Source: a virus. Taken from it: 49,245 bases of DNA. The DNA is taken from positions 1 through 49,245 of IMG/VR virus record IMGVR_UViG_3300044638_004599. The stretch is one strand, 5' to 3'. Under the pieces are notes generated by a model that worked only from the letters and a program-made list of their open reading frames with translations, was not told the origin of the DNA and did no database searches. The position numbers and the translations under genes were made by a program. Below, piece by piece: positions 1 through 49,245 of this stretch. Every line of letters begins with the position of its first letter. Position 1 is the stretch's first letter.

Positions 1-146
1 ATAAGGTCTTCCACCTCATCAACATTATATGTATCCACCTGTTCGTGAGTGTCCACTCCCCTGATGTGGAGTGCTGGCTCATCAGGGTGGTGTGGATTAA
101 TTGTAATAAACAAATCCATGTTTTGCTTTAGTTCTCGCTTGCTCAT
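1..146 (-). CDS. hypothetical protein, 3' end beyond window
   Basis: Reading frame open from an ATG at 146 down to the window edge, 48 residues visible, starting MSKRELKQNMDLFITI and continuing with acidic residues (VDEVEDL). An AGGA ribosome site lies about 9 nt before the ATG. It is the last gene after the tRNA pair on the same strand. No family recognised; the C-terminus is missing. Confidence 0.6.
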   Translation of the reverse strand, partial: MSKRELKQNMDLFITINPHHPDEPALHIRGVDTHEQVDTYNVDEVEDL

Positions 147-188
147 ATAATGTTTCCTGTAGTGCTAATGTAACTCGGTTTAATTAGG

Positions 189-254
189 TGTAGGTAGCAG
201 GATTCGAACTTGCATATCCACGAAGTGGAATGTTTCCATTTACATCATACCTAC
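189..254 (-). tRNA. tRNA-like element with a shrunken anticodon arm (degenerate tRNA?)
   Basis: The minus strand folds into a perfect 7-bp acceptor stem (GTAGGTA/TACCTAC), a 4-bp D stem (ATGT/ACAT) with GG in its loop, and a T arm with the canonical TTCGAAT loop but one A-C mismatch in the stem. Between them, where a 5-bp stem and 7-nt anticodon loop should sit, is only TCCAC-TTC-GTGGA, a stem with a 3-nt loop. The element is 66 nt instead of about 73. No readable anticodon can be assigned. It starts 2 nt after the 3' end of tRNA-Gly, so both are probably on one transcript. It may be a decaying tRNA gene or a tRNA mimic. Confidence 0.5.
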
Positions 255-256
255 AA

Positions 257-328
257 TGCGGGAGGAGAGAATCGAACTCTCGTGACGGGTTTGGAAAACC
301 CGCGTAATAGCCGCTATACGACACCCGC
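257..328 (-). tRNA. tRNA-Gly (anticodon UCC)
   Basis: Cloverleaf on the minus strand: acceptor GCGGGTG paired with the 3' strand ending CCCGC (one mismatch), a D arm, anticodon stem CGGGT/ACCCG with loop TTTCCAA (anticodon TCC) and a T arm with TTCGATT. It reads GGA codons. The D-arm and TTCGATTCTC region resembles phage T4 tRNA-Gly. The discriminator base appears to be A rather than the usual U of bacterial tRNA-Gly, and CCA is not encoded. Confidence 0.88.
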
Positions 329-377
329 GTATTGCATCTACTTTAATGTGATACAGAATTCTCTTTGCCATGCACAC

Positions 378-405
378 AGTATAGCGTGTGTGGCAAGAGT
401 GTCAA
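378..405 (-). promoter_or_regulatory. sigma70-type promoter for the tRNA pair
   Basis: Minus strand TTGACA (400-405), 16-nt spacer, TATACT (378-383). This near-consensus promoter points at tRNA-Gly (5' end at 328) and lies in the gap after the gene ending at 433. Confidence 0.8.
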
Positions 406-432
406 GGGAGCAACCCCATCTCAATTATTTAA

Positions 433-681
433 TTACGAGAGCAGCGCACCCGTGATGCCAGCACCACAGGAAATACCCCATGCACGAATCTGAAAAATCT
501 TAGACTCATTGCCCATCAGGCTAACACGATTTGAAAGTGTTGTGCCGTTAGCCTTGTAAGTGTAAATGTCTACAGTATTTCCACTACCCGTAGTATTGGT
601 GAGTAGAACTCCCTTGTTCTTGCCGCCAAATTGCCCACCTGTGCCACCAAATGGTATTGCTTCGTTGAATAGGTAACTCAT
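433..681 (-). CDS. hypothetical small beta-rich protein
   Basis: 82 residues from an ATG at 681, with ribosome site AAGGAGA about 8 nt upstream. It is rich in Gly, Thr, Asn and Ser with short alternating hydrophobic stretches (VDIYTYKANGTTL, SKIFQIRAWGI). This composition resembles the fibre/decoration subunits near 46 kb, so a virion surface role is possible but unproven. It lies between the tmRNA terminator and the tRNA promoter. No family recognised. Confidence 0.7.
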   Translation of the reverse strand: MSYLFNEAIPFGGTGGQFGGKNKGVLLTNTTGSGNTVDIYTYKANGTTLSNRVSLMGNESKIFQIRAWGISCGAGITGALLS

Positions 682-713
682 GCGCGATCTCCTTGTATTG
701 TATGTATAAATGG

Positions 714-735
714 AAAAGGGAGCCTTGCGACTCCC
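714..735 (-). terminator. rho-independent terminator after the tmRNA
   Basis: Minus strand GGGAGTC-GCAA-GGCTCCC hairpin (7 bp with one G-U pair, GNRA-type loop) followed by TTTT. It directly follows the tmRNA coding segment and separates it from the gene at 433-681. Confidence 0.75.
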
Positions 736-777
736 CTTTCAGCCCTTTCAGATGCGGGAGGGCTAGTCCCCACGGCT

Positions 778-804
778 TTAAGCCGCCATTGCTAGTTTGT
801 TAGC
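778..804 (-). other. tmRNA tag-peptide reading frame (proposed ANKLAMAA-stop)
   Basis: Within the tmRNA coding piece the frame GCT AAC AAA CTA GCA ATG GCG GCT TAA encodes ANKLAMAA followed by stop. Tags usually begin with Ala-Asn and end with hydrophobic residues plus Ala-Ala, the ClpXP degron, and this one fits. The proposed resume codon is 27 nt after PK1, longer than the roughly 11 nt in E. coli, so the true resume codon could be upstream in the same frame (for example the TTG or CAA codons), giving a longer tag. Confidence 0.6.
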
Positions 805-831
805 AATCATGGTTTGCAACGGTTTATTTAC

Positions 832-854
832 GACACTTGTTACCCGTGTCGGGT
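832..854 (-). other. tmRNA pseudoknot PK1
   Basis: On the minus strand, stem 1 is ACCC (851-854) with GGGT (842-845) and its loop is GACAC. That loop pairs with GTGTC (832-836) downstream, an H-type pseudoknot just upstream of the tag as in other tmRNAs. Confidence 0.7.
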
Positions 855-1063
855 ATCTCCTTCATCCTTACTTTTCGCCAATCTATTCCTTTCGACCCCG
901 TGACCCGAAGCCTAGGACTTCGGGAAATGCCCCACTGTTGCGAGGACTTGTCTCGCCGTCTCTAGAGTTTTACAGGTGCTCTAGATTAGGCTAATGGAGT
1001 CGGGGGGATTCGAACCCCCGTCTTGTACGGATTTCATTCCGAGATCAACAATACCAAAAGTAT

Positions 1064-1396
1064 TTATGCAACAGTGAGTTCAACACGAACCCAATCGCTT
1101 GTCCGCAATTCGCCGAGTTCTACACGGAGTGCCGACATAGCCACGCCCACCACAACCCGCTCACGGTCTACTCCTGCAACACCGTATTCCCACATGGAAG
1201 ACCGCAAACTAATAAATGGTCCGCCTTCAAAGTCTACAAAGTCAATTACCCCTGGTTCGTTTTCAACCCACGCAGAACGAATAAACGCACTTGCGCCTTC
1301 AACAGTAAAAGTGTTCTCACCTGTTTTTGTGGTGATGCGCTCTTGACCGTATCGGTTGCGCCACGACCACTGAGTTTTTGAATTTTTTGCGGTCAT
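1064..1396 (-). CDS. hypothetical protein
   Basis: 110 residues from ATG at 1396, overlapping the stop of the upstream gene by 4 nt (ATGA coupling) and ending immediately before the tmRNA acceptor piece. N-terminus MTAKNSKTQWSWRNRYGQ, then mixed alpha/beta with FVDFEGGPFISLRSSMWEYG. No signal peptide or membrane segment. The FxDFEGGPF stretch recalls the FIDYEGMGLWIFG segment of the protein at 2292-2570, so the two may be distant relatives. Function unknown. Confidence 0.7.
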   Translation of the reverse strand: MTAKNSKTQWSWRNRYGQERITTKTGENTFTVEGASAFIRSAWVENEPGVIDFVDFEGGPFISLRSSMWEYGVAGVDRERVVVGVAMSALRVELGELRTSDWVRVELTVA

Positions 1397-1626
1397 ATTG
1401 GTAAAGCCATTTCGTTTTCATTGTAAGCGGTGCGCCACACAGCAAGAGGAACAAACAGCGGTCCTCCTTGAGCATCATCCCACATCCACCACCCGCCACT
1501 TGTTTCCGCGCAGTACAGAAGAATTTGTCCTTCTTCAGTACTCTGTCGAAGAGCCATGTGCCACAGGTAGTGTTCTAACCCCACAATCCATCCTGCTCCG
1601 TAGTACTCTTCACTTAAATTATGCAT
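1393..1626 (-). CDS. hypothetical Trp-rich protein
   Basis: 77 residues if started at the ATG at 1626, which overlaps the stop of the 1619-1801 gene (TAATGCATAA). The sequence has many aromatics (GAGWIVGLEHYLWHMAL, TSGGWWMWDDAQGG). The same frame stays open up to an ATG at 1836 that has a good GGAG ribosome site, so a 147-residue version is possible. The shorter form is preferred because the upstream part overlaps a better-looking gene. It ends in an ATGA overlap with the next gene. Function unknown. Confidence 0.55.
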   Translation of the reverse strand: MHNLSEEYYGAGWIVGLEHYLWHMALRQSTEEGQILLYCAETSGGWWMWDDAQGGPLFVPLAVWRTAYNENEMALPI

Positions 1627-1801
1627 TACCCGCAGAAGAATCTTTCGGTGGATTTCTCTTCCCCCCATTCTTCCGCTTACTACTGTTCCGCTTGGGGGCA
1701 GATCCTTTGGAGCCAAAGGCGGCTTCCCACCCACTCTCCCAAGCCACGCGATCAACCTTGCGATAGGAGTCGCCTTTTCCTGCTGCGTGTTTTCTAGACA
1801 T
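1619..1801 (-). CDS. small basic phage protein (MSRKHAAGKGD type)
   Basis: 60 residues beginning MSRKHAAGKGDSYRKVD, a pattern remembered from small conserved phage proteins, and ending in a Lys/Arg/Ser/Pro-rich tail. The start is 3 nt after the stop of the upstream frame (1805-2008), with a weak GCGAG site. It lies entirely inside a longer open frame (1393-1836) on the same strand, so only one of the two, or a nested pair, is translated here. Composition favours this frame. Function unknown. Confidence 0.6.
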   Translation of the reverse strand: MSRKHAAGKGDSYRKVDRVAWESGWEAAFGSKGSAPKRNSSKRKNGGKRNPPKDSSAGNA

Positions 1802-1804
1802 TCA

Positions 1805-2008
1805 TTACTCGCTTGTATGAAATTTTTTGCAGACATTTAATTTTCTCCAAGCGGATCGGAATAGAGAGAGGGTGTGAGGGGAGTATTCCAATGCCCCTCC
1901 GCGATCACGCCTGAACCGTTCAAGTGGCGGCAACCCTCCGCGTAATTCAGCAACGGCTTTCGCCAAGTCCCGAAGGGCTTCCAATTCGGCTTCGTCTTTC
2001 CCGTGCAT
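1805..2008 (-). CDS. hypothetical helical protein, possibly the second half of a frameshifted gene
   Basis: 67 residues starting MHGKDEAELEALRDLAKAV, an Ala/Glu/Leu-rich helical N-terminus with strong coding character (many G-first codons), then a basic segment. It lies in the -1 frame relative to 1837-2061. A GGGGG run just upstream of its ATG would join the two by a -1 slip into one protein of about 84 residues. Its start sits in a 16-nt repeat also found at the start of 1837-2061. Confidence 0.5.
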   Translation of the reverse strand: MHGKDEAELEALRDLAKAVAELRGGLPPLERFRRDRGGALEYSPHTLSLFRSAWRKLNVCKKFHTSE

Positions 2009-2061
2009 GGCGTACCCCCATGTGAGTAGTCGTCTCCAAATCCATAAATGATTCCGTGCAT
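1837..2061 (-). CDS. hypothetical protein; N-terminal part convincing, C-terminal part uncertain
   Basis: 74 residues from ATG at 2061. The first 16 residues (MHGIIYGFGDDYSHGG) look coding. After the GGGGG run the frame overlaps the better-looking 1805-2008 frame. No strong ribosome site precedes it, but it follows the stop of the RHH-like gene within 9 nt. The frame ends directly at the ATG at 1836. Either two overlapping genes or one gene with a -1 shift. No family recognised. Confidence 0.4.
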   Translation of the reverse strand: MHGIIYGFGDDYSHGGTPCTGKTKPNWKPFGTWRKPLLNYAEGCRHLNGSGVIAEGHWNTPLTPSLYSDPLGEN

Positions 2062-2069
2062 GGCGTACC
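2001..2069. repeat. 16-nt direct repeat carrying two start codons
   Basis: The plus-strand 16-mer ccgtgcatggcgtacc occurs at 2001-2016 and 2054-2069. On the minus strand each copy reads GGTACGCC-ATG-CACGG and supplies the start (Met-His-Gly) of one of the two overlapping frames. Confidence 0.85.
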
Positions 2070-2070
2070 G

Positions 2071-2277
2071 TTAAAATGTATGAGTGGAAACGGTAGTAGG
2101 CACAGTGGGTGCAGGTGTAGTTTCGCCAACGCGAGAAATACCTTCCTGCACAATACGATTAATCTGTTGATTGAATGTGGTGTTGGTGTCGTGCGCCAAC
2201 TTTGCAATCTTTAGAAACACCGTGTCGCTAATATTCAGCGTAAGGGTGATCTGCATGGGCTTCTTGGGTGTACTCAT
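2071..2277 (-). CDS. putative ribbon-helix-helix (CopG/Arc-like) DNA-binding protein
   Basis: 68 residues starting MSTPKKPMQITLTLN. A short beta strand (QITLTLNIS) is followed by two helices (DTVFLKIAKLAHDT, TFNQQINRIVQEGI), the RHH arrangement in which the strand of a dimer enters the DNA major groove. A Thr/Pro-rich tail follows. The ATG at 2277 is chosen over an upstream in-frame start because the extra residues look non-coding. It may be a small phage transcription regulator. The assignment rests on predicted secondary structure only. Confidence 0.55.
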   Translation of the reverse strand: MSTPKKPMQITLTLNISDTVFLKIAKLAHDTNTTFNQQINRIVQEGISRVGETTPAPTVPTTVSTHTF

Positions 2278-2291
2278 AATGTAGTGCTCCG

Positions 2292-2570
2292 TTAGATTTT
2301 CATTCCTGTTAATGCGAGAACAGCAATTTCTCGCGCACACGGTGAAACCCACAATTCACGGGGATCAACACCCCAATCACGAACTGCTCGTCCCACCAAC
2401 TTATTTAGATCGGAATCCCGATCCACGATCTCGGAAGTTTCGAATTCAGGCTTTACACTTGCGCCGTGATGAATTCCAAAAATCCACAATCCCATTCCTT
2501 CGTAGTCAATAAAAGCAATTTGATCGGTTTCGGTATCAGACTCGTAATTTAAGAATTCGTTTTCGTTCAT
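2292..2570 (-). CDS. hypothetical protein
   Basis: 92 residues from the ATG at 2570 (MNENEFLNYESDTETDQ); an earlier ATG at 2594 adds 8 residues. Acidic N-terminus, then AFIDYEGMGLWIFGIHHG and a C-terminal part with DWGVDPRELWVSPCAREIAV. Soluble and acidic, with no membrane segment. It lies 14 nt upstream of the RHH-like gene on the same strand. Function unknown. Confidence 0.65.
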   Translation of the reverse strand: MNENEFLNYESDTETDQIAFIDYEGMGLWIFGIHHGASVKPEFETSEIVDRDSDLNKLVGRAVRDWGVDPRELWVSPCAREIAVLALTGMKI

Positions 2571-2696
2571 AGCGTATCCAAGGTGAGTAGGCAATCAGAC
2601 GGGGGTGAAGTAGTAAAATAGGCGGTTCAGGTGTCGATCCTGATTGAATCCGATATAAGCGGATCTGCGGAGCCGTCCGCCCACCGCCCAAAAAAT

Positions 2697-2918
2697 TTAA
2701 CGATGAATTGATGCAAGCAGGAACGAAGCAGCAACAAGTCCTGTGATGCACAGTGCAGGAACCAAAGGTGCAGAGACAAGGGCAACAATCAGTGCAACCG
2801 ACAGCATTACTGAAATTGCAATTGCCTCTAGTTCAGTATTCACATAGAGAACAGTAGGAGCGGTCTTAGGGGACTTCTTGGTAGACTTCTTTGGAGCAGA
2901 CTTAATTGACTTCTTCAT
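2697..2918 (-). CDS. small membrane protein, Lys-rich N-terminus
   Basis: 73 residues, start at 2918 with GAGGATACCC before the ATG; it overlaps the upstream gene by 17 nt. N-terminus MKKSIKSAPKKSTKKSPK is strongly basic. Two hydrophobic segments follow (about residues 29-46 and 49-68), separated by a short turn, so a two-helix hairpin in the inner membrane with N-terminus inside is predicted. Size and topology suit an accessory membrane protein or small holin, but nothing specific identifies it. Confidence 0.65.
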   Translation of the reverse strand: MKKSIKSAPKKSTKKSPKTAPTVLYVNTELEAIAISVMLSVALIVALVSAPLVPALCITGLVAASFLLASIHR

Positions 2919-3171
2919 GGGTATCCTCGGTAATTGCAACTCGACTTTTCTTGTTGGTAACATGACCACTAGGGGTCTTCAGGAAGTAGTTGCTCTTCCC
3001 TCGATCCGTATCGTGACCAAGACGGTAGTTAATAGAGGGAACTTCGCGGCTCCGAAGTTCCTCAAGGAGATGAGGGGATTGAAGTGCAGTAATCACGGTT
3101 TGAGAAACCACGAGTGCTTCTGCTTCACTCAAAGGCATGGCGATGTCGATGTGTAGCCTGTACGCTGTCAT
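2902..3171 (-). CDS. hypothetical protein, first gene of an operon
   Basis: 89 residues with AAGGAGT about 7 nt before ATG 3171 and a sigma70-like promoter upstream (3193-3220). Mixed alpha/beta (YRLHIDIAMPLSEAEALVVSQ, SINYRLGHDTDRGKSNYFL). It overlaps the start of the membrane protein gene at 2918. No family recognised. Confidence 0.7.
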   Translation of the reverse strand: MTAYRLHIDIAMPLSEAEALVVSQTVITALQSPHLLEELRSREVPSINYRLGHDTDRGKSNYFLKTPSGHVTNKKSRVAITEDTHEEVN

Positions 3172-3192
3172 GCTCTGACTCCTTACTCCCTA

Positions 3193-3220
3193 ATTATAGC
3201 AAGGCGCAAAGAGAACGCAA
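3193..3220 (-). promoter_or_regulatory. sigma70-like promoter for the 3171 operon
   Basis: Minus strand TTGCGT (3215-3220), 16-nt spacer, TATAAT (3193-3198). The -10 is 21 nt before the start codon, leaving room for the AAGGAG ribosome site, so this is a conventional leadered transcript. Confidence 0.7.
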
Positions 3221-3225
3221 CCCCT

Positions 3226-3375
3226 ATGGGAGCATTTCGTATATTTGATTTGATCGGGGGACAGCGTGACCTCTTCGGGGTCTTCTTCGTCTATTTAATT
3301 CTGTTGGGTGTCCCTCTGGTACTGAGAGTGTATTCTGATATATGTTTCTTATATCTTAATACTATCATTCATTGA
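3226..3375 (+). CDS. possible tiny membrane protein on the opposite strand
   Basis: 49-codon frame (ATG 3226, TGA 3375) in an otherwise gene-free gap (3172-3446). It contains one strongly hydrophobic segment (LFGVFFVYLILLGVPLVL). A GAGAA site is about 12 nt upstream. It runs against all neighbours and has no visible promoter. It may be chance; the rest of the gap is AT-rich and holds only a GAGTGG-A6-CCACTC hairpin near 3399-3416. Confidence 0.25.
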   Translation: MGAFRIFDLIGGQRDLFGVFFVYLILLGVPLVLRVYSDICFLYLNTIIH

Positions 3376-3446
3376 ACCAGCACACAGATACTTATACGAG
3401 TGGAAAAAACCACTCAATATAAAAATCTATACTTCACGAAAATAGA

Positions 3447-3605
3447 TTATTTCGATAGTTTGTGTTTGTCTATCGCGGTAATGGATTTACGGAGGGCATC
3501 CATTACAAGGGCAAGTTCGCGCCATCCAACCTTGTCAAGCAAGTACTCTTCGTAGGAATGAATTGCTAGAGCAGCAGAGTTAAGCAGTTCTTCGCGGAGT
3601 TCATT
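3447..3605 (-). CDS. small helical hypothetical protein
   Basis: 52 residues starting MKLREELLNSAALAIHSYEE and ending DKHKLSK; continuous amphipathic helix pattern with KVGWRELALVMDALRKS. It starts 18 nt after the end of the gene at 3623-3964 on the same strand. The start site is the only in-frame ATG, with a weak ribosome site. Function unknown. Confidence 0.55.
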   Translation of the reverse strand, partial: NELREELLNSAALAIHSYEEYLLDKVGWRELALVMDALRKSITAIDKHKLSK

Positions 3606-3622
3606 CTCGGTTTTCTTCATGG

Positions 3623-3964
3623 CTACTTCCTTTTCAAAACAAGTTCAAGGAGTCGTCTCCACCATATAGTATTTGTTTTTGGTTGTACTGTTTCTACTTT
3701 ATTTGGTACTGCCTTTAACTTTTCCGTTGCCGCCTCTTCCATTATTTCATACCGAAGAATGCTTTGAATCTGTTGAGGAATTACCATTGGTGTGGTGTTT
3801 GCAAATTTATCCTTTGCGTAATCCAACAGGTCATACACTCGCGAAGCCTCTGTGAGTTTCTCCCACTCACCTCCTCCATCCACGGATTGATATATTCCGT
3901 AGACTCCTTGGTCGCCGTCAATACGCACCAAATCAATGCCGATGATTCTTTCACTGTCAAGCAT
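3623..3964 (-). CDS. hypothetical protein
   Basis: 113 residues from ATG 3964, beginning MLDSERIIGIDLVRIDGDQGVYG and containing a WEKLTEASRVYDLLDYAK helix. The Lys/Arg-rich C-terminus ends RRLLELVLKRK. It is the first gene downstream of the terminator at 3988-4013, so it probably has its own promoter in the short gap or depends on read-through. No family recognised. Confidence 0.65.
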   Translation of the reverse strand: MLDSERIIGIDLVRIDGDQGVYGIYQSVDGGGEWEKLTEASRVYDLLDYAKDKFANTTPMVIPQQIQSILRYEIMEEAATEKLKAVPNKVETVQPKTNTIWWRRLLELVLKRK

Positions 3965-3987
3965 GATAAACTCCCAAAGTATCTATG

Positions 3988-4013
3988 AAAAAAGCCGCCT
4001 CATAGGGCGGCTT
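3988..4013 (-). terminator. rho-independent terminator
   Basis: Minus strand AAGCCGCC-CTATGA-GGCGGCTT followed by TTTT, just after the stop of the gene at 4023-4160. It closes the operon that starts at the 5382-5410 promoter. Confidence 0.85.
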
Positions 4014-4022
4014 GTAGGGGGT

Positions 4023-4160
4023 TCAGTGATTTTGTAATTCTCGTTTTGCCTGTCTTCGCTCCTTGCGTGGACACCGATCCTTCTTGCCCCATGTCTTGGG
4101 GCGTAGGCGTTGTCCTTCGCACAGGGCATCGTAGACGAATTTTCCTGCTCTAATCTTCAT
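4023..4160 (-). CDS. small basic protein
   Basis: 45 residues starting MKIRAGKFVYDALCEGQRLR, with an extremely basic C-terminal half (KKDRCPRKERRQAKREL). Ribosome site AAGGAGAACAC precedes ATG 4160. It overlaps the upstream gene by 11 nt and is the last gene before the terminator. The basic tail suggests nucleic-acid binding; no family recognised. Confidence 0.65.
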   Translation of the reverse strand: MKIRAGKFVYDALCEGQRLRPKTWGKKDRCPRKERRQAKRELQNH

Positions 4161-4305
4161 GTGTTCTCCTTGAATTTTTAATCTCGGCAAGTTCCTTGCG
4201 GAGCCGAGTAATTTCATTTGCTGCTTCGACTAATTCGTAACTAGTCAAAGTATGCAGTGGTGGCTTGAGCATCAAGCGATCAACAATATCTTTTTTGTTA
4301 TGCAT
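4150..4305 (-). CDS. small coiled-coil protein
   Basis: 51 residues, start at 4305 with AAGGAGAAAACTT before the ATG. The C-terminal half (ELVEAANEITRLRKELAEIK) is a likely coiled coil, so it probably oligomerises. It overlaps both neighbours by 8-11 nt, which suggests translational coupling. Function unknown. Confidence 0.65.
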   Translation of the reverse strand: MHNKKDIVDRLMLKPPLHTLTSYELVEAANEITRLRKELAEIKNSRRTHED

Positions 4306-4525
4306 AAGTTTTCTCCTTTTTATTAAGAAACCAACCGTCAGCGAGTAGAGCGTACCACATGGTACGCGCTTCAACCTTCGTGTGCATATCGTCTAATATG
4401 GTTCCGTGTCGGTCACGAGACTGAATCCTTATCATTCCACGATCATAAGTGGTGGTGCTCATGATGACTAACTCCTCATGATTTCGTGTAAACATCCACT
4501 GTCGTATAGTGAATACTTCATTCAT
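4298..4525 (-). CDS. stand-alone copy of the C-terminal domain of the neighbouring DUF5710 protein
   Basis: 75 residues starting MNEVFTIRQWMFTRNHEEL; ribosome site AAGGAGAACACGA. It is clearly related to the last 65 residues of the protein encoded just upstream: both carry (R/L)xW-x-F, a polar strand, a KxEARTxW motif and a final ADGW segment. It overlaps the upstream gene by 4 nt. This looks like a domain duplication in place. The domain's role is unknown. Confidence 0.7.
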   Translation of the reverse strand: MNEVFTIRQWMFTRNHEELVIMSTTTYDRGMIRIQSRDRHGTILDDMHTKVEARTMWYALLADGWFLNKKEKTYA

Positions 4526-5373
4526 TCGTGTTCTCCTTGCTTGTGTGTGACTGTGAGTACCCAACCGTCAGCAACAATACAGTTCCAACAGGTACGCGCT
4601 TCTTCCTTGGTGTAGATGTTGCTTACATAAGTCTCGTCTGAAGACTTAATATTAACACGACCATCGGCTGTAGTACACATGACGATGAGGTGATCATTCT
4701 TCTCGAATGACCACAACTGCATCCGAAACGGAACATCAGCAGCAGGAGCCGCTGTAGGCTGCACCACTGTGCGAGTAAGAGGAGCAGTACGCTTACTATC
4801 CAAGTCTTCAGCAGAAAAATTGATTTCTGAAATCTGTCCTGGATTTAAAACGGTTGTACCGCTAAAGCACCAAGCCCATTTATTCGCCAACATATTGGTG
4901 AAAATGCCAGGCGTGAGTGTGCGATTATCGAAATACCACTTCTTTAAATCGCCGCTCCACTTTGCACCAAGGTTCTTCACTCCGTCCTTGTGGGCAAACG
5001 GAACAACAAGCCACAAGCGAAACGGCAGTGCTGTATTGATGTCGCTGAACTGCAAAGCATTGGCATTAAACACAGGAGCCAAGCGTTCACCGTGAATCAT
5101 TTGGTTCGTGTTCAACCAAGCAATGGTTTCAGTAGTAAACTTATTTTGCGGAAGCCACCACTTCATTTTGCCCTTTGCAGCAGGAACAAAACGCGCTCCG
5201 CGAGTTTTTGCTTCATCGCGAATAGCGGTGCTGCCCTTGGTGCGAAACGGAATATTGATCCACAGACCGTATGGGGGCGTGGAAGCGTTGAGCGTGTAGA
5301 TATTGTAAGTGGATGCTTTCGGCATTTTGGTGCGAGACGGTGAGGAGACGGTAGCGGACGGAGCGGTAGCCAT
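4522..5373 (-). CDS. DUF5710-like two-repeat protein
   Basis: 283 residues. Two copies of a DUF5710-like unit are visible. The second (about residues 118-150) has VPFAHKDGVKNLGAKW followed by KKWYF, the usual VPFxxKDxxKxLGAxWxxxxKxWY pattern. The first (about 36-75) is more divergent (INIPFRTKGSTAIRDEAK with a WWLP end). The C-terminal domain is duplicated in the next gene. DUF5710 occurs in phage and mobile-element proteins, often beside DNA-processing domains; its role is unknown. The start codon lies 8 nt after a perfect TATAAT box, so the mRNA is predicted to be leaderless. Confidence 0.7.
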   Translation of the reverse strand: MATAPSATVSSPSRTKMPKASTYNIYTLNASTPPYGLWINIPFRTKGSTAIRDEAKTRGARFVPAAKGKMKWWLPQNKFTTETIAWLNTNQMIHGERLAPVFNANALQFSDINTALPFRLWLVVPFAHKDGVKNLGAKWSGDLKKWYFDNRTLTPGIFTNMLANKWAWCFSGTTVLNPGQISEINFSAEDLDSKRTAPLTRTVVQPTAAPAADVPFRMQLWSFEKNDHLIVMCTTADGRVNIKSSDETYVSNIYTKEEARTCWNCIVADGWVLTVTHKQGEHE

Positions 5374-5381
5374 ATAGTCAA

Positions 5382-5410
5382 ATTATACTAAAAACAGGGG
5401 ATTCCGTCAA
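5382..5410 (-). promoter_or_regulatory. strong sigma70-type promoter giving a leaderless mRNA
   Basis: Minus strand TTGACG (5405-5410), exactly 17-nt spacer, TATAAT (5382-5387), then 8 nt to the ATG at 5373. Transcription would start about 2 nt before or at the ATG. The -35 and much of the spacer lie in one arm of the inverted repeat at 5394-5457. Confidence 0.88.
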
Positions 5411-5457
5411 TGGTCACGGAGGGTAAAGTCCGATAACTTATTGACAGAATCCCCTGT
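5394..5457 (-). terminator. 18-bp inverted repeat; likely terminator overlapping a promoter
   Basis: Arms 5394-5411 and 5440-5457. As minus-strand RNA all 18 positions pair (one G-U) and the hairpin is followed by UUUUU. As plus-strand RNA the same position would be a C-A mismatch, so pairing is better kept on the minus strand. It lies between the gene ending at 5497 and the promoter at 5382-5410, whose -35 box is inside the 3' arm. Confidence 0.65.
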
Positions 5458-5496
5458 ATTTCAGCCTGTTTTTGGTACAGTCAAACCATGATTATT

Positions 5497-5745
5497 TTAA
5501 TTGTAAATGGATTCCACTGCAAGAACCGAACTCGGTGAAAACGATCTCCAACCATTGTTGTCCAAATCAAATACTGCAATCGCATCGCTTGTGCGCGGCT
5601 TGCCTGTTCCCTTTGGGTGATGCTCCACGGGAATCTTTTCCATGTTCTTCGTGCAAGTCATCACGCGCTCTGTGCCGTCCTTCTTGGTGAAGGTGACGCG
5701 CAGAGTAATTCCCTCTGTCAATTTATTTTCAATAATGGTCTTCAT
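5497..5745 (-). CDS. DUF2693-like small beta-barrel protein
   Basis: 82 residues, start MKTIIENKLTEGITL at 5745 with AGGAGAGTATT before it. The pattern VTFTKKDGTERVMTCT followed by a C-terminal SPSSVLAVE strand matches the small SH3/Sm-like phage proteins called DUF2693, which have a V-x-F-x-KxDGxxRxMxCT core. Their function is not established. It is the last gene before the hairpin at 5394-5457. Confidence 0.65.
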   Translation of the reverse strand: MKTIIENKLTEGITLRVTFTKKDGTERVMTCTKNMEKIPVEHHPKGTGKPRTSDAIAVFDLDNNGWRSFSPSSVLAVESIYN

Positions 5746-5782
5746 AATACTCTCCTGTGGGTTCGTTTCGTTTACTGCGTCT

Positions 5783-6217
5783 TTACTCAACATCACTCGT
5801 CTCCTCGTCTGCTAAAACATAACCGTGCTCGGTAGAGCAATTACTACACATCGTTCGGAACCATGCGCCTCGCCGTGAGAACTTTCCTGGTGCACCACAG
5901 GCTTCACAGGTAATGGAGGACGCTGTTTCTGCACCCACAATCATTCTGTAAACCGTGTCATCGGCTCCGCTCACATAGAAGCGAAGGGTTCCAAACTTTT
6001 CTTTAATGCACTGAATGGTGAACGGGAACTCTCCATTTTCCACCACAGGACGAAATCCTGCTTCGTACTTTGCCTTCAGATGATTTTCGATTCCACCAAG
6101 AAGGCTTTCAATAATTGGATACCACCCATCACCACAAGACACACCATACAGGTCGTTGTCTTGTGATTCAAAACACAGAGGAAACTGTTGCTGCCATCGC
6201 TGTAAAATATCTGCCAC
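5783..6217 (-). CDS. phage zinc-ribbon protein
   Basis: 144 residues. N-terminal part with CGDGWYPIIESLLGGIE, a central IKEKFGTLRFYVSGAD segment, and a C-terminal zinc ribbon with C104-x2-C107 and C124-x2-C127 (CEACG, CSNC). The combination GDGW, KEKFGTLRFY and TCExCGAPG is familiar from many phage genomes as a conserved protein of unknown function. Zinc binding is inferred from the four cysteines. It starts 2 nt after the stop of the upstream gene. Confidence 0.7.
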   Translation of the reverse strand: MADILQRWQQQFPLCFESQDNDLYGVSCGDGWYPIIESLLGGIENHLKAKYEAGFRPVVENGEFPFTIQCIKEKFGTLRFYVSGADDTVYRMIVGAETASSITCEACGAPGKFSRRGAWFRTMCSNCSTEHGYVLADEETSDVE

Positions 6218-6219
6218 GA

Positions 6220-6657
6220 TTATGCCTCCAAAGCGTAAAGGGTATTAATAGTTTCACGGGCTACATGACTGCTTGCAAGAATACGGTGATCCGCAATATC
6301 AAGTGTTTCAAGTGGATCGGTGCTTGAATTTGCAGAGTGATAAAAAGTCATCAGCAATCCCAAGCATATTGTTTTCACACTTGGTTGATCCTTTGTTTCG
6401 AGCCAAGCAACGGTTGGATATGTTGTGCTGTAAACCTTTTCAGTTACACGACCATAAGAGATTAAATCATTCCACTTCTTACGACCCTGTGGTGTTGATC
6501 GGTACTGCACAAAGGTGCACTGAGCAAGATTGTTGCGCCAATTAACTCCCGCGCAGTCCACGGTGGCAATGATTACTCCATCGCGGAAACTGAGGAATCC
6601 CGTGCATACAGTACCATCAGACGAGAACAGAAAGTGCGGTGTAGGTGTTTGGCTCAT
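6220..6657 (-). CDS. hypothetical protein, first gene of a leaderless transcript
   Basis: 145 residues starting MSQTPTPHFLFSSDGTVCTG. The N-terminal half is beta-rich (TGFLSFRDGVIIATVDCAGVNW), the C-terminal half helical. No recognised motif. The ATG is 7 nt after a TATACT -10 box, with no ribosome site visible, so translation probably begins at the mRNA 5' end. It is followed by the zinc-ribbon and DUF2693 genes in one operon. Confidence 0.65.
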   Translation of the reverse strand: MSQTPTPHFLFSSDGTVCTGFLSFRDGVIIATVDCAGVNWRNNLAQCTFVQYRSTPQGRKKWNDLISYGRVTEKVYSTTYPTVAWLETKDQPSVKTICLGLLMTFYHSANSSTDPLETLDIADHRILASSHVARETINTLYALEA

Positions 6658-6664
6658 GTATCAC

Positions 6665-6692
6665 AGTATACACCATCTCCCTGTTTACACAA
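6665..6692 (-). promoter_or_regulatory. promoter for leaderless gene 6657
   Basis: Minus strand TTGTGT (6687-6692), 16-nt spacer, TATACT (6665-6670), then 7 nt to ATG 6657. Confidence 0.6.
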
Positions 6693-6732
6693 GCCCTTTG
6701 ACCCCCTTTGTATATTTCACTTGCCAATTTTA

Positions 6733-6761
6733 CAAAAGAAAAAGAGAGCGTTTCCGCTCTC
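6733..6761 (-). terminator. rho-independent terminator
   Basis: Minus strand GAGAGCG-GAAA-CGCTCTC followed by TTTTTCTTTT. It closes the unit containing the porin-like protein and the small membrane protein at 6796-6960. Confidence 0.9.
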
Positions 6762-6795
6762 CTTCTCCGAATCAATTATTTAATTGTCTAGTTAA

Positions 6796-6960
6796 TTACT
6801 TAACAAGCGTGCCGACTGCGTTCTCTGCCGCATGGTAGAGAAACACTGCGCCCTTGATGGCAAACGGAAGCAGAGCAAAGAAAGCAACAAGGTGCAGAGG
6901 GTTCTTCCAGCAGAACGAACCAATAACAGGGCAAGACTTAGTAGCAGTAGTAGTAGCCAT
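6796..6960 (-). CDS. small membrane protein downstream of the porin-like gene
   Basis: 54 residues starting MATTTATKSCPVIGSF. One hydrophobic segment (HLVAFFALLPFAIKGAVFLY) predicts a single transmembrane helix. It lies 27 nt after the porin-like gene and directly before a strong terminator, so the two are probably co-expressed. Function unknown. Confidence 0.6.
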   Translation of the reverse strand: MATTTATKSCPVIGSFCWKNPLHLVAFFALLPFAIKGAVFLYHAAENAVGTLVK

Positions 6961-6987
6961 AGTAGTAAATCCTTTTAAGAATTAAAA

Positions 6988-7743
6988 TCAGAACTTGAAA
7001 GAAACGGCGGCATTAGCAACACAGTTGTTCTCAACTGCGAGTTGCTGCCAAACAGGAAAACCGATTCCTGCGCCAACAGTAACATTCGATGCAGCCTTCC
7101 ACTCGACCGATGGACCGAGCAGAACCACTCCATCACCAACCGAACACACATACTTCTGTGTCAGGTCTACACCAACGGAAACTGTTTCCGAAAGGGTGTA
7201 ATCAAAATTAGTGACGAGAGTAGCAACATCATCGCTCACGCGATCCAAATACGGATCGTAATATGAGCCACCAACGAAACGCCAGTCAGCAGACTGTGCA
7301 AGATTAAACTTGCCCCAATCAAATCCAACTAGCAGACCGAGATGCGGATCAAGATTCGTGGTTTCGTAATTGGCGGATCCAATAGGCATCCACAAACCAC
7401 CTTGGATGGCAAGTGATGTCTTGGAGCCAATGAAATCAACTGCATCAAGCGCAGTCCACGAAGTACCAACATCAAGACCGCCGTAACCCGACGAATCGGA
7501 AACATACGCTGGCACAGTAATATGCCAATCCAAACCAATTGCCTTCACGCCAATCGTGGAGTCAAGAGCCGCAACACTGCTGTTGCTGCCGTCCTTTGCA
7601 AACAGGCTAAAGGTTTCCTTTAGCGTGAGTGCGTCTACGAGCGGTACAGCCGTTGGGGAAGCCGCTACAGGCTGTGTAGCCTGTGCAAACGCGGTTCCTG
7701 TGACTGAGGCTCCCAGTGCCAAACTTGTGAGTAGTGTCTTCAT
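6988..7743 (-). CDS. secreted beta-barrel (porin-like) outer membrane protein
   Basis: 251 residues. N-terminal signal peptide (MKTLLTSLALGASVTGTAFA, cleavage predicted after AFA). The mature part alternates hydrophobic and polar residues in many short strands ending in aromatic residues, with Gly/Asp turns, and the last residue is Phe (VSFKF), the usual C-terminal signature of outer-membrane barrels. Ribosome site AAGGAG precedes the ATG. Phages rarely carry such genes. Known precedents alter the host surface and block superinfection (lambdoid Lc/NmpC-type porins), but that role here is inference. It could also be a virion or surface component. Confidence 0.6.
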   Translation of the reverse strand: MKTLLTSLALGASVTGTAFAQATQPVAASPTAVPLVDALTLKETFSLFAKDGSNSSVAALDSTIGVKAIGLDWHITVPAYVSDSSGYGGLDVGTSWTALDAVDFIGSKTSLAIQGGLWMPIGSANYETTNLDPHLGLLVGFDWGKFNLAQSADWRFVGGSYYDPYLDRVSDDVATLVTNFDYTLSETVSVGVDLTQKYVCSVGDGVVLLGPSVEWKAASNVTVGAGIGFPVWQQLAVENNCVANAAVSFKF

Positions 7744-7991
7744 CAGACGCTCCTTTCAAAAATCCCTCGGAATTGAGGGGGTGCATTATCTAGTGGTCAG
7801 ATAGACCCCTAGGTGGTTTTAAGTATTCAGATTGAATTCTTTGGAACGATTATTTCAAAGTGAGGAGGAAGCCTTTCGGCTTCCCCCCCTAGTCTCTGAA
7901 GGTCAACAGGTAGCGAAGTTCCCGCAACGCATGAGTAGCGTAATAGTTCGCACTGTCACGCCACCGCCCCGATGACACTATTATATATCTT
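7744..7991. other. intergenic segment with a GNRA hairpin
   Basis: Gap between the dockerin protease gene and the porin-like gene. The only clear element is a 7-bp minus-strand hairpin GGAAGCC-GAAA-GGCTTCC at about 7868-7885 without a U-tract. No convincing reading frame or promoter was identified, although the porin-like gene must be transcribed through or from here. Confidence 0.5.
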
Positions 7992-9068
7992 TCATCCTCT
8001 TTTATTTTGTCCTCTTCCACTTTTATTTATTGGTGATGTTGGTGGTGCCACAACAGGGATTGGTACGGGAACATTTCGAGACATTGTGTACGCACCCCAT
8101 GCTGCTTGCAGTTGAGCAAGATCGGATCCATCTACTTTGCCGTCTCCATTGAGATCCATGAAGATGTTTCCATTGCCCCATGCACCAAGCAGTGCTGCCA
8201 AGTCTGCACCATCAACTTTACCGTCATCATTCAAGTCTTCAATCTTAGAAGACAATTTCACATGAGTTACTGTATAACCGTGTGGTTTGAGTTCGGAATT
8301 AATTGCACGAATCTCAGGAGCGTTTACCTGCATCCCGCCGTTCATTAGTCCAACGAATACAGTATGTCCTGCTTCATCAATAACGAATGCAGGACTGCCT
8401 GAATCACCACCCCAAATAACCACCCATCCGCCAGCCTGTGCGCCGTCATTAACACCGTCCATGATTGGCATAACACCAAACCCGCTGCACACATCAGCAT
8501 TGCTCACAAAGGATTTGTCCATTGACATTTTGTATGCCCTGCCTTGACAGTCGTGTACCCACACAGGGTGTTTGAGTGGAATATATCGCGCATCGGCGAT
8601 ATGATCGTAAACGCAAACATCCGCAGGGAATGCCGATTCAAACTCTAATAGGGTGTGGTCAGGGGCAATTGCAAAAGTTACCTTTATAACTCTTCGCGAA
8701 TGCCGAGTTCCTGATTTTCCTAAGAATGTATAGACTTCATTTTCGCCAACAGGTCGCCCTGCGCCACGATAGTGTTCGCAGATGAGTGCGTGTTTCGGCG
8801 AGATAAGAACAGCAGCAGGATTGCTGGTGTTCCAAAAATTTATGTTCTCCGCAACATATGGAGTGGTAAGATTGCCTCTTAGTAATTTAGAATACTCTCG
8901 CGCAAATGCACGAGGACGCAGAGAGACTCCTGACCAATCAACTGCTGCTCCCTGACAAGCAGGGTTGAATCCCCTCTGCTCACCACCAACAAGTGGTGTG
9001 AGTGTTGCTTCGGGTGAGTAAGTATGAATGTCGTGAACGGTGGGATTGTAGTTTTTTAGTATTGCCAT
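7992..9068 (-). CDS. trypsin-like serine protease with C-terminal dockerin-like repeats
   Basis: 358 residues. The protease core has a His region (SPKHALICEH, H93/H99), a candidate Asp (APDH, D137) and the nucleophile motif GGDSGSPAF (S223). Residues about 277-325 hold two dockerin/EF-hand-like calcium repeats, each with D-L-N-x-DGKVDG-x-DLA and ending in AWG. A Pro-rich and basic tail follows. No signal peptide is evident, so it may be a virion protein rather than a Sec-secreted enzyme. Dockerins bind cohesins in bacteria; the DLNGDG...LLGAWG form is common in Planctomycetes and other environmental bacteria. Whether it self-processes or degrades host surface proteins is unknown. Confidence 0.7.
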   Translation of the reverse strand: MAILKNYNPTVHDIHTYSPEATLTPLVGGEQRGFNPACQGAAVDWSGVSLRPRAFAREYSKLLRGNLTTPYVAENINFWNTSNPAAVLISPKHALICEHYRGAGRPVGENEVYTFLGKSGTRHSRRVIKVTFAIAPDHTLLEFESAFPADVCVYDHIADARYIPLKHPVWVHDCQGRAYKMSMDKSFVSNADVCSGFGVMPIMDGVNDGAQAGGWVVIWGGDSGSPAFVIDEAGHTVFVGLMNGGMQVNAPEIRAINSELKPHGYTVTHVKLSSKIEDLNDDGKVDGADLAALLGAWGNGNIFMDLNGDGKVDGSDLAQLQAAWGAYTMSRNVPVPIPVVAPPTSPINKSGRGQNKRG

Positions 9069-9087
9069 AGTCTTCTATGTACCAAAT

Positions 9088-9474
9088 TCAACAATTCCAT
9101 TTACGCAACGACAAGGCTTTTCTTGTGGGTTTTCCATTTTCATCCTTCATTGGACCAGGCATACCCCCCATACGCGCACAGAACGACTTTCGGCGTTTTG
9201 CTGCCTTGGAGCCTGGTTCTAGTTTGGAAGGAGGAGTTGTTACTGCGGTCTGTAGTTTGGAGCCTGGATTGGCACGGCGATACGAAGCCACCCCTGCCGC
9301 GTTCAAGCCGCCTTCAGGGTTCTTTCCTGCCTTGCGCTGCCACGCAGGAGAGGCTTCTTGTACGGGAACGCAGTTGGGCACTTGCCGACCACCTTTAAGT
9401 TTTGTGCCTTTGGCTGTATAGCCTTTCCAACACGCTTCGCCTATATTTTTATATTTGGTGGAATTAAATTTCAT
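9088..9474 (-). CDS. conserved phage protein with SFCARMxGM motif
   Basis: 128 residues, basic. It contains CWKGYTAKGTKLKGGRQVPNC, then WQRKAGKNPEGGLNAAG and RRKSFCARMGGM, ending in LSLRKWNC. This arrangement (WxRxAGKNPxGGLN, SFCARM, SLRxWxC) is well known from cyanophage and other T4-like genomes. Five Cys residues could bind metal. Its function has not been assigned to my knowledge. It lies between the dockerin protease and a coiled-coil gene. Confidence 0.75.
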   Translation of the reverse strand: MKFNSTKYKNIGEACWKGYTAKGTKLKGGRQVPNCVPVQEASPAWQRKAGKNPEGGLNAAGVASYRRANPGSKLQTAVTTPPSKLEPGSKAAKRRKSFCARMGGMPGPMKDENGKPTRKALSLRKWNC

Positions 9475-9494
9475 ATTAGCCCTCTAGCACATAT

Positions 9495-9695
9495 TTAGAC
9501 GGCAGGGGTAGTAGACTTTTCCAATTGCTGAATTCGATCTGATGCTTCACGCAGGAGATCCCGCATTACTTTATTGGCAAAGTCTGAGTGTTCCTCAAGA
9601 CGAGCCACAAGAGTGGATGCATCATTAATTGGAGCGTTGTCGTTTGTTAGTGTCATGGCAATCTTTTCTCCGAGTGTGGGTGGCTTAATTCTCAT
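9495..9695 (-). CDS. small helical hypothetical protein
   Basis: 66 residues starting MRIKPPTLGEKIAMTLTND, with a long C-terminal helix (ANKVMRDLLREASDRIQQLEK). It overlaps the upstream gene by 11 nt. Likely an oligomeric helix; no family recognised. Confidence 0.6.
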   Translation of the reverse strand: MRIKPPTLGEKIAMTLTNDNAPINDASTLVARLEEHSDFANKVMRDLLREASDRIQQLEKSTTPAV

Positions 9696-9924
9696 TGGTG
9701 CTTTCTTCCTGTGCTAACTTCTCAAGAGTGGCATGATATTTGGTGGCAATCTTTTCGTAACTCTTTGCTACAGATTCATTGTGTTTATGTAACGCTTGGA
9801 GTTCGTTGAGTTCATAGGCAAGTTGCACAACATCCTCACGGAGTAGTTTAATCATTTGCAGTAGAACATCAGTAGGCGGAACTGCATCACCGTGATCATT
9901 GTCTCCGACAAATAAATCAGACAT
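9685..9924 (-). CDS. coiled-coil hypothetical protein
   Basis: 79 residues, start MSDLFVGDNDHGDAVPP at 9924 with AAGGAATCCA before it. An acidic N-terminus is followed by a long heptad-like helix (MIKLLREDVVQLAYELNELQ). It overlaps the phosphoesterase gene by 8 nt. Function unknown. Confidence 0.65.
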   Translation of the reverse strand: MSDLFVGDNDHGDAVPPTDVLLQMIKLLREDVVQLAYELNELQALHKHNESVAKSYEKIATKYHATLEKLAQEESTNEN

Positions 9925-10477
9925 TGGATTCCTTGTGGTGAAGTGCCGCAACACGGTTTCTGATCTCATCAATACTAATAGGAGTGTATCCGATTCTCTC
10001 CACACAGCAAGAGAAATATCGTAGATCTACCACTCCTTCGGCAAGCATTACTTCTTCGGCATGAAGATGTGCGTGAATATTTAGCCAAGAAGCATTCCGT
10101 TTTGCTCTCCATAGAGACACGGGATGAATTGGAATATGCGAAAGAATTTCATTATCCAATTTGTGGTACGCACGAACATCTTTAAAATATTTTGCGTACT
10201 GCGAGAGTTGCAGAGTATCGTGGTTGCCTTTGATTAGAATCTTTGTGCCGTTCAAGTACCCAAGGATTTTTAAATCTTTCGGTGTGAACGCCACATCACC
10301 CATCACATACACCTTGTCTCCCTTGGAAACGGTGTTGTTCCACTTTGCCGCCATTACCGCATCACCCTCTGCTGCCGAAGCCCACGGACGAACCCGTGTG
10401 CCGTCCGCACGAAGAAAGCGGTACATGGCTTCGTGACCAAAGTGAGTGCATCCAATGAAGTAGGTACACGCGCTCAT
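9917..10477 (-). CDS. calcineurin-like metallophosphoesterase
   Basis: 186 residues. Motifs in order: FIGCTHFGH (residues 7-15), GDKVYVMGDVAF (53-64), KGNHD (83-87) and NIHAHLH (133-139). These are the metal-binding blocks of the MPP fold, which hydrolyses phosphomono- or diesters with two metal ions. The first block normally reads D-x-H; here Cys10 replaces the Asp, which may change metal affinity. The substrate could be a nucleotide, RNA or cyclic nucleotide signal. It is coupled to the upstream gene by an ATGA overlap. Confidence 0.8.
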   Translation of the reverse strand: MSACTYFIGCTHFGHEAMYRFLRADGTRVRPWASAAEGDAVMAAKWNNTVSKGDKVYVMGDVAFTPKDLKILGYLNGTKILIKGNHDTLQLSQYAKYFKDVRAYHKLDNEILSHIPIHPVSLWRAKRNASWLNIHAHLHAEEVMLAEGVVDLRYFSCCVERIGYTPISIDEIRNRVAALHHKESNV

Positions 10478-10749
10478 GAGGAACCCCGCTCAATGCTTCG
10501 ATAGCCTTCCAATGCACCTATGGGTGTATCCATAGGCTCGAACACACCAATAGCCTCCATGTGCTCACCGAACGCATCGTCCGCAGTGGTCACGCCTGTC
10601 TCGCTCTTCAGCGTAGCCAGTGCTTCACTTAGTGCGGTGTACATATCACAGAATTCTTCTTCGGTGTTGGCTTCAAGGTGACGGGAGTCAATCAGAAACA
10701 TTACTTCTTCAATAGCGGTCAGGCTTTCGCGAATATTCTTGGTGTTCAT
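10474..10749 (-). CDS. hypothetical helical acidic protein
   Basis: 91 residues, start chosen at MNTKNIRESLTAIEEVMF (10749); upstream in-frame sequence looks non-coding. Acidic and helical (LEANTEEEFCDMYTALSEALATL). The ribosome site is weak. It is followed by the phosphoesterase with a 4-nt overlap, which suggests coupling. Function unknown. Confidence 0.6.
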   Translation of the reverse strand: MNTKNIRESLTAIEEVMFLIDSRHLEANTEEEFCDMYTALSEALATLKSETGVTTADDAFGEHMEAIGVFEPMDTPIGALEGYRSIERGSS

Positions 10750-10818
10750 TTTATTTTTTTTCTGTAAGAGTGGTGTGGGTGGGAGGAGACGAAACAATTT
10801 AATTAATGAATCACCTGC

Positions 10819-10941
10819 TCATGCGTTTCCTCGGAATGCGCGAAGGGCAATTCCCACTACAACGGCAAACGCAAGCGAGAGTAGTGCAAGCCCAACTACA
10901 AGGGTAGCCATGAGAGCAACAAAACTTATAAAATTAGTCAT
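10819..10941 (-). CDS. tiny single-pass membrane protein
   Basis: 40 residues, starting MTNFISFVALMATLVVGLAL, almost entirely one hydrophobic helix, then a short basic tail (RAFRGNA). Its ATG overlaps the TGA of the previous tiny gene (ATGA). Together with that gene it forms a pair of coupled single-helix proteins. A role in membrane takeover or lysis timing is possible but not supported by any motif. Confidence 0.55.
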   Translation of the reverse strand: MTNFISFVALMATLVVGLALLSLAFAVVVGIALRAFRGNA

Positions 10942-11081
10942 GCTTTATTTTTCTTTCGTGAACGGGGTGCGGGGTTAATACCTGTTGCGGCATCCCACAG
11001 CAGGGCGATCCACAGGACAACGGCAAATGTGCCTGTGAACAGGGCGAATAGGGGCAAGAGGTAGAGTGCAGCACTGCTCAT
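10938..11081 (-). CDS. tiny single-pass membrane protein
   Basis: 47 residues, starting MSSAALYLLPLFALFTGTF, one transmembrane helix continuing to LWIALLW, then a basic tail (PRSRKKNK) predicted to be cytoplasmic. It overlaps both the upstream and downstream genes by ATGA. Function unknown. Confidence 0.55.
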   Translation of the reverse strand: MSSAALYLLPLFALFTGTFAVVLWIALLWDAATGINPAPRSRKKNKA

Positions 11082-11386
11082 GCGGTGGCTTCATGTAGTG
11101 CCGAAAGACGCGAAGGGGCACAAGGTGCTAGTGTTCCATTCCAACGCAATTCCGCTGTAGACAGAGCATTCCATATACTCCTGCCCATCGCCTTCTCAAC
11201 AGTCATTGGTTTTTCATTATAAAAGTTACTAAAGAGTACCTTTATAGAGGGGACTCGCGTTGCGTCCGCAGAATGAAAGCATACCACAATCCAATCGCTG
11301 CTGTCCCACGCAAACTCCACCGTGCCGAATGCGGGATGGTGTAGATGCATTGCTGTTCTTGTGCCGTTATTTTTATATGGATTCAT
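11078..11386 (-). CDS. hypothetical protein
   Basis: 102 residues from ATG 11386 overlapping the upstream stop. It has FGTVEFAWDSSDWIVVCFHSAD, then MTVEKAMGRSIWNALSTAELRW. The helix after the strands ending in WNAL-x-x-AELRW loosely resembles the EARTxWxxLxADGW end of the 4298-4525 protein, suggesting a shared small-domain family. Function unknown. Confidence 0.6.
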   Translation of the reverse strand: MNPYKNNGTRTAMHLHHPAFGTVEFAWDSSDWIVVCFHSADATRVPSIKVLFSNFYNEKPMTVEKAMGRSIWNALSTAELRWNGTLAPCAPSRLSALHEATA

Positions 11387-11802
11387 TTAGGGTTCCCTGC
11401 GATGCGTTCAAAAACAAGTTCTTCTGCGCTTAGTTGAATAATATCCAAAACCTCGTCCTCTTTTTGGATTTCTAAATTCCGCATTGTGCCGTTAATGTCT
11501 TCACCGCACACAATTACATTTCCCCATATACGCTGTCCTGCAAGTATAGAGGCTCGTACATTTAATTGAGGTGCGCGTCTGCCCGCAAACTCCATCTGCT
11601 GCAAGCCGCCTTCCTCGTCCACCCACAGGCGGCTCATGGGCAGTAGGAGGCAGGACACCCGCTCCACGAAGGAGCAGCCAATGAGAGCGTACATGGCGGG
11701 AAGGGTCTTGTGGAGTTCAGGCAGCACCACGCCGTGCATTTGGTATCGAATGTCTTGCGGCACATACATGGCGCGTACTCCAACGGTGTGGGGCGATGTC
11801 AT
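11383..11802 (-). CDS. hypothetical protein, first gene of a leaderless transcript
   Basis: 139 residues starting MTSPHTVGVRAMYVPQDIRYQ, with a C-terminal domain (QRIWGNVIVCGEDINGTM) that recalls small nucleotide- or protein-binding phage domains, but no family can be named. The ATG is 6 nt after a TACAAT box and lacks a ribosome site. It heads a chain of ATGA-coupled genes reaching to about 10.8 kb. Confidence 0.6.
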   Translation of the reverse strand: MTSPHTVGVRAMYVPQDIRYQMHGVVLPELHKTLPAMYALIGCSFVERVSCLLLPMSRLWVDEEGGLQQMEFAGRRAPQLNVRASILAGQRIWGNVIVCGEDINGTMRNLEIQKEDEVLDIIQLSAEELVFERIAGNPK

Positions 11803-11808
11803 GCCCTT

Positions 11809-11836
11809 ATTGTATCACGGTGTGCAGGAGATGCAA
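11809..11836 (-). promoter_or_regulatory. promoter for leaderless gene 11802
   Basis: Minus strand TTGCAT (11831-11836), 16-nt spacer, TACAAT (11809-11814), then 6 nt to ATG 11802. Confidence 0.6.
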
Positions 11837-11846
11837 TAGAGGCGTA

Positions 11847-12090
11847 CCCCATTCCAATATTTTAAAAGGTTTGGAGGTGCTCTCATACCCAACCCGATTT
11901 TTTTTTTTTCGGCATAGGGGGACAGCGTTCGGCGTTTCCACCCGTAAGTGTTTTACTATGGGCAGCACACTCAAAGAGTTGTTGAGAATCATTTAGAGAA
12001 CTACTGTAGTCCACCGCGAATATTTTAAAAGGCTACAGGGCGGAGATACCCACCGCGATTATTTAAAAAGGTTAGAGGGCGGTTGGGTTG
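11847..12090. repeat. three imperfect hairpin repeats around TATTTTAAAAGG in a gene-free region
   Basis: Copies at 11847-11879, 12011-12049 and 12050-12090. Each has an AT-rich core (AATATTTTAAAAGG, or TTATTTAAAAAGG in the third) flanked by pyrimidine-rich left and purine-rich right arms (CCGCG...GGGCGG in two copies, TTCCAA...TTTGGAG in the first). The arms differ in sequence but tend to stay complementary, which suggests selection on a hairpin. The whole gap 11837-12179 contains no credible gene and also has a T13 run near 11900. It could be an origin or regulatory region, or a structured RNA. Confidence 0.55.
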
Positions 12091-12179
12091 GAAGCGGCTA
12101 ACGCGACCGTAAAGCCCCACCACAATTCGCCATACACTGTTTTTTGATCGCGTGAGCGCGTGAGCGAAAGCGCAGATAT

Positions 12180-12211
12180 AAAAAAACCCACCCCCGCGTA
12201 GCGAGAGTGGG
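12180..12211 (-). terminator. rho-independent terminator
   Basis: Minus strand hairpin CCCAC-T-CTCGC-TAC-GCGGG-G-GTGGG (11 bp) followed by seven T. It terminates the unit that includes tRNA-Arg and the small genes at 12.26-12.97 kb. Confidence 0.88.
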
Positions 12212-12257
12212 CACTTGTAGCGGGTGGCGAACGAATCACCAGCGGCTACAGTTGTAT

Positions 12258-12404
12258 TTAGTCATCCTCGTCTTCCTCATGGGGAAGCGGCTCGTGCTCA
12301 TCGTCCTCATCAGGTGGTGCATCAGAGCGAATACTCCTTTCAAATTCACTCCAATTAATGTATTGGGTTTCGAGTTCAGTAAAGTATTGTGTGGAGAGTG
12401 ACAT
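12258..12404 (-). CDS. small acidic protein
   Basis: 48 residues starting MSLSTQYFTELETQYINW and ending in a run of Asp/Glu (EEDEDD). Good ribosome site (AAGAGG, about 7 nt before the ATG). The acidic tail is reminiscent of DNA-mimic or chaperone-binding small phage proteins, but nothing more specific can be said. Last gene before the terminator. Confidence 0.65.
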   Translation of the reverse strand: MSLSTQYFTELETQYINWSEFERSIRSDAPPDEDDEHEPLPHEEDEDD

Positions 12405-12415
12405 GGTGTAGCCTC

Positions 12416-12625
12416 TTAGTGAAGTGTGCGAAGGGGGTAAGCACTAGTGCGTGATGGGGTGATACGGTAAACGGTAGTGGAGCCGTTCGTATTGGCTACC
12501 ACAACCTCGTCCCCGTATACAACAGCGGAGAGCGCATTGCGGCACAGCGTGGCAGTGGGGGTATTGCACCCACTCTTCCACAGTAGAACAGATCCACATT
12601 TAATAGTTGTGTAGTTCGTGTGCAT
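12416..12625 (-). CDS. hypothetical beta-rich protein
   Basis: 69 residues, start at MHTNYTTIKCGSVLLW (12625), chosen because the longer frame would run into tRNA-Arg. Beta-rich (VVYGDEVVVANTNGSTTVYRI). It begins 10 nt downstream of the tRNA 3' end. No family recognised. Confidence 0.6.
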   Translation of the reverse strand: MHTNYTTIKCGSVLLWKSGCNTPTATLCRNALSAVVYGDEVVVANTNGSTTVYRITPSRTSAYPLRTLH

Positions 12626-12634
12626 GGTGTTTAG

Positions 12635-12708
12635 CGTTCCTGAGTGGATTCGAACCACTGACTTGCCCCTTAGAAGGGGGCTACTCTATCCTGCTGAGTT
12701 ACAGGAAC
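12635..12708 (-). tRNA. tRNA-Arg (anticodon UCU)
   Basis: Complete cloverleaf on the minus strand: acceptor GTTCCTG/CAGGAAC, D arm with AGCAGG, anticodon stem GCCCC/GGGGC with loop CTTCTAA (anticodon TCT), T arm AGTGG-TTCGAAT-CCACT, discriminator G. It reads AGA codons. CCA is not encoded. It is embedded between small genes of the operon and probably cut out of the mRNA. Confidence 0.93.
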
Positions 12709-12714
12709 AATTAT

Positions 12715-12966
12715 TTAATCGCGCCAGTCATCAATGCCTGTGTTGGGGTTTCTCCATTCATCACCCCCTATGCCGTAGTCACGCTCTCCCGACAAGGTGT
12801 CGCGAGTGGTGTCGCGAGGTGCGGGTTCACGAATCTGTGACTCAGAGGTCTTTCCTAGAATCATGCGGCGTAGGCGTGAGATCTCGCGTTCTTGTTCTGC
12901 AATGATTCCCTTCAGCACAAGGGTCTGCGAGTGGTGAATGCGTTGGGTAATGGTTGAGAATGGCAT
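12715..12966 (-). CDS. hypothetical protein with helical N-terminus
   Basis: 83 residues. A helical, coiled-coil-like N-terminal half (LVLKGIIAEQEREISRLRR) and a disordered, Arg/Asp-rich C-terminal half. It ends 7 nt before tRNA-Arg. Function unknown. Confidence 0.65.
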   Translation of the reverse strand: MPFSTITQRIHHSQTLVLKGIIAEQEREISRLRRMILGKTSESQIREPAPRDTTRDTLSGERDYGIGGDEWRNPNTGIDDWRD

Positions 12967-12983
12967 AAGAGTGAATCCTTTTA

Positions 12984-13364
12984 TTAGAGCGAGGCAACAA
13001 GTTGCGGAGCAGGAGCAGGAGGCGTAACAGGAGCAGGTGCGCTTGCACGACCCTTCTTGTTTGGTGATCCTGCCTTGCGACCACGATGGTTTGCGTTCAC
13101 AGTGAGCGTAGTAATGTCAGCAGCAATTTCAGGAATGAAATAATTGCCTCGTCCTGCGCGGCGTTCACGCTTTGCAGCAATCCACGCGGGAACAGCAATG
13201 TACACAGACTTCTTCAGGAGTTCCACAAGATCCTTGCGGTTCACAGTGCAGGTGTCGTACACGGTAAGAGTTAAACGATTTGCTTGCAGGAACTTAATGA
13301 ATTCAATCTGTCCTGGAGTGTACGAGGCGAGCAGGGGAAACGAGTTGGTGTTGAGATTAGTCAT
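12984..13364 (-). CDS. AT-hook-like protein sharing the N-terminal domain of the CobS-like ATPase
   Basis: 126 residues. Residues about 20-80 (VPAWIAAKRERRAGRGNYFI) match the N-terminal domain of the ATPase encoded two genes upstream (VPAWCMTADRKSGRGVYRI). Both then have an AT-hook-like segment (RGRKAGSPNKK here, RGRPAGSKN there). An Ala/Pro-rich tail follows. DNA binding is inferred from the hook. It may be an accessory subunit, or compete with the ATPase for a shared partner or site. Confidence 0.7.
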   Translation of the reverse strand: MTNLNTNSFPLLASYTPGQIEFIKFLQANRLTLTVYDTCTVNRKDLVELLKKSVYIAVPAWIAAKRERRAGRGNYFIPEIAADITTLTVNANHRGRKAGSPNKKGRASAPAPVTPPAPAPQLVASL

Positions 13365-13372
13365 GTGAGTCC

Positions 13373-13723
13373 TTATTTAGTGAGAGGAAGTGCGGCTACC
13401 CAATTTACGATTTGGAGTAGTTCAGTAACAGTGGCGTAACCTTTTACTTGTTCGCCGTTTTGGAAAGTAACGAATGTGCTGTCAGGTGCAATGATTGCCA
13501 CCTCTACGCGGTCTGCCCATTGGTCAGGGGCAAAGGTGCTTTGGAAGTTCTCTTCAGTGCCAGCCTCACGGCTGTACAGTGCGCGACCGTACACAATAGA
13601 GATTTGGTATCCGTTTGGAAACGCAACACCGCATCGGTGTACTTGATCAATTCCTGTAGTGAGCGGTAGGTCGTATAGTGCACGAAAGGCTCCTTCGGGG
13701 AAATGTTTTTGTGGTGTGGACAT
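13373..13723 (-). CDS. hypothetical protein between ATPase and AT-hook protein
   Basis: 116 residues starting MSTPQKHFPEGAFRALYDL. Beta-rich (GYQISIVYGRALYSREAG, VEVAIIAPDSTFVTFQNGE). Ribosome site AAAGGAAAT precedes ATG 13723. The operon position between the CobS-like ATPase and the AT-hook protein suggests a linked role, but no motif is recognised. Confidence 0.7.
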   Translation of the reverse strand: MSTPQKHFPEGAFRALYDLPLTTGIDQVHRCGVAFPNGYQISIVYGRALYSREAGTEENFQSTFAPDQWADRVEVAIIAPDSTFVTFQNGEQVKGYATVTELLQIVNWVAALPLTK

Positions 13724-13743
13724 ATGGGCGTATTTCCTTTAGT

Positions 13744-15087
13744 TTAGAAAGGGCACTTCGTGGAGTCCGCAGCAGGAGCATCAACAGGCTGCGGCATCTG
13801 TGCGTCCGCATCAATCTTTGTGTAGAACTGCGTGAACGAATCCTTCGTGGATTCATCGAACCGCGCAACGCAACGCTGAATGGCAGTCATCTTGCAGCCG
13901 AACACAGAGTACGCAAACACGATATCGCGCAAGCGGCGAGTCGTAATGATTTCACTCACGACCTGTTGCTTGAACGACTTGCGAATGATATCAGCCCACT
14001 GCACGAGATTCTCAACGAATGCATCGTCCTCAACACCAACAGAACCCGCAAACTTCGCGAGAATCTTCTTCTCGATCTTCGGGTCTGCATAGTCCTGCTC
14101 GTAGGTGAACGCGAAGCGATCCAAGAACGCTTCATTAAGAATGTTCGTTCCTGCGAATCGACCGTCATCGCTGCCCTTGCCCTTTGTATTGGCAGTGGCA
14201 ACAATCGTGAATCCCTTTGCAGGACGCACATACTTGCCGATCTTCGGAATAAACTTGCCCTTGCCTTCAAGCACAGACTGCAAGCACATGATGAGGTGAC
14301 CACCAAGATCCACTTCATCCAACAGAAGAACAGCACCGCGTTCCATTGCAACAAGCACGGGACCAGGCACGAACTTTGTTTCGCCAGCAATAAGACGGAA
14401 ACCACCAAGCAGTTCGTCTTCGTCCGTTGCAGCGGTAAAGTTCACGCGAACGCATTCACGATCAAGATCAGCGCAGATCTGCTCCACCATAGTGGTCTTG
14501 CCGTTACCGCTCATACCTGTGATGAACACAGGGCAGAACGACTTCGACTTAATCACCTTCTTGATTTCGTTGTGGTAACCCCACGCAATGTAGTTGGGAT
14601 CAGCAGCAGGGGTAAAGGTTTCGCTTTCACCGTGCGACATTGCACGAGCGAGTTCAGCAGTGGAAATGCCAGTGGTCATTGCCACGGCAGTGCATGACTG
14701 CACAACAGGAGCGAGGGTAGGGGTCTTTGCGGTAATCTCCTTGAGAGTGGACTTAATGGATTTAACAGACTTAACAGTCTTGGCAGTCTTGCCAAGGTTC
14801 TTTGAACCTGCTGGTCGACCGCGCTTCACTTCGGTAATGGTGAATTGCGAATCGGTTGCAAACAGTTCAGCGATACGGTAAACACCGCGACCACTCTTGC
14901 GGTCTGCGGTCATGCACCATGCAGGAACAGCAGAGTAACCCGCAGACTTCGCAGCAAGAGTAAACGCAGCGAATGGAATCAAGCCGCCTGTCTTGGCATC
15001 AGTGATTCCGTGTTGCGCGAGGTATGGACGCACGGCAACGATAAAGGCGTGTTGGGTAGACGAAACGATAAAAGAGGAGTTCTTCAC
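13744..15087 (-). CDS. cobS: CobS/MoxR-like AAA+ ATPase with N-terminal AT-hook domain
   Basis: 447 residues from a GTG start. Residues 1-88 form a domain shared with the 12984-13364 protein, then an AT-hook-like RGRPAGSKN (89-97) and a Lys/Thr linker. The AAA+ core has Walker A GMSGNGKTT (191-199), Walker B LLLDEVD (254-260), sensor 1 ATAN (297-300) and a likely Arg finger FLDR (321-324). CobS-type ATPases partner with CobT-type VWA proteins; in bacteria the pair inserts cobalt into corrin. cobS-annotated genes are common in T4-like cyanophages. Here the AT-hook and the HExxH-bearing VWA partner suggest a phage-specific remodelling machine rather than simple chelation. Start: 7 nt after TATAAT, no ribosome site, so probably leaderless. 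Confidence 0.85.
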   Translation of the reverse strand: MKNSSFIVSSTQHAFIVAVRPYLAQHGITDAKTGGLIPFAAFTLAAKSAGYSAVPAWCMTADRKSGRGVYRIAELFATDSQFTITEVKRGRPAGSKNLGKTAKTVKSVKSIKSTLKEITAKTPTLAPVVQSCTAVAMTTGISTAELARAMSHGESETFTPAADPNYIAWGYHNEIKKVIKSKSFCPVFITGMSGNGKTTMVEQICADLDRECVRVNFTAATDEDELLGGFRLIAGETKFVPGPVLVAMERGAVLLLDEVDLGGHLIMCLQSVLEGKGKFIPKIGKYVRPAKGFTIVATANTKGKGSDDGRFAGTNILNEAFLDRFAFTYEQDYADPKIEKKILAKFAGSVGVEDDAFVENLVQWADIIRKSFKQQVVSEIITTRRLRDIVFAYSVFGCKMTAIQRCVARFDESTKDSFTQFYTKIDADAQMPQPVDAPAADSTKCPF

Positions 15088-15094
15088 GAGATTT

Positions 15095-15125
15095 ATTATA
15101 TCACAATCTGCCTGTGATCACAGGC
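15095..15125 (-). promoter_or_regulatory. promoter plus 16-bp palindrome before the CobS-like gene
   Basis: TATAAT on the minus strand at 15095-15100, 7 nt before the GTG start. The -35 position (weak, CTGTGA) lies inside the perfect palindrome GCCTGTGATCACAGGC (15110-15125). A bound protein would block or activate initiation, so this is a candidate operator. On the plus strand the palindrome is followed by TTTTT and could instead be a terminator. Confidence 0.6.
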
Positions 15126-15154
15126 TTTTTCACAATTAGTGTCCAATAATACTG
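15126..15154 (-). promoter_or_regulatory. shared upstream element, copy 1
   Basis: Plus-strand TTTTTCACA (15126-15134) and TGTCCAATAATACTG (15140-15154). The same two blocks occur at 17624-17654 upstream of the CobT-like gene. This suggests both genes of the pair are controlled by the same factor. Confidence 0.6.
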
Positions 15155-15194
15155 TACTTAACCCCTTGTGGGGTGAGGGTTTACATTTATTCTA

Positions 15195-17564
15195 TTAAAC
15201 AGCCAAATATTCGCCAACAATATTCGCAACAGTGCGGAGCGATCCCTGTGCAATCTGCGAATCAATGAATGCATTCGTCAGGGCGCGGTTCGTTGTTGCC
15301 TTGTCCATCTTCTCGTCTGCCTTGTCCATCAGGTTACGAGCAGTGGTGCTTACTTCGCCGTTCGACTCGCGCATGAAACGCGAAGCGTCAATCACTACAG
15401 CACTATCCCAACCTGCCACTGCACCACGAATGAAACCATCACGCTTCCAATCGCTCTTCGGTGCAGCAGTCATGTTGAACCGCTCCGCTGTAATGGTGCG
15501 CGAAGACCCGTCATTCAATCCAATCCAATGCACCTTGGAACCCGTGCGGCGGCGAATCATGTCCACTGCAATCATTGAGTGGGTATGACCCTTCGGTGAA
15601 ATCGCAACCGATCCAAACTGGTGGAGTTCATCAGTCTGAGTGGAGTAGCCGTACTTGTTCTGTGCACCACGCTTGTACATGGTGTTCAGGTCATACGATG
15701 CACCCGTCTGTGGATCCATCAGTACAACAATCCGATTGTGCGAAGCGCATGACGAACCTGTTTCGCGATCCCACTTGGAGCCGTTGAAACGAATCTGATC
15801 CGTTGGCTCACCATCAGTGAGAACAATCGTATGGGCAATCTGCACACCTGTACGCTTAATGAATGCAGAAACCAAATCTGCGCCAGCAATAAGTGCCGAG
15901 GTGGTTGGCGTACCGTTCAGTGCAAAGCGGTGATCAACCGAACCCATTCTGCGCCAATTCCACAGGCACGACTTCATGGCTTCGTAGTCTGCACCGCTCA
16001 TGCGGCTTGACAGGAGATTGAGCATAGTGATGCGCGTAACATTTGTAGTACGCTTATCCGCTGCTGCTGCCTCGTCACGATCCTTTGCATTGCGCTCGTC
16101 CTGAGCCGCCTGTGAATAGTGCTCCTTGAGATTCGAGAACAAGCCATCAGTGAACGCGTACACTTCGAACGGCACACCCGTCTTGCGGCAGAAGTCTGCA
16201 AGAATAAACAACTGCCCCATAGTGGACTGCATGATGCCGCTCATTGAACCCGACCAATCAAGCATGATCACGATGCCGTGATTCTTGCCGTCTGCAATGC
16301 GGGTGGTACGGCGGAAAATGTCTTCATTCCACTTGTACTGATTCATACGGAGAGTATCCAATGAACCCGTCTTTGCAGTTGAAGTTCTGCGCCACTGATC
16401 CGCTGCCTTGCGGCGATTAAAAGCATTTGCCATTGCCACAGCGGCAGTGGTGTAGTCCGAGATACGAACAGGCTTGCCCATGACTTGAGCCATTTCGCAC
16501 TCGCGCATGATCTGAATGATTGCCTTGTAGTCCACAGTGGTGGAGTTTGCCGCTGGCACTTCAACGCGAACCACTTCGCCAATCTCATGTGCGTCACCCT
16601 TAGCCATATCACTCAAAGCCTTTTCCATAGACTCGTTCGTGGTTGGCATTTCGGCTTCGGGCTTTGGTGCAGGAGTCTTGTCGGACTTCGGCGTACCCTT
16701 GCCAGCACCGCTCTCGCCACCTTCGCCGTCTGTGCTACTGTCATCGGCTTCATCGGTGGCTTCACCGTCTTCGCCATCAGAGTCTGAGTCATCACCCACA
16801 GTAGACTCTTCCGCATCGGCGTTCTCGCCTTCGGCTTCAGTCTCGCCCTGTGCTGTAGTAGTGGTTTCACTATCAGCGTCACCGTCTTCGCCGTCTTCGG
16901 TGCTGTCCTGTGGCTGCGGCTGCTCGTTCTGCTCTTGCTCTTCCTTCTGCTCCTGCTCCTGTTGTGAAAGCAGAATCATGTCCTGAGCCACAGCAACAAC
17001 CTCTTCCCAAGTAGTGAGTGCTTCAACACGAGCAACAAGCGGGGCTTCGGCAGCGGTAAAGCGCACAGCGGTGCCAAGGTACACGCCCAATTTAAAATTG
17101 AGGTTCACGCGGTCAGCAAAGCACAGTGAATTAGGATTTGAAACATTACCAAAGAAGCCGCGATCATTCAGCGTCTTGTAGCCTGAAAGAAAGTCTGAAC
17201 GCAAGCCACGGAACTTCTGCTGCATGAGCCGCTCAATACGAGCGTCTTCAACAATATTCAAATACGACTGTGCAGTCTTGCGAGGGCAACCCGTAGCAGC
17301 AGTAATGGAATCAATGCCATCACGCCATCCCTGTGCAGGAGTCCAAAGTGCATGAGCCACTTCGTGACCAACCAACATATCGTACAACTGCACCGATGCA
17401 CCTGACCACATAGGCAGACGCAATTGGCGCGACTTCAAATCGAATGACGCGGTTTCAACGCGCTCATGTGAAACAGTAATATTTTCAGCGGCAAGCAGTC
17501 GCGCAAGCGTAGACTTGGCGGCATTAGGTGCGGACGAGGTAGAGACGAGCGAAGTATTCGACAT
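15195..17564 (-). CDS. cobT: CobT-like protein: HExxH domain plus VWA domain
   Basis: 789 residues from ATG 17564. N-terminal domain with GHEVAHALW (zinc-metallopeptidase-type HExxH, about 66-74) and NIVEDARIERL (about 103-113). A long, highly acidic low-complexity linker (about 200-300) follows. The C-terminal VWA domain has the MIDAS motif LDWSGSMSG (D at about 436) and TDGEPTD. CobT-type VWA proteins bind the AAA+ CobS ring and present the substrate. The HExxH suggests peptidase ancestry or metal binding. An in-frame ATG at 17579 is less likely because it lies upstream of the -10 box TACAAT, which is 6 nt before the chosen start. Confidence 0.82.
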   Translation of the reverse strand: MSNTSLVSTSSAPNAAKSTLARLLAAENITVSHERVETASFDLKSRQLRLPMWSGASVQLYDMLVGHEVAHALWTPAQGWRDGIDSITAATGCPRKTAQSYLNIVEDARIERLMQQKFRGLRSDFLSGYKTLNDRGFFGNVSNPNSLCFADRVNLNFKLGVYLGTAVRFTAAEAPLVARVEALTTWEEVVAVAQDMILLSQQEQEQKEEQEQNEQPQPQDSTEDGEDGDADSETTTTAQGETEAEGENADAEESTVGDDSDSDGEDGEATDEADDSSTDGEGGESGAGKGTPKSDKTPAPKPEAEMPTTNESMEKALSDMAKGDAHEIGEVVRVEVPAANSTTVDYKAIIQIMRECEMAQVMGKPVRISDYTTAAVAMANAFNRRKAADQWRRTSTAKTGSLDTLRMNQYKWNEDIFRRTTRIADGKNHGIVIMLDWSGSMSGIMQSTMGQLFILADFCRKTGVPFEVYAFTDGLFSNLKEHYSQAAQDERNAKDRDEAAAADKRTTNVTRITMLNLLSSRMSGADYEAMKSCLWNWRRMGSVDHRFALNGTPTTSALIAGADLVSAFIKRTGVQIAHTIVLTDGEPTDQIRFNGSKWDRETGSSCASHNRIVVLMDPQTGASYDLNTMYKRGAQNKYGYSTQTDELHQFGSVAISPKGHTHSMIAVDMIRRRTGSKVHWIGLNDGSSRTITAERFNMTAAPKSDWKRDGFIRGAVAGWDSAVVIDASRFMRESNGEVSTTARNLMDKADEKMDKATTNRALTNAFIDSQIAQGSLRTVANIVGEYLAV

Positions 17565-17570
17565 ACCCAA

Positions 17571-17599
17571 ATTGTACATGAAATATAGGGGTTTTACAA
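17571..17599 (-). promoter_or_regulatory. promoter for the leaderless CobT-like gene
   Basis: Minus strand TTGTAA (17594-17599), 17-nt spacer, TACAAT (17571-17576), then 6 nt to ATG 17564. Confidence 0.6.
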
Positions 17600-17623
17600 C
17601 CCGTTTGGAGTGAAAAAATAGGG

Positions 17624-17654
17624 TTTTTCACAGGGCGAATGTCCAATAATACTG
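17624..17654 (-). promoter_or_regulatory. shared upstream element, copy 2
   Basis: Plus-strand TTTTTCACA (17624-17632) and TGTCCAATAATACTG (17640-17654), identical blocks to those at 15126-15154. They sit in the 288-nt divergent gap between the CobT-like gene and the plus-strand block, so they could also serve the plus-strand genes. Apart from this and the 17571-17599 promoter, nothing else is clear in the gap. Confidence 0.6.
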
Positions 17655-17852
17655 AATATTTCATTATCAGACCCTGTTATTTGCCACTTACCCCCTACAT
17701 TGTGCAATTTTTCACAGGTGAGAGCGCAGGGAGAACGCGATTCCTACCAAAACCCGTGGAAATCCACGGCATTAGAGTACACGAATACATTAATTGGATT
17801 TAAATCGCATGATTCCAATATACTCGACAACATAGAGAGGAGGATTCGCCTT

Positions 17853-18272
17853 ATGTCCTACATGAAGAACCCACGGGTACAGCAATTCCTGAAATTAGTT
17901 CGTCGTGAATGCAAAAAATGTAATGTGCGAGTGGTGCTGTCCACTGGTTTCCGCGTTAACTGCGGGGGATCCCGTGTTCAAGGGTACTTTCAGTCTCCTG
18001 ATCACAAGGCAGGGGAGCGCGGAACCCTTATAGTGGGCACTGGCTCACGCTCCACACGCCAATGGCTCTTTACTTTAGTGCACGAGTACGCCCATTTCAT
18101 CCAATGGCGTGATGAAGACCCTGTGTTCAACGAGAAAGACTACTTTAAACTAGAGGAAGCCACTGAGAAACAGGCTATTGCCCTGTGTCGCCAGTATAAA
18201 CTCCCAATTAAACAGTGCTTCCTCCTGAAAGAACACCGCAAATACATGAAACGCTTGGCTAAAGAGGGATAA
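17853..18272 (+). CDS. putative zinc metallopeptidase-like protein (HExxH)
   Basis: 139 residues, start MSYMKNPRVQQFLKLV at 17853 with a strong AGGAGG site about 10 nt upstream; the longer frame to 17700 lacks support. It contains FTLVHEYAHFIQW, the HExxH zinc motif, and a downstream Glu-rich helix (FKLEEATEKQA) that may supply the third ligand. Small phage proteins of this kind resemble SprT-like or ImmA/IrrE-like peptidase folds. Substrate unknown. First gene of the plus-strand block. Confidence 0.7.
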   Translation: MSYMKNPRVQQFLKLVRRECKKCNVRVVLSTGFRVNCGGSRVQGYFQSPDHKAGERGTLIVGTGSRSTRQWLFTLVHEYAHFIQWRDEDPVFNEKDYFKLEEATEKQAIALCRQYKLPIKQCFLLKEHRKYMKRLAKEG

Positions 18273-18294
18273 ATACAGTAGGAGAATCTATATC

Positions 18295-18582
18295 ATGCCC
18301 ACATACGAATACACCTGTACTAAATGCACCCACTCATGGGACGAGTTTCACTCTGTTGCAGACCGTGATCTGCCACTAGAGGGCAAGTGTGCAAAGTGTA
18401 AGAAAAAATCTATTGCTCGTGCGTTCAATACTCCACCCGTGACAGGAGTTGATGCCACTGTGGGACCAGGGGCGCAGTTCCGCGAGTTAACTAAAAAAAT
18501 TGGTGCGGGTGTACCTCAGAGGTACAGAGAGAATCTAGATCGTGCTGCGTCATTGCGCGGACGAAAGTATGGGGCGCAGTAG
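18295..18582 (+). CDS. FmdB-like zinc-ribbon protein
   Basis: 95 residues starting MPTYEYTCTKCTHSWDEFHS. Cysteines C8-x2-C11 and C32-x2-C35 form the zinc ribbon, followed by the typical ARAFNTPP segment. FmdB-family ribbons are small putative regulatory or nucleic-acid-binding proteins found in bacteria and many phages. AGGAGAA precedes the ATG. A TAAATA late-type box lies at 18269-18275. Confidence 0.82.
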   Translation: MPTYEYTCTKCTHSWDEFHSVADRDLPLEGKCAKCKKKSIARAFNTPPVTGVDATVGPGAQFRELTKKIGAGVPQRYRENLDRAASLRGRKYGAQ

Positions 18583-18723
18583 TTCAGTGAAAAAATAGTT
18601 TGCGCGTACACTCCCACATCACCCCACACCGCCCCACGCGATACAGGGGCTTCCCCCATTATTTCAACCCTTTCGAAAGGCACCGTATTGTGGGGGAAAC
18701 ACGGGGCATACTTTTAAATAATC

Positions 18724-18951
18724 ATGGCAGATCCTCTTCCACAACCTCCTAATGCGGTTTCTCCTCAAACGCCTCCTGTACGGGGATTAGGTGATGCGCT
18801 TCATACTCTTACCTCTGCTATGGGGATCAGCGGCTGTACAGGATGCGAGCGGCGGCGTGAATTCTTTAATCGTATGCTGCGGTGGAGTGGGGAATCAGAT
18901 CCTGTACGCGCCTACATAATTTCACAGGAGAACCGTACAAATGAAACCTAA
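18724..18951 (+). CDS. hypothetical protein with CxxC-RRR motif
   Basis: 75 residues. Pro-rich N-terminus, then GLGDALHTLTSAMGISGCTGCERRREFFNRML-type sequence: a single CTGC pair followed by Arg residues and a helix. This arrangement recurs in small phage proteins of unknown function and could bind zinc as a dimer. It overlaps the next gene by 11 nt. A TTAAATA late-type box lies at 18714-18720; otherwise the 141-nt gap upstream shows nothing clear. Confidence 0.7.
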   Translation: MADPLPQPPNAVSPQTPPVRGLGDALHTLTSAMGISGCTGCERRREFFNRMLRWSGESDPVRAYIISQENRTNET

Positions 18952-19312
18952 TCCATTCACTACTGACCGCCTTCCCGACTTTACTCGCACTGTTCAAGAA
19001 GTCACAAAGGCAGAACTCAAGGCAGCAGAAGCCCAAGACTTAAAAGAATTACCTGGTGCCGCTGGTGAAGCCGCACACAAGAAGTTACACAAGACTATTG
19101 GTAAATTCGTAAAGGCGAAACCTGTACAGGAATCCCATACTCGCGCCCAACTAGAGAAGATGACCACCACCCGTCTGCGTGAATTGAAAACGAAGTACGA
19201 AGGGCTAGTGGTGAAGGGTGATCGGGATGCCGCTCGTGAACTCGCCGACATTCGTGGACTGCTCCGCTCCAAGGGTGCGGGAAGTGTACTAGACGAGGGA
19301 TCCGAGGGGTGA
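18941..19312 (+). CDS. hypothetical helical basic protein
   Basis: 123 residues starting MKPNPFTTDRLPDFTRT; helical and charged (HTRAQLEKMTTTRLRELKTK). It overlaps the neighbouring genes at both ends (GTG/TGA overlap with 19309). Possibly virion-associated because of its position; no family recognised. Confidence 0.68.
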   Translation: MKPNPFTTDRLPDFTRTVQEVTKAELKAAEAQDLKELPGAAGEAAHKKLHKTIGKFVKAKPVQESHTRAQLEKMTTTRLRELKTKYEGLVVKGDRDAARELADIRGLLRSKGAGSVLDEGSEG

Positions 19313-20046
19313 TTCCGTTCAGGCAGTACATCTCCGAGCGGCTAGAGATTCAGGACAATCCCAACGCGTACACGCCTCCCCGTGATACTGCTCCGCAGTC
19401 TCGTAAGGACTTGCTGTACTCCCGCCGCCAAACCCGCCTGTACGGTGGAGTCATGGCAAGGATGGCAGCACGAGATCTTGCCAGGCATCAGCGTGAACGG
19501 GGCGCACGAAAGCCTTCACGCGCTCCCTACCAGTGGGCTACAAGCACCAATGCAGGGTGGTGGCATCCCACGAAACCGTGGTTCACCTTTGGGGGTGAGG
19601 GGGAGTTCCATGTTACCCAAATAGTAAACCATCCAGAGCGGTTCGGCATCTCGCCAGCAGAATTGAAAAAGGCACTGGCAGCAGAAGGGGAGTGGCTAAC
19701 TTCCCGAAGGGTACTAGCGTTCTCACGGGACGGAATCGTAATAGACTGGACTCCCGAACTCGTTGGGCAGCGTATCAAGGAACTGTACATTGATCTTGCC
19801 TACCATGTGCAGCGGCTTGCGTACATGAAGGGGTGGCTGAAAGTGTACGCACGAAAGTTCTCTGCGAACTCACCCTCCCCAATCATTGAAGGCATATCCC
19901 GTGACTCCATCAAGAGCGCACTCCGAGAGGTGCGGGATGTGGTGGGATCCGAACCCGAAGCAGCAATTATTGAAATAGGTTTGGTGCCCCGCACAGAGAA
20001 GAACATCTTCCTAGAGAACGGGTACTCTCAGTACCTGAACTCGTAA
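19309..20046 (+). CDS. hypothetical protein with capsid-targeting-like N-terminus
   Basis: 245 residues from a GTG overlapping the previous stop. N-terminus MIPFRQYISERLEIQ carries the F-x-x-x-(L/I)-x-E pattern shared by many genes downstream. The middle contains HPTKPWFTFGGEGEFHVTQI and a GISPAELKKAL helix. Followed immediately by a terminator. It may be packaged in the head with the other tagged proteins; enzymatic role unknown. Confidence 0.68.
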   Translation: MIPFRQYISERLEIQDNPNAYTPPRDTAPQSRKDLLYSRRQTRLYGGVMARMAARDLARHQRERGARKPSRAPYQWATSTNAGWWHPTKPWFTFGGEGEFHVTQIVNHPERFGISPAELKKALAAEGEWLTSRRVLAFSRDGIVIDWTPELVGQRIKELYIDLAYHVQRLAYMKGWLKVYARKFSANSPSPIIEGISRDSIKSALREVRDVVGSEPEAAIIEIGLVPRTEKNIFLENGYSQYLNS

Positions 20047-20054
20047 ACGATTAG

Positions 20055-20078
20055 CCCCCGCAAGGGGGTTTTTCTTTT
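20055..20078 (+). terminator. rho-independent terminator
   Basis: CCCCC-GCAA-GGGGG followed by TTTTTCTTTT, 9 nt after the stop of the 19309-20046 gene. Confidence 0.9.
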
Positions 20079-20085
20079 GCTAAAT

Positions 20086-20664
20086 ATGGAGATGCATACA
20101 TTCCGTCAACATCTTCGCGAAGCCGTGATCTCTGCCACCAAAGCCGTGAAGGGTGTCCGCAAGCCCAAGGGCTACAAGACTATTGCTGCCAAGACGCTCC
20201 AGCGGTTGCGTGGCGAAACCACCTATGACGGCAAACAGTACGCATCGTACACGGATACAGGGCACGACAACCCCAATGCGCGTTGGCTTGAGAAGTGGGG
20301 GCTTCCACCCACAAGTGATGTAAAGACTCTGCGCTCGTACTTGCCGCTGCTGTGGTGGTGGGACGGTGGCAAGATTGTGGTGTACGAAATTCCGCCAAGC
20401 GAAACCGCGCAGGATGTGATTCACGGTGACATTCCTGAATACCTTGCTGCTGCGAAGAAGGCACCCAACTACAGCGGCATGACAGACTACCAAGGACGCG
20501 TGGATCGCTTTCGTAAAACTGTTTCCATTATCTCTGCCGCAACAGGCGAGAATCTGCTGCGTGATCGTGCGCTTCAACGGGGCAAGAACCGCGTGATGAA
20601 CAACCTTGCGCGTATGTTCCCAGGCTACACCGTGGTTGACAATGATGTGGAAGGCGTGATATGA
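20086..20664 (+). CDS. hypothetical protein with capsid-targeting-like N-terminus
   Basis: 192 residues from ATG 20086 (a second ATG lies at 20092). N-terminus MEMHTFRQHLREAV, then a basic stretch. The central part (TTYDGKQYASYTDTGHDNP, YLPLLWWWDGGKIVVYEIPP) looks like a compact enzyme or binding domain, not recognised. It ends in an ATGA overlap with the next gene. It belongs to the tagged set of likely head-packaged proteins. Confidence 0.68.
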   Translation: MEMHTFRQHLREAVISATKAVKGVRKPKGYKTIAAKTLQRLRGETTYDGKQYASYTDTGHDNPNARWLEKWGLPPTSDVKTLRSYLPLLWWWDGGKIVVYEIPPSETAQDVIHGDIPEYLAAAKKAPNYSGMTDYQGRVDRFRKTVSIISAATGENLLRDRALQRGKNRVMNNLARMFPGYTVVDNDVEGVI

Positions 20665-21161
20665 ATTCATTCCGCCAGCACCTCCGCGAAATGTTTGACA
20701 AGCCGTTCAGGCTAGTCAAAACCACAGCAGATAAAAACTGGCAAAAGCCAGGAACAATGACCTACGAGTACAAAGGCGCAGAGGGTGGACCTCTTGAAGT
20801 AAACTTCAGCAATCAAGGCGACTCTGTGTATGTGGACTTTGATGTGGGTGGATCTATTGCTGTTCGTGGTGAAGGCGATGCCCCAAGAATATTTGCATCA
20901 GTAATGGACGCGTTTGGGCGGTTCTTGAAAAAGAATCAGCCTGACTACTTTGAGTTTAGTGCAAACAAAGAAGACTGGGATAGTGTTAGCATGGAAACCC
21001 GTCCCACATCAAGAGCGCGTGTGTACTCCGCAATGATTAAACGGTTTGCCCCTAAATACGGATACGAGTTGAGTTCGTCAAACGAAAGAAAAAAGGTAAT
21101 GATTTTTATTGTTCGTAAAAAAGGTTTGGGCGACCAGTATTCTCCTGCATTCTCTGAGTAA
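20661..21161 (+). CDS. tagged paralog family member 1
   Basis: 166 residues. N-terminus MNSFRQHLREMFDKPFRLVK (capsid-targeting-like), a beta-rich middle (VYVDFDVGGSIAVRGEGDAP, then FASVMDAFGRFL) and the family signature RPTSRARVYSAMIKRFAPKY near the C-terminus. The next three genes encode related proteins. Function unknown; structural or ejected internal protein suspected. Confidence 0.72.
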   Translation: MNSFRQHLREMFDKPFRLVKTTADKNWQKPGTMTYEYKGAEGGPLEVNFSNQGDSVYVDFDVGGSIAVRGEGDAPRIFASVMDAFGRFLKKNQPDYFEFSANKEDWDSVSMETRPTSRARVYSAMIKRFAPKYGYELSSSNERKKVMIFIVRKKGLGDQYSPAFSE

Positions 21162-21163
21162 CC

Positions 21164-21643
21164 ATGAAAGCATTTCGCTCCTACATCACCGAACTCTTTG
21201 ATGAGCCGTTCACCTTTGTGAAAGAGGCTGGCGTATCAAGCAAGAGGTACTCCTATACGGGTGCAAAGGGTGGAATACTTGAAGTACTCTTTAACAGGTA
21301 TCCCACCGAAGAAACTATAATAGTTTCCTTTGATGTGGACGGAGACACAGGCATTCGTGCCGAAGGCGATGGCGCAAGAGTATTTGCATCAGTAATGGAT
21401 GCGTTCAAGCGGTTCATGGAGAAAAAAAGTGATCGCCCAAAGTACTTTAAATTTACTGCAAGCAAACAAGACTTTGACCGAACTCTTCAGCAGGACAGAC
21501 CCACATCAAGATCCCGTGTGTACACGGCAATGATCAAGCGGTTTGCTCCACAGTACGGATACAAGTTGATTAAGAACGAAGAAGACTATTTCGAAAATAT
21601 GTTTGTGCTTGAACGCATAAAGCCAAAGCGAGGTGCAGCGTGA
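21164..21643 (+). CDS. tagged paralog family member 2
   Basis: 159 residues, MKAFRSYITELFDEPFTFVK, closely similar to member 1 throughout: GDTGIRAEGDGARVFASVMD and RPTSRSRVYTAMIKRFAPQY. It starts 2 nt after member 1 ends. The two probably arose by recent tandem duplication. Confidence 0.72.
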   Translation: MKAFRSYITELFDEPFTFVKEAGVSSKRYSYTGAKGGILEVLFNRYPTEETIIVSFDVDGDTGIRAEGDGARVFASVMDAFKRFMEKKSDRPKYFKFTASKQDFDRTLQQDRPTSRSRVYTAMIKRFAPQYGYKLIKNEEDYFENMFVLERIKPKRGAA

Positions 21644-22866
21644 TTGACTTCCGCTCCTACCTTACCGAACTATTCGATAAGCCTTTCTCTGTGCGTGAAC
21701 TAAAGCGTATTGGATGGCAGAGCAGTGTAATTGAAATCACATACCAAGCACAAACCGATGCTGACCCGTATTTGGGAATACCACAGTATTTGAACATTGA
21801 TATCACAAAGATTAACCAAGGGTGGGAAATCAATTTCACCTTGGATGGCTCACACGAACTCACACACGCAGGAAAGCCGTATCGCATACTGGCTACAGTT
21901 GTGGAAGCGGTGCAGATGTTCTTGAAGTGGCACATGGAAACATTTAATCAATTACCCAAACAGTTAGACATGATATCCAAGACCTCCGAAGGCAAGCGCG
22001 ATGCGGTGTACAGTGCACTGATGCGCCGTTTCGGCAAGCAGTACGGGTACAAGATTGCAAACACCGAAGTTTACGGTCGCCGCCGTGCTGAACAGCGAAC
22101 CGTGACCACGGCTAAACTTGCAGAAGACCGCGACTACAAAGCAGAGTACGCCAAGATGTACGGTGGTGCAAACCCCACGCCCAAGCAGCGCATTGCAATG
22201 AAAAAGAAAACATCGCGCAAGCGTATTCTTCGCAAGATGGGACGCGAAGGAAAAAGCACCGATGGACGCGAGATTGACCACAAGGACGGCAACGCGCTGA
22301 ACAACGGCAAGAAGAACATTCGACTCGTGACTCGCGCAACCAATCGCTCCAAAGACAACAACAAGTGGAGGCGGGGCATGAGCGAAGGAGTGGAGCACGG
22401 CGACATTCCGCGTCCAAAGAAGGAGTACTACGCTCGTCCATTTAATATTAGTGGAAAGATTGTAGAGTTGTATCCTGTGTACGGTGTGCCTGTAAAGTCC
22501 ATGAAGAATTTCAATGCTCCCAAAACAGTTCGCATAGACGGTAAAAACTACACACCTAGTTCGTCCAAAGACTCTCCGTATTGGAAAGACAGTGCAAAGG
22601 TTTGGCGTTGGCGTGTTCGCATTCAAACAACTGAAGGTTGGATGCTCATGGGCTACATTGGATCGGTAAAGGCAAAAGAAGAACTACCCAAGATTATATT
22701 GGGTGATACCGCATTCATAGAAAATCTTATTCTTTCCGTTGTGGTTGGAGGAGTGCGTACACAGTACGACCGTAACGCAAACAAAGAAGTTGATGTTCCA
22801 ATGGACTACCGCGCCAATAGATATGATCGTCAACTTCACGGTAAAGTCAAGAGGCAGTCACTATGA
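21640..22866 (+). CDS. tagged paralog fused to an HNH endonuclease domain
   Basis: 408 residues from a GTG start overlapping the previous stop. Residues 1-140 match the paralog family (MIDFRSYLTELFDKPF tag; VYSALMRRFGKQYGYKI). Residues about 205-245 contain an HNH motif: DGREIDHKDGNALNN, then NIRLVTRATNRSKDNN. HNH domains cut or nick DNA with one metal ion. A further C-terminal domain (about 270-408) is unrecognised. Fusion to a head-targeting-like family suggests a nuclease carried in the virion, or a homing-type insertion adopted by the gene. Confidence 0.75.
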   Translation: MIDFRSYLTELFDKPFSVRELKRIGWQSSVIEITYQAQTDADPYLGIPQYLNIDITKINQGWEINFTLDGSHELTHAGKPYRILATVVEAVQMFLKWHMETFNQLPKQLDMISKTSEGKRDAVYSALMRRFGKQYGYKIANTEVYGRRRAEQRTVTTAKLAEDRDYKAEYAKMYGGANPTPKQRIAMKKKTSRKRILRKMGREGKSTDGREIDHKDGNALNNGKKNIRLVTRATNRSKDNNKWRRGMSEGVEHGDIPRPKKEYYARPFNISGKIVELYPVYGVPVKSMKNFNAPKTVRIDGKNYTPSSSKDSPYWKDSAKVWRWRVRIQTTEGWMLMGYIGSVKAKEELPKIILGDTAFIENLILSVVVGGVRTQYDRNANKEVDVPMDYRANRYDRQLHGKVKRQSL

Positions 22867-23372
22867 AAGCATTTCGACAGCATCTTCAAGAAATCTTCAA
22901 CTCAACTCCTATCCCATTAACAATGGTGAAGACACCGCTGTACCTGAATCATGGTGGTGTGGTGTGGTACGGAAACTGGTTGGTGGACGGAAAGCCGCAT
23001 TTGTTTGAAGCGTATGGTCGCCCCATCCGATACGGTGAATCTGATCGTCGAAGAGACGAGGGCACCATTGCGGGTTGGGTGTTTGGATTCACTGTGGATG
23101 ATGAGGCTTCGCCACCACCAGATCAGGAAGCGGAGATGAAATCCGAAACAGGACGAATATTCGCAACAGCCCTTGCGGCTATGAAACAACTCATCGAAGA
23201 ATACGATCCAGAGGTAATTCGTTTTACGGCAGCAAAAGAGAAAAAGAAAAATGATTCTCGCGTTCGCCTGTACGATTCCATGATAAAGCGATTTGCAGGA
23301 CAGCACGGATATAGATTAAAGGATCAGTCAAGCGATCAGTTTGTGCAGATGTACGCACTGGTAAAGAAATGA
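22863..23372 (+). CDS. tagged paralog family member 4
   Basis: 169 residues, MKAFRQHLQEIFNSTPIPL. The family pattern is kept with more divergence: GRIFATALAAMKQLIEEYD and RVRLYDSMIKRFAGQHGYRL. ATGA overlaps at both ends. Function unknown. Confidence 0.7.
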   Translation: MKAFRQHLQEIFNSTPIPLTMVKTPLYLNHGGVVWYGNWLVDGKPHLFEAYGRPIRYGESDRRRDEGTIAGWVFGFTVDDEASPPPDQEAEMKSETGRIFATALAAMKQLIEEYDPEVIRFTAAKEKKKNDSRVRLYDSMIKRFAGQHGYRLKDQSSDQFVQMYALVKK

Positions 23373-24217
23373 AATCATTCTCTCAAATATTAAATGAGAT
23401 TGAATCAGTACTCGTGTCACGAGTGGCTGGTGGTAGTGTGGGCTTGCGTGCAAGTAAACACTTAAAGAATATTGCTGATGACGCAAAGGATGAAGGCAAG
23501 TCTACAAAGAAGGCTGTTCGCCGCATTGGACAAATCGGAAACGATTTTAGTGTGTTCTTGTCCAAGACTACGGCGGCTCCTCAACTAGTTGTATTGGTTG
23601 TGCATCGCCCCACGAACACGGTGGCTGTGGAACTCACAATGAAGCGTAGCAGCAAGACGGGAAGCAGTGGATGGCGAGTCACAATGATTACGGCAGGAAA
23701 AGAGTACCGCAGCAGTGCAATTGGATTTTCTCTTGCCCAAAGCCTGTACAAGTTCCTGAATGGGAAGGGGTACACCATTGTTACGGGTGGCGTACAGTCT
23801 GCTGGCGGAGAAAGTATTTGGCGTGGACTCATGCAAGACGCAGAAGCAATGAAGAATATACAGGTCATGACTCCCACTAGAATGCAGCGGTTCAAGTCAG
23901 GCATGGAAAGCGGCGTGTGGCTTGGAGACTCAGGAGAAGCGGAACTAGAAGCACTGCAAGGGGTAAAACGAACTCCTGAGCAGGAGAAGCGTGTCCGCCA
24001 ACTGCAAAAGATTGTACGCACCACCGTTTCACTCCGTGGCAAACAGGGCAAGATTGATCCACCCGAAGTAAGACGAACCGCAACAGCAGGACAGCAGTTC
24101 CCTGTGGGCACCGTATGGCGTACCGAAAACAAAAAATGGGGAGCAAAGAACGAGAGCGGCTCCGTTCAATATTTTGATTCTCGTTCAGCAGCACAGGCGT
24201 TCACGAAAACACTATAG
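23369..24217 (+). CDS. tagged hypothetical protein with C-terminal WGAKN module
   Basis: 282 residues. N-terminus MKSFSQILNEIESVLVSR (tag-like). A middle domain with QLVVLVVHRPTNTVAVEL and GGVQSAGGESIWRGLM has the look of an acetyltransferase-like fold seen in phages, but this is uncertain. The C-terminal 40 residues (GTVWRTENKKWGAKNESG, YFDSRSAAQAF) recur near the N-terminus of the 25130-27451 protein. Confidence 0.68.
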   Translation: MKSFSQILNEIESVLVSRVAGGSVGLRASKHLKNIADDAKDEGKSTKKAVRRIGQIGNDFSVFLSKTTAAPQLVVLVVHRPTNTVAVELTMKRSSKTGSSGWRVTMITAGKEYRSSAIGFSLAQSLYKFLNGKGYTIVTGGVQSAGGESIWRGLMQDAEAMKNIQVMTPTRMQRFKSGMESGVWLGDSGEAELEALQGVKRTPEQEKRVRQLQKIVRTTVSLRGKQGKIDPPEVRRTATAGQQFPVGTVWRTENKKWGAKNESGSVQYFDSRSAAQAFTKTL

Positions 24218-24301
24218 GTATTCACCCTATTAGCGCGAGGCGAGGCTTCGCGTATGCTAAATAATAGCGACAAGCCAAAATCACTCAAAGGAGAACCTCT
24301 T

Positions 24302-25027
24302 ATGGCATTCACAGCAGATTCAGTCGAACTCGCCAAGGCGAATAAACTCGGCAACCAATTAGCACATCTATTCACATCGCATGGTTTAACTGGTGCCGCA
24401 GGAACCACAGGCGCGAAGATGCTTGAGAACTACGCCAGAAAACTGGGTTTCGGCATCACGGGTCTGACCACAGGCGCAGGATTTCCTCCGTTTGGAACGG
24501 TTCTGCCGTCCTACGCAACAGGAATGCGTGCTGCACTTCAGAATCCTCGTGGCGAAACAATGGCAAACGGCATTGTTCTTGGTGCGCTTGAAGGACAAAC
24601 GGTTGGTATCTATCTGAAGAAGTTTGTTCGTAACGGTGCAGACTATCGAGCAACAATGGCATCAGGTGTTACTCTTGCTCTTTCGTACACCACAGGAAAC
24701 ACTTTCACTGCGCGTGGACCAATCAGCGTACAGCCTAATGATCGAATCGTGTTCTCGGATGCATTCTATGTTGTAGCCGCAGGTGGAGCAACCTCTGCTG
24801 CCGCTGGCGGAACAGCCGCTTTCCGTGTGAACGGAACCGTGGCTAGTACTTACGCCACAGGTGCAGCATTCGATGTCACTACCGTTGGTGTGACTCGCGG
24901 TACTTCGGGTATTGCAGGAAGTACTTTTGAAGGATATGCACGAGGAACGCGGGTGAATAACGGATTCACCGCAGCCATCTACTACACCTCTCCAGCGGGT
25001 GGTAGTGGTACTTGGACTGTTTCCTAA
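24302..25027 (+). CDS. putative structural protein in its own transcription unit
   Basis: 241 residues, start MAFTADSVELAKANKLGN at 24302 with a strong AAAGGAGAACCTCTT leader. A helical N-terminal third, then a Gly/Ala/Thr-rich beta region ending in GSGTWTVS. The gene stands alone between a CTAAATA late-type box (24257-24263) and a strong terminator, a layout typical of an abundant virion protein such as a head or tail decoration. No family recognised. Confidence 0.65.
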   Translation: MAFTADSVELAKANKLGNQLAHLFTSHGLTGAAGTTGAKMLENYARKLGFGITGLTTGAGFPPFGTVLPSYATGMRAALQNPRGETMANGIVLGALEGQTVGIYLKKFVRNGADYRATMASGVTLALSYTTGNTFTARGPISVQPNDRIVFSDAFYVVAAGGATSAAAGGTAAFRVNGTVASTYATGAAFDVTTVGVTRGTSGIAGSTFEGYARGTRVNNGFTAAIYYTSPAGGSGTWTVS

Positions 25028-25054
25028 TAGTTTGACTTGGATTGACACAATAGA

Positions 25055-25102
25055 GGGGGAGTTGGAAAGGTGGAATACACCACCAACTTCCCCTTTTAAT
25101 TT
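25055..25102 (+). terminator. rho-independent terminator
   Basis: Stem GGGGGAGTTGG / CCAACTTCCCC (11 bp, one G-U), with an inner GGTGG/CCACC pairing, followed by TTTTAATTTT. It ends the single-gene unit 24302-25027. Confidence 0.85.
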
Positions 25103-25129
25103 TAGACTTTCTTCTCTTGGAGTTTGAAC

Positions 25130-27451
25130 ATGGACATTGAACCATATAAAAGTCTGCACTCAGTTATTCTTGAAGTTCAGACAGCCGTAAAGCCAGTGAA
25201 ATCCGCAGAGAAGAAACTCGGCGGGGTTTTAGGTGGACGCGAGAAGGGTAAAACATGGCAAACAGCAAGCGGAGCATGGGGAGCCAAGAACAAAGACGGA
25301 GTTACTGATTACTTTGATTCAGATGAAACAGCCAAGGCGTGGATTGCAGGTAAGTCTGCACCCGCAGGACGAGTAGACAAACCAGGAGATACTTCACAGT
25401 CTGTAGAATTGGACAAGGACGGATTCGAACAAAAGCCTTCAGCAACAGGAGCACCAAAGTCGAATGCAGGAAAACCCACAGCAGCAGCCGAACCCAATGG
25501 ACGAGGAACTCCCGCCACCCAAGCGAAAGCGACAACCGCTGATCCGAAGTATCAAGCACAACCGCAAAGTAGCCAAACAAACGAACCGCCGAAAGCACTA
25601 GATGCCGAAACAGCGCAACTAAGTAATGTTGGCACAAAGAATCCAACCACAAAAATGGACGGCGCATTCGCAAAAGACGCAAAGGCTACGGAGAAGGCTG
25701 CTGCAAAGCCAGACATTCGTAAAGCCAATGTGGTTGCAAAAGCCATTCACCAAAAAGAACTTGCTGGTCCAAAGGATGATTCGGAATCTGTATTCGGTGA
25801 TGCACAAGCAGAACGCGACTTTATTGATGAACTGAACCACGCTGCTCTATCGGCAATGCGTGGACAAACTGCATACGATTTTGAATTGTGCTCGGAAGTA
25901 TTCTCACATATTGGATTCTGCTTTGACGCAAAGACAAAGGAAAAAGTCACCAAGGGTATTCCTCGCGAAGAGATGCCACAGTTTTCTTCACAGGTTGATC
26001 CGAAGAATACCGAATCGGTTGCGTACAAGGCTCTCATGGCAAGCAAGGGGTACACTACTCCTGATCAAGTAACACCCGAAGACTTGAAGAGTGAAATCAA
26101 TATGGAAAAAGAGTACCGTAAGGCTCTTGAAGATTCGGGATACGAGGTAAAGGAAGAAGAAGTAGATGTGACTTCACTAAAACCAATTCAAGGTCAATTG
26201 AAAGGTGAGAAGGTTGCAGGAATGTACGGAACTCTTGCTGCTGCCGCAGCGGATCCCACGAACTACGGCAAAGCAGCATCGCGCCTTCTTGAACCAATTT
26301 ATGTGAGTGACGGTTATGTTATTGACGGACACCACCGTTGGGCTGCACAGTGTGCAATGGATATTGCAAACGGAAGCGGTGCAAACACCACGATGAAGAC
26401 GCGAACCATTACTAAAGGTGGTAAGCCTGTTGCTGTGGAAGACATGATTAAGTTCTCTAATGGATTTCAGAAGAGTGTGGGGCTGATGAGTCAGACCCGT
26501 GGTGGTGAAGCAATCAAAGAAAAGCCCAAGGCAAAGACAGAAGGATATCACATGAGCAAGTTCGGAAGCGGTCGTATCAGTCGTATCACACAATCACTTC
26601 ACGAATCTGTTTCTGTAAAGTTGAATGAAGGTGGCATGAAGGCTGCTCTTGAAGACTGGATCTACGCTCTTCCTGATGGGGCGATTGAAGACTTGAAGAA
26701 GGTAATGAATCTAGAGGCAGAGAACAGTATGACTCCTGCCCAACAGGAAGCCAAGATCAAGCAGATCCTCAAGAAGCACAAGGTTTCCAAATTGATGGGA
26801 CGCGAGAATCAAAGCGTGAGTGCGGTAATGACAAGTTTCAATGCGTACCACGATAGTCTTTCCGAGGCTGCGGCAAAGCCAAAGATGAAGAAGCCAAAGA
26901 TCGAGGGAGACGCTCCCGATACATTTGGTGTGGGTGCTCGTATTGGTAGAGGAACCAACCGCTCAGATTCACACGGCAAACAGATTGCAAGCGTTGCATC
27001 ACAGGTAACTCGTGATGCTGTTGCAGGAAACACAATCGCGAAGAACGAAAAGACTGCTGCTGATCTAGTTGCACTTGCAAACAAGAAGCCAGAGGGAACA
27101 ACCTTTGAAATTTACGGCAAGAAGGACGGCAAGGAAACTTCTGTCAAGATCAAGAAGACTCGCGTAATGGGATCCGTTGTGTTTATGATGGGTGCTAATC
27201 AAGTAGAACTGAATGTTGCAGGTACTGGCTTGCAGATCATAAATAAAAAGACCCGCCGCATGGTGCTTGATCGTGGCAATGATATGATTTGGGAGTCTGC
27301 GGACTTTACCGATGTTGGTATGATCTGCATTACTGAAACGGAATCCAAGATGCCACAAAATCGAAAACTATCTGATTGGGATTTGTGGAAGGTTGATGTA
27401 AAGCAACGCGAAACTATGAACAAGAAGACGGATGCCCAAGCAAAGAAGTGA
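25130..27451 (+). CDS. large multidomain protein with ParB/Srx-like DGHHR motif
   Basis: 773 residues from ATG 25130 (GGAG 7 nt upstream). N-terminus MDIEPYKSLHSVILEVQ (weak tag), a WGAKN-YFDS module (about 40-75), a long disordered Ala/Lys/Pro linker, then a helical region and a ParB/sulfiredoxin-superfamily segment: LKPIQGQLKG, then YVSDGYVIDGHHRWAA (DGHHR at about 399-403). This superfamily includes CTP-binding ParB, phosphate-transfer and nuclease members. A C-terminal basic beta domain follows. Its virion-gene setting suggests an internal or ejected protein acting on DNA or nucleotides; the activity is not established. Confidence 0.7.
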   Translation: MDIEPYKSLHSVILEVQTAVKPVKSAEKKLGGVLGGREKGKTWQTASGAWGAKNKDGVTDYFDSDETAKAWIAGKSAPAGRVDKPGDTSQSVELDKDGFEQKPSATGAPKSNAGKPTAAAEPNGRGTPATQAKATTADPKYQAQPQSSQTNEPPKALDAETAQLSNVGTKNPTTKMDGAFAKDAKATEKAAAKPDIRKANVVAKAIHQKELAGPKDDSESVFGDAQAERDFIDELNHAALSAMRGQTAYDFELCSEVFSHIGFCFDAKTKEKVTKGIPREEMPQFSSQVDPKNTESVAYKALMASKGYTTPDQVTPEDLKSEINMEKEYRKALEDSGYEVKEEEVDVTSLKPIQGQLKGEKVAGMYGTLAAAAADPTNYGKAASRLLEPIYVSDGYVIDGHHRWAAQCAMDIANGSGANTTMKTRTITKGGKPVAVEDMIKFSNGFQKSVGLMSQTRGGEAIKEKPKAKTEGYHMSKFGSGRISRITQSLHESVSVKLNEGGMKAALEDWIYALPDGAIEDLKKVMNLEAENSMTPAQQEAKIKQILKKHKVSKLMGRENQSVSAVMTSFNAYHDSLSEAAAKPKMKKPKIEGDAPDTFGVGARIGRGTNRSDSHGKQIASVASQVTRDAVAGNTIAKNEKTAADLVALANKKPEGTTFEIYGKKDGKETSVKIKKTRVMGSVVFMMGANQVELNVAGTGLQIINKKTRRMVLDRGNDMIWESADFTDVGMICITETESKMPQNRKLSDWDLWKVDVKQRETMNKKTDAQAKK

Positions 27452-27461
27452 GGAGTAATTC

Positions 27462-28691
27462 ATGGCAACAACAGGCACGGCTGCTTGGAGCAAGTACTTT
27501 AATACAGGGAAGGATATTCCTTCAGTTTTAAAGAAGGCTTCAAAGGTATTTGATTTTAAAACAAATCAGCCAGTCGGGAATCTTGACGCAGGAACCGAGA
27601 TTGTCTTTATCACATCAAAAGCATTTGATAAGCATCCACCCGTTCTTGTTGGTAGAAAGATAGTTCGTGTTGAGTTCGACAAGATTGCCAAGCCAGGTGT
27701 TCGCTCAAGCACTGCTGCAAGCCTGAAGCCACAGGCTTTCGGTGTTAAGGATACAGAATATACTTTCAAGAATTACGCTAAACTAATTCGTGAAAGCATT
27801 GAGGAACGCAAAGACTTGACTAGTAGTGTACGGGCGTATCTGTCTGCGCTTATCGACTACTGTGATGATCCAACCGAAAAGAATAAAGTACACTTAAAGA
27901 AATTTTACAGTTCTGCAAAGACTGTTCCTGTGGCAGACATCGTGAAAGACTTTGGTGAGGTGGCTGGTCCTTTCGGAGTGTTGAGTAATAAACTCATTAA
28001 AGGACTCAATGAAAGCAATACAGCAGTTTTCATTCCTGCTCGTCCAAATGAACCGCTAATGGACTATTCGGTGATAGACACCACCAAGAATCGGCGTTAT
28101 ATCATTTCCGCCAAGTCAGGAACCACTTCCAATGTTGTAAAGCCTGGAGACATCATCAATCTCCTGAACAAGACCCCTGCCAAGAAAACAAAATGGCAAC
28201 GAACCGTACAATACAAAGTGCTTGAAATTTTGTCGGGTGCAAGTATTCTTTACGGACCAATACTTGTTGCAGCATATCTCACAGGAAAAGGCTTCAAGGA
28301 GTTTGGTGGCATTACACAAAAAGCCGCAGATGACTTTATTGCAAAGGCGAAGGGATCTAGTTCCACGGCGTACAACAAGAGTCTATTTGCCACATTCATT
28401 TCGGGAAACGAGTACCTAAAGAAAAAGAAGTCTCCCACAGCAAATGAAATAATGTACGAGTGTGAAAAAGCCATTGGAAATCTTTCAAAAACTCCCAAAC
28501 TTGATTTCACCAAACTGTTTCGTGATGCTGTAGACGAACAGGTTTACTACATTAAGTTTTCCCTAGATAATACAGGAGTTCCCGAATTCGATCTCATTGG
28601 TGACACTCCCGAAGAAGTAAAGTCTAAAGTTTTTCTTCGCAGCAAAAACGGATACACACGCGCATCCGATAGAATAGGCATACAGATATGA
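27462..28691 (+). CDS. conserved-looking phage protein, function unknown
   Basis: 409 residues starting MATTGTAAWSKYFNTGKDIP. It contains VIDTTKNRRYIISAKSGTTSN with VVKPGDIINLL, a stretch reminiscent of nuclease-fold core strands, and a tag-like F-K-N-Y-A-K-L-I-R-E segment internally (about 103-112). ATGA overlap with the next gene. It may be a virion-associated enzyme, but no catalytic set can be defined by eye. Confidence 0.62.
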   Translation: MATTGTAAWSKYFNTGKDIPSVLKKASKVFDFKTNQPVGNLDAGTEIVFITSKAFDKHPPVLVGRKIVRVEFDKIAKPGVRSSTAASLKPQAFGVKDTEYTFKNYAKLIRESIEERKDLTSSVRAYLSALIDYCDDPTEKNKVHLKKFYSSAKTVPVADIVKDFGEVAGPFGVLSNKLIKGLNESNTAVFIPARPNEPLMDYSVIDTTKNRRYIISAKSGTTSNVVKPGDIINLLNKTPAKKTKWQRTVQYKVLEILSGASILYGPILVAAYLTGKGFKEFGGITQKAADDFIAKAKGSSSTAYNKSLFATFISGNEYLKKKKSPTANEIMYECEKAIGNLSKTPKLDFTKLFRDAVDEQVYYIKFSLDNTGVPEFDLIGDTPEEVKSKVFLRSKNGYTRASDRIGIQI

Positions 28692-29227
28692 AACCATTCA
28701 AAGACTTACGCGACCACGCTTTTTGCTCACTACAGCGAATCATCTTCGAAGAGTTCGATGCCGAACTCACAGAGGAAAAGATTGTGCTTGATATGCCAAA
28801 CTTATCACATGAAGATGTGGTTGCGTATCTAGAAGATAATGATGTTGAGTGGGAAGAGAAGGACGGTGTTATTTACATTCTTGATCCCGTGGAAGAAGCC
28901 GAGATCACTATTGAAGACGATGACTCCGAAGACATAGAAGAATCAGTTGACATTGAAAGCGAAATTCTGAACGAGGTTGCTGCGAAGCGCAAGATTGTGG
29001 TTCGCAAGGGCAAGAAACGAATCCTGTTTAAGTGCGGACCAGGATTCATGAAACGCGGAGAGCGTACCTGTGTTCGCCGCAATGTAAGCCAGTTGCGAAA
29101 AATAAAGTTCCGTTCCAAACGATCTGCGCGAAAGGCTAGATCAAAACGAGGACAGGCAAACAGAAAACGAAAACTCTCGATGCGTAAGCGGTTAACATTC
29201 GGGATTCGACCACGAAAGAAGAAATAG
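28688..29227 (+). CDS. bipolar acidic/basic protein, possible internal head protein
   Basis: 179 residues. N-terminus MKPFKDLRDHAFCSLQRIIF. The middle (about 55-98) is strongly acidic and the C-terminal 75 residues extremely rich in Lys/Arg (KFRSKRSARKARSKRG). Charge-polar proteins with targeting-like N-termini are typical of T4-type internal proteins that bind packaged DNA. Two Cys residues flank an RKGKKRILFKCGPGFMK segment. DNA binding is inferred from charge. Confidence 0.62.
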   Translation: MKPFKDLRDHAFCSLQRIIFEEFDAELTEEKIVLDMPNLSHEDVVAYLEDNDVEWEEKDGVIYILDPVEEAEITIEDDDSEDIEESVDIESEILNEVAAKRKIVVRKGKKRILFKCGPGFMKRGERTCVRRNVSQLRKIKFRSKRSARKARSKRGQANRKRKLSMRKRLTFGIRPRKKK

Positions 29228-29230
29228 CAA

Positions 29231-30046
29231 ATGATTGAATATGAACAAACCGATGGATGTGGATCGGTTCGTGTGAAGACAACCGAAGGGTTTGCCGTAT
29301 TAACCTTTGCTTGCTCTAATCCAACACAACCCCTATCACTACAATGTCGAGTCTCGGCGGGATCTTCTTCCCACCTTGCAGGTGTTGTTGTAGAGAATCT
29401 AGTCGAACGATACCACCCTTCGGTGCTTGTGGTGGAAGCAGACAACACTCAGTTGCGATACAAACCAAAGATTGCACAGATGTTCAGGTGTTGGACTCAG
29501 GACTCTCAATCGGTATATGCGGAAGCGTTTTCTTCGCGTGATCTTTTTAATCGCGTGTGCAGTATGTCTGCTGCCATGCAGAAATACGACTTGGTGCGAG
29601 TTCAGAAAGAAGACATTCAATTCTTTAAAAGCCGTGATGTGCTGAAGAAGATTCGTGAGAACACCATGCCATTCGAGTTCTTGTCTATTAAAGAAGAGTG
29701 CGACTACAGCATTAGAAGTTCGTGTGTGAACTGCGTTCGTGATATTGTTTCTGCTGCAACTGCTGCGCTTCCACTGCTAACCGAAAAGAAACAACAGCCG
29801 TTTATTCAAGCAATTGGGCTGTTGGAAGCAAAGCAGCAAGAAGGTGGAAGAGGATTTGATGTAAAGCACTCCTACATACAAGAAGCCGCTAATGCTATTC
29901 TGCTTCCGTGTATTGTGCAATTCGGAAATACCCATCCGTTCACTCAGCGAATATTCGCAGAGTTTTCTAAAACCACATCCAAGTACATTGCTGCGTCTCA
30001 GGAGTTCATGGACACACACGCAGAAATACTTGGCTCTGATTCTTGA
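29231..30046 (+). CDS. hypothetical protein
   Basis: 271 residues starting MIEYEQTDGCGSVRVKTTEG. Beta-rich N-terminal third with LVERYHPSVLVVEADN, then mostly helical. The pattern of an early beta sheet with V-L-V-V-E-A-D hints at an RNase H-like fold, but key acids cannot be fixed by eye. It lies between the bipolar protein and an intergenic promoter. Function unknown. Confidence 0.6.
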   Translation: MIEYEQTDGCGSVRVKTTEGFAVLTFACSNPTQPLSLQCRVSAGSSSHLAGVVVENLVERYHPSVLVVEADNTQLRYKPKIAQMFRCWTQDSQSVYAEAFSSRDLFNRVCSMSAAMQKYDLVRVQKEDIQFFKSRDVLKKIRENTMPFEFLSIKEECDYSIRSSCVNCVRDIVSAATAALPLLTEKKQQPFIQAIGLLEAKQQEGGRGFDVKHSYIQEAANAILLPCIVQFGNTHPFTQRIFAEFSKTTSKYIAASQEFMDTHAEILGSDS

Positions 30047-30070
30047 CTTTGACTATTCACCCTATATACT
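30043..30070 (+). promoter_or_regulatory. sigma70-like promoter
   Basis: TTGACT (30043-30048), 16-nt spacer, TATACT (30065-30070); the next gene starts at 30084 after an AGGAG site. The -35 overlaps the end of the preceding gene. Confidence 0.7.
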
Positions 30071-30083
30071 ACAGGAGACTACT

Positions 30084-30266
30084 ATGAGCAACATGAGAAA
30101 TTATTTGAGTTGGATACAGCAGAATCAGCAGAACAATCCACAGTGGAAGGCTGCACAGCGACAACAGAATCGCAATCAGACTCCCATTACTCCTCCTCCG
30201 CAGCAGAAACGCAATGACGAATTGCCTGAAGGCACGGAGATCATTGAAGAAACACCAGACGAATAA
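30084..30266 (+). CDS. small Gln/Asn/Pro-rich protein
   Basis: 60 residues starting MSNMRNYLSWIQQNQQNNPQ, very rich in Gln, Asn and Pro, and ending acidic (EGTEIIEETPDE). AGGAGACTACT precedes the ATG. Predicted disordered. Placed directly before the nuclease gene; function unknown. Confidence 0.65.
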   Translation: MSNMRNYLSWIQQNQQNNPQWKAAQRQQNRNQTPITPPPQQKRNDELPEGTEIIEETPDE

Positions 30267-30932
30267 ATGAAAACCTTTCATCATGAATTAGTGACGCTAG
30301 ACGAAAATGTAAACAGCGTAGACACAGACGGCGGCAGACGCTATCAGACCCCTGATGGCGTTTTTCCCTCTGTTACCACCGTTACGGGATGGAAGAAGCG
30401 AGCCTTCTTCGCCAAGTGGCGGCGAGAAAACCCCGAAGAATCAAAGAGAGTACTCAGCCGTGGCACGAAACTTCACTCAATTATCGAGTCGTATCTCAAA
30501 AACGATCACAGTTCCGTACAGACGAATGCGGGGACTTGTGAGTCCGACCTATTTTTCGAAATGCAGGAGTCTATCGACCGCATCGGCACGATCCACGCTA
30601 TCGAAGTGCCGCTGTGGTCAAAGCGTGTGGGATTGGCGGGAAGGACGGACTGCATTGGATTTTTTGACGACAAGCCGTCGGTTATCGACTTTAAGTCTTC
30701 CACATATCCGAAAAGCGAAGACGCAATTCAAGACTACTTCATGCAAGCCACGGCGTATTCGCTTATGTGGCAGGATCGCACAGGAGTGGAACTCCGAAAT
30801 ATTGCCATTCTGATTGGTGTGGAACAGGGTGGCTGTCAGGTGTTTACAGCCGATCCACGGGAATATATTGCAGATTTGGCAGATGCAATCAAGTTCTACC
30901 GCTCCGAGCGGAACTCCTATGCTTCTAAATAG
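30267..30932 (+). CDS. PD-(D/E)XK family nuclease
   Basis: 221 residues. The N-terminal part has YQTPDGVFPSVTTVTGW and GTKLHSIIESYL (H70). The core has E113 (AIEVPLW), GLAGRTDCIGFF (D128), the catalytic pair in VIDFKSS (D141, K143) and QATAYSLMW (Q160). This is the exonuclease-like arrangement of phage PD-(D/E)XK proteins (RecB/Cas4-type order H-E-D-DxK-QxxxY), which degrade or trim DNA. It begins right after the preceding stop. Confidence 0.82.
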   Translation: MKTFHHELVTLDENVNSVDTDGGRRYQTPDGVFPSVTTVTGWKKRAFFAKWRRENPEESKRVLSRGTKLHSIIESYLKNDHSSVQTNAGTCESDLFFEMQESIDRIGTIHAIEVPLWSKRVGLAGRTDCIGFFDDKPSVIDFKSSTYPKSEDAIQDYFMQATAYSLMWQDRTGVELRNIAILIGVEQGGCQVFTADPREYIADLADAIKFYRSERNSYASK

Positions 30933-30949
30933 AGAAGCACAGGAGAATT

Positions 30950-32158
30950 ATGAGAGCATTTACCGAACACCTAGTCGAAGCATTTAAAAAATCAAGTGGA
31001 AAGAATGTCCATTTGGAGCATCTTGAGGACGAGATCCTCAACAGCGGCTACGCAGGGTTCGGACGCGCCATAAAGGCTTTACGGGGCGTTGTGGAGGCTC
31101 TCACAGCGAACGCTCCTAGTGCATACGACATCACGGTAAAGTGGGATGGCGCACCCGCCATTATTTGTGGAATCGACCCCCAAAGCGGTCGATTTTTTGT
31201 TGGCACAAAGAGTGTGTTCAATGTGACTCCCAAATTGAACTTTACCAATTCAGATATTGATGCCAACCATCCCGTAGAGGGATTGAACTTAAAACTTAAA
31301 CTTGCGCTAAAGCATTTTTCCAAACTTGGTATTCGTGGTGTGCTGCAAGGCGACATGATGTTCGATGGGGAATCAAAACAGCGGGAACTCATTGACGGCA
31401 AGAGTTACCTTACCTTTCAGCCGAACACAATCAAATACGCCGTGGATCCAAAAAGTGATTTGGGAACACGCATGGCAGCAGCAAAGATTGGCATTGTGTT
31501 CCATACCGCATACGAGGGCGAATCAATCGCCACCATGACTGCACGATTCAATCCCGATATTAGTTACATGAAAAAAGTAAAGGATGTTTGGTTTGATAAC
31601 GCCACAATGAAGTTTGCAAACGGATCAGGACTATTCTCCCCATCGGAACGCAGCACAATTGAAAACTCTATTGCTAGTCTTACCAAGACTGCTGCTGACT
31701 TGCGTGTTGTCTTGAACGGCATTGGCAAGAACGAGGGAGTAAAGATAGAAATCAAGACCTACATCAACGGATTGGTGCGTGGAGGAGTTGCTACTTCTCA
31801 TGCTGATGTGAATCAACTCCTGCAATTCATGCTTGACCGCGCACAAGGCAAACGCAAAGTAGCAAGCACAAAAACTACTCCATCTATTGATTGGGTTCGC
31901 AACAACAGAAACCAACTTGCTCGTGTTTTTGCACTACATAATGCACTGGCTCAGTTGAAACTCACAATTGTTCAGAAGATGGCTTCCATGCAAACAGGCG
32001 TAGGAACCTTTATCAAGGACAAGAGCGGATATCGAGTTACTACTCCTGAAGGATTTGTTGCAATCGACCGCTTGAGCAACAATGCAGTTAAATTGGTAGA
32101 CCGATTGGATTTTTCACGCAGCAATCTGACCACAGAAAAGACTTGGAATAAACCTTGA
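30950..32158 (+). CDS. DUF6267-like protein with ligase-type KxDG motif
   Basis: 402 residues. N-terminus MRAFTEHLVEAFKKSSGKNV (tag-like), then HLEHLEDEILNSGYAGF and ITVKWDGAPAIICG (K64-W-D-G), followed by GTKSVFN and VLQGDMMF. KWDG is the active-site signature of ATP-dependent ligases and other covalent nucleotidyltransferases, and these blocks match the DUF6267-type proteins of marine T4-like phages. An adenylylated-lysine activity is plausible but not shown. AGGAG precedes the ATG. Confidence 0.78.
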   Translation: MRAFTEHLVEAFKKSSGKNVHLEHLEDEILNSGYAGFGRAIKALRGVVEALTANAPSAYDITVKWDGAPAIICGIDPQSGRFFVGTKSVFNVTPKLNFTNSDIDANHPVEGLNLKLKLALKHFSKLGIRGVLQGDMMFDGESKQRELIDGKSYLTFQPNTIKYAVDPKSDLGTRMAAAKIGIVFHTAYEGESIATMTARFNPDISYMKKVKDVWFDNATMKFANGSGLFSPSERSTIENSIASLTKTAADLRVVLNGIGKNEGVKIEIKTYINGLVRGGVATSHADVNQLLQFMLDRAQGKRKVASTKTTPSIDWVRNNRNQLARVFALHNALAQLKLTIVQKMASMQTGVGTFIKDKSGYRVTTPEGFVAIDRLSNNAVKLVDRLDFSRSNLTTEKTWNKP

Positions 32159-32184
32159 CTGGCAGTTGGTGTCTGGTGTAACAA
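32155..32184 (+). promoter_or_regulatory. possible sigma70-like promoter
   Basis: TTGACT (32155-32160) overlaps the end of the KxDG gene; an 18-nt spacer leads to TAACAA (32179-32184), a poor -10. It would serve the nucleotidyltransferase gene. Weak. Confidence 0.4.
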
Positions 32185-32200
32185 TAAAGAGGTGATCACA

Positions 32201-33253
32201 GTGGAAAAAAAAGTTCGGGATATTGTTAAACCCAAGACTAAAGGCAAGTCTATCGTTGTTGCCTTTGGTCGCTTTCAACCCCCCACATCAGGTCACCAAC
32301 TGCTAGTCGATAAGGTCATTAGCACGGCAAAGAGTTTGGGCGCAGAGTACGCTATGTTCAGCAGTCGCACAAACGACCCCAAGAAGAACCCACTCACCCC
32401 CCGACAGAAATTCAAGTACCTGAAGCGGTTCTTTCCTGACGCAAACTTCAAGGACTTGAATACAATCAAGAACCCTGTGGAGATGCTGTACTGGCTTGCC
32501 GAAAAGGGATACGATCATGTACACCTTGTGGGCGGAGAAGATCGTCAAGGAAGTTACGAGGCTTTCAAAGACCTGATGAGTTCCACTCGCAGGAAAGACC
32601 GCCTTAAACTAAAGAGCCTGACGATTGTTGGTGCAGGAAAACGAGACGAGAACGCAACAGGTGTGCAGGGCATGAGCGCGTCCAAACTTCGTGCTGCTGC
32701 TGCCGCAAACGACTTCAAGACTTTCAAGAGCGGAATGCCCCGACAGGCTAATTCCTCTGATGTAAAGGATTTGTACCAAGACCTACAACGGGGTATGAAA
32801 ACGATGATTAAAGAAGGCATTAACTACACAGATATTTACCGTGCCGCCGCAGAGCGACTGCTTGAGAGCGACAAGAAAAAGCGAAGAGCCGATACTCCTG
32901 GTCAAACAGGGGGATTCTCCAAGCACAATAAAATATTTCCCACGCCTCCATGTAAAATGGACGAAGACCTTTCGCGGTGGTTCAAAGAGAAGTGGGTGGA
33001 CATTGGCGGCAAGAAAGACCCCAAGACAGGGGAATACCCCCCATGTGGTCGATCCGACACCTCCAAGGGTAAATACCCTAAATGCCGTCCTGCAAACAAA
33101 GTAAGCAGCAAGACTCCTGAGACGGTGGGAGAGATGACTCCCAAAGAGAGAAAACGCGCTGTAATTCAAAAAAGACGAGTTGAACCAGAAACACAACAAA
33201 GCGGAAAAGGAAACGCCCCCCGCATGACTAGCCACTTGAAATCGTCTAAATAA
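32201..33253 (+). CDS. cytidylyltransferase-like nucleotidyltransferase with C-terminal phage domain
   Basis: 350 residues from GTG 32201 (GAGGTG about 6 nt upstream); an in-frame GTG at 32192 would add three residues. The N-terminal domain has AFGRFQPPTSGH (the HxGH-like nucleotide-binding motif, here TSGH) and GMSASKLRAAA (the ISSTxxR-type motif), as in NadR/NMN adenylyl- and cytidylyltransferases. After a linker, the C-terminal part (WFKEKWVDIGGKKDPKTG, CGRSDTSKGKYPKC) matches a Cys-containing domain (DUF5872-like) common in such phages. The substrate could be NMN or another phosphorylated compound. Confidence 0.78.
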   Translation: MEKKVRDIVKPKTKGKSIVVAFGRFQPPTSGHQLLVDKVISTAKSLGAEYAMFSSRTNDPKKNPLTPRQKFKYLKRFFPDANFKDLNTIKNPVEMLYWLAEKGYDHVHLVGGEDRQGSYEAFKDLMSSTRRKDRLKLKSLTIVGAGKRDENATGVQGMSASKLRAAAAANDFKTFKSGMPRQANSSDVKDLYQDLQRGMKTMIKEGINYTDIYRAAAERLLESDKKKRRADTPGQTGGFSKHNKIFPTPPCKMDEDLSRWFKEKWVDIGGKKDPKTGEYPPCGRSDTSKGKYPKCRPANKVSSKTPETVGEMTPKERKRAVIQKRRVEPETQQSGKGNAPRMTSHLKSSK

Positions 33254-33272
33254 AGAAAAGGGAGACTCTACT

Positions 33273-34718
33273 ATGGACGGAATCGGACACGATAGCGGAA
33301 TCACATCGAAACTCAACACCTTGCTGCGGCTTGGTCTTGTTTCCAAGAACAACATTCGCCGTGCAGCGGTTCTGTTTCAGGATCCCGACAAGGCAATGAA
33401 GAATCCCGCATACCGTATGCTTATGCAGGAAATTCTTGTCGATGTGGTGGATCGTGTTCTGAATAACCGCAACCTGTACACCGCTCTCCGCACTAGTCTG
33501 TCCAAGGAATCAAACATCACCACCGAAAGTGTTGAAGGCGAACGCACAAAGACCCTGCTTCGTAGTGGTCTTGTAAAGAAGAAGGATGTAATCGTGGCTC
33601 GCCGCGCTCTGCAATCTCCTGAGACAGCCGTCAAGATGGGTGCATCCAAAGTGTATCGCGATCTTATGATCGACATGATGGACTCAATGGTAAAGAAGAT
33701 TACAGGATCACCTGTTCTGTTCAACGCTTTCCGCAAGACTCTTGGTGGAGAAACCGTTGAGGAGTCATTCGAAACACCAAACACCGAAAGCATGGATGAG
33801 TTTGGTTTGGTTGAAGCCGCACAGGAACTAATGGAAAAGAACAAGCCAACAAATCCTGAACTGTGGTCACAAGCGAAGTCCAAGGCTCGTAGCAAGTTTG
33901 ATGTGTACCCTTCTGCCTACGCCAACGGTTGGGCTGTTAAGTGGTACAACGAACAAGGCGGCGGTTGGAAAAGTGTGAGCGAAGGCAAAACCTTTTTTGA
34001 TCTTCAGAGTGAACTCAACGAGTACATGACCACCATGAACCGCAAGAGTCCAAAGGAAAATGCTACTGCGCGAGAGAAGGCTCGTAAACTGCGCGATGAA
34101 ATGGAATCCGAAAAGTTGCCAAAGCCAAAGCCAGTGAAAGAAGCCAGTGAGGTTACTGAAATCTATAGAATTACTCCTGCAAGAAGAGCCGCGTTGGACA
34201 AAATTAAGAGTAAAGCAACAAGTGATGCCAATCGTGTTACTGATGAAGATGATTATTCAAGTAAAGGACTTAGGGATTCTAAGATCGCACACGCAAGAAT
34301 GAGAAGAGTTGACTTAATTAAAATGATGGGTAAACCATCAGACAAAAGAACCGCTGAAGAACATCCAGATTTGAAATACAACCCAAAAAATAGTACTTCA
34401 AATCAACTCAAGGATCGAGAATTAAAAGCCGATTTGAAACACGCGAGAAAAATAGAAAGACCTATCGTCAAGAAGAAAGTGAATGAAGCCAGTGAGGTCA
34501 CTGCAAAACTTCAGGGTCTGAAAGCAGACTACGCGAAACACGCAGAAGAACTTCGCAAGCCTATTCCACCTGCTCGTGGATCAACGAATCCAATGGCTCG
34601 TATGGGAAAAGGTAAAAAGATGGAGTGGGCAAAGGATCGGCGCACCAAAGACACCAAGACAAGTCAACGCCGCCGCTCAGGTGATGCAGACTACCGTTCA
34701 ACCACAACAACAGACTAA
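33273..34718 (+). CDS. hypothetical protein with duplicated N-terminal domain
   Basis: 481 residues. Two consecutive related units of about 65 residues (LLRLGLVSKNNIRRAAVLFQ and LLRSGLVKKKDVIVARRALQ, each ending in a FRKTLGGE/RTSLSKE-type segment). These are followed by KFDVYPSAYANGWAVKWYNE, a motif frequent in phage proteins beside DUF5872-type domains, and a long basic, low-complexity tail. Likely virion-associated; no enzymatic motif. Confidence 0.66.
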   Translation: MDGIGHDSGITSKLNTLLRLGLVSKNNIRRAAVLFQDPDKAMKNPAYRMLMQEILVDVVDRVLNNRNLYTALRTSLSKESNITTESVEGERTKTLLRSGLVKKKDVIVARRALQSPETAVKMGASKVYRDLMIDMMDSMVKKITGSPVLFNAFRKTLGGETVEESFETPNTESMDEFGLVEAAQELMEKNKPTNPELWSQAKSKARSKFDVYPSAYANGWAVKWYNEQGGGWKSVSEGKTFFDLQSELNEYMTTMNRKSPKENATAREKARKLRDEMESEKLPKPKPVKEASEVTEIYRITPARRAALDKIKSKATSDANRVTDEDDYSSKGLRDSKIAHARMRRVDLIKMMGKPSDKRTAEEHPDLKYNPKNSTSNQLKDRELKADLKHARKIERPIVKKKVNEASEVTAKLQGLKADYAKHAEELRKPIPPARGSTNPMARMGKGKKMEWAKDRRTKDTKTSQRRRSGDADYRSTTTTD

Positions 34719-34721
34719 ACC

Positions 34722-35999
34722 ATGATCAAGAAAAGCGGAAGCAAATTCGTAGTCACTGATTCTACAGGTTCCAAGATTCTAGGAACCCACCCATCCAAAG
34801 AGAAGGCACAGAAGCAACTGGCTGCCATCGAAATTTCAAAGGCAAAGCACATGAAAGAAACCAAGCAATTCAAAGCGTTCCGCAACACACTCAACGAGAG
34901 CGAATACAAGGAAACCCTTACAGGCTATCCTAATCGTTCGCTTGATACTGATGTTGGCGCATTCAAGTTCAACGCACAGTTCATTGCCAACGCCAATGCC
35001 ATGCTTAATGCTCTTTCAAAGTACTCGTACTTGAATACCACCGATGCACTGGTGAAGATTCGTGCACGGCTCAATGTGCTGCTGCTTGACTTTCCGTGGA
35101 CACCACGCGTGTGGTCAGGATACGCACAGGTTCCACCTTCGGCACCAGGAGAAAACAATGCTGTGGTTGGTGTGTTTACTCTTCCGCTGACACGCTTTGG
35201 TCGTGTTGATGGATACGATGCACTGACTGGCGGCATTCGCTTTGATGGTCGCGCTGGCAGTCAAGACGGATTCCAAGAGTTCACGCTTACCGTTAAGGTT
35301 GAATTGGGCGATGATTCCATGTACCGTGTAACCGCTTTTGTTTCACCAAAGGAAGAGCCTGTGATGGCTGAAGAAGGCGTGGAAGTGAAGGAAGGCGCAG
35401 AGCAGATTGACGAGTTGAGCAAGGCGACCAAGGACGCGTATGTTGCCAAGCGTGGATCACAACTGTCGTCCATGAAGTACGGTTCCGACAAGAACTACAA
35501 TTCGCTCACGGGCAAAAAGCAAGCCAATGCTGTGAAGGGCATCAAGACGGCTATGGGTGTCAAGGAAGAACTCGTTGGCGGTCAGAAGAAACTTGATGCA
35601 AACAAGAACAAGCGTCTCGATTCACAAGACTTCAAACTGCTTCGATCAAAGAAGTCTGTAAAGGAAGAACTTGTTGGCGGTCAGAAGAAACTTGATGCAA
35701 ACAAGAACAAGCGGCTTGACTCGCAAGACTTCAAGATGCTTCGCTCCAAGAAGTCTGTAAAGGAAGATGTAACCACAGAATTCACCACAGGTCTTCCAAT
35801 CATGGATCCTGCTCTTGGATCAAACATTGCTGATCAAAGCGGCAAGGGAACCAAGCGCATCAAGAAGGTTGTGGATGAAGCCGCAAAGACCCCAAAGAAG
35901 ACTATGAAGAAGCGGACTACACTACCAGGTGGAGCAGAACAAAGTGCTAAAAGTCATGCAATTAAAGACAGACTAAACAAGTACGGTATGCGCTGGTAA
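34722..35999 (+). CDS. hypothetical protein with tandem EF-hand-like repeats
   Basis: 425 residues. Residues 1-45 look like a small domain (GSKILGTHPSKEKAQKQL). A tag-like KQFKAFRNTLNESE follows, then a beta-rich domain, IDELSKATKDAYVAKRG (frequent in phage virion-gene clusters), and two identical-looking 33-residue repeats with the EF-hand-type loop DANKNKRLDSQDF. Calcium binding is inferred. A basic C-terminus ends KYGMRW. Possibly head-packaged or scaffold-related. Confidence 0.66.
   Translation: MIKKSGSKFVVTDSTGSKILGTHPSKEKAQKQLAAIEISKAKHMKETKQFKAFRNTLNESEYKETLTGYPNRSLDTDVGAFKFNAQFIANANAMLNALSKYSYLNTTDALVKIRARLNVLLLDFPWTPRVWSGYAQVPPSAPGENNAVVGVFTLPLTRFGRVDGYDALTGGIRFDGRAGSQDGFQEFTLTVKVELGDDSMYRVTAFVSPKEEPVMAEEGVEVKEGAEQIDELSKATKDAYVAKRGSQLSSMKYGSDKNYNSLTGKKQANAVKGIKTAMGVKEELVGGQKKLDANKNKRLDSQDFKLLRSKKSVKEELVGGQKKLDANKNKRLDSQDFKMLRSKKSVKEDVTTEFTTGLPIMDPALGSNIADQSGKGTKRIKKVVDEAAKTPKKTMKKRTTLPGGAEQSAKSHAIKDRLNKYGMRW
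35562..35759 (+). repeat. two 99-bp tandem repeats inside the EF-hand-like gene
   Basis: Units 35562-35660 and 35661-35759 encode KEELVGGQKKLDANKNKRLD... with only synonymous or conservative changes, so the protein repeat has been kept while DNA has diverged slightly. Confidence 0.9.
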
Positions 36000-36014
36000 G
36001 CGAATACTTTTATC

Positions 36015-36398
36015 ATGGACATTAATATATTGACCAAAGACAACTTCTCTCTCTATGCAATGGGAAACTACACCAATCCTGATTGCATGGGGATGGATGA
36101 ATTCTTGGAAGATATTTCAAAAATCAAATATGTAAAGCGGTTGCTGAAGCGGTATAACCGCTGCGGCACTTTGCGAACCATTCTTCTCCTGAACCATATC
36201 ATGGTGCTTGGGAATGTGTTTGGTCGTGCGGCAGCGTCTCGTATGCTGTTTCACAAATTGGAAGCGGACATCTACCCTGCACTCAAAACCGTTCTCATGT
36301 ATTTGGAATACATAGATGAGCGGATGATTTTTGACGGCATCGTAGTCTCGGACATCCCAATGGACGGCAAACTAGCACAGATTCTGAGGCAATTGTAA
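36015..36398 (+). CDS. conserved phage protein (FG-x-x-A-A/KRLL type)
   Basis: 127 residues starting MDINILTKDNFSLYAMGNY. It contains KYVKRLLKRYNRCGTLRTIL and LNHIMVLGNVFGRAAASRML, a strongly conserved helical protein pattern remembered from marine T4-like phages (DUF7207-like). Function unassigned. It overlaps the next gene by 1 nt, just before the fibre genes. Confidence 0.72.
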   Translation: MDINILTKDNFSLYAMGNYTNPDCMGMDEFLEDISKIKYVKRLLKRYNRCGTLRTILLLNHIMVLGNVFGRAAASRMLFHKLEADIYPALKTVLMYLEYIDERMIFDGIVVSDIPMDGKLAQILRQL

Positions 36399-36847
36399 TG
36401 GCAAACTCACCGCAACTTCCATTCTTTGCACACAACAGCACCGTTAAGGCGTGGTGCCATACGGCTGTGTCTGGTACTGCTATAACCTCGTTTACCACCA
36501 ACAAGTGGGATAATTTAATTTTTGTAGACGGATACAACCTTCGTTTGGATCCGTCTAACTATGCTGGTGGTAGTTCAATAGATGGTAGAGCACTCAAGTT
36601 TTCTTTTATTACTCCCATGCAGGACACCAAATATAAAATTTTTATACAGCCTGGAGTTTCGCGACCTGCACCTACTACAGTATATGCTCATGCACTAAAC
36701 TCAACTCAATTTCCAAAACTAACCACTTCATTTTGGATACGAGTGGGTATTAGTACTCTAACTGGTCCAAATGGTAATAGAGTTCTTGCCGTACCATTCA
36801 CCACACTCCAGTTTACGACAAATCAAATAAGGGTGGTGGTACTATGA
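36398..36847 (+). CDS. putative fibre/baseplate-associated structural protein
   Basis: 149 residues, beta-rich, with FSFITPMQDTKYKIFIQPG, similar to a repeat in the next protein (VSFVTPMTSNTYCTI). ATGA overlap with the 1,446-residue fibre gene suggests co-translation and joint assembly. No catalytic motif. Confidence 0.65.
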   Translation: MANSPQLPFFAHNSTVKAWCHTAVSGTAITSFTTNKWDNLIFVDGYNLRLDPSNYAGGSSIDGRALKFSFITPMQDTKYKIFIQPGVSRPAPTTVYAHALNSTQFPKLTTSFWIRVGISTLTGPNGNRVLAVPFTTLQFTTNQIRVVVL

Positions 36848-39800
36848 CTTCTTCTCGTTCGGCAGCACAAATTACTTCTTCTACTACTACTGTTCCCACC
36901 TGTGATGCGTGGATCAATATGCAGTACGACACGGACAAGGCTCCCACGGTGAACGATGGTTACGGTATTTTGGGAACCCATCGAGTAAGTGCAGGACTGT
37001 ACGGGATTTCATTTTCCAATCCCGAACAGTTTGGTAGTGGCTCGTATGTTTCGATTTGTACACCCGAAATAGGTTACGATACAGAATACAGACCGCAGAC
37101 CATAGAACCCGTAGCATTAGGAGTTATTACCGCCACTGGCAAGTCCGCAGGAATACGAGTAGTAAACTTTGAATACAAGGATGGATTTCATCCAAGTGGC
37201 GGAACTGCCAGTATAGGAGACTCAAGCCCACAGTATGCAGTTCGTTCTAATGTGGCAGTGTTTTCGTTTGCAACCGAAAGTGATTTGCGTATTCCAGAAG
37301 TTGGAAATTGGATACAAGACAGCAAATTTACTGCCTCTACTCCTAGCGAAGTACCAGGTCCAATAGGAATACCCACTTCAGTAAAGATTGTCCAAAGCAT
37401 TGCTGCCCCCAACAATTCCTCTTTCTTTTCACTGCCAGTTGCTGTTACTCCTGCTTGGTTCGCAGGAAAACCGTGGACATTTAGCATTTTTATAAAGGGA
37501 GAGTTGGGTGGAGAGCAGATATTCATTAGAAATGCCACCAATGTCAAAACAATGATCACACTTACCAATACTTGGAAACGATATTCTGTCACTAGTAATG
37601 CTCCAGTTAATGCACTTACTCTGGTACCAATACAAATTGGGCTACAAGACAACACAGTGAGTGGATTGGGATTCATATCCACATCCACTTCTGCCACATA
37701 CTATGTTCAGGCAGCACAACTAGAACCAGGAAGTCTAATGACGGAGTTTGTTACTACTCCACCTGGAGCACAACCAACTACTTATACTGGTACTAAAGGC
37801 AACCAAGACGCACGCAAGCGGCTTGTGCCTGGTGCGAGAGGCTTTGGCACGGTGGGGAACACCTACTCGTCTTCTCTGTTTAATAAAGCAGACAAGCGCA
37901 AGGCAGTGGCATACGGAACAATTGTGATTCCACCAAACAAAGGTAACAGCAGCACGGTAAGCGCGTACATTGAAAACGGATTCAATGTGAAAGGCGTATC
38001 GGCAGGAGCAAACTCCTTGTTTGATGTTTCGTTTGTGACTCCCATGACATCGAACACCTACTGCACCATACTCACGGGTGAGTACGAGTCCAACACCGAA
38101 ACTAATCTTACTGCGGCAACTCCTGAGTTCTCCCTGTTGCTGATTCGAGCAGGACTAAACAACAAGTACAAAACTACTTCAGGATTCCGTGTTGAATCAC
38201 TAAAGCAAAACCCTGCGGACAACTCGTGGACACAGCAGGGTGTAATCTACCAAAGCGGACTCACCGAGCGCATTCACTTCATGGTGTTTGGTGAAATGCT
38301 GCAAGGGCAGTCGTTCTACTTGAGCAATCCTACAATTAATTCTTTGAGTTCTCCTAGTACATCAGCCGACTATGCAGTGTGGAGTGCAAACTGGATTGAT
38401 ATTGATTACGGAAAGGCTCACACTGGTGTTGGATATGATCTTCCTGGTAATTTTGATAACTATCCACTTGCCAATTCACAATCTGCTGTAGCGGCAGGAA
38501 TACTTTCGGCGGCTCCGCTTGTTATTCCATACGAATCCAGTGCTATAGAAAATAGTTTGCATAAACATCTGGGTGGGTCTGTTGTGTCTGATCGCTTAAA
38601 GTGGAGAATAATTGACCGCCTTAAAAATGTTCCTCCATCCAGACGGTGTTTATATCCACGATTCTTGCCAAATCTTATTCCTGTCATGAACAAAGACGGA
38701 AACTACGAACGAGCATATCATGCTGTGCATCAGTATTGGGCAAACACTACGGACGGAGTAAATTACGGATTGGGATGGACAGGCTACGGTTCCACTGCGG
38801 CAGCAACTACTGCGGTATTTGGTAGAACCATGAGTCCAGACGCACGAACAATTGCTCACGAATATGTTACATACAATAAGTTTGGAGCAGCCTCATCATT
38901 TCCTGGTATTACTCTGTACACAGGAATCACTCTGCAATCTGCACTTGCTGTTGACGACACAGGAATCACAGCATGGGGAGGAGTAGCAGGATTTACTCTG
39001 CAATTCAACGACACCATACACTTTACCTCCACAGAACGATTATATGTTGCTGCGGAAGGTGCAACAGCATTTGCTGGACAGTTCAAGCGAATTCCTCTAG
39101 TAAGCGCGTCAACATTTACAAAAAGTATAGGAGCAGGTTTTACAGTAGAGAGTGCTTTTGTAATACCAGGAGCAACCTTACTAAGCGGAAGAAAAATGCC
39201 TTCTCTGTTCTGTGATGAACAAGCCGCTTATCTTAAAAGTGTAATGGTAGATTTAGTAAACGGTATTTCTGCTGGAGTAATTGGAGATCGTACCGTAGGA
39301 AATATTGTACCAACACCAATCAATTACATTATTGATGATGCCGAAAATTCAGACTATCATACTCTGTATTACTTCGGAGTGGGTGATGGCGTTCCACGAA
39401 AGAGATGGACTAGAGCATCAGGATACACTGGCTACGGTGGTACATTCGGATACAATAATCCTGCTGCCAATCCAAATGGATTCACCCTGTCATTCCTGTA
39501 CGATGATCTTGGAGTTTCCGCAGGGTACACAGGACCAATCAATGCAGTGGATCCCGATCTTCTGAGAGCACTGGCAAACGATCCTCGAATGACCACTTAT
39601 AAGTTCCATCCGTCAGGAATAACCACGGATGCTTCTCATACATTCAATTCTCGTTTCATGGAGATATACAACGGACTCTTATCAACTTTTGGAAAATATA
39701 AAGGTGTAGGATCAACCGTGGGATCTGTTTCTGAAGCAATAGAAATTGCGTATGTTGCTGGTGCTTGTTTCGGTGGAGGCGGAAAATACAAAGACTCACG

Positions 39801-41184
39801 GCTTTCTGCTTCTGCAACCAATTACTTGCCTACTTCATACCTTGGTGGAGATTTAGGACAACTAAATCCTGAAAATATCTCTCAAATTTATGTTCAAATG
39901 GCATGGGATGGCACAATGCGAGAACTAACTGAGAGTGGACACTACAGAAATCTAGTGTACAACACCCTACGCGATATGGGACTGAGTGCAGGAAATTACT
40001 ATAGACAGCACAGTACTATAGGAGACATTCTGTTTAATTCAAGTGGAAACTCCGATCCAACTTACAGTCCTCCTCCTGGTCCTAAAGATCTTATTTGCCC
40101 AAACTTCTACGCGTATGTTGGTTCTAAAGCAGACAGTGCAGGGGCTAATCCTGGAAAGTTGGCAGCGTATTACCCCAACCCAACAAACTTTTTACAAAAA
40201 TATTTCTTCAATGGAAATTCGTATGATGGTAACCGAACAGGCTACGACTACACTCCCGTTAATGATACTGTGCGATTCTATCACAAAACAGGATTGGCAG
40301 GAGTATCAAAGTACGATTACGGAGTAACACTCTCACTTGGTGAGGGACGCTCTGCCGCAGCCGCTTTCTCTGCTACAGATACAGGAATTACTGCATGGAA
40401 GGGCTTTAGATATTCTCCTACCGATATTCTATGGGTAGGTGGAAGAGGAATTACGATTGCATCGTATGTAACGGCAGGAAATCTTGGTGTTGGTGGAAAG
40501 GTGTATATTCGTCTACACGGACCTATTGGTGTTTCAGGAGTAGAAGGAGCCGCCATTGAGGTGGAAGAAGCCCGAAACAACATGGGCTTCTTGGGATTCA
40601 TGATCGAAATGAGAACTATACGAAGTGCACAACGAGCGTCTCCTGATTTGTGGAAGAGATTTACTCCGTGGATAACCACTCCGTATTGGACAGATGGTGG
40701 ATTTGCCGATGATCGTAGATATTGGTGGGAACTGAATTATCATCTTATACTAGCAGGAGCAGGTCCTCTTGCTGTATGGTGTGATTCCACCTACGCTGCA
40801 CTTTCTCCTGATCCTAGAGGAAAATTGGACGGCGATGCTAAATTGGTTCATACTGCATTGAACAATTGGAGAATTATATCAGGTAATAGTAAATGCGGTC
40901 CTCCGCGTATCATAGACTATCCACAACTAAATGATCAAGTGATTGTTTCGGGTGCTCCATTGCTATCTGGCGCAAACGCAGGACTGTACGCATGGAGACT
41001 CACGGTTCGTCCTGGTCTTATTGGAGAAAGAATCGTGTTGGCTCAAAGTGCTCGCTCAGATATTCCACTCACCATCACGATAGACGATATTGCTACTGAC
41101 TATCATGGTGTGGCTCCAAACGGAGTAAGAGGAGCATGGCTACTCACCAAGTCCGCAGTTCCACCTGTTTACACCATCGTATAA
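36844..41184 (+). CDS. giant fibre-like virion protein with carbohydrate-binding-like domain
   Basis: 1,446 residues. The N-terminal third contains a jelly-roll-like segment (TWKRYSVTSNAPVNALTL, then YYVQAAQLEPGSLMTEF), the pattern of CBM4/9-type carbohydrate-binding modules. The C-terminal half is aromatic-rich with long Tyr/Gly/Asp stretches and could fold like a polysaccharide-acting enzyme, but no catalytic residues can be named. Internal repeats include (A/D)DTGITAW (twice). Likely a host-surface recognition protein (long tail fibre or tailspike). Confidence 0.7.
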   Translation: MTSSRSAAQITSSTTTVPTCDAWINMQYDTDKAPTVNDGYGILGTHRVSAGLYGISFSNPEQFGSGSYVSICTPEIGYDTEYRPQTIEPVALGVITATGKSAGIRVVNFEYKDGFHPSGGTASIGDSSPQYAVRSNVAVFSFATESDLRIPEVGNWIQDSKFTASTPSEVPGPIGIPTSVKIVQSIAAPNNSSFFSLPVAVTPAWFAGKPWTFSIFIKGELGGEQIFIRNATNVKTMITLTNTWKRYSVTSNAPVNALTLVPIQIGLQDNTVSGLGFISTSTSATYYVQAAQLEPGSLMTEFVTTPPGAQPTTYTGTKGNQDARKRLVPGARGFGTVGNTYSSSLFNKADKRKAVAYGTIVIPPNKGNSSTVSAYIENGFNVKGVSAGANSLFDVSFVTPMTSNTYCTILTGEYESNTETNLTAATPEFSLLLIRAGLNNKYKTTSGFRVESLKQNPADNSWTQQGVIYQSGLTERIHFMVFGEMLQGQSFYLSNPTINSLSSPSTSADYAVWSANWIDIDYGKAHTGVGYDLPGNFDNYPLANSQSAVAAGILSAAPLVIPYESSAIENSLHKHLGGSVVSDRLKWRIIDRLKNVPPSRRCLYPRFLPNLIPVMNKDGNYERAYHAVHQYWANTTDGVNYGLGWTGYGSTAAATTAVFGRTMSPDARTIAHEYVTYNKFGAASSFPGITLYTGITLQSALAVDDTGITAWGGVAGFTLQFNDTIHFTSTERLYVAAEGATAFAGQFKRIPLVSASTFTKSIGAGFTVESAFVIPGATLLSGRKMPSLFCDEQAAYLKSVMVDLVNGISAGVIGDRTVGNIVPTPINYIIDDAENSDYHTLYYFGVGDGVPRKRWTRASGYTGYGGTFGYNNPAANPNGFTLSFLYDDLGVSAGYTGPINAVDPDLLRALANDPRMTTYKFHPSGITTDASHTFNSRFMEIYNGLLSTFGKYKGVGSTVGSVSEAIEIAYVAGACFGGGGKYKDSRLSASATNYLPTSYLGGDLGQLNPENISQIYVQMAWDGTMRELTESGHYRNLVYNTLRDMGLSAGNYYRQHSTIGDILFNSSGNSDPTYSPPPGPKDLICPNFYAYVGSKADSAGANPGKLAAYYPNPTNFLQKYFFNGNSYDGNRTGYDYTPVNDTVRFYHKTGLAGVSKYDYGVTLSLGEGRSAAAAFSATDTGITAWKGFRYSPTDILWVGGRGITIASYVTAGNLGVGGKVYIRLHGPIGVSGVEGAAIEVEEARNNMGFLGFMIEMRTIRSAQRASPDLWKRFTPWITTPYWTDGGFADDRRYWWELNYHLILAGAGPLAVWCDSTYAALSPDPRGKLDGDAKLVHTALNNWRIISGNSKCGPPRIIDYPQLNDQVIVSGAPLLSGANAGLYAWRLTVRPGLIGERIVLAQSARSDIPLTITIDDIATDYHGVAPNGVRGAWLLTKSAVPPVYTIV

Positions 41185-41192
41185 AGGAAACC

Positions 41193-41375
41193 ATGTCTAC
41201 AATCAAAAAATTCTCAAAGTTTATTTCCGAAGAAATTCCACCCCCAATGGCATCGCCACCACCAACAAATACCGCAGGAGGCGGCAGCATTGCAGGTTTG
41301 CCTCCTGATATGCCGCCTGGCAACCCAAGACTCAAATCAAATATTGCTCGTAGGAAGAAGATGAAGCCTAAATAA
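41193..41375 (+). CDS. small Pro/Gly-rich protein with targeting-like N-terminus
   Basis: 60 residues starting MSTIKKFSKFISEEIPPPMA; the KKF-S-K-F-I-S-E part matches the tag shared by head-gene products. The rest is Pro/Gly-rich and ends very basic (ARRKKMKPK). AAAGGAAACC precedes the ATG. Possibly a tiny internal head protein. Confidence 0.6.
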   Translation: MSTIKKFSKFISEEIPPPMASPPPTNTAGGGSIAGLPPDMPPGNPRLKSNIARRKKMKPK

Positions 41376-41412
41376 ACAGTAGTGCAGTTGTGCTATAGAA
41401 AGGCAGATTGAA

Positions 41413-41850
41413 ATGATTAGTACCGAATTGATTTCATTGGTTGGAGGAGCGGCTACAGGATTCTTGTTTCGTTACATGGCTCAGAAGAGTCAGGATCAAA
41501 AAGAAATCTTTGAGCGGCTTATTGCTGCCAACAAGCAGACCACAGAGAACCAAGACAAGGCAGCACAGCGTGTTCCTATGGATGTGGGTAGGGGCATTCG
41601 CCAACTCATTGTTCTTGCAGTGCTGTTTGCTACTATGCTGGCTCCGTTCATTCTGCCGTTCTTTGGTCTGCCCACATTCGTTGAAGTAGACGCTACCACA
41701 CCCGAAGGGCTGTTTGGACTTATTCCGCAATCAACCCGCAAGTATTTTGTTGAGATCAACGGATTCTTGTTTGCGTCTGAAACTCGTCAAATCTTGGTGA
41801 GCATTGTAGGCTTCTACTTTGGTTCAGCCGCTGCTTCAAACAAGTCTTAA
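41413..41850 (+). CDS. holin-like membrane protein
   Basis: 145 residues. Hydrophobic segments: about residues 6-22 (ISLVGGAATGFLFRYM), 64-86 (LIVLAVLFATMLAPFILPFFG) and 122-140 (ILVSIVGFYFGSAAAS), with charged parts between. The final GFYFGS-x-A ending is typical of the three-TM holin family. Holins open the inner membrane at a set time. The next gene encodes a lipoprotein that could complete the lysis module; no endolysin was identified in the window. Confidence 0.65.
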   Translation: MISTELISLVGGAATGFLFRYMAQKSQDQKEIFERLIAANKQTTENQDKAAQRVPMDVGRGIRQLIVLAVLFATMLAPFILPFFGLPTFVEVDATTPEGLFGLIPQSTRKYFVEINGFLFASETRQILVSIVGFYFGSAAASNKS

Positions 41851-41860
41851 AGGAGAAGCC

Positions 41861-42163
41861 ATGTCTAAACTAAACTATATTCTTTGTTTGCTCTTCCTTG
41901 CGGGATGCAACACCTCCCCCATTATTATTCCTGATACCACATCAGACAGTCCTGTCATGCTGAAACTCAAGCACGACATCCTGAGCGGCGACAAGATTGT
42001 CGGCAATTGGGGATGGATACTGTGGTATCTTCCCATTGTGTTCTTGGTTGTGGCGTGGGCGTGGAAGGAATTCTTTGGTCGCAAGCGAGACAACGCTGCC
42101 CCCAAAACTCCAAAGGCTGCTCCCGTATCAACTCCCAACACCGTAGACCTGCCGACTCCTTAA
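41861..42163 (+). CDS. membrane lipoprotein, possible unimolecular spanin
   Basis: 100 residues, start MSKLNYILCLLFLAGCNTSP with lipobox LAGC (Cys16). A single transmembrane helix (GWILWYLPIVFLVVAWAW, about 50-68) and a cytoplasmic-type Lys/Pro tail follow. A lipidated N-terminus plus a C-terminal-side transmembrane helix is the u-spanin layout, which links outer and inner membranes in the last step of lysis. The periplasmic part is only about 33 residues, short for a spanin, so the role is uncertain. AAAGGAGAAGCC precedes the ATG. Confidence 0.6.
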   Translation: MSKLNYILCLLFLAGCNTSPIIIPDTTSDSPVMLKLKHDILSGDKIVGNWGWILWYLPIVFLVVAWAWKEFFGRKRDNAAPKTPKAAPVSTPNTVDLPTP

Positions 42164-42738
42164 TCGGTTTCGCAGCGTAATTCTTCGGGAAGCGATTCAA
42201 ACATTCGCTTGCAGATGTAGTACGAGTCAACAATATCCGAAACAGGACTCACTGAGTCTGCTCGTTTTGGTGTCAGCACCGACTTTAGATTAACTCCTGT
42301 TTCATGCGAGAACGCCGCGTACATGGCGTTCTTGTCTGCATTGCCCTTGCCTGTGGCGAACTTCTTTATTTCGGTGGGAGGAATCACCGTAACAGGAATG
42401 CTTAACAGGTACAGTTTATATTTTAAGATGCCTGTGTTCTCGGCAATCTGAAACACCCTGCCACTAGCGGAGTACGCGTAGCCTTCAAGAGCCACATGGG
42501 AGCAGCCCATTACAATGTCCACAGCCCAATCTGCAATGCTTTCGTAGCGGTGTTCGTCTGAGTTCCAATCACTCAGCCGCTCACCAAACACATTCATGCA
42601 ACGAATTTCCGATTGCCGCTTGTTCTCAGTAAGGAAAAAAAATGAGCATCCACTGTATGAAAATTTCCCCGTGGCGTTCGACTTGAACAGGCACACGGCT
42701 GGTCCACACAATGAGTAATCTATTCCCGCTAGTATCAT
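42160..42738 (-). CDS. RuvC-like Holliday junction resolvase
   Basis: 192 residues. The RNase H-like core has D7 (LAGIDYS), E85 (VALEGYAYS), then PPTEIKKFATGKGNADKNAM and a C-terminal acidic pair (SDIVDSYY, D168/D171). These are the four-acid catalytic set of RuvC-type endonucleases that cut branched DNA; phages use them to resolve concatemers before packaging. It is convergent with the lipoprotein gene (4-nt overlap). An ATAAATA late-type box is at 42744-42750. Confidence 0.82.
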   Translation of the reverse strand: MILAGIDYSLCGPAVCLFKSNATGKFSYSGCSFFFLTENKRQSEIRCMNVFGERLSDWNSDEHRYESIADWAVDIVMGCSHVALEGYAYSASGRVFQIAENTGILKYKLYLLSIPVTVIPPTEIKKFATGKGNADKNAMYAAFSHETGVNLKSVLTPKRADSVSPVSDIVDSYYICKRMFESLPEELRCETD

Positions 42739-42759
42739 GTAAGTATTTATGGTGCAATA

Positions 42760-42846
42760 CTAGAAACCTACTGCGCGAGCCAGTAAAACACCAACTAAAA
42801 AACTGCAAGCACCAAGAAGCACACGCTGAATTTGGGTGAGTTTCAT
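42760..42846 (-). CDS. tiny membrane peptide
   Basis: 28 residues, starting MKLTQIQRVLLGACSFLVG and continuing VLLARAVGF: one hydrophobic helix. Its ATG overlaps the stop of the protease gene (ATGA), which favours real translation. Too short to classify. Confidence 0.45.
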   Translation of the reverse strand: MKLTQIQRVLLGACSFLVGVLLARAVGF

Positions 42847-43607
42847 TTGCCCTTCTGTTCTGCGATCCAATCGCTTACGAGATCCAAACGAGTTGCGGAA
42901 TTTTCGTACAAGTGACCGTTGAATATAGTAAATGAAGACACAATCCCTACAAGTACTCCGTTGGCATCTATGACTGCACCACCTGAGTCACCAAACCAAA
43001 CGGTGCCCTCAAAGGGAATAAACTTAAAGTATGTGGGGTCTTCCACCACCGTTCCAAAGTAGTGGAATGTGTTGGGATTGCTTCTACGCTTAATGCCCCC
43101 ACCAAATCCTATAACGGTGAGTGGTTCGGTACGAGTGAAATAATGGGGTGCTGTCACCACCCGAAGGGGTTGAACACCGCACGGTTCCTCTAGCCACGCC
43201 ACTGCCACATCGTACAGCATGGTGTCACCAATTTTATAAAACGGATGGGTGGTGTGTTTAATTATTCTGTAGCAGTGGTTGCCAGTGGAGAACCACGCTG
43301 CCCCCGTATCGTCTAGGCAGTGTCCTGCTGTAAGGATTTCATCGGGAGCAATGAGAACGGCACTACCTATTACCTCCCCGTTCTCGCCCTCTAGATGCCC
43401 CACAGCGGCTTCCTCGTCTGCCGCCAACGGCGAGAAACCCCTCATGAAGAACTGAGTCTCCACAGGGGCTTCTGCCATTGGATCGACTGCCCCGCTCTTC
43501 GGCGGCTCCACGCTCTTCGGCGCAGCGGCAGTTATATCTTGAACACAGGCTTGCAGCAAGACGAGTGCTAGAGCCATCAGAAGAGATTGGACTACGCGCC
43601 TCTTCAT
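42843..43607 (-). CDS. secreted lipoprotein trypsin-like serine protease
   Basis: 254 residues. Signal peptide with lipobox LQAC (Cys21), a Pro/Ala linker, then a chymotrypsin-fold protease with all three catalytic blocks: LTAGHC (H96), YDVAVAW (D133) and WFGDSGGAV (S208). It would sit in the periplasm or outer membrane of the infected cell. The mature enzyme resembles bacterial S1 proteases, so a host origin is likely. A role in degrading host surface proteins or excluding other phages is inference. A CTAAATA late-type box is at 43613-43619. Confidence 0.8.
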   Translation of the reverse strand: MKRRVVQSLLMALALVLLQACVQDITAAAPKSVEPPKSGAVDPMAEAPVETQFFMRGFSPLAADEEAAVGHLEGENGEVIGSAVLIAPDEILTAGHCLDDTGAAWFSTGNHCYRIIKHTTHPFYKIGDTMLYDVAVAWLEEPCGVQPLRVVTAPHYFTRTEPLTVIGFGGGIKRRSNPNTFHYFGTVVEDPTYFKFIPFEGTVWFGDSGGAVIDANGVLVGIVSSFTIFNGHLYENSATRLDLVSDWIAEQKGK

Positions 43608-43651
43608 ACTATTATTTAGAAGAGGCTGTCGAGTAAAAATGTCTAGATTTT

Positions 43652-45571
43652 TTAATTAGTCAAATCTACTACTTCACACGAGCCAGCACTACACGCAAAG
43701 GTTTGTGTGCCCTTGGTAGTGTCTTCCTTCTCGTACTTCGTCAACTCGCTCCAGTCAATAGACAGGGGCAGTTTTGCTGCTGCTGCTTCGTACTCTTCTT
43801 TTGTACAGTCCTGATACGGAGCCTGAACATAGGAGTGATCGGAGTGGGGCAAGAAACTCACACCTGACACTTCATCAAAGTGATCGTACACCCACGCACC
43901 CACCGCCATCCACTCGTACTCCTTGACAGTCACGGTGATGGACGGCTTGTGTTCACAGAAGTGCCGCTGATAGGTGAGCCACAACTCTAGATGAGCAATA
44001 GCAGTCAAGTCTGTGCGCGTGACAGATCCCACTGCCTTCTGCGGAAACGAGAACACCATTGTGTGATCAGGGCGCATGGCACACGGTTCAGCAGGGAATC
44101 CCTTGTCAATCATAAACTGACACATGGGATCCTTGCGATCTGCACGAACAGTACGAATGTAGTACTCGTTGTGACGAGCGTGAATACCGCTTGCGGAATC
44201 AGTTAACTGAGACACCGTTCCACTAGGCTTCACGCAAGTAATCGCAGCAGCAGGATTAATACCAATCTTCTTTGCCCACTCCTTGTTCGTTTCAACAGCA
44301 GTGGCACGAAGACCAGCAAGCAGTCTTTCCAATTCAGCACCCTGATCACGCATGAGTTTGTTGTCAAGAATGCCTGTGAGTGAAACACCAAGCAAGCACT
44401 CTTCTTCGCAGTTCTTCTTCCACTCACTTGACAGGTACGGGAAATTCGTGAGCGAGGCTTGCCATGTGCCAAGAATGGTGGCAAGACGAATCTTGCGCTT
44501 TAGAGTTTCGGGGGTATCGTCTGCACGAACAATGACTTCGCTCAGATTGCAGAACTCCTTGTCACGCAGAATAATCTCGGAGCAGGGGTTCGTACCAAAC
44601 TCGTAAGTGGCATCACGGCGATCACCAAGTTTCTCCACAGTTTTCTGTGCAGCCTGACGATTAAAGATGCCCCGTTCTCCGCTCTTGGACTTGTAGAGTG
44701 ACAGCCACTCTTCCATGAACACGCCAATCTCTGGCTTCTCTTTGTATGAAACCGAATTGTTTGCTAACGCTCGCTGTGGGTTTTCCAACCACCACTGCCC
44801 CACTTTAGCATCACGCATTCGCTCATCGGTGAGGTTCGAGAGAGAGATAAGAGCAGATCTACGCACTCCGCCGACCACGACAATTTCCGCAATCTTACAG
44901 ATAATGTCGTGGCATTCGATAGATGTGAGTTTTCTGCCAGCACTCTTCTTAAAAGTACTGACGGTAAATCGGAAGAGGTCTTCCAGTGGTTGCGGTCCAC
45001 TTGCGCGTCCACCGAAAGTTTTGAGACGCGCACCAAGAGGACGAATTTTAGAGGTGTCCCATCGGGGGATTTGACCTCCAATAAGTAGGGACACCAACTC
45101 GCGGTAGGCTTTTGCCCAACCTTCTTTGGAGTCTTTGACCACAATGAGCGTATCGCTTTGTGTAAACTCTTCAGCAATTGTAGGAAGTTTTTCAACATAC
45201 TGCCTTTCTACACTAAAGCCAACTCCTGTGCCACACATGAGAACATACAGAATCTCATCAAAGGCACGAACCTTGTTTACGGCAACATACGAGCAGTTGT
45301 ATCCTGCCGTGTTGTCACGCTTCAGTGCTTCTCCTGCGGTCATTAGTGAACGCATAGAAGGCATTACTTCTAAATTTAAAACTGCATCACGCAACTCATC
45401 GCGTATAGTCTTATTTAGTTTTACACCCTTTTCCGCAAAGTGTTCATCAAAGAAGCGGAAATAGCGGTCAACTGTTTCCTCCCATGACTCACGCCGTCCT
45501 TCGGTGTCAAGCCAACGAGAATAGCGTGAAAGGTGAATGAAAGATTGGTACAGCGTGGGAAGTGATTTCAT
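43652..45571 (-). CDS. nrdJ: adenosylcobalamin-dependent (class II) ribonucleotide reductase
   Basis: 639 residues, close to monomeric class II RTPR enzymes. N-terminal NCSYVAV (C93), then the active-site region FGTNPCSEIIL (thiyl-radical Cys C330 and E332) with the partner Cys in KEFCNLSEV (C341). The C-terminal redox pair lies in FACSAGSC (C627, C632). The enzyme reduces ribonucleotides to deoxyribonucleotides using adenosylcobalamin and supplies DNA precursors without oxygen dependence. Ribosome site AGGAGTTCGCT precedes ATG 45571. The long open frame has no disruptions. Confidence 0.92.
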   Translation of the reverse strand: MKSLPTLYQSFIHLSRYSRWLDTEGRRESWEETVDRYFRFFDEHFAEKGVKLNKTIRDELRDAVLNLEVMPSMRSLMTAGEALKRDNTAGYNCSYVAVNKVRAFDEILYVLMCGTGVGFSVERQYVEKLPTIAEEFTQSDTLIVVKDSKEGWAKAYRELVSLLIGGQIPRWDTSKIRPLGARLKTFGGRASGPQPLEDLFRFTVSTFKKSAGRKLTSIECHDIICKIAEIVVVGGVRRSALISLSNLTDERMRDAKVGQWWLENPQRALANNSVSYKEKPEIGVFMEEWLSLYKSKSGERGIFNRQAAQKTVEKLGDRRDATYEFGTNPCSEIILRDKEFCNLSEVIVRADDTPETLKRKIRLATILGTWQASLTNFPYLSSEWKKNCEEECLLGVSLTGILDNKLMRDQGAELERLLAGLRATAVETNKEWAKKIGINPAAAITCVKPSGTVSQLTDSASGIHARHNEYYIRTVRADRKDPMCQFMIDKGFPAEPCAMRPDHTMVFSFPQKAVGSVTRTDLTAIAHLELWLTYQRHFCEHKPSITVTVKEYEWMAVGAWVYDHFDEVSGVSFLPHSDHSYVQAPYQDCTKEEYEAAAAKLPLSIDWSELTKYEKEDTTKGTQTFACSAGSCEVVDLTN

Positions 45572-45619
45572 AGCGAACTCCTGTGTTGATTAGGTAGAGT
45601 ATGTAGAGCAAATCATAAC

Positions 45620-45643
45620 AAAAAGAGGGGCTTTCGCCCCTCT
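45620..45643 (-). terminator. rho-independent terminator after the fibre genes
   Basis: Minus strand AGAGGGGC-GAAA-GCCCCTCT followed by TTTTGTT, between the last fibre gene (stop at 45668) and the nrdJ start. Confidence 0.9.
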
Positions 45644-45667
45644 AAAGTATTCGGATGATTATTTGGT

Positions 45668-46069
45668 TTAGCCTCTGCCACCAGTGATAACTTGGTATGC
45701 AACGCTTGCCAAAATTGTTCCTGTAGAACTATTTGAACGCAAGGATAAAGTTCCAGTACCTACAACGGATCCCTTCATACCAATATGAATATACTCTCCA
45801 TTGTTGATTTTTAATTCAATAGGAGTAGCAAACGCATTTGTTCCTGTAATCACAAAAAAAGGATTTGCTGATGTGCTTGTAGTTTCTATTTGAACTGTAA
45901 TGTTAGCATTCGTTGTTGTTACGAAAAATCTTTCACGCTTGTTTATGTTACCCATGAGAACATACCCCATCGTACCGTAATTGCCTACGCCTCTGCTCAA
46001 ATTCCCAAGAGTACTGGTCAGCCTCGGAGTAAGAATAGAGGAGTGAAAACCTATCTTTGATGGAAACAT
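45668..46069 (-). CDS. tail fibre/adhesin subunit
   Basis: 133 residues from ATG 46069 (MFPSKIGFHSSILTPRL, GGAGG upstream), overlapping the previous stop in TAATG. Beta-rich with repeated Thr/Asn strands (TTTNANITVQIETTSTSANP, LKINNGEYIHIGMKGSV). Last of the right-hand fibre operon. Host-range function inferred from position and composition. Confidence 0.62.
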   Translation of the reverse strand: MFPSKIGFHSSILTPRLTSTLGNLSRGVGNYGTMGYVLMGNINKRERFFVTTTNANITVQIETTSTSANPFFVITGTNAFATPIELKINNGEYIHIGMKGSVVGTGTLSLRSNSSTGTILASVAYQVITGGRG

Positions 46070-46869
46070 TAGAAATTCAGACCTCCAACAAATCCAAGCC
46101 AAGTAGTTCCACCATCATATGTCAGGAAGTTAAGAATATCTGTTTTGTTTGCAGTATTTGTTAGCGTTGGTGCAGATCCGCCAGACCACTTCACAGTTTT
46201 GGCTACTCCCGATACTTGTACAGAGAATGTTCCCGAAGTAAGTCCGTAAGGAGTTGCACCGTGCAGGAATATTAGAGTTGCGGATGTGCATTGTGTTGAG
46301 GTGGTGTTTATATTAGTAAAATTAACGGTGTTGACCACCGCACTAGGAACAAACTTCTGTGTGTTTCCTAAAGTAGCATCGAATGTTATGGTGTTTGTTG
46401 CCTGTGAAGCAGTGGCACCCGCTTCGGAGTATCCCCCATTCATATCAAGACGACCATTGAAATCTCCATTACCAAAATTAGTAAGAGAAGAATTATTACC
46501 GTCTAAGTATCCAGCAGCAGCATTATAGAGTATGGCATATCCACTGTCTACAGTATTAGGATCACCAATTATTACATCCCCATATGGGTTTGAAATATAT
46601 AGAGTAGATGTACCGTCTCTTATAAACATAAAAGTAGAGTTGCCATTACTATCGAAGTCACCAAAAGCAACTCTACCACTTGCTGCGTTAGCAATATTTA
46701 TTTGATTTCCTATGGCTTGTATATTATCAGTATACAATGTACTTTGAGCTGTCACATTACCTGAGAATGTTGCACCAACACCAGTAATATTGCCAATGGC
46801 ATCAATCACAGCAGTTCCAGTGATTCCTGTTGAGTATCCACCTACGGCATTAAATCTTTGTATAGCCAT
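46069..46869 (-). CDS. tail fibre protein
   Basis: 266 residues, beginning MAIQRFNAVGGYSTGITGTAV. Short Gly/Asn/Thr beta repeats (VTAQSTLYTDNIQ, GNQINIANAASGRVAFG) typical of trimeric fibres, and a C-terminal WSGGSAPTLTNTANKTDIL domain common in fibre tips of marine phages. It ends WLGFVGGLNF. Confidence 0.68.
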   Translation of the reverse strand: MAIQRFNAVGGYSTGITGTAVIDAIGNITGVGATFSGNVTAQSTLYTDNIQAIGNQINIANAASGRVAFGDFDSNGNSTFMFIRDGTSTLYISNPYGDVIIGDPNTVDSGYAILYNAAAGYLDGNNSSLTNFGNGDFNGRLDMNGGYSEAGATASQATNTITFDATLGNTQKFVPSAVVNTVNFTNINTTSTQCTSATLIFLHGATPYGLTSGTFSVQVSGVAKTVKWSGGSAPTLTNTANKTDILNFLTYDGGTTWLGFVGGLNF

Positions 46870-46871
46870 TA

Positions 46872-47654
46872 TTATTCCTCGGTGTTAGCACCATAGGATC
46901 CTTTTATAAGAGTAGCATAAGTATTAAATACCGTTGTGAATCCACCAGTTGGTGTTGCGTAGATGATTACATCAAGACCAGATAATTCCGCAGTGTATGT
47001 TGCTAAATTTCCAGCAGTATTAACATTTCCATATTCTGTGTGGTTTATGCTTCCACCAGCATTACTAACAACTAACATTTTTGTAATTTGTGAATTAGAA
47101 TTAGTACCAGTAACATAAAAGTTAGCAGTAATAATTAAGTCAGCAAAAAATGTGTCTGCAACATATATGGTGCCGGTAGCAGAAGTATATCTAAAAATCT
47201 CTTGTTTTGCTGTAGTGGTTGTCGTTTTGGAACCAGTTTTAACATAAGAATTAGATCCAATGTTCAATCTAGCACCTGCTGTTGCACCCATTACACCTAC
47301 TGTACTAGCAGCATTACCAATATTTACAGTAGTTGCATTGGTGTTGTAAAGTGTTGCAGTGGCACTTGTAGTAGTAATATCACCACCCTGAACAGCAATG
47401 TCACCTGCAAGAGTCACACCACCAGCAGCACTAATCCCCGCCGAGAATGATTGTAGCGCAGTAAATGTTTGTGCAATACCAAGACCAGCAATAGTCGTTG
47501 AAGTCGTGGGAAAGGTAACGGTGGCAGAACCCGAACCTGCAATGGTTACATCTCCACCAGTAATACCCAGTTTTCTAACTGTAGTACCACCTGAGATGTC
47601 AAATCCATCTGCATTGTTCGTAATATCAAGATTGACTGATGATTGCTTTGCCAT
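46872..47654 (-). CDS. tail fibre protein
   Basis: 260 residues: MAKQSSVNLDITNNADGFDI, then GITGGDVTIAGSGSATVTFP and repeated AGGVTLAGDIAVQGGDIT strands, a standard fibre-shaft pattern. The C-terminal part resembles a receptor-binding tip (TAELSGLDVIIYATPTGG). A perfect TATAAATA late-type box is 13-20 nt before the start. Confidence 0.68.
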   Translation of the reverse strand: MAKQSSVNLDITNNADGFDISGGTTVRKLGITGGDVTIAGSGSATVTFPTTSTTIAGLGIAQTFTALQSFSAGISAAGGVTLAGDIAVQGGDITTTSATATLYNTNATTVNIGNAASTVGVMGATAGARLNIGSNSYVKTGSKTTTTTAKQEIFRYTSATGTIYVADTFFADLIITANFYVTGTNSNSQITKMLVVSNAGGSINHTEYGNVNTAGNLATYTAELSGLDVIIYATPTGGFTTVFNTYATLIKGSYGANTEE

Positions 47655-47666
47655 ATGTACTACCTA

Positions 47667-47674
47667 TATTTATA
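47667..47674 (-). promoter_or_regulatory. T4-type late promoter box (TATAAATA)
   Basis: Minus strand TATAAATA, the consensus -10 of T4 late promoters, 12 nt upstream of the fibre gene start at 47654 and overlapping the stop of the preceding gene. Confidence 0.6.
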
Positions 47675-48404
47675 GTCCGTATCGACCACGAAGGGCGTTG
47701 AAGTTTTGTGTGATTTCACCATCACTCAATCCTCTATTATAGACAATAAATCCACCAAGTTTAGCATTCCAGGAAGAACTATTGCCACCATATTCGTTAC
47801 TACTTCCCAAATCAACAGCAGTAGAGGAAAGATTTATATCAGTAGCAGCAGCAGTATTTGTGACTAAAGTGGTTCCATTTTTACTAATAGACCTTGTAGA
47901 ACTACTAGTAAATCTCCTAAAAGTCCAAATATTCCAAGTTTGAGAACCACCACTTGCTACATTTGTTCTTGTATCACTTCCGCAACAACCAGCCTGGTCA
48001 AAATAAACAACATCATCAGACCAAGTGCAGTGTGTAAAAATTCCTCTACCAGTAGTAGAAGTATAAAACTTAAATGCGGAAGAAACAGCGAGTGCATTTT
48101 GCTCACAAATGAGAAATATCGTATATCCACTTGTGTTAGTTATACCAAATGAATCTGATGCTGGTCCTGTACATCTATTTCCTAGTGTTGAAAAATAAGG
48201 TCTTGAACCACTTGTAAAAGTAGGTGAAGATACCCAAGTAAAGTTTTTTCCATTGCCACTCAAGTCTGTCCAAGTAGTTCCCGATCCAGGATAACTTGCA
48301 GCATTTCCTGCATCAAGATGCAAGGCTAAACCAGATGAGACAATGCTATTGTTGCTAATGGTACTCACACCCGTCATTGAAGATAGTCCTGTAAAGACAC
48401 TCAT
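47670..48404 (-). CDS. LamG/concanavalin-like adhesin
   Basis: 244 residues. It contains LALHLDAGNAASYPGSGTTW and DLSGNGKNFTW, a central jelly-roll with KFYTSTTGRGIFTH, and the terminal FIVYNRGLSDGEITQNFNAL motif. These are typical of LamG-like domains in environmental phage fibre tips, which bind sugars or proteins on the host surface. ATGA overlap with the upstream gene. Confidence 0.75.
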   Translation of the reverse strand: MSVFTGLSSMTGVSTISNNSIVSSGLALHLDAGNAASYPGSGTTWTDLSGNGKNFTWVSSPTFTSGSRPYFSTLGNRCTGPASDSFGITNTSGYTIFLICEQNALAVSSAFKFYTSTTGRGIFTHCTWSDDVVYFDQAGCCGSDTRTNVASGGSQTWNIWTFRRFTSSSTRSISKNGTTLVTNTAAATDINLSSTAVDLGSSNEYGGNSSSWNAKLGGFIVYNRGLSDGEITQNFNALRGRYGL

Positions 48405-48910
48405 GCGATTGTTATATTTCCTACTGAACTAACAACATTCCATTCATTGTCTGCAACACAGCAAATCAATTCAACAGAATCTCTTGCCAAGGTACTTTGA
48501 ATGTACCCACCAGTACCTACTGTGGTATCAGTTTTTCCGAAGTGAATTACTTCAGATGCATTTTGTGCAATCTTCCATAATCCGGCGTTCATTCCACTCA
48601 CACGAATAACAGAACCAACGGCTGCTGTAGTTGGCAGAGTAATAGTAAGAAGCGTTCCTTTGTTGGCAAAATATCCTTTATTGATTACTGCGGTTTGATC
48701 TGCAGTAATGACTGACCAAGGAACAGCATCGGCAAGAACAGCACCTGTGAGTCCGTTGAATGATGCAACACCACCGTCAGTATTTGTTAATAAAGCATTT
48801 CCGCCAGTGATTCCGATAAAAAGTTTTTTGTTTGTAGTATCGTATGCAAGTTCTCCGAATGTTAATCCGGAGGGAGTACCTGCACCTTTTTTTATCTTAA
48901 TAGTCGTCAT
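48401..48910 (-). CDS. tail fibre protein
   Basis: 169 residues starting MTTIKIKKGAGTPSGLTFGE, LAYDTTNKKLFIGITGGN, the usual fibre N-terminal pattern (FGELAYDTTNKKLFIG). It then has GVASFNGLTGAV and a C-terminal domain ending ICCVADNEWNVVSSVG. Likely joins fibre shaft to tip, or is a short fibre. Confidence 0.72.
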   Translation of the reverse strand: MTTIKIKKGAGTPSGLTFGELAYDTTNKKLFIGITGGNALLTNTDGGVASFNGLTGAVLADAVPWSVITADQTAVINKGYFANKGTLLTITLPTTAAVGSVIRVSGMNAGLWKIAQNASEVIHFGKTDTTVGTGGYIQSTLARDSVELICCVADNEWNVVSSVGNITIA

Positions 48911-48952
48911 TTAACTCACTTTATTTACATGATAAACATCAATGTATTTTAT

Positions 48953-49159
48953 TTAGAATGTATCGCCATCCAACTTTTCATTCTTTTTTTTCTTGTCTAA
49001 CTTATTTAGTAGGATATTATACTTCTCTGTAAGATCAGCATTCTTTGCTCTCTCAATTAACAAATTTGCCTCTAATATTAGATTAGTATTTGTTAAGTCT
49101 CTAAATTTATTCTGTAACAAAGGAATAACTATAGTCTCATTATAATTTGGTTCACTCAT
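48953..49159 (-). CDS. coiled-coil small protein in the fibre cluster
   Basis: 68 residues, MSEPNYNETIVIPLLQNKF, mostly one long helix (LILEANLLIERAKNADLTEK) with a Lys-rich end. AT-rich compared with its neighbours. It may be a fibre assembly or hinge protein; no family recognised. Confidence 0.6.
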   Translation of the reverse strand: MSEPNYNETIVIPLLQNKFRDLTNTNLILEANLLIERAKNADLTEKYNILLNKLDKKKKNEKLDGDTF

Positions 49160-49168
49160 ACTTTTCCT

Positions 49169-49245
49169 TTAGAAAGATCCACCATCGATTAAGGTTGCAG
49201 AGAGTTCTCCAGATGTAACATCATATGTTAGTGCAGTTGCTGGAG
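49169..49245 (-). CDS. fibre-like protein, 5' end beyond window
   Basis: The last 24 codons before stop at 49169 read PATALTYDVTSGELSATLID and GGSF. The LTYDVTSGEL pattern resembles the fibre N-terminal or repeat motif seen in the 48401-48910 protein. Only the C-terminus is visible. Confidence 0.6.
   Translation of the reverse strand, partial: PATALTYDVTSGELSATLIDGGSF

Follow-up and report, generated by a model that had tools for sequence, protein, structure and literature searches.

The window analysed here, an entire IMG/VR record of 49,245 bases that is itself probably a genome fragment, carries on its minus strand a tmRNA gene that, as is strongly supported, is encoded by a phage and circularly permuted. 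From its sequence, it is likely that a T4-like phage makes a working two-piece tmRNA from this gene late in infection and uses it together with the SmpB of its host. The two halves of the gene are separated by a conserved, structured spacer, a feature of permuted tmRNAs that looks new.

Identity and structure of the permuted gene

The Rfam model of permuted tmRNA, RF04321, matches positions 778–1055 of the minus strand with 71.6 bits (gathering score, 47), the E-value being 6.9e-12 when the whole window is searched and 4.2e-13 when the search is confined to positions 1–3000. An earlier note on this DNA had claimed that the acceptor half precedes the coding half and had proposed a match to a permuted tmRNA model as the check. 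Such a match is now in hand, and the order is borne out both by its score and by the letters at 1055–995 and 899: along the minus strand, the acceptor half (1055–995) is followed by the spacer (994–900) and then by the coding half, from 899 onwards. The RNA ends that the note had placed near 899 and 995 are consistent with the letters found there, and its figure of about 94 nt for the spacer was roughly right, the counted length being 95 nt (Table 1). ARAGORN makes no tmRNA call at the permuted locus of the window, and beta_tmRNA (RF01850) matches positions 712–1102 of the minus strand with 44.2 bits, under its cut-off of 84. At E-values up to 10, alpha_tmRNA (RF01849) has nothing at the tmRNA locus, its two weak matches lying elsewhere in the window. 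The third subtype, cyano_tmRNA (RF01851), does not appear among the matches listed, where overlapping clan members of lower score are hidden.

The gene shares with bacterial permuted tmRNAs (RF04321, with its alpha, beta, and cyano subtypes) the order of the halves, a helix P2 formed across them, the tRNA-like domain, and a tag ending in AA. It differs from them in its lower RF04321 score (six bacterial examples reach 139 to 166 bits), in its tag of eight residues, and in the CCA, which is not encoded here, since the letters that follow the discriminator A are TTA. The acceptor stem GGGGTCG/CGACTCC has a G-U as its third pair (G3-U70) and is followed by the discriminator A73, so that both alanine-identity elements are present; they are invariant in alignment A1 (described below), although their letters were also used to fetch the relatives. 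The tag frame, GCT AAC AAA CTA GCA ATG GCG GCT TAA, encodes the eight residues ANKLAMAA, which end in AMAA and not in ALAA.

The structure was examined by covariation in viral relatives. Of the 36 distinct precursors, 31 remained after thinning, and 29 of these form alignment A1 (L025 and L038 were set aside for their long spacers); the regular expression used to find precursors missed L141–L143, whose T-arm letters differ. In A1, 94.1% of cells are paired, and changes on both sides are seen in 26 of the 55 proposed pairs against 13.8 in shuffles (0 of 500 reach 26) and in 127 cells against 39.9 (0 of 500), while pair types number 45 against 40.1 (5 of 500 shuffles reach 45), all these counts being inflated by related rows in the alignment. 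Both-sided changes occur in 8 of the 11 pairs of P2a and P2b, the helices that link one half to the other, and, with no shuffle matching the whole structure, the earlier claim that this pairing exceeds chance is upheld. In the coding half, such changes occur in 3 of 6 pairs of PK1 stem 1, in 3 of 5 of stem 2 (paired in 75.4% of cells), in 4 of 7 of the tag hairpin (807–788), in 1 of 5 of the stop hairpin (98.6% of cells paired), and in 1 of 4 and 5 of 5 pairs of the two stems of the second pseudoknot, the second of which is paired in 80.0% of cells. All the acceptor pairs and four of the five T-stem pairs are invariant across A1 and lie beyond the reach of covariation, because the relatives were fetched with those letters.

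Table 1. Features of the permuted tmRNA locus, in window positions
Feature	Position	Strand	Basis
CATAAATA, T4-type late promoter core, predicted start 1055	1061–1068	minus	sequence; TAAATA spacing; placement as in PMC1524935
Acceptor (3') piece: P2 5' strands, T arm, CGACTCC, discriminator A	995–1055	minus	RF04321, P2 covariation, letters
Intervening spacer, 95 nt	900–994	minus	covariation, fold z, conservation
Spacer outer pairing GCC/GGC	991–989/957–955	minus	
Spacer hairpin H1	985–961	minus	
Spacer hairpin H2	947–929	minus	
Spacer hairpin H3	924–904	minus	
Spacer loop-loop contact, CTGT with ACAG	975–972 with 938–935	minus	
Coding (5') piece, GGGGTCG through end of last pseudoknot	741–899	minus	RF04321 to 778; structure to 741
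Pseudoknot PK1, stems 851–846/836–831 and 843–839/820–816	816–851	minus	covariation
Tag frame GCT..TAA, encoded tag ANKLAMAA	778–804	minus	letters; inside hairpin 807–788
Stop-codon hairpin CGGCTTAAAGCCG	773–785	minus	covariation, pairing
Second pseudoknot, stems 772–769/758–755 and 764–760/745–741	741–772	minus	covariation
Terminator-like hairpin with four-T tail	713–737	minus	fold z −4.55

The spacer between the halves

Among the distinct precursors, the spacer measures 12–13, 27, 31, 73, 85–87, 95–96, 109, 129, or 222 nt. The spacers of 28 of the 36 (21 in group 1 and 7 in group 2, the latter partly by motif) are read here as holding a common multi-hairpin element, which consists of H1 with the loop CUGYA, H2 with CAAGYCCYC and RCAG, and an optional H3. 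Within group 2, L020 was found by the group-1 model R1 (39.3 bits), and the other six of the seven were placed by three motifs. Two spacer alignments were used, A2 with 15 group-1 spacers and A3 with the 7 group-2 spacers. In group 1, both-sided changes affect 8 of 25 pairs, the figure for shuffles being 2.9 (none of 500 has as many as 8), while pair types, at 10 against 12.8, do not rise above shuffles. The contact between the loops CUGY and RCAG shows a single double change, CTGT/ACAG in the window against CTGC/GCAG in L026.

Over 16 group-1 rows, mean identity is 0.875 in the spacer, 0.957 and 0.912 in the two pieces, and 0.495 just upstream. The fold of the window spacer has a z of −3.94, and those of L020 and L012 lie 3.14 and 2.00 SD below shuffles, that of L039 being unremarkable (1.08 SD below). 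In single-sequence folds, the first and last 12 nt pair with each other in none of the 28 element-bearing spacers against six of six comparators with spacers of at least 26 nt, by a measure that is lenient for short spacers and with Xanthobacter, whose coding start is misplaced, kept out of the comparators. In L010, otherwise near-identical to the window, 64 nt of the spacer are gone, so that the spacer is dispensable at least there.

A conservation close to that of the RNA pieces, the eight pairs changed on both sides, and the one covarying loop-loop contact would all suit a spacer that is an RNA in its own right (a sensor, a self-cutting RNA, or a small regulatory RNA), controlling maturation or acting after its release. 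This reading is nevertheless regarded as a minority possibility, as the common element is missing from 8 of the 36 precursors, whose spacers are different and range from 12 to 222 nt, no Rfam family matches over its cut-off in the three precursors scanned, and R1 finds nothing outside tmRNA spacers. This last search covered 97 sources (926 kb) and gave 22 matches at E<0.01, all of them in tmRNA spacers, with a model that was built on group 1 and recovers only L020 among the seven group-2 spacers. A loose spacer pattern found 47 contigs, 8 of them known members, and missed group 1, in which the gap is shorter by one base; the 39 further contigs were searched with R1.

A named riboswitch or ribozyme was also considered for the spacer and dropped, all Rfam matches apart from the tmRNA models being below cut-off; a scan of three precursors at E-values up to 10 gave, besides those models, only weak matches of this kind. 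A likeness to twister-type ribozymes was considered as well; no such family is among the Rfam matches listed. Among the precursors without the common element, the spacer of L025, 222 nt long, encloses an open frame of 67 residues (5283–5486) with no Pfam or phage match, and an unrelated structured spacer of 129 nt (501–629, fold z −3.65) replaces the common element in L038.

A literature search of partial coverage brought up no recognised description of a conserved structured tmRNA spacer. Its conservation here suggests that a discarded part of a permuted RNA can be under selection, and bears on the processing and origin of permuted RNAs.

Candidate late promoter core and proposed function

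T4-type late promoters are described as TATAAATA, with CTAAATA in Aeh1, and the T4 core as lying at −13 to −6 from the start (PMC1524935). The window holds CATAAATA upstream of the acceptor half, and the same placement puts the predicted start at 1055, the first base of P2a. TAAATA ends 4 to 6 nt before P2a in 27 of the 36 distinct precursors (5 nt in 21, 6 nt in 5, and 4 nt in 1); the other nine lack a match at that place, eight of them having none and one having no recognised P2a. In the window, TAAATA has more occurrences than any other hexamer 5–60 nt before the gene starts called by our own simple procedure (11 of 35), ranking first by count among the 3765 hexamers with five or more occurrences, with a few others higher by fraction. 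A sigma-70 scan of positions 1–2400 gave no site upstream of the tmRNA gene. The tmRNA is probably switched on late in infection by a T4-type promoter, judging from these motifs, and the link between such a promoter and a tmRNA looks like a new detail. At the other end of the gene, the terminator-like hairpin (Table 1) is absent from the listing of a terminator scan. By eye, the last pseudoknot stem (CCCGGTTTT/AAAACCGGG) of L014, L041, and L050 leads directly into a run of T at the 3' end of the RNA, and could double as a terminator in these three.

The carrier of the gene is, to judge from related contigs, a T4-like phage. A 113-kb contig (G001) encodes a peptidase that matches the one of the window with 100% identity over 794 residues; like five other large contigs, G001 holds homologues of gp23 (56–59% identity) and gp55 (39–67%) of Synechococcus phage S-CAM1. 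In the window, neither homologue turned up; of the 16 records in which gp55 was sought, 8 gave a match, and the window and seven others did not. The best listed cultured proteins for gp23 are those of Synechococcus myophages, with 53–55% over nearly the whole length, and nine unlisted records, presumably shorter, have a place at 60–80%. As with T4-type late promoters, the same type of phage has a gp55 homologue (in G001, not in the window record); here, if the inference holds, the promoter would drive a stable RNA and not a virion gene.

Under the proposed mechanism, a late promoter of the gp55 type would start the RNA at 1055, so that the acceptor piece would need no 5' trimming. The structured spacer would fold inside the acceptor stem and present both its ends for cutting by tRNA enzymes of the host, after A73 (by an RNase Z-like enzyme) and before G1 (by RNase P), with CCA being added once the spacer has been removed. 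The two pieces would remain paired, be charged with alanine, and bind host SmpB. Ribosomes stalled on broken mRNAs would thereby be freed late in infection, and the released products, having received the short tag (A)ANKLAMAA, would be directed to proteolysis. Cut mRNAs are abundant late in T4-type infections, which makes a viral supply of rescue RNA plausible.

No SmpB gene was found over cut-off in the 15 records searched (G005 gave one weak match, of 14.2 bits), and SmpB would consequently need to come from the host. The same result would fit a decoy, in which SmpB, alanyl-tRNA synthetase, or ribosomes of the host are sequestered by the phage RNA and host trans-translation is blocked, as would the precedent of phage DS6A, whose tmRNA, close to being tRNA-like only, resembles a tmRNA inhibitor (PMC4131195, PMC11915505). 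A decoy is nevertheless improbable, given that the tag frame, its stop codon, and its AA end are retained in all 36 distinct precursors listed, and that PK1 and the tag hairpin, unneeded by a pure decoy, covary.

The purpose of phage-carried tmRNA is unsettled. An early promoter and a glutamine riboswitch have been described for phage Melnitz, whose authors postulated an early tagging of host proteins (PMC9004378). In contrast, the window gene has a late-type promoter core, and its position relative to the first base of P2 predicts a timing opposite to that postulate.

Relatives, descent, and neighbouring genes

tmRNA has been reported in 402 of 18,146 phages, with 133 unique structures, of which 53 were predicted to be two-piece, 50 of these being marine or aquatic (PMC9004378); a further source gives a list of 79 phage tmRNA sequences and presents RF04321 as a merged model (PMC11915505). 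Since permuted phage tmRNAs have already been published, the core of the RNA described here represents a new clade of a known type. It resembles OM43 phage Melnitz, Pelagibacter phage HTVC008M, and Synechococcus phage S-CAM1 in being a permuted gene of T4-like marine phages (PMC9004378), the RF04321 scores of HTVC008M (90.6 bits) and S-CAM1 (99.1 bits) both being over cut-off. It differs from the cultured two-piece phage tmRNAs in forming a separate clade in a rough tree and in its multi-hairpin spacer of 95 nt, against spacers of 52 nt (end-paired) and 5 nt in cultured phages.

The 22-mer taken from the T arm and acceptor has exact copies in 43 viral contigs; of the 40 among them that had yet to be searched, 32 are over the RF04321 cut-off, and the other 8 were left out. 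A second pattern, from the coding piece, added 11 viral contigs, all of them over the cut-off. Three of the six contigs found through the peptidase carry the tmRNA, and those without it are two fragments (20 and 32 kb) and a third contig of 96 kb. Megablast of the first 12 kb of the window against 50,697 phage records gave no match; with the RNA gene region, four phage records matched, in the T arm and acceptor only.

In bacterial genomes, the coding-piece pattern hit 29 contigs. Their genomes hold a permuted tmRNA over cut-off in three cases (Paracoccus, Xanthobacter, and Novosphingobium) and weaker matches in four, and none of these seven RF04321 matches (E-value of 1e-4 or better) contains the pattern. 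Over the 120 genomes searched, RF04321 exceeds its cut-off in four; the lowest-scoring of these, L151 (51.4 bits), resembles a conventional one-piece gene and was kept out of the tree. In this rough tree, the viral family stands apart from three alpha, three beta-type (in the order of a Paraburkholderia genome), and two cultured-phage sequences with a support of 0.967, in a sample where the Xanthobacter row is imperfect and fetching by shared letters favours the viral grouping. The capture from an alphaproteobacterial, betaproteobacterial, or cyanobacterial host suggested in the earlier note is not shown, the beta model being under its cut-off, the alpha model having no match at the locus, and the viral family being separate in the tree, which holds no cyanobacterial chromosome. 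That the gene is a passive relic acquired from a host with a permuted ssrA is very improbable, since, although beta_tmRNA is the closest of the older models listed, the idea is largely refuted by compensatory changes over many viral contigs, and the viral family is separate from the sampled bacteria and no RF04321 match at an E-value of 1e-4 or better in the 29 pattern-hit genomes contains the pattern.

A more far-reaching proposal would be that of a virus-borne lineage of permuted tmRNA, apart from the known bacterial ones and joined to a viral late promoter, in which the spacer would represent a structured RNA of a new class, a kissing-hairpin domain that controls the timing or manner of tmRNA cutting and maturation or, once released, functions as a viral RNA of its own. 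As a whole, this proposal is judged rather unlikely beside the preferred reading of a working, late-expressed tmRNA.

Several other features of the window were observed. On the minus strand, positions 189–254 have a tRNA score of 42 bits and no ARAGORN call; read by eye, the anticodon arm is UCCAC-UUC-GUGGA, with a loop of three bases, and this could represent a degenerate tRNA. Just upstream of a tRNA-Gly gene, at 378–405 and in the orientation of that gene on the same strand, lies a strong sigma-70-like site (TTGACA, 16 nt, TATACT; 11 of 12). Also on the minus strand, the product of positions 7992–9068 has matches to dockerin type I and EF-hand, and at 13744–17579 the peptidase adjoins a porphyrin-biosynthesis-like ATPase, an arrangement also found in Synechococcus phage S-CAM1. 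A class II (B12-dependent) ribonucleotide reductase, encoded at 43652–45571 (minus), shares about 65% identity with its counterparts in Lentibacter and Roseobacter phages, whereas for gp23 of the related contig the nearest of the listed rows are cyanophages.
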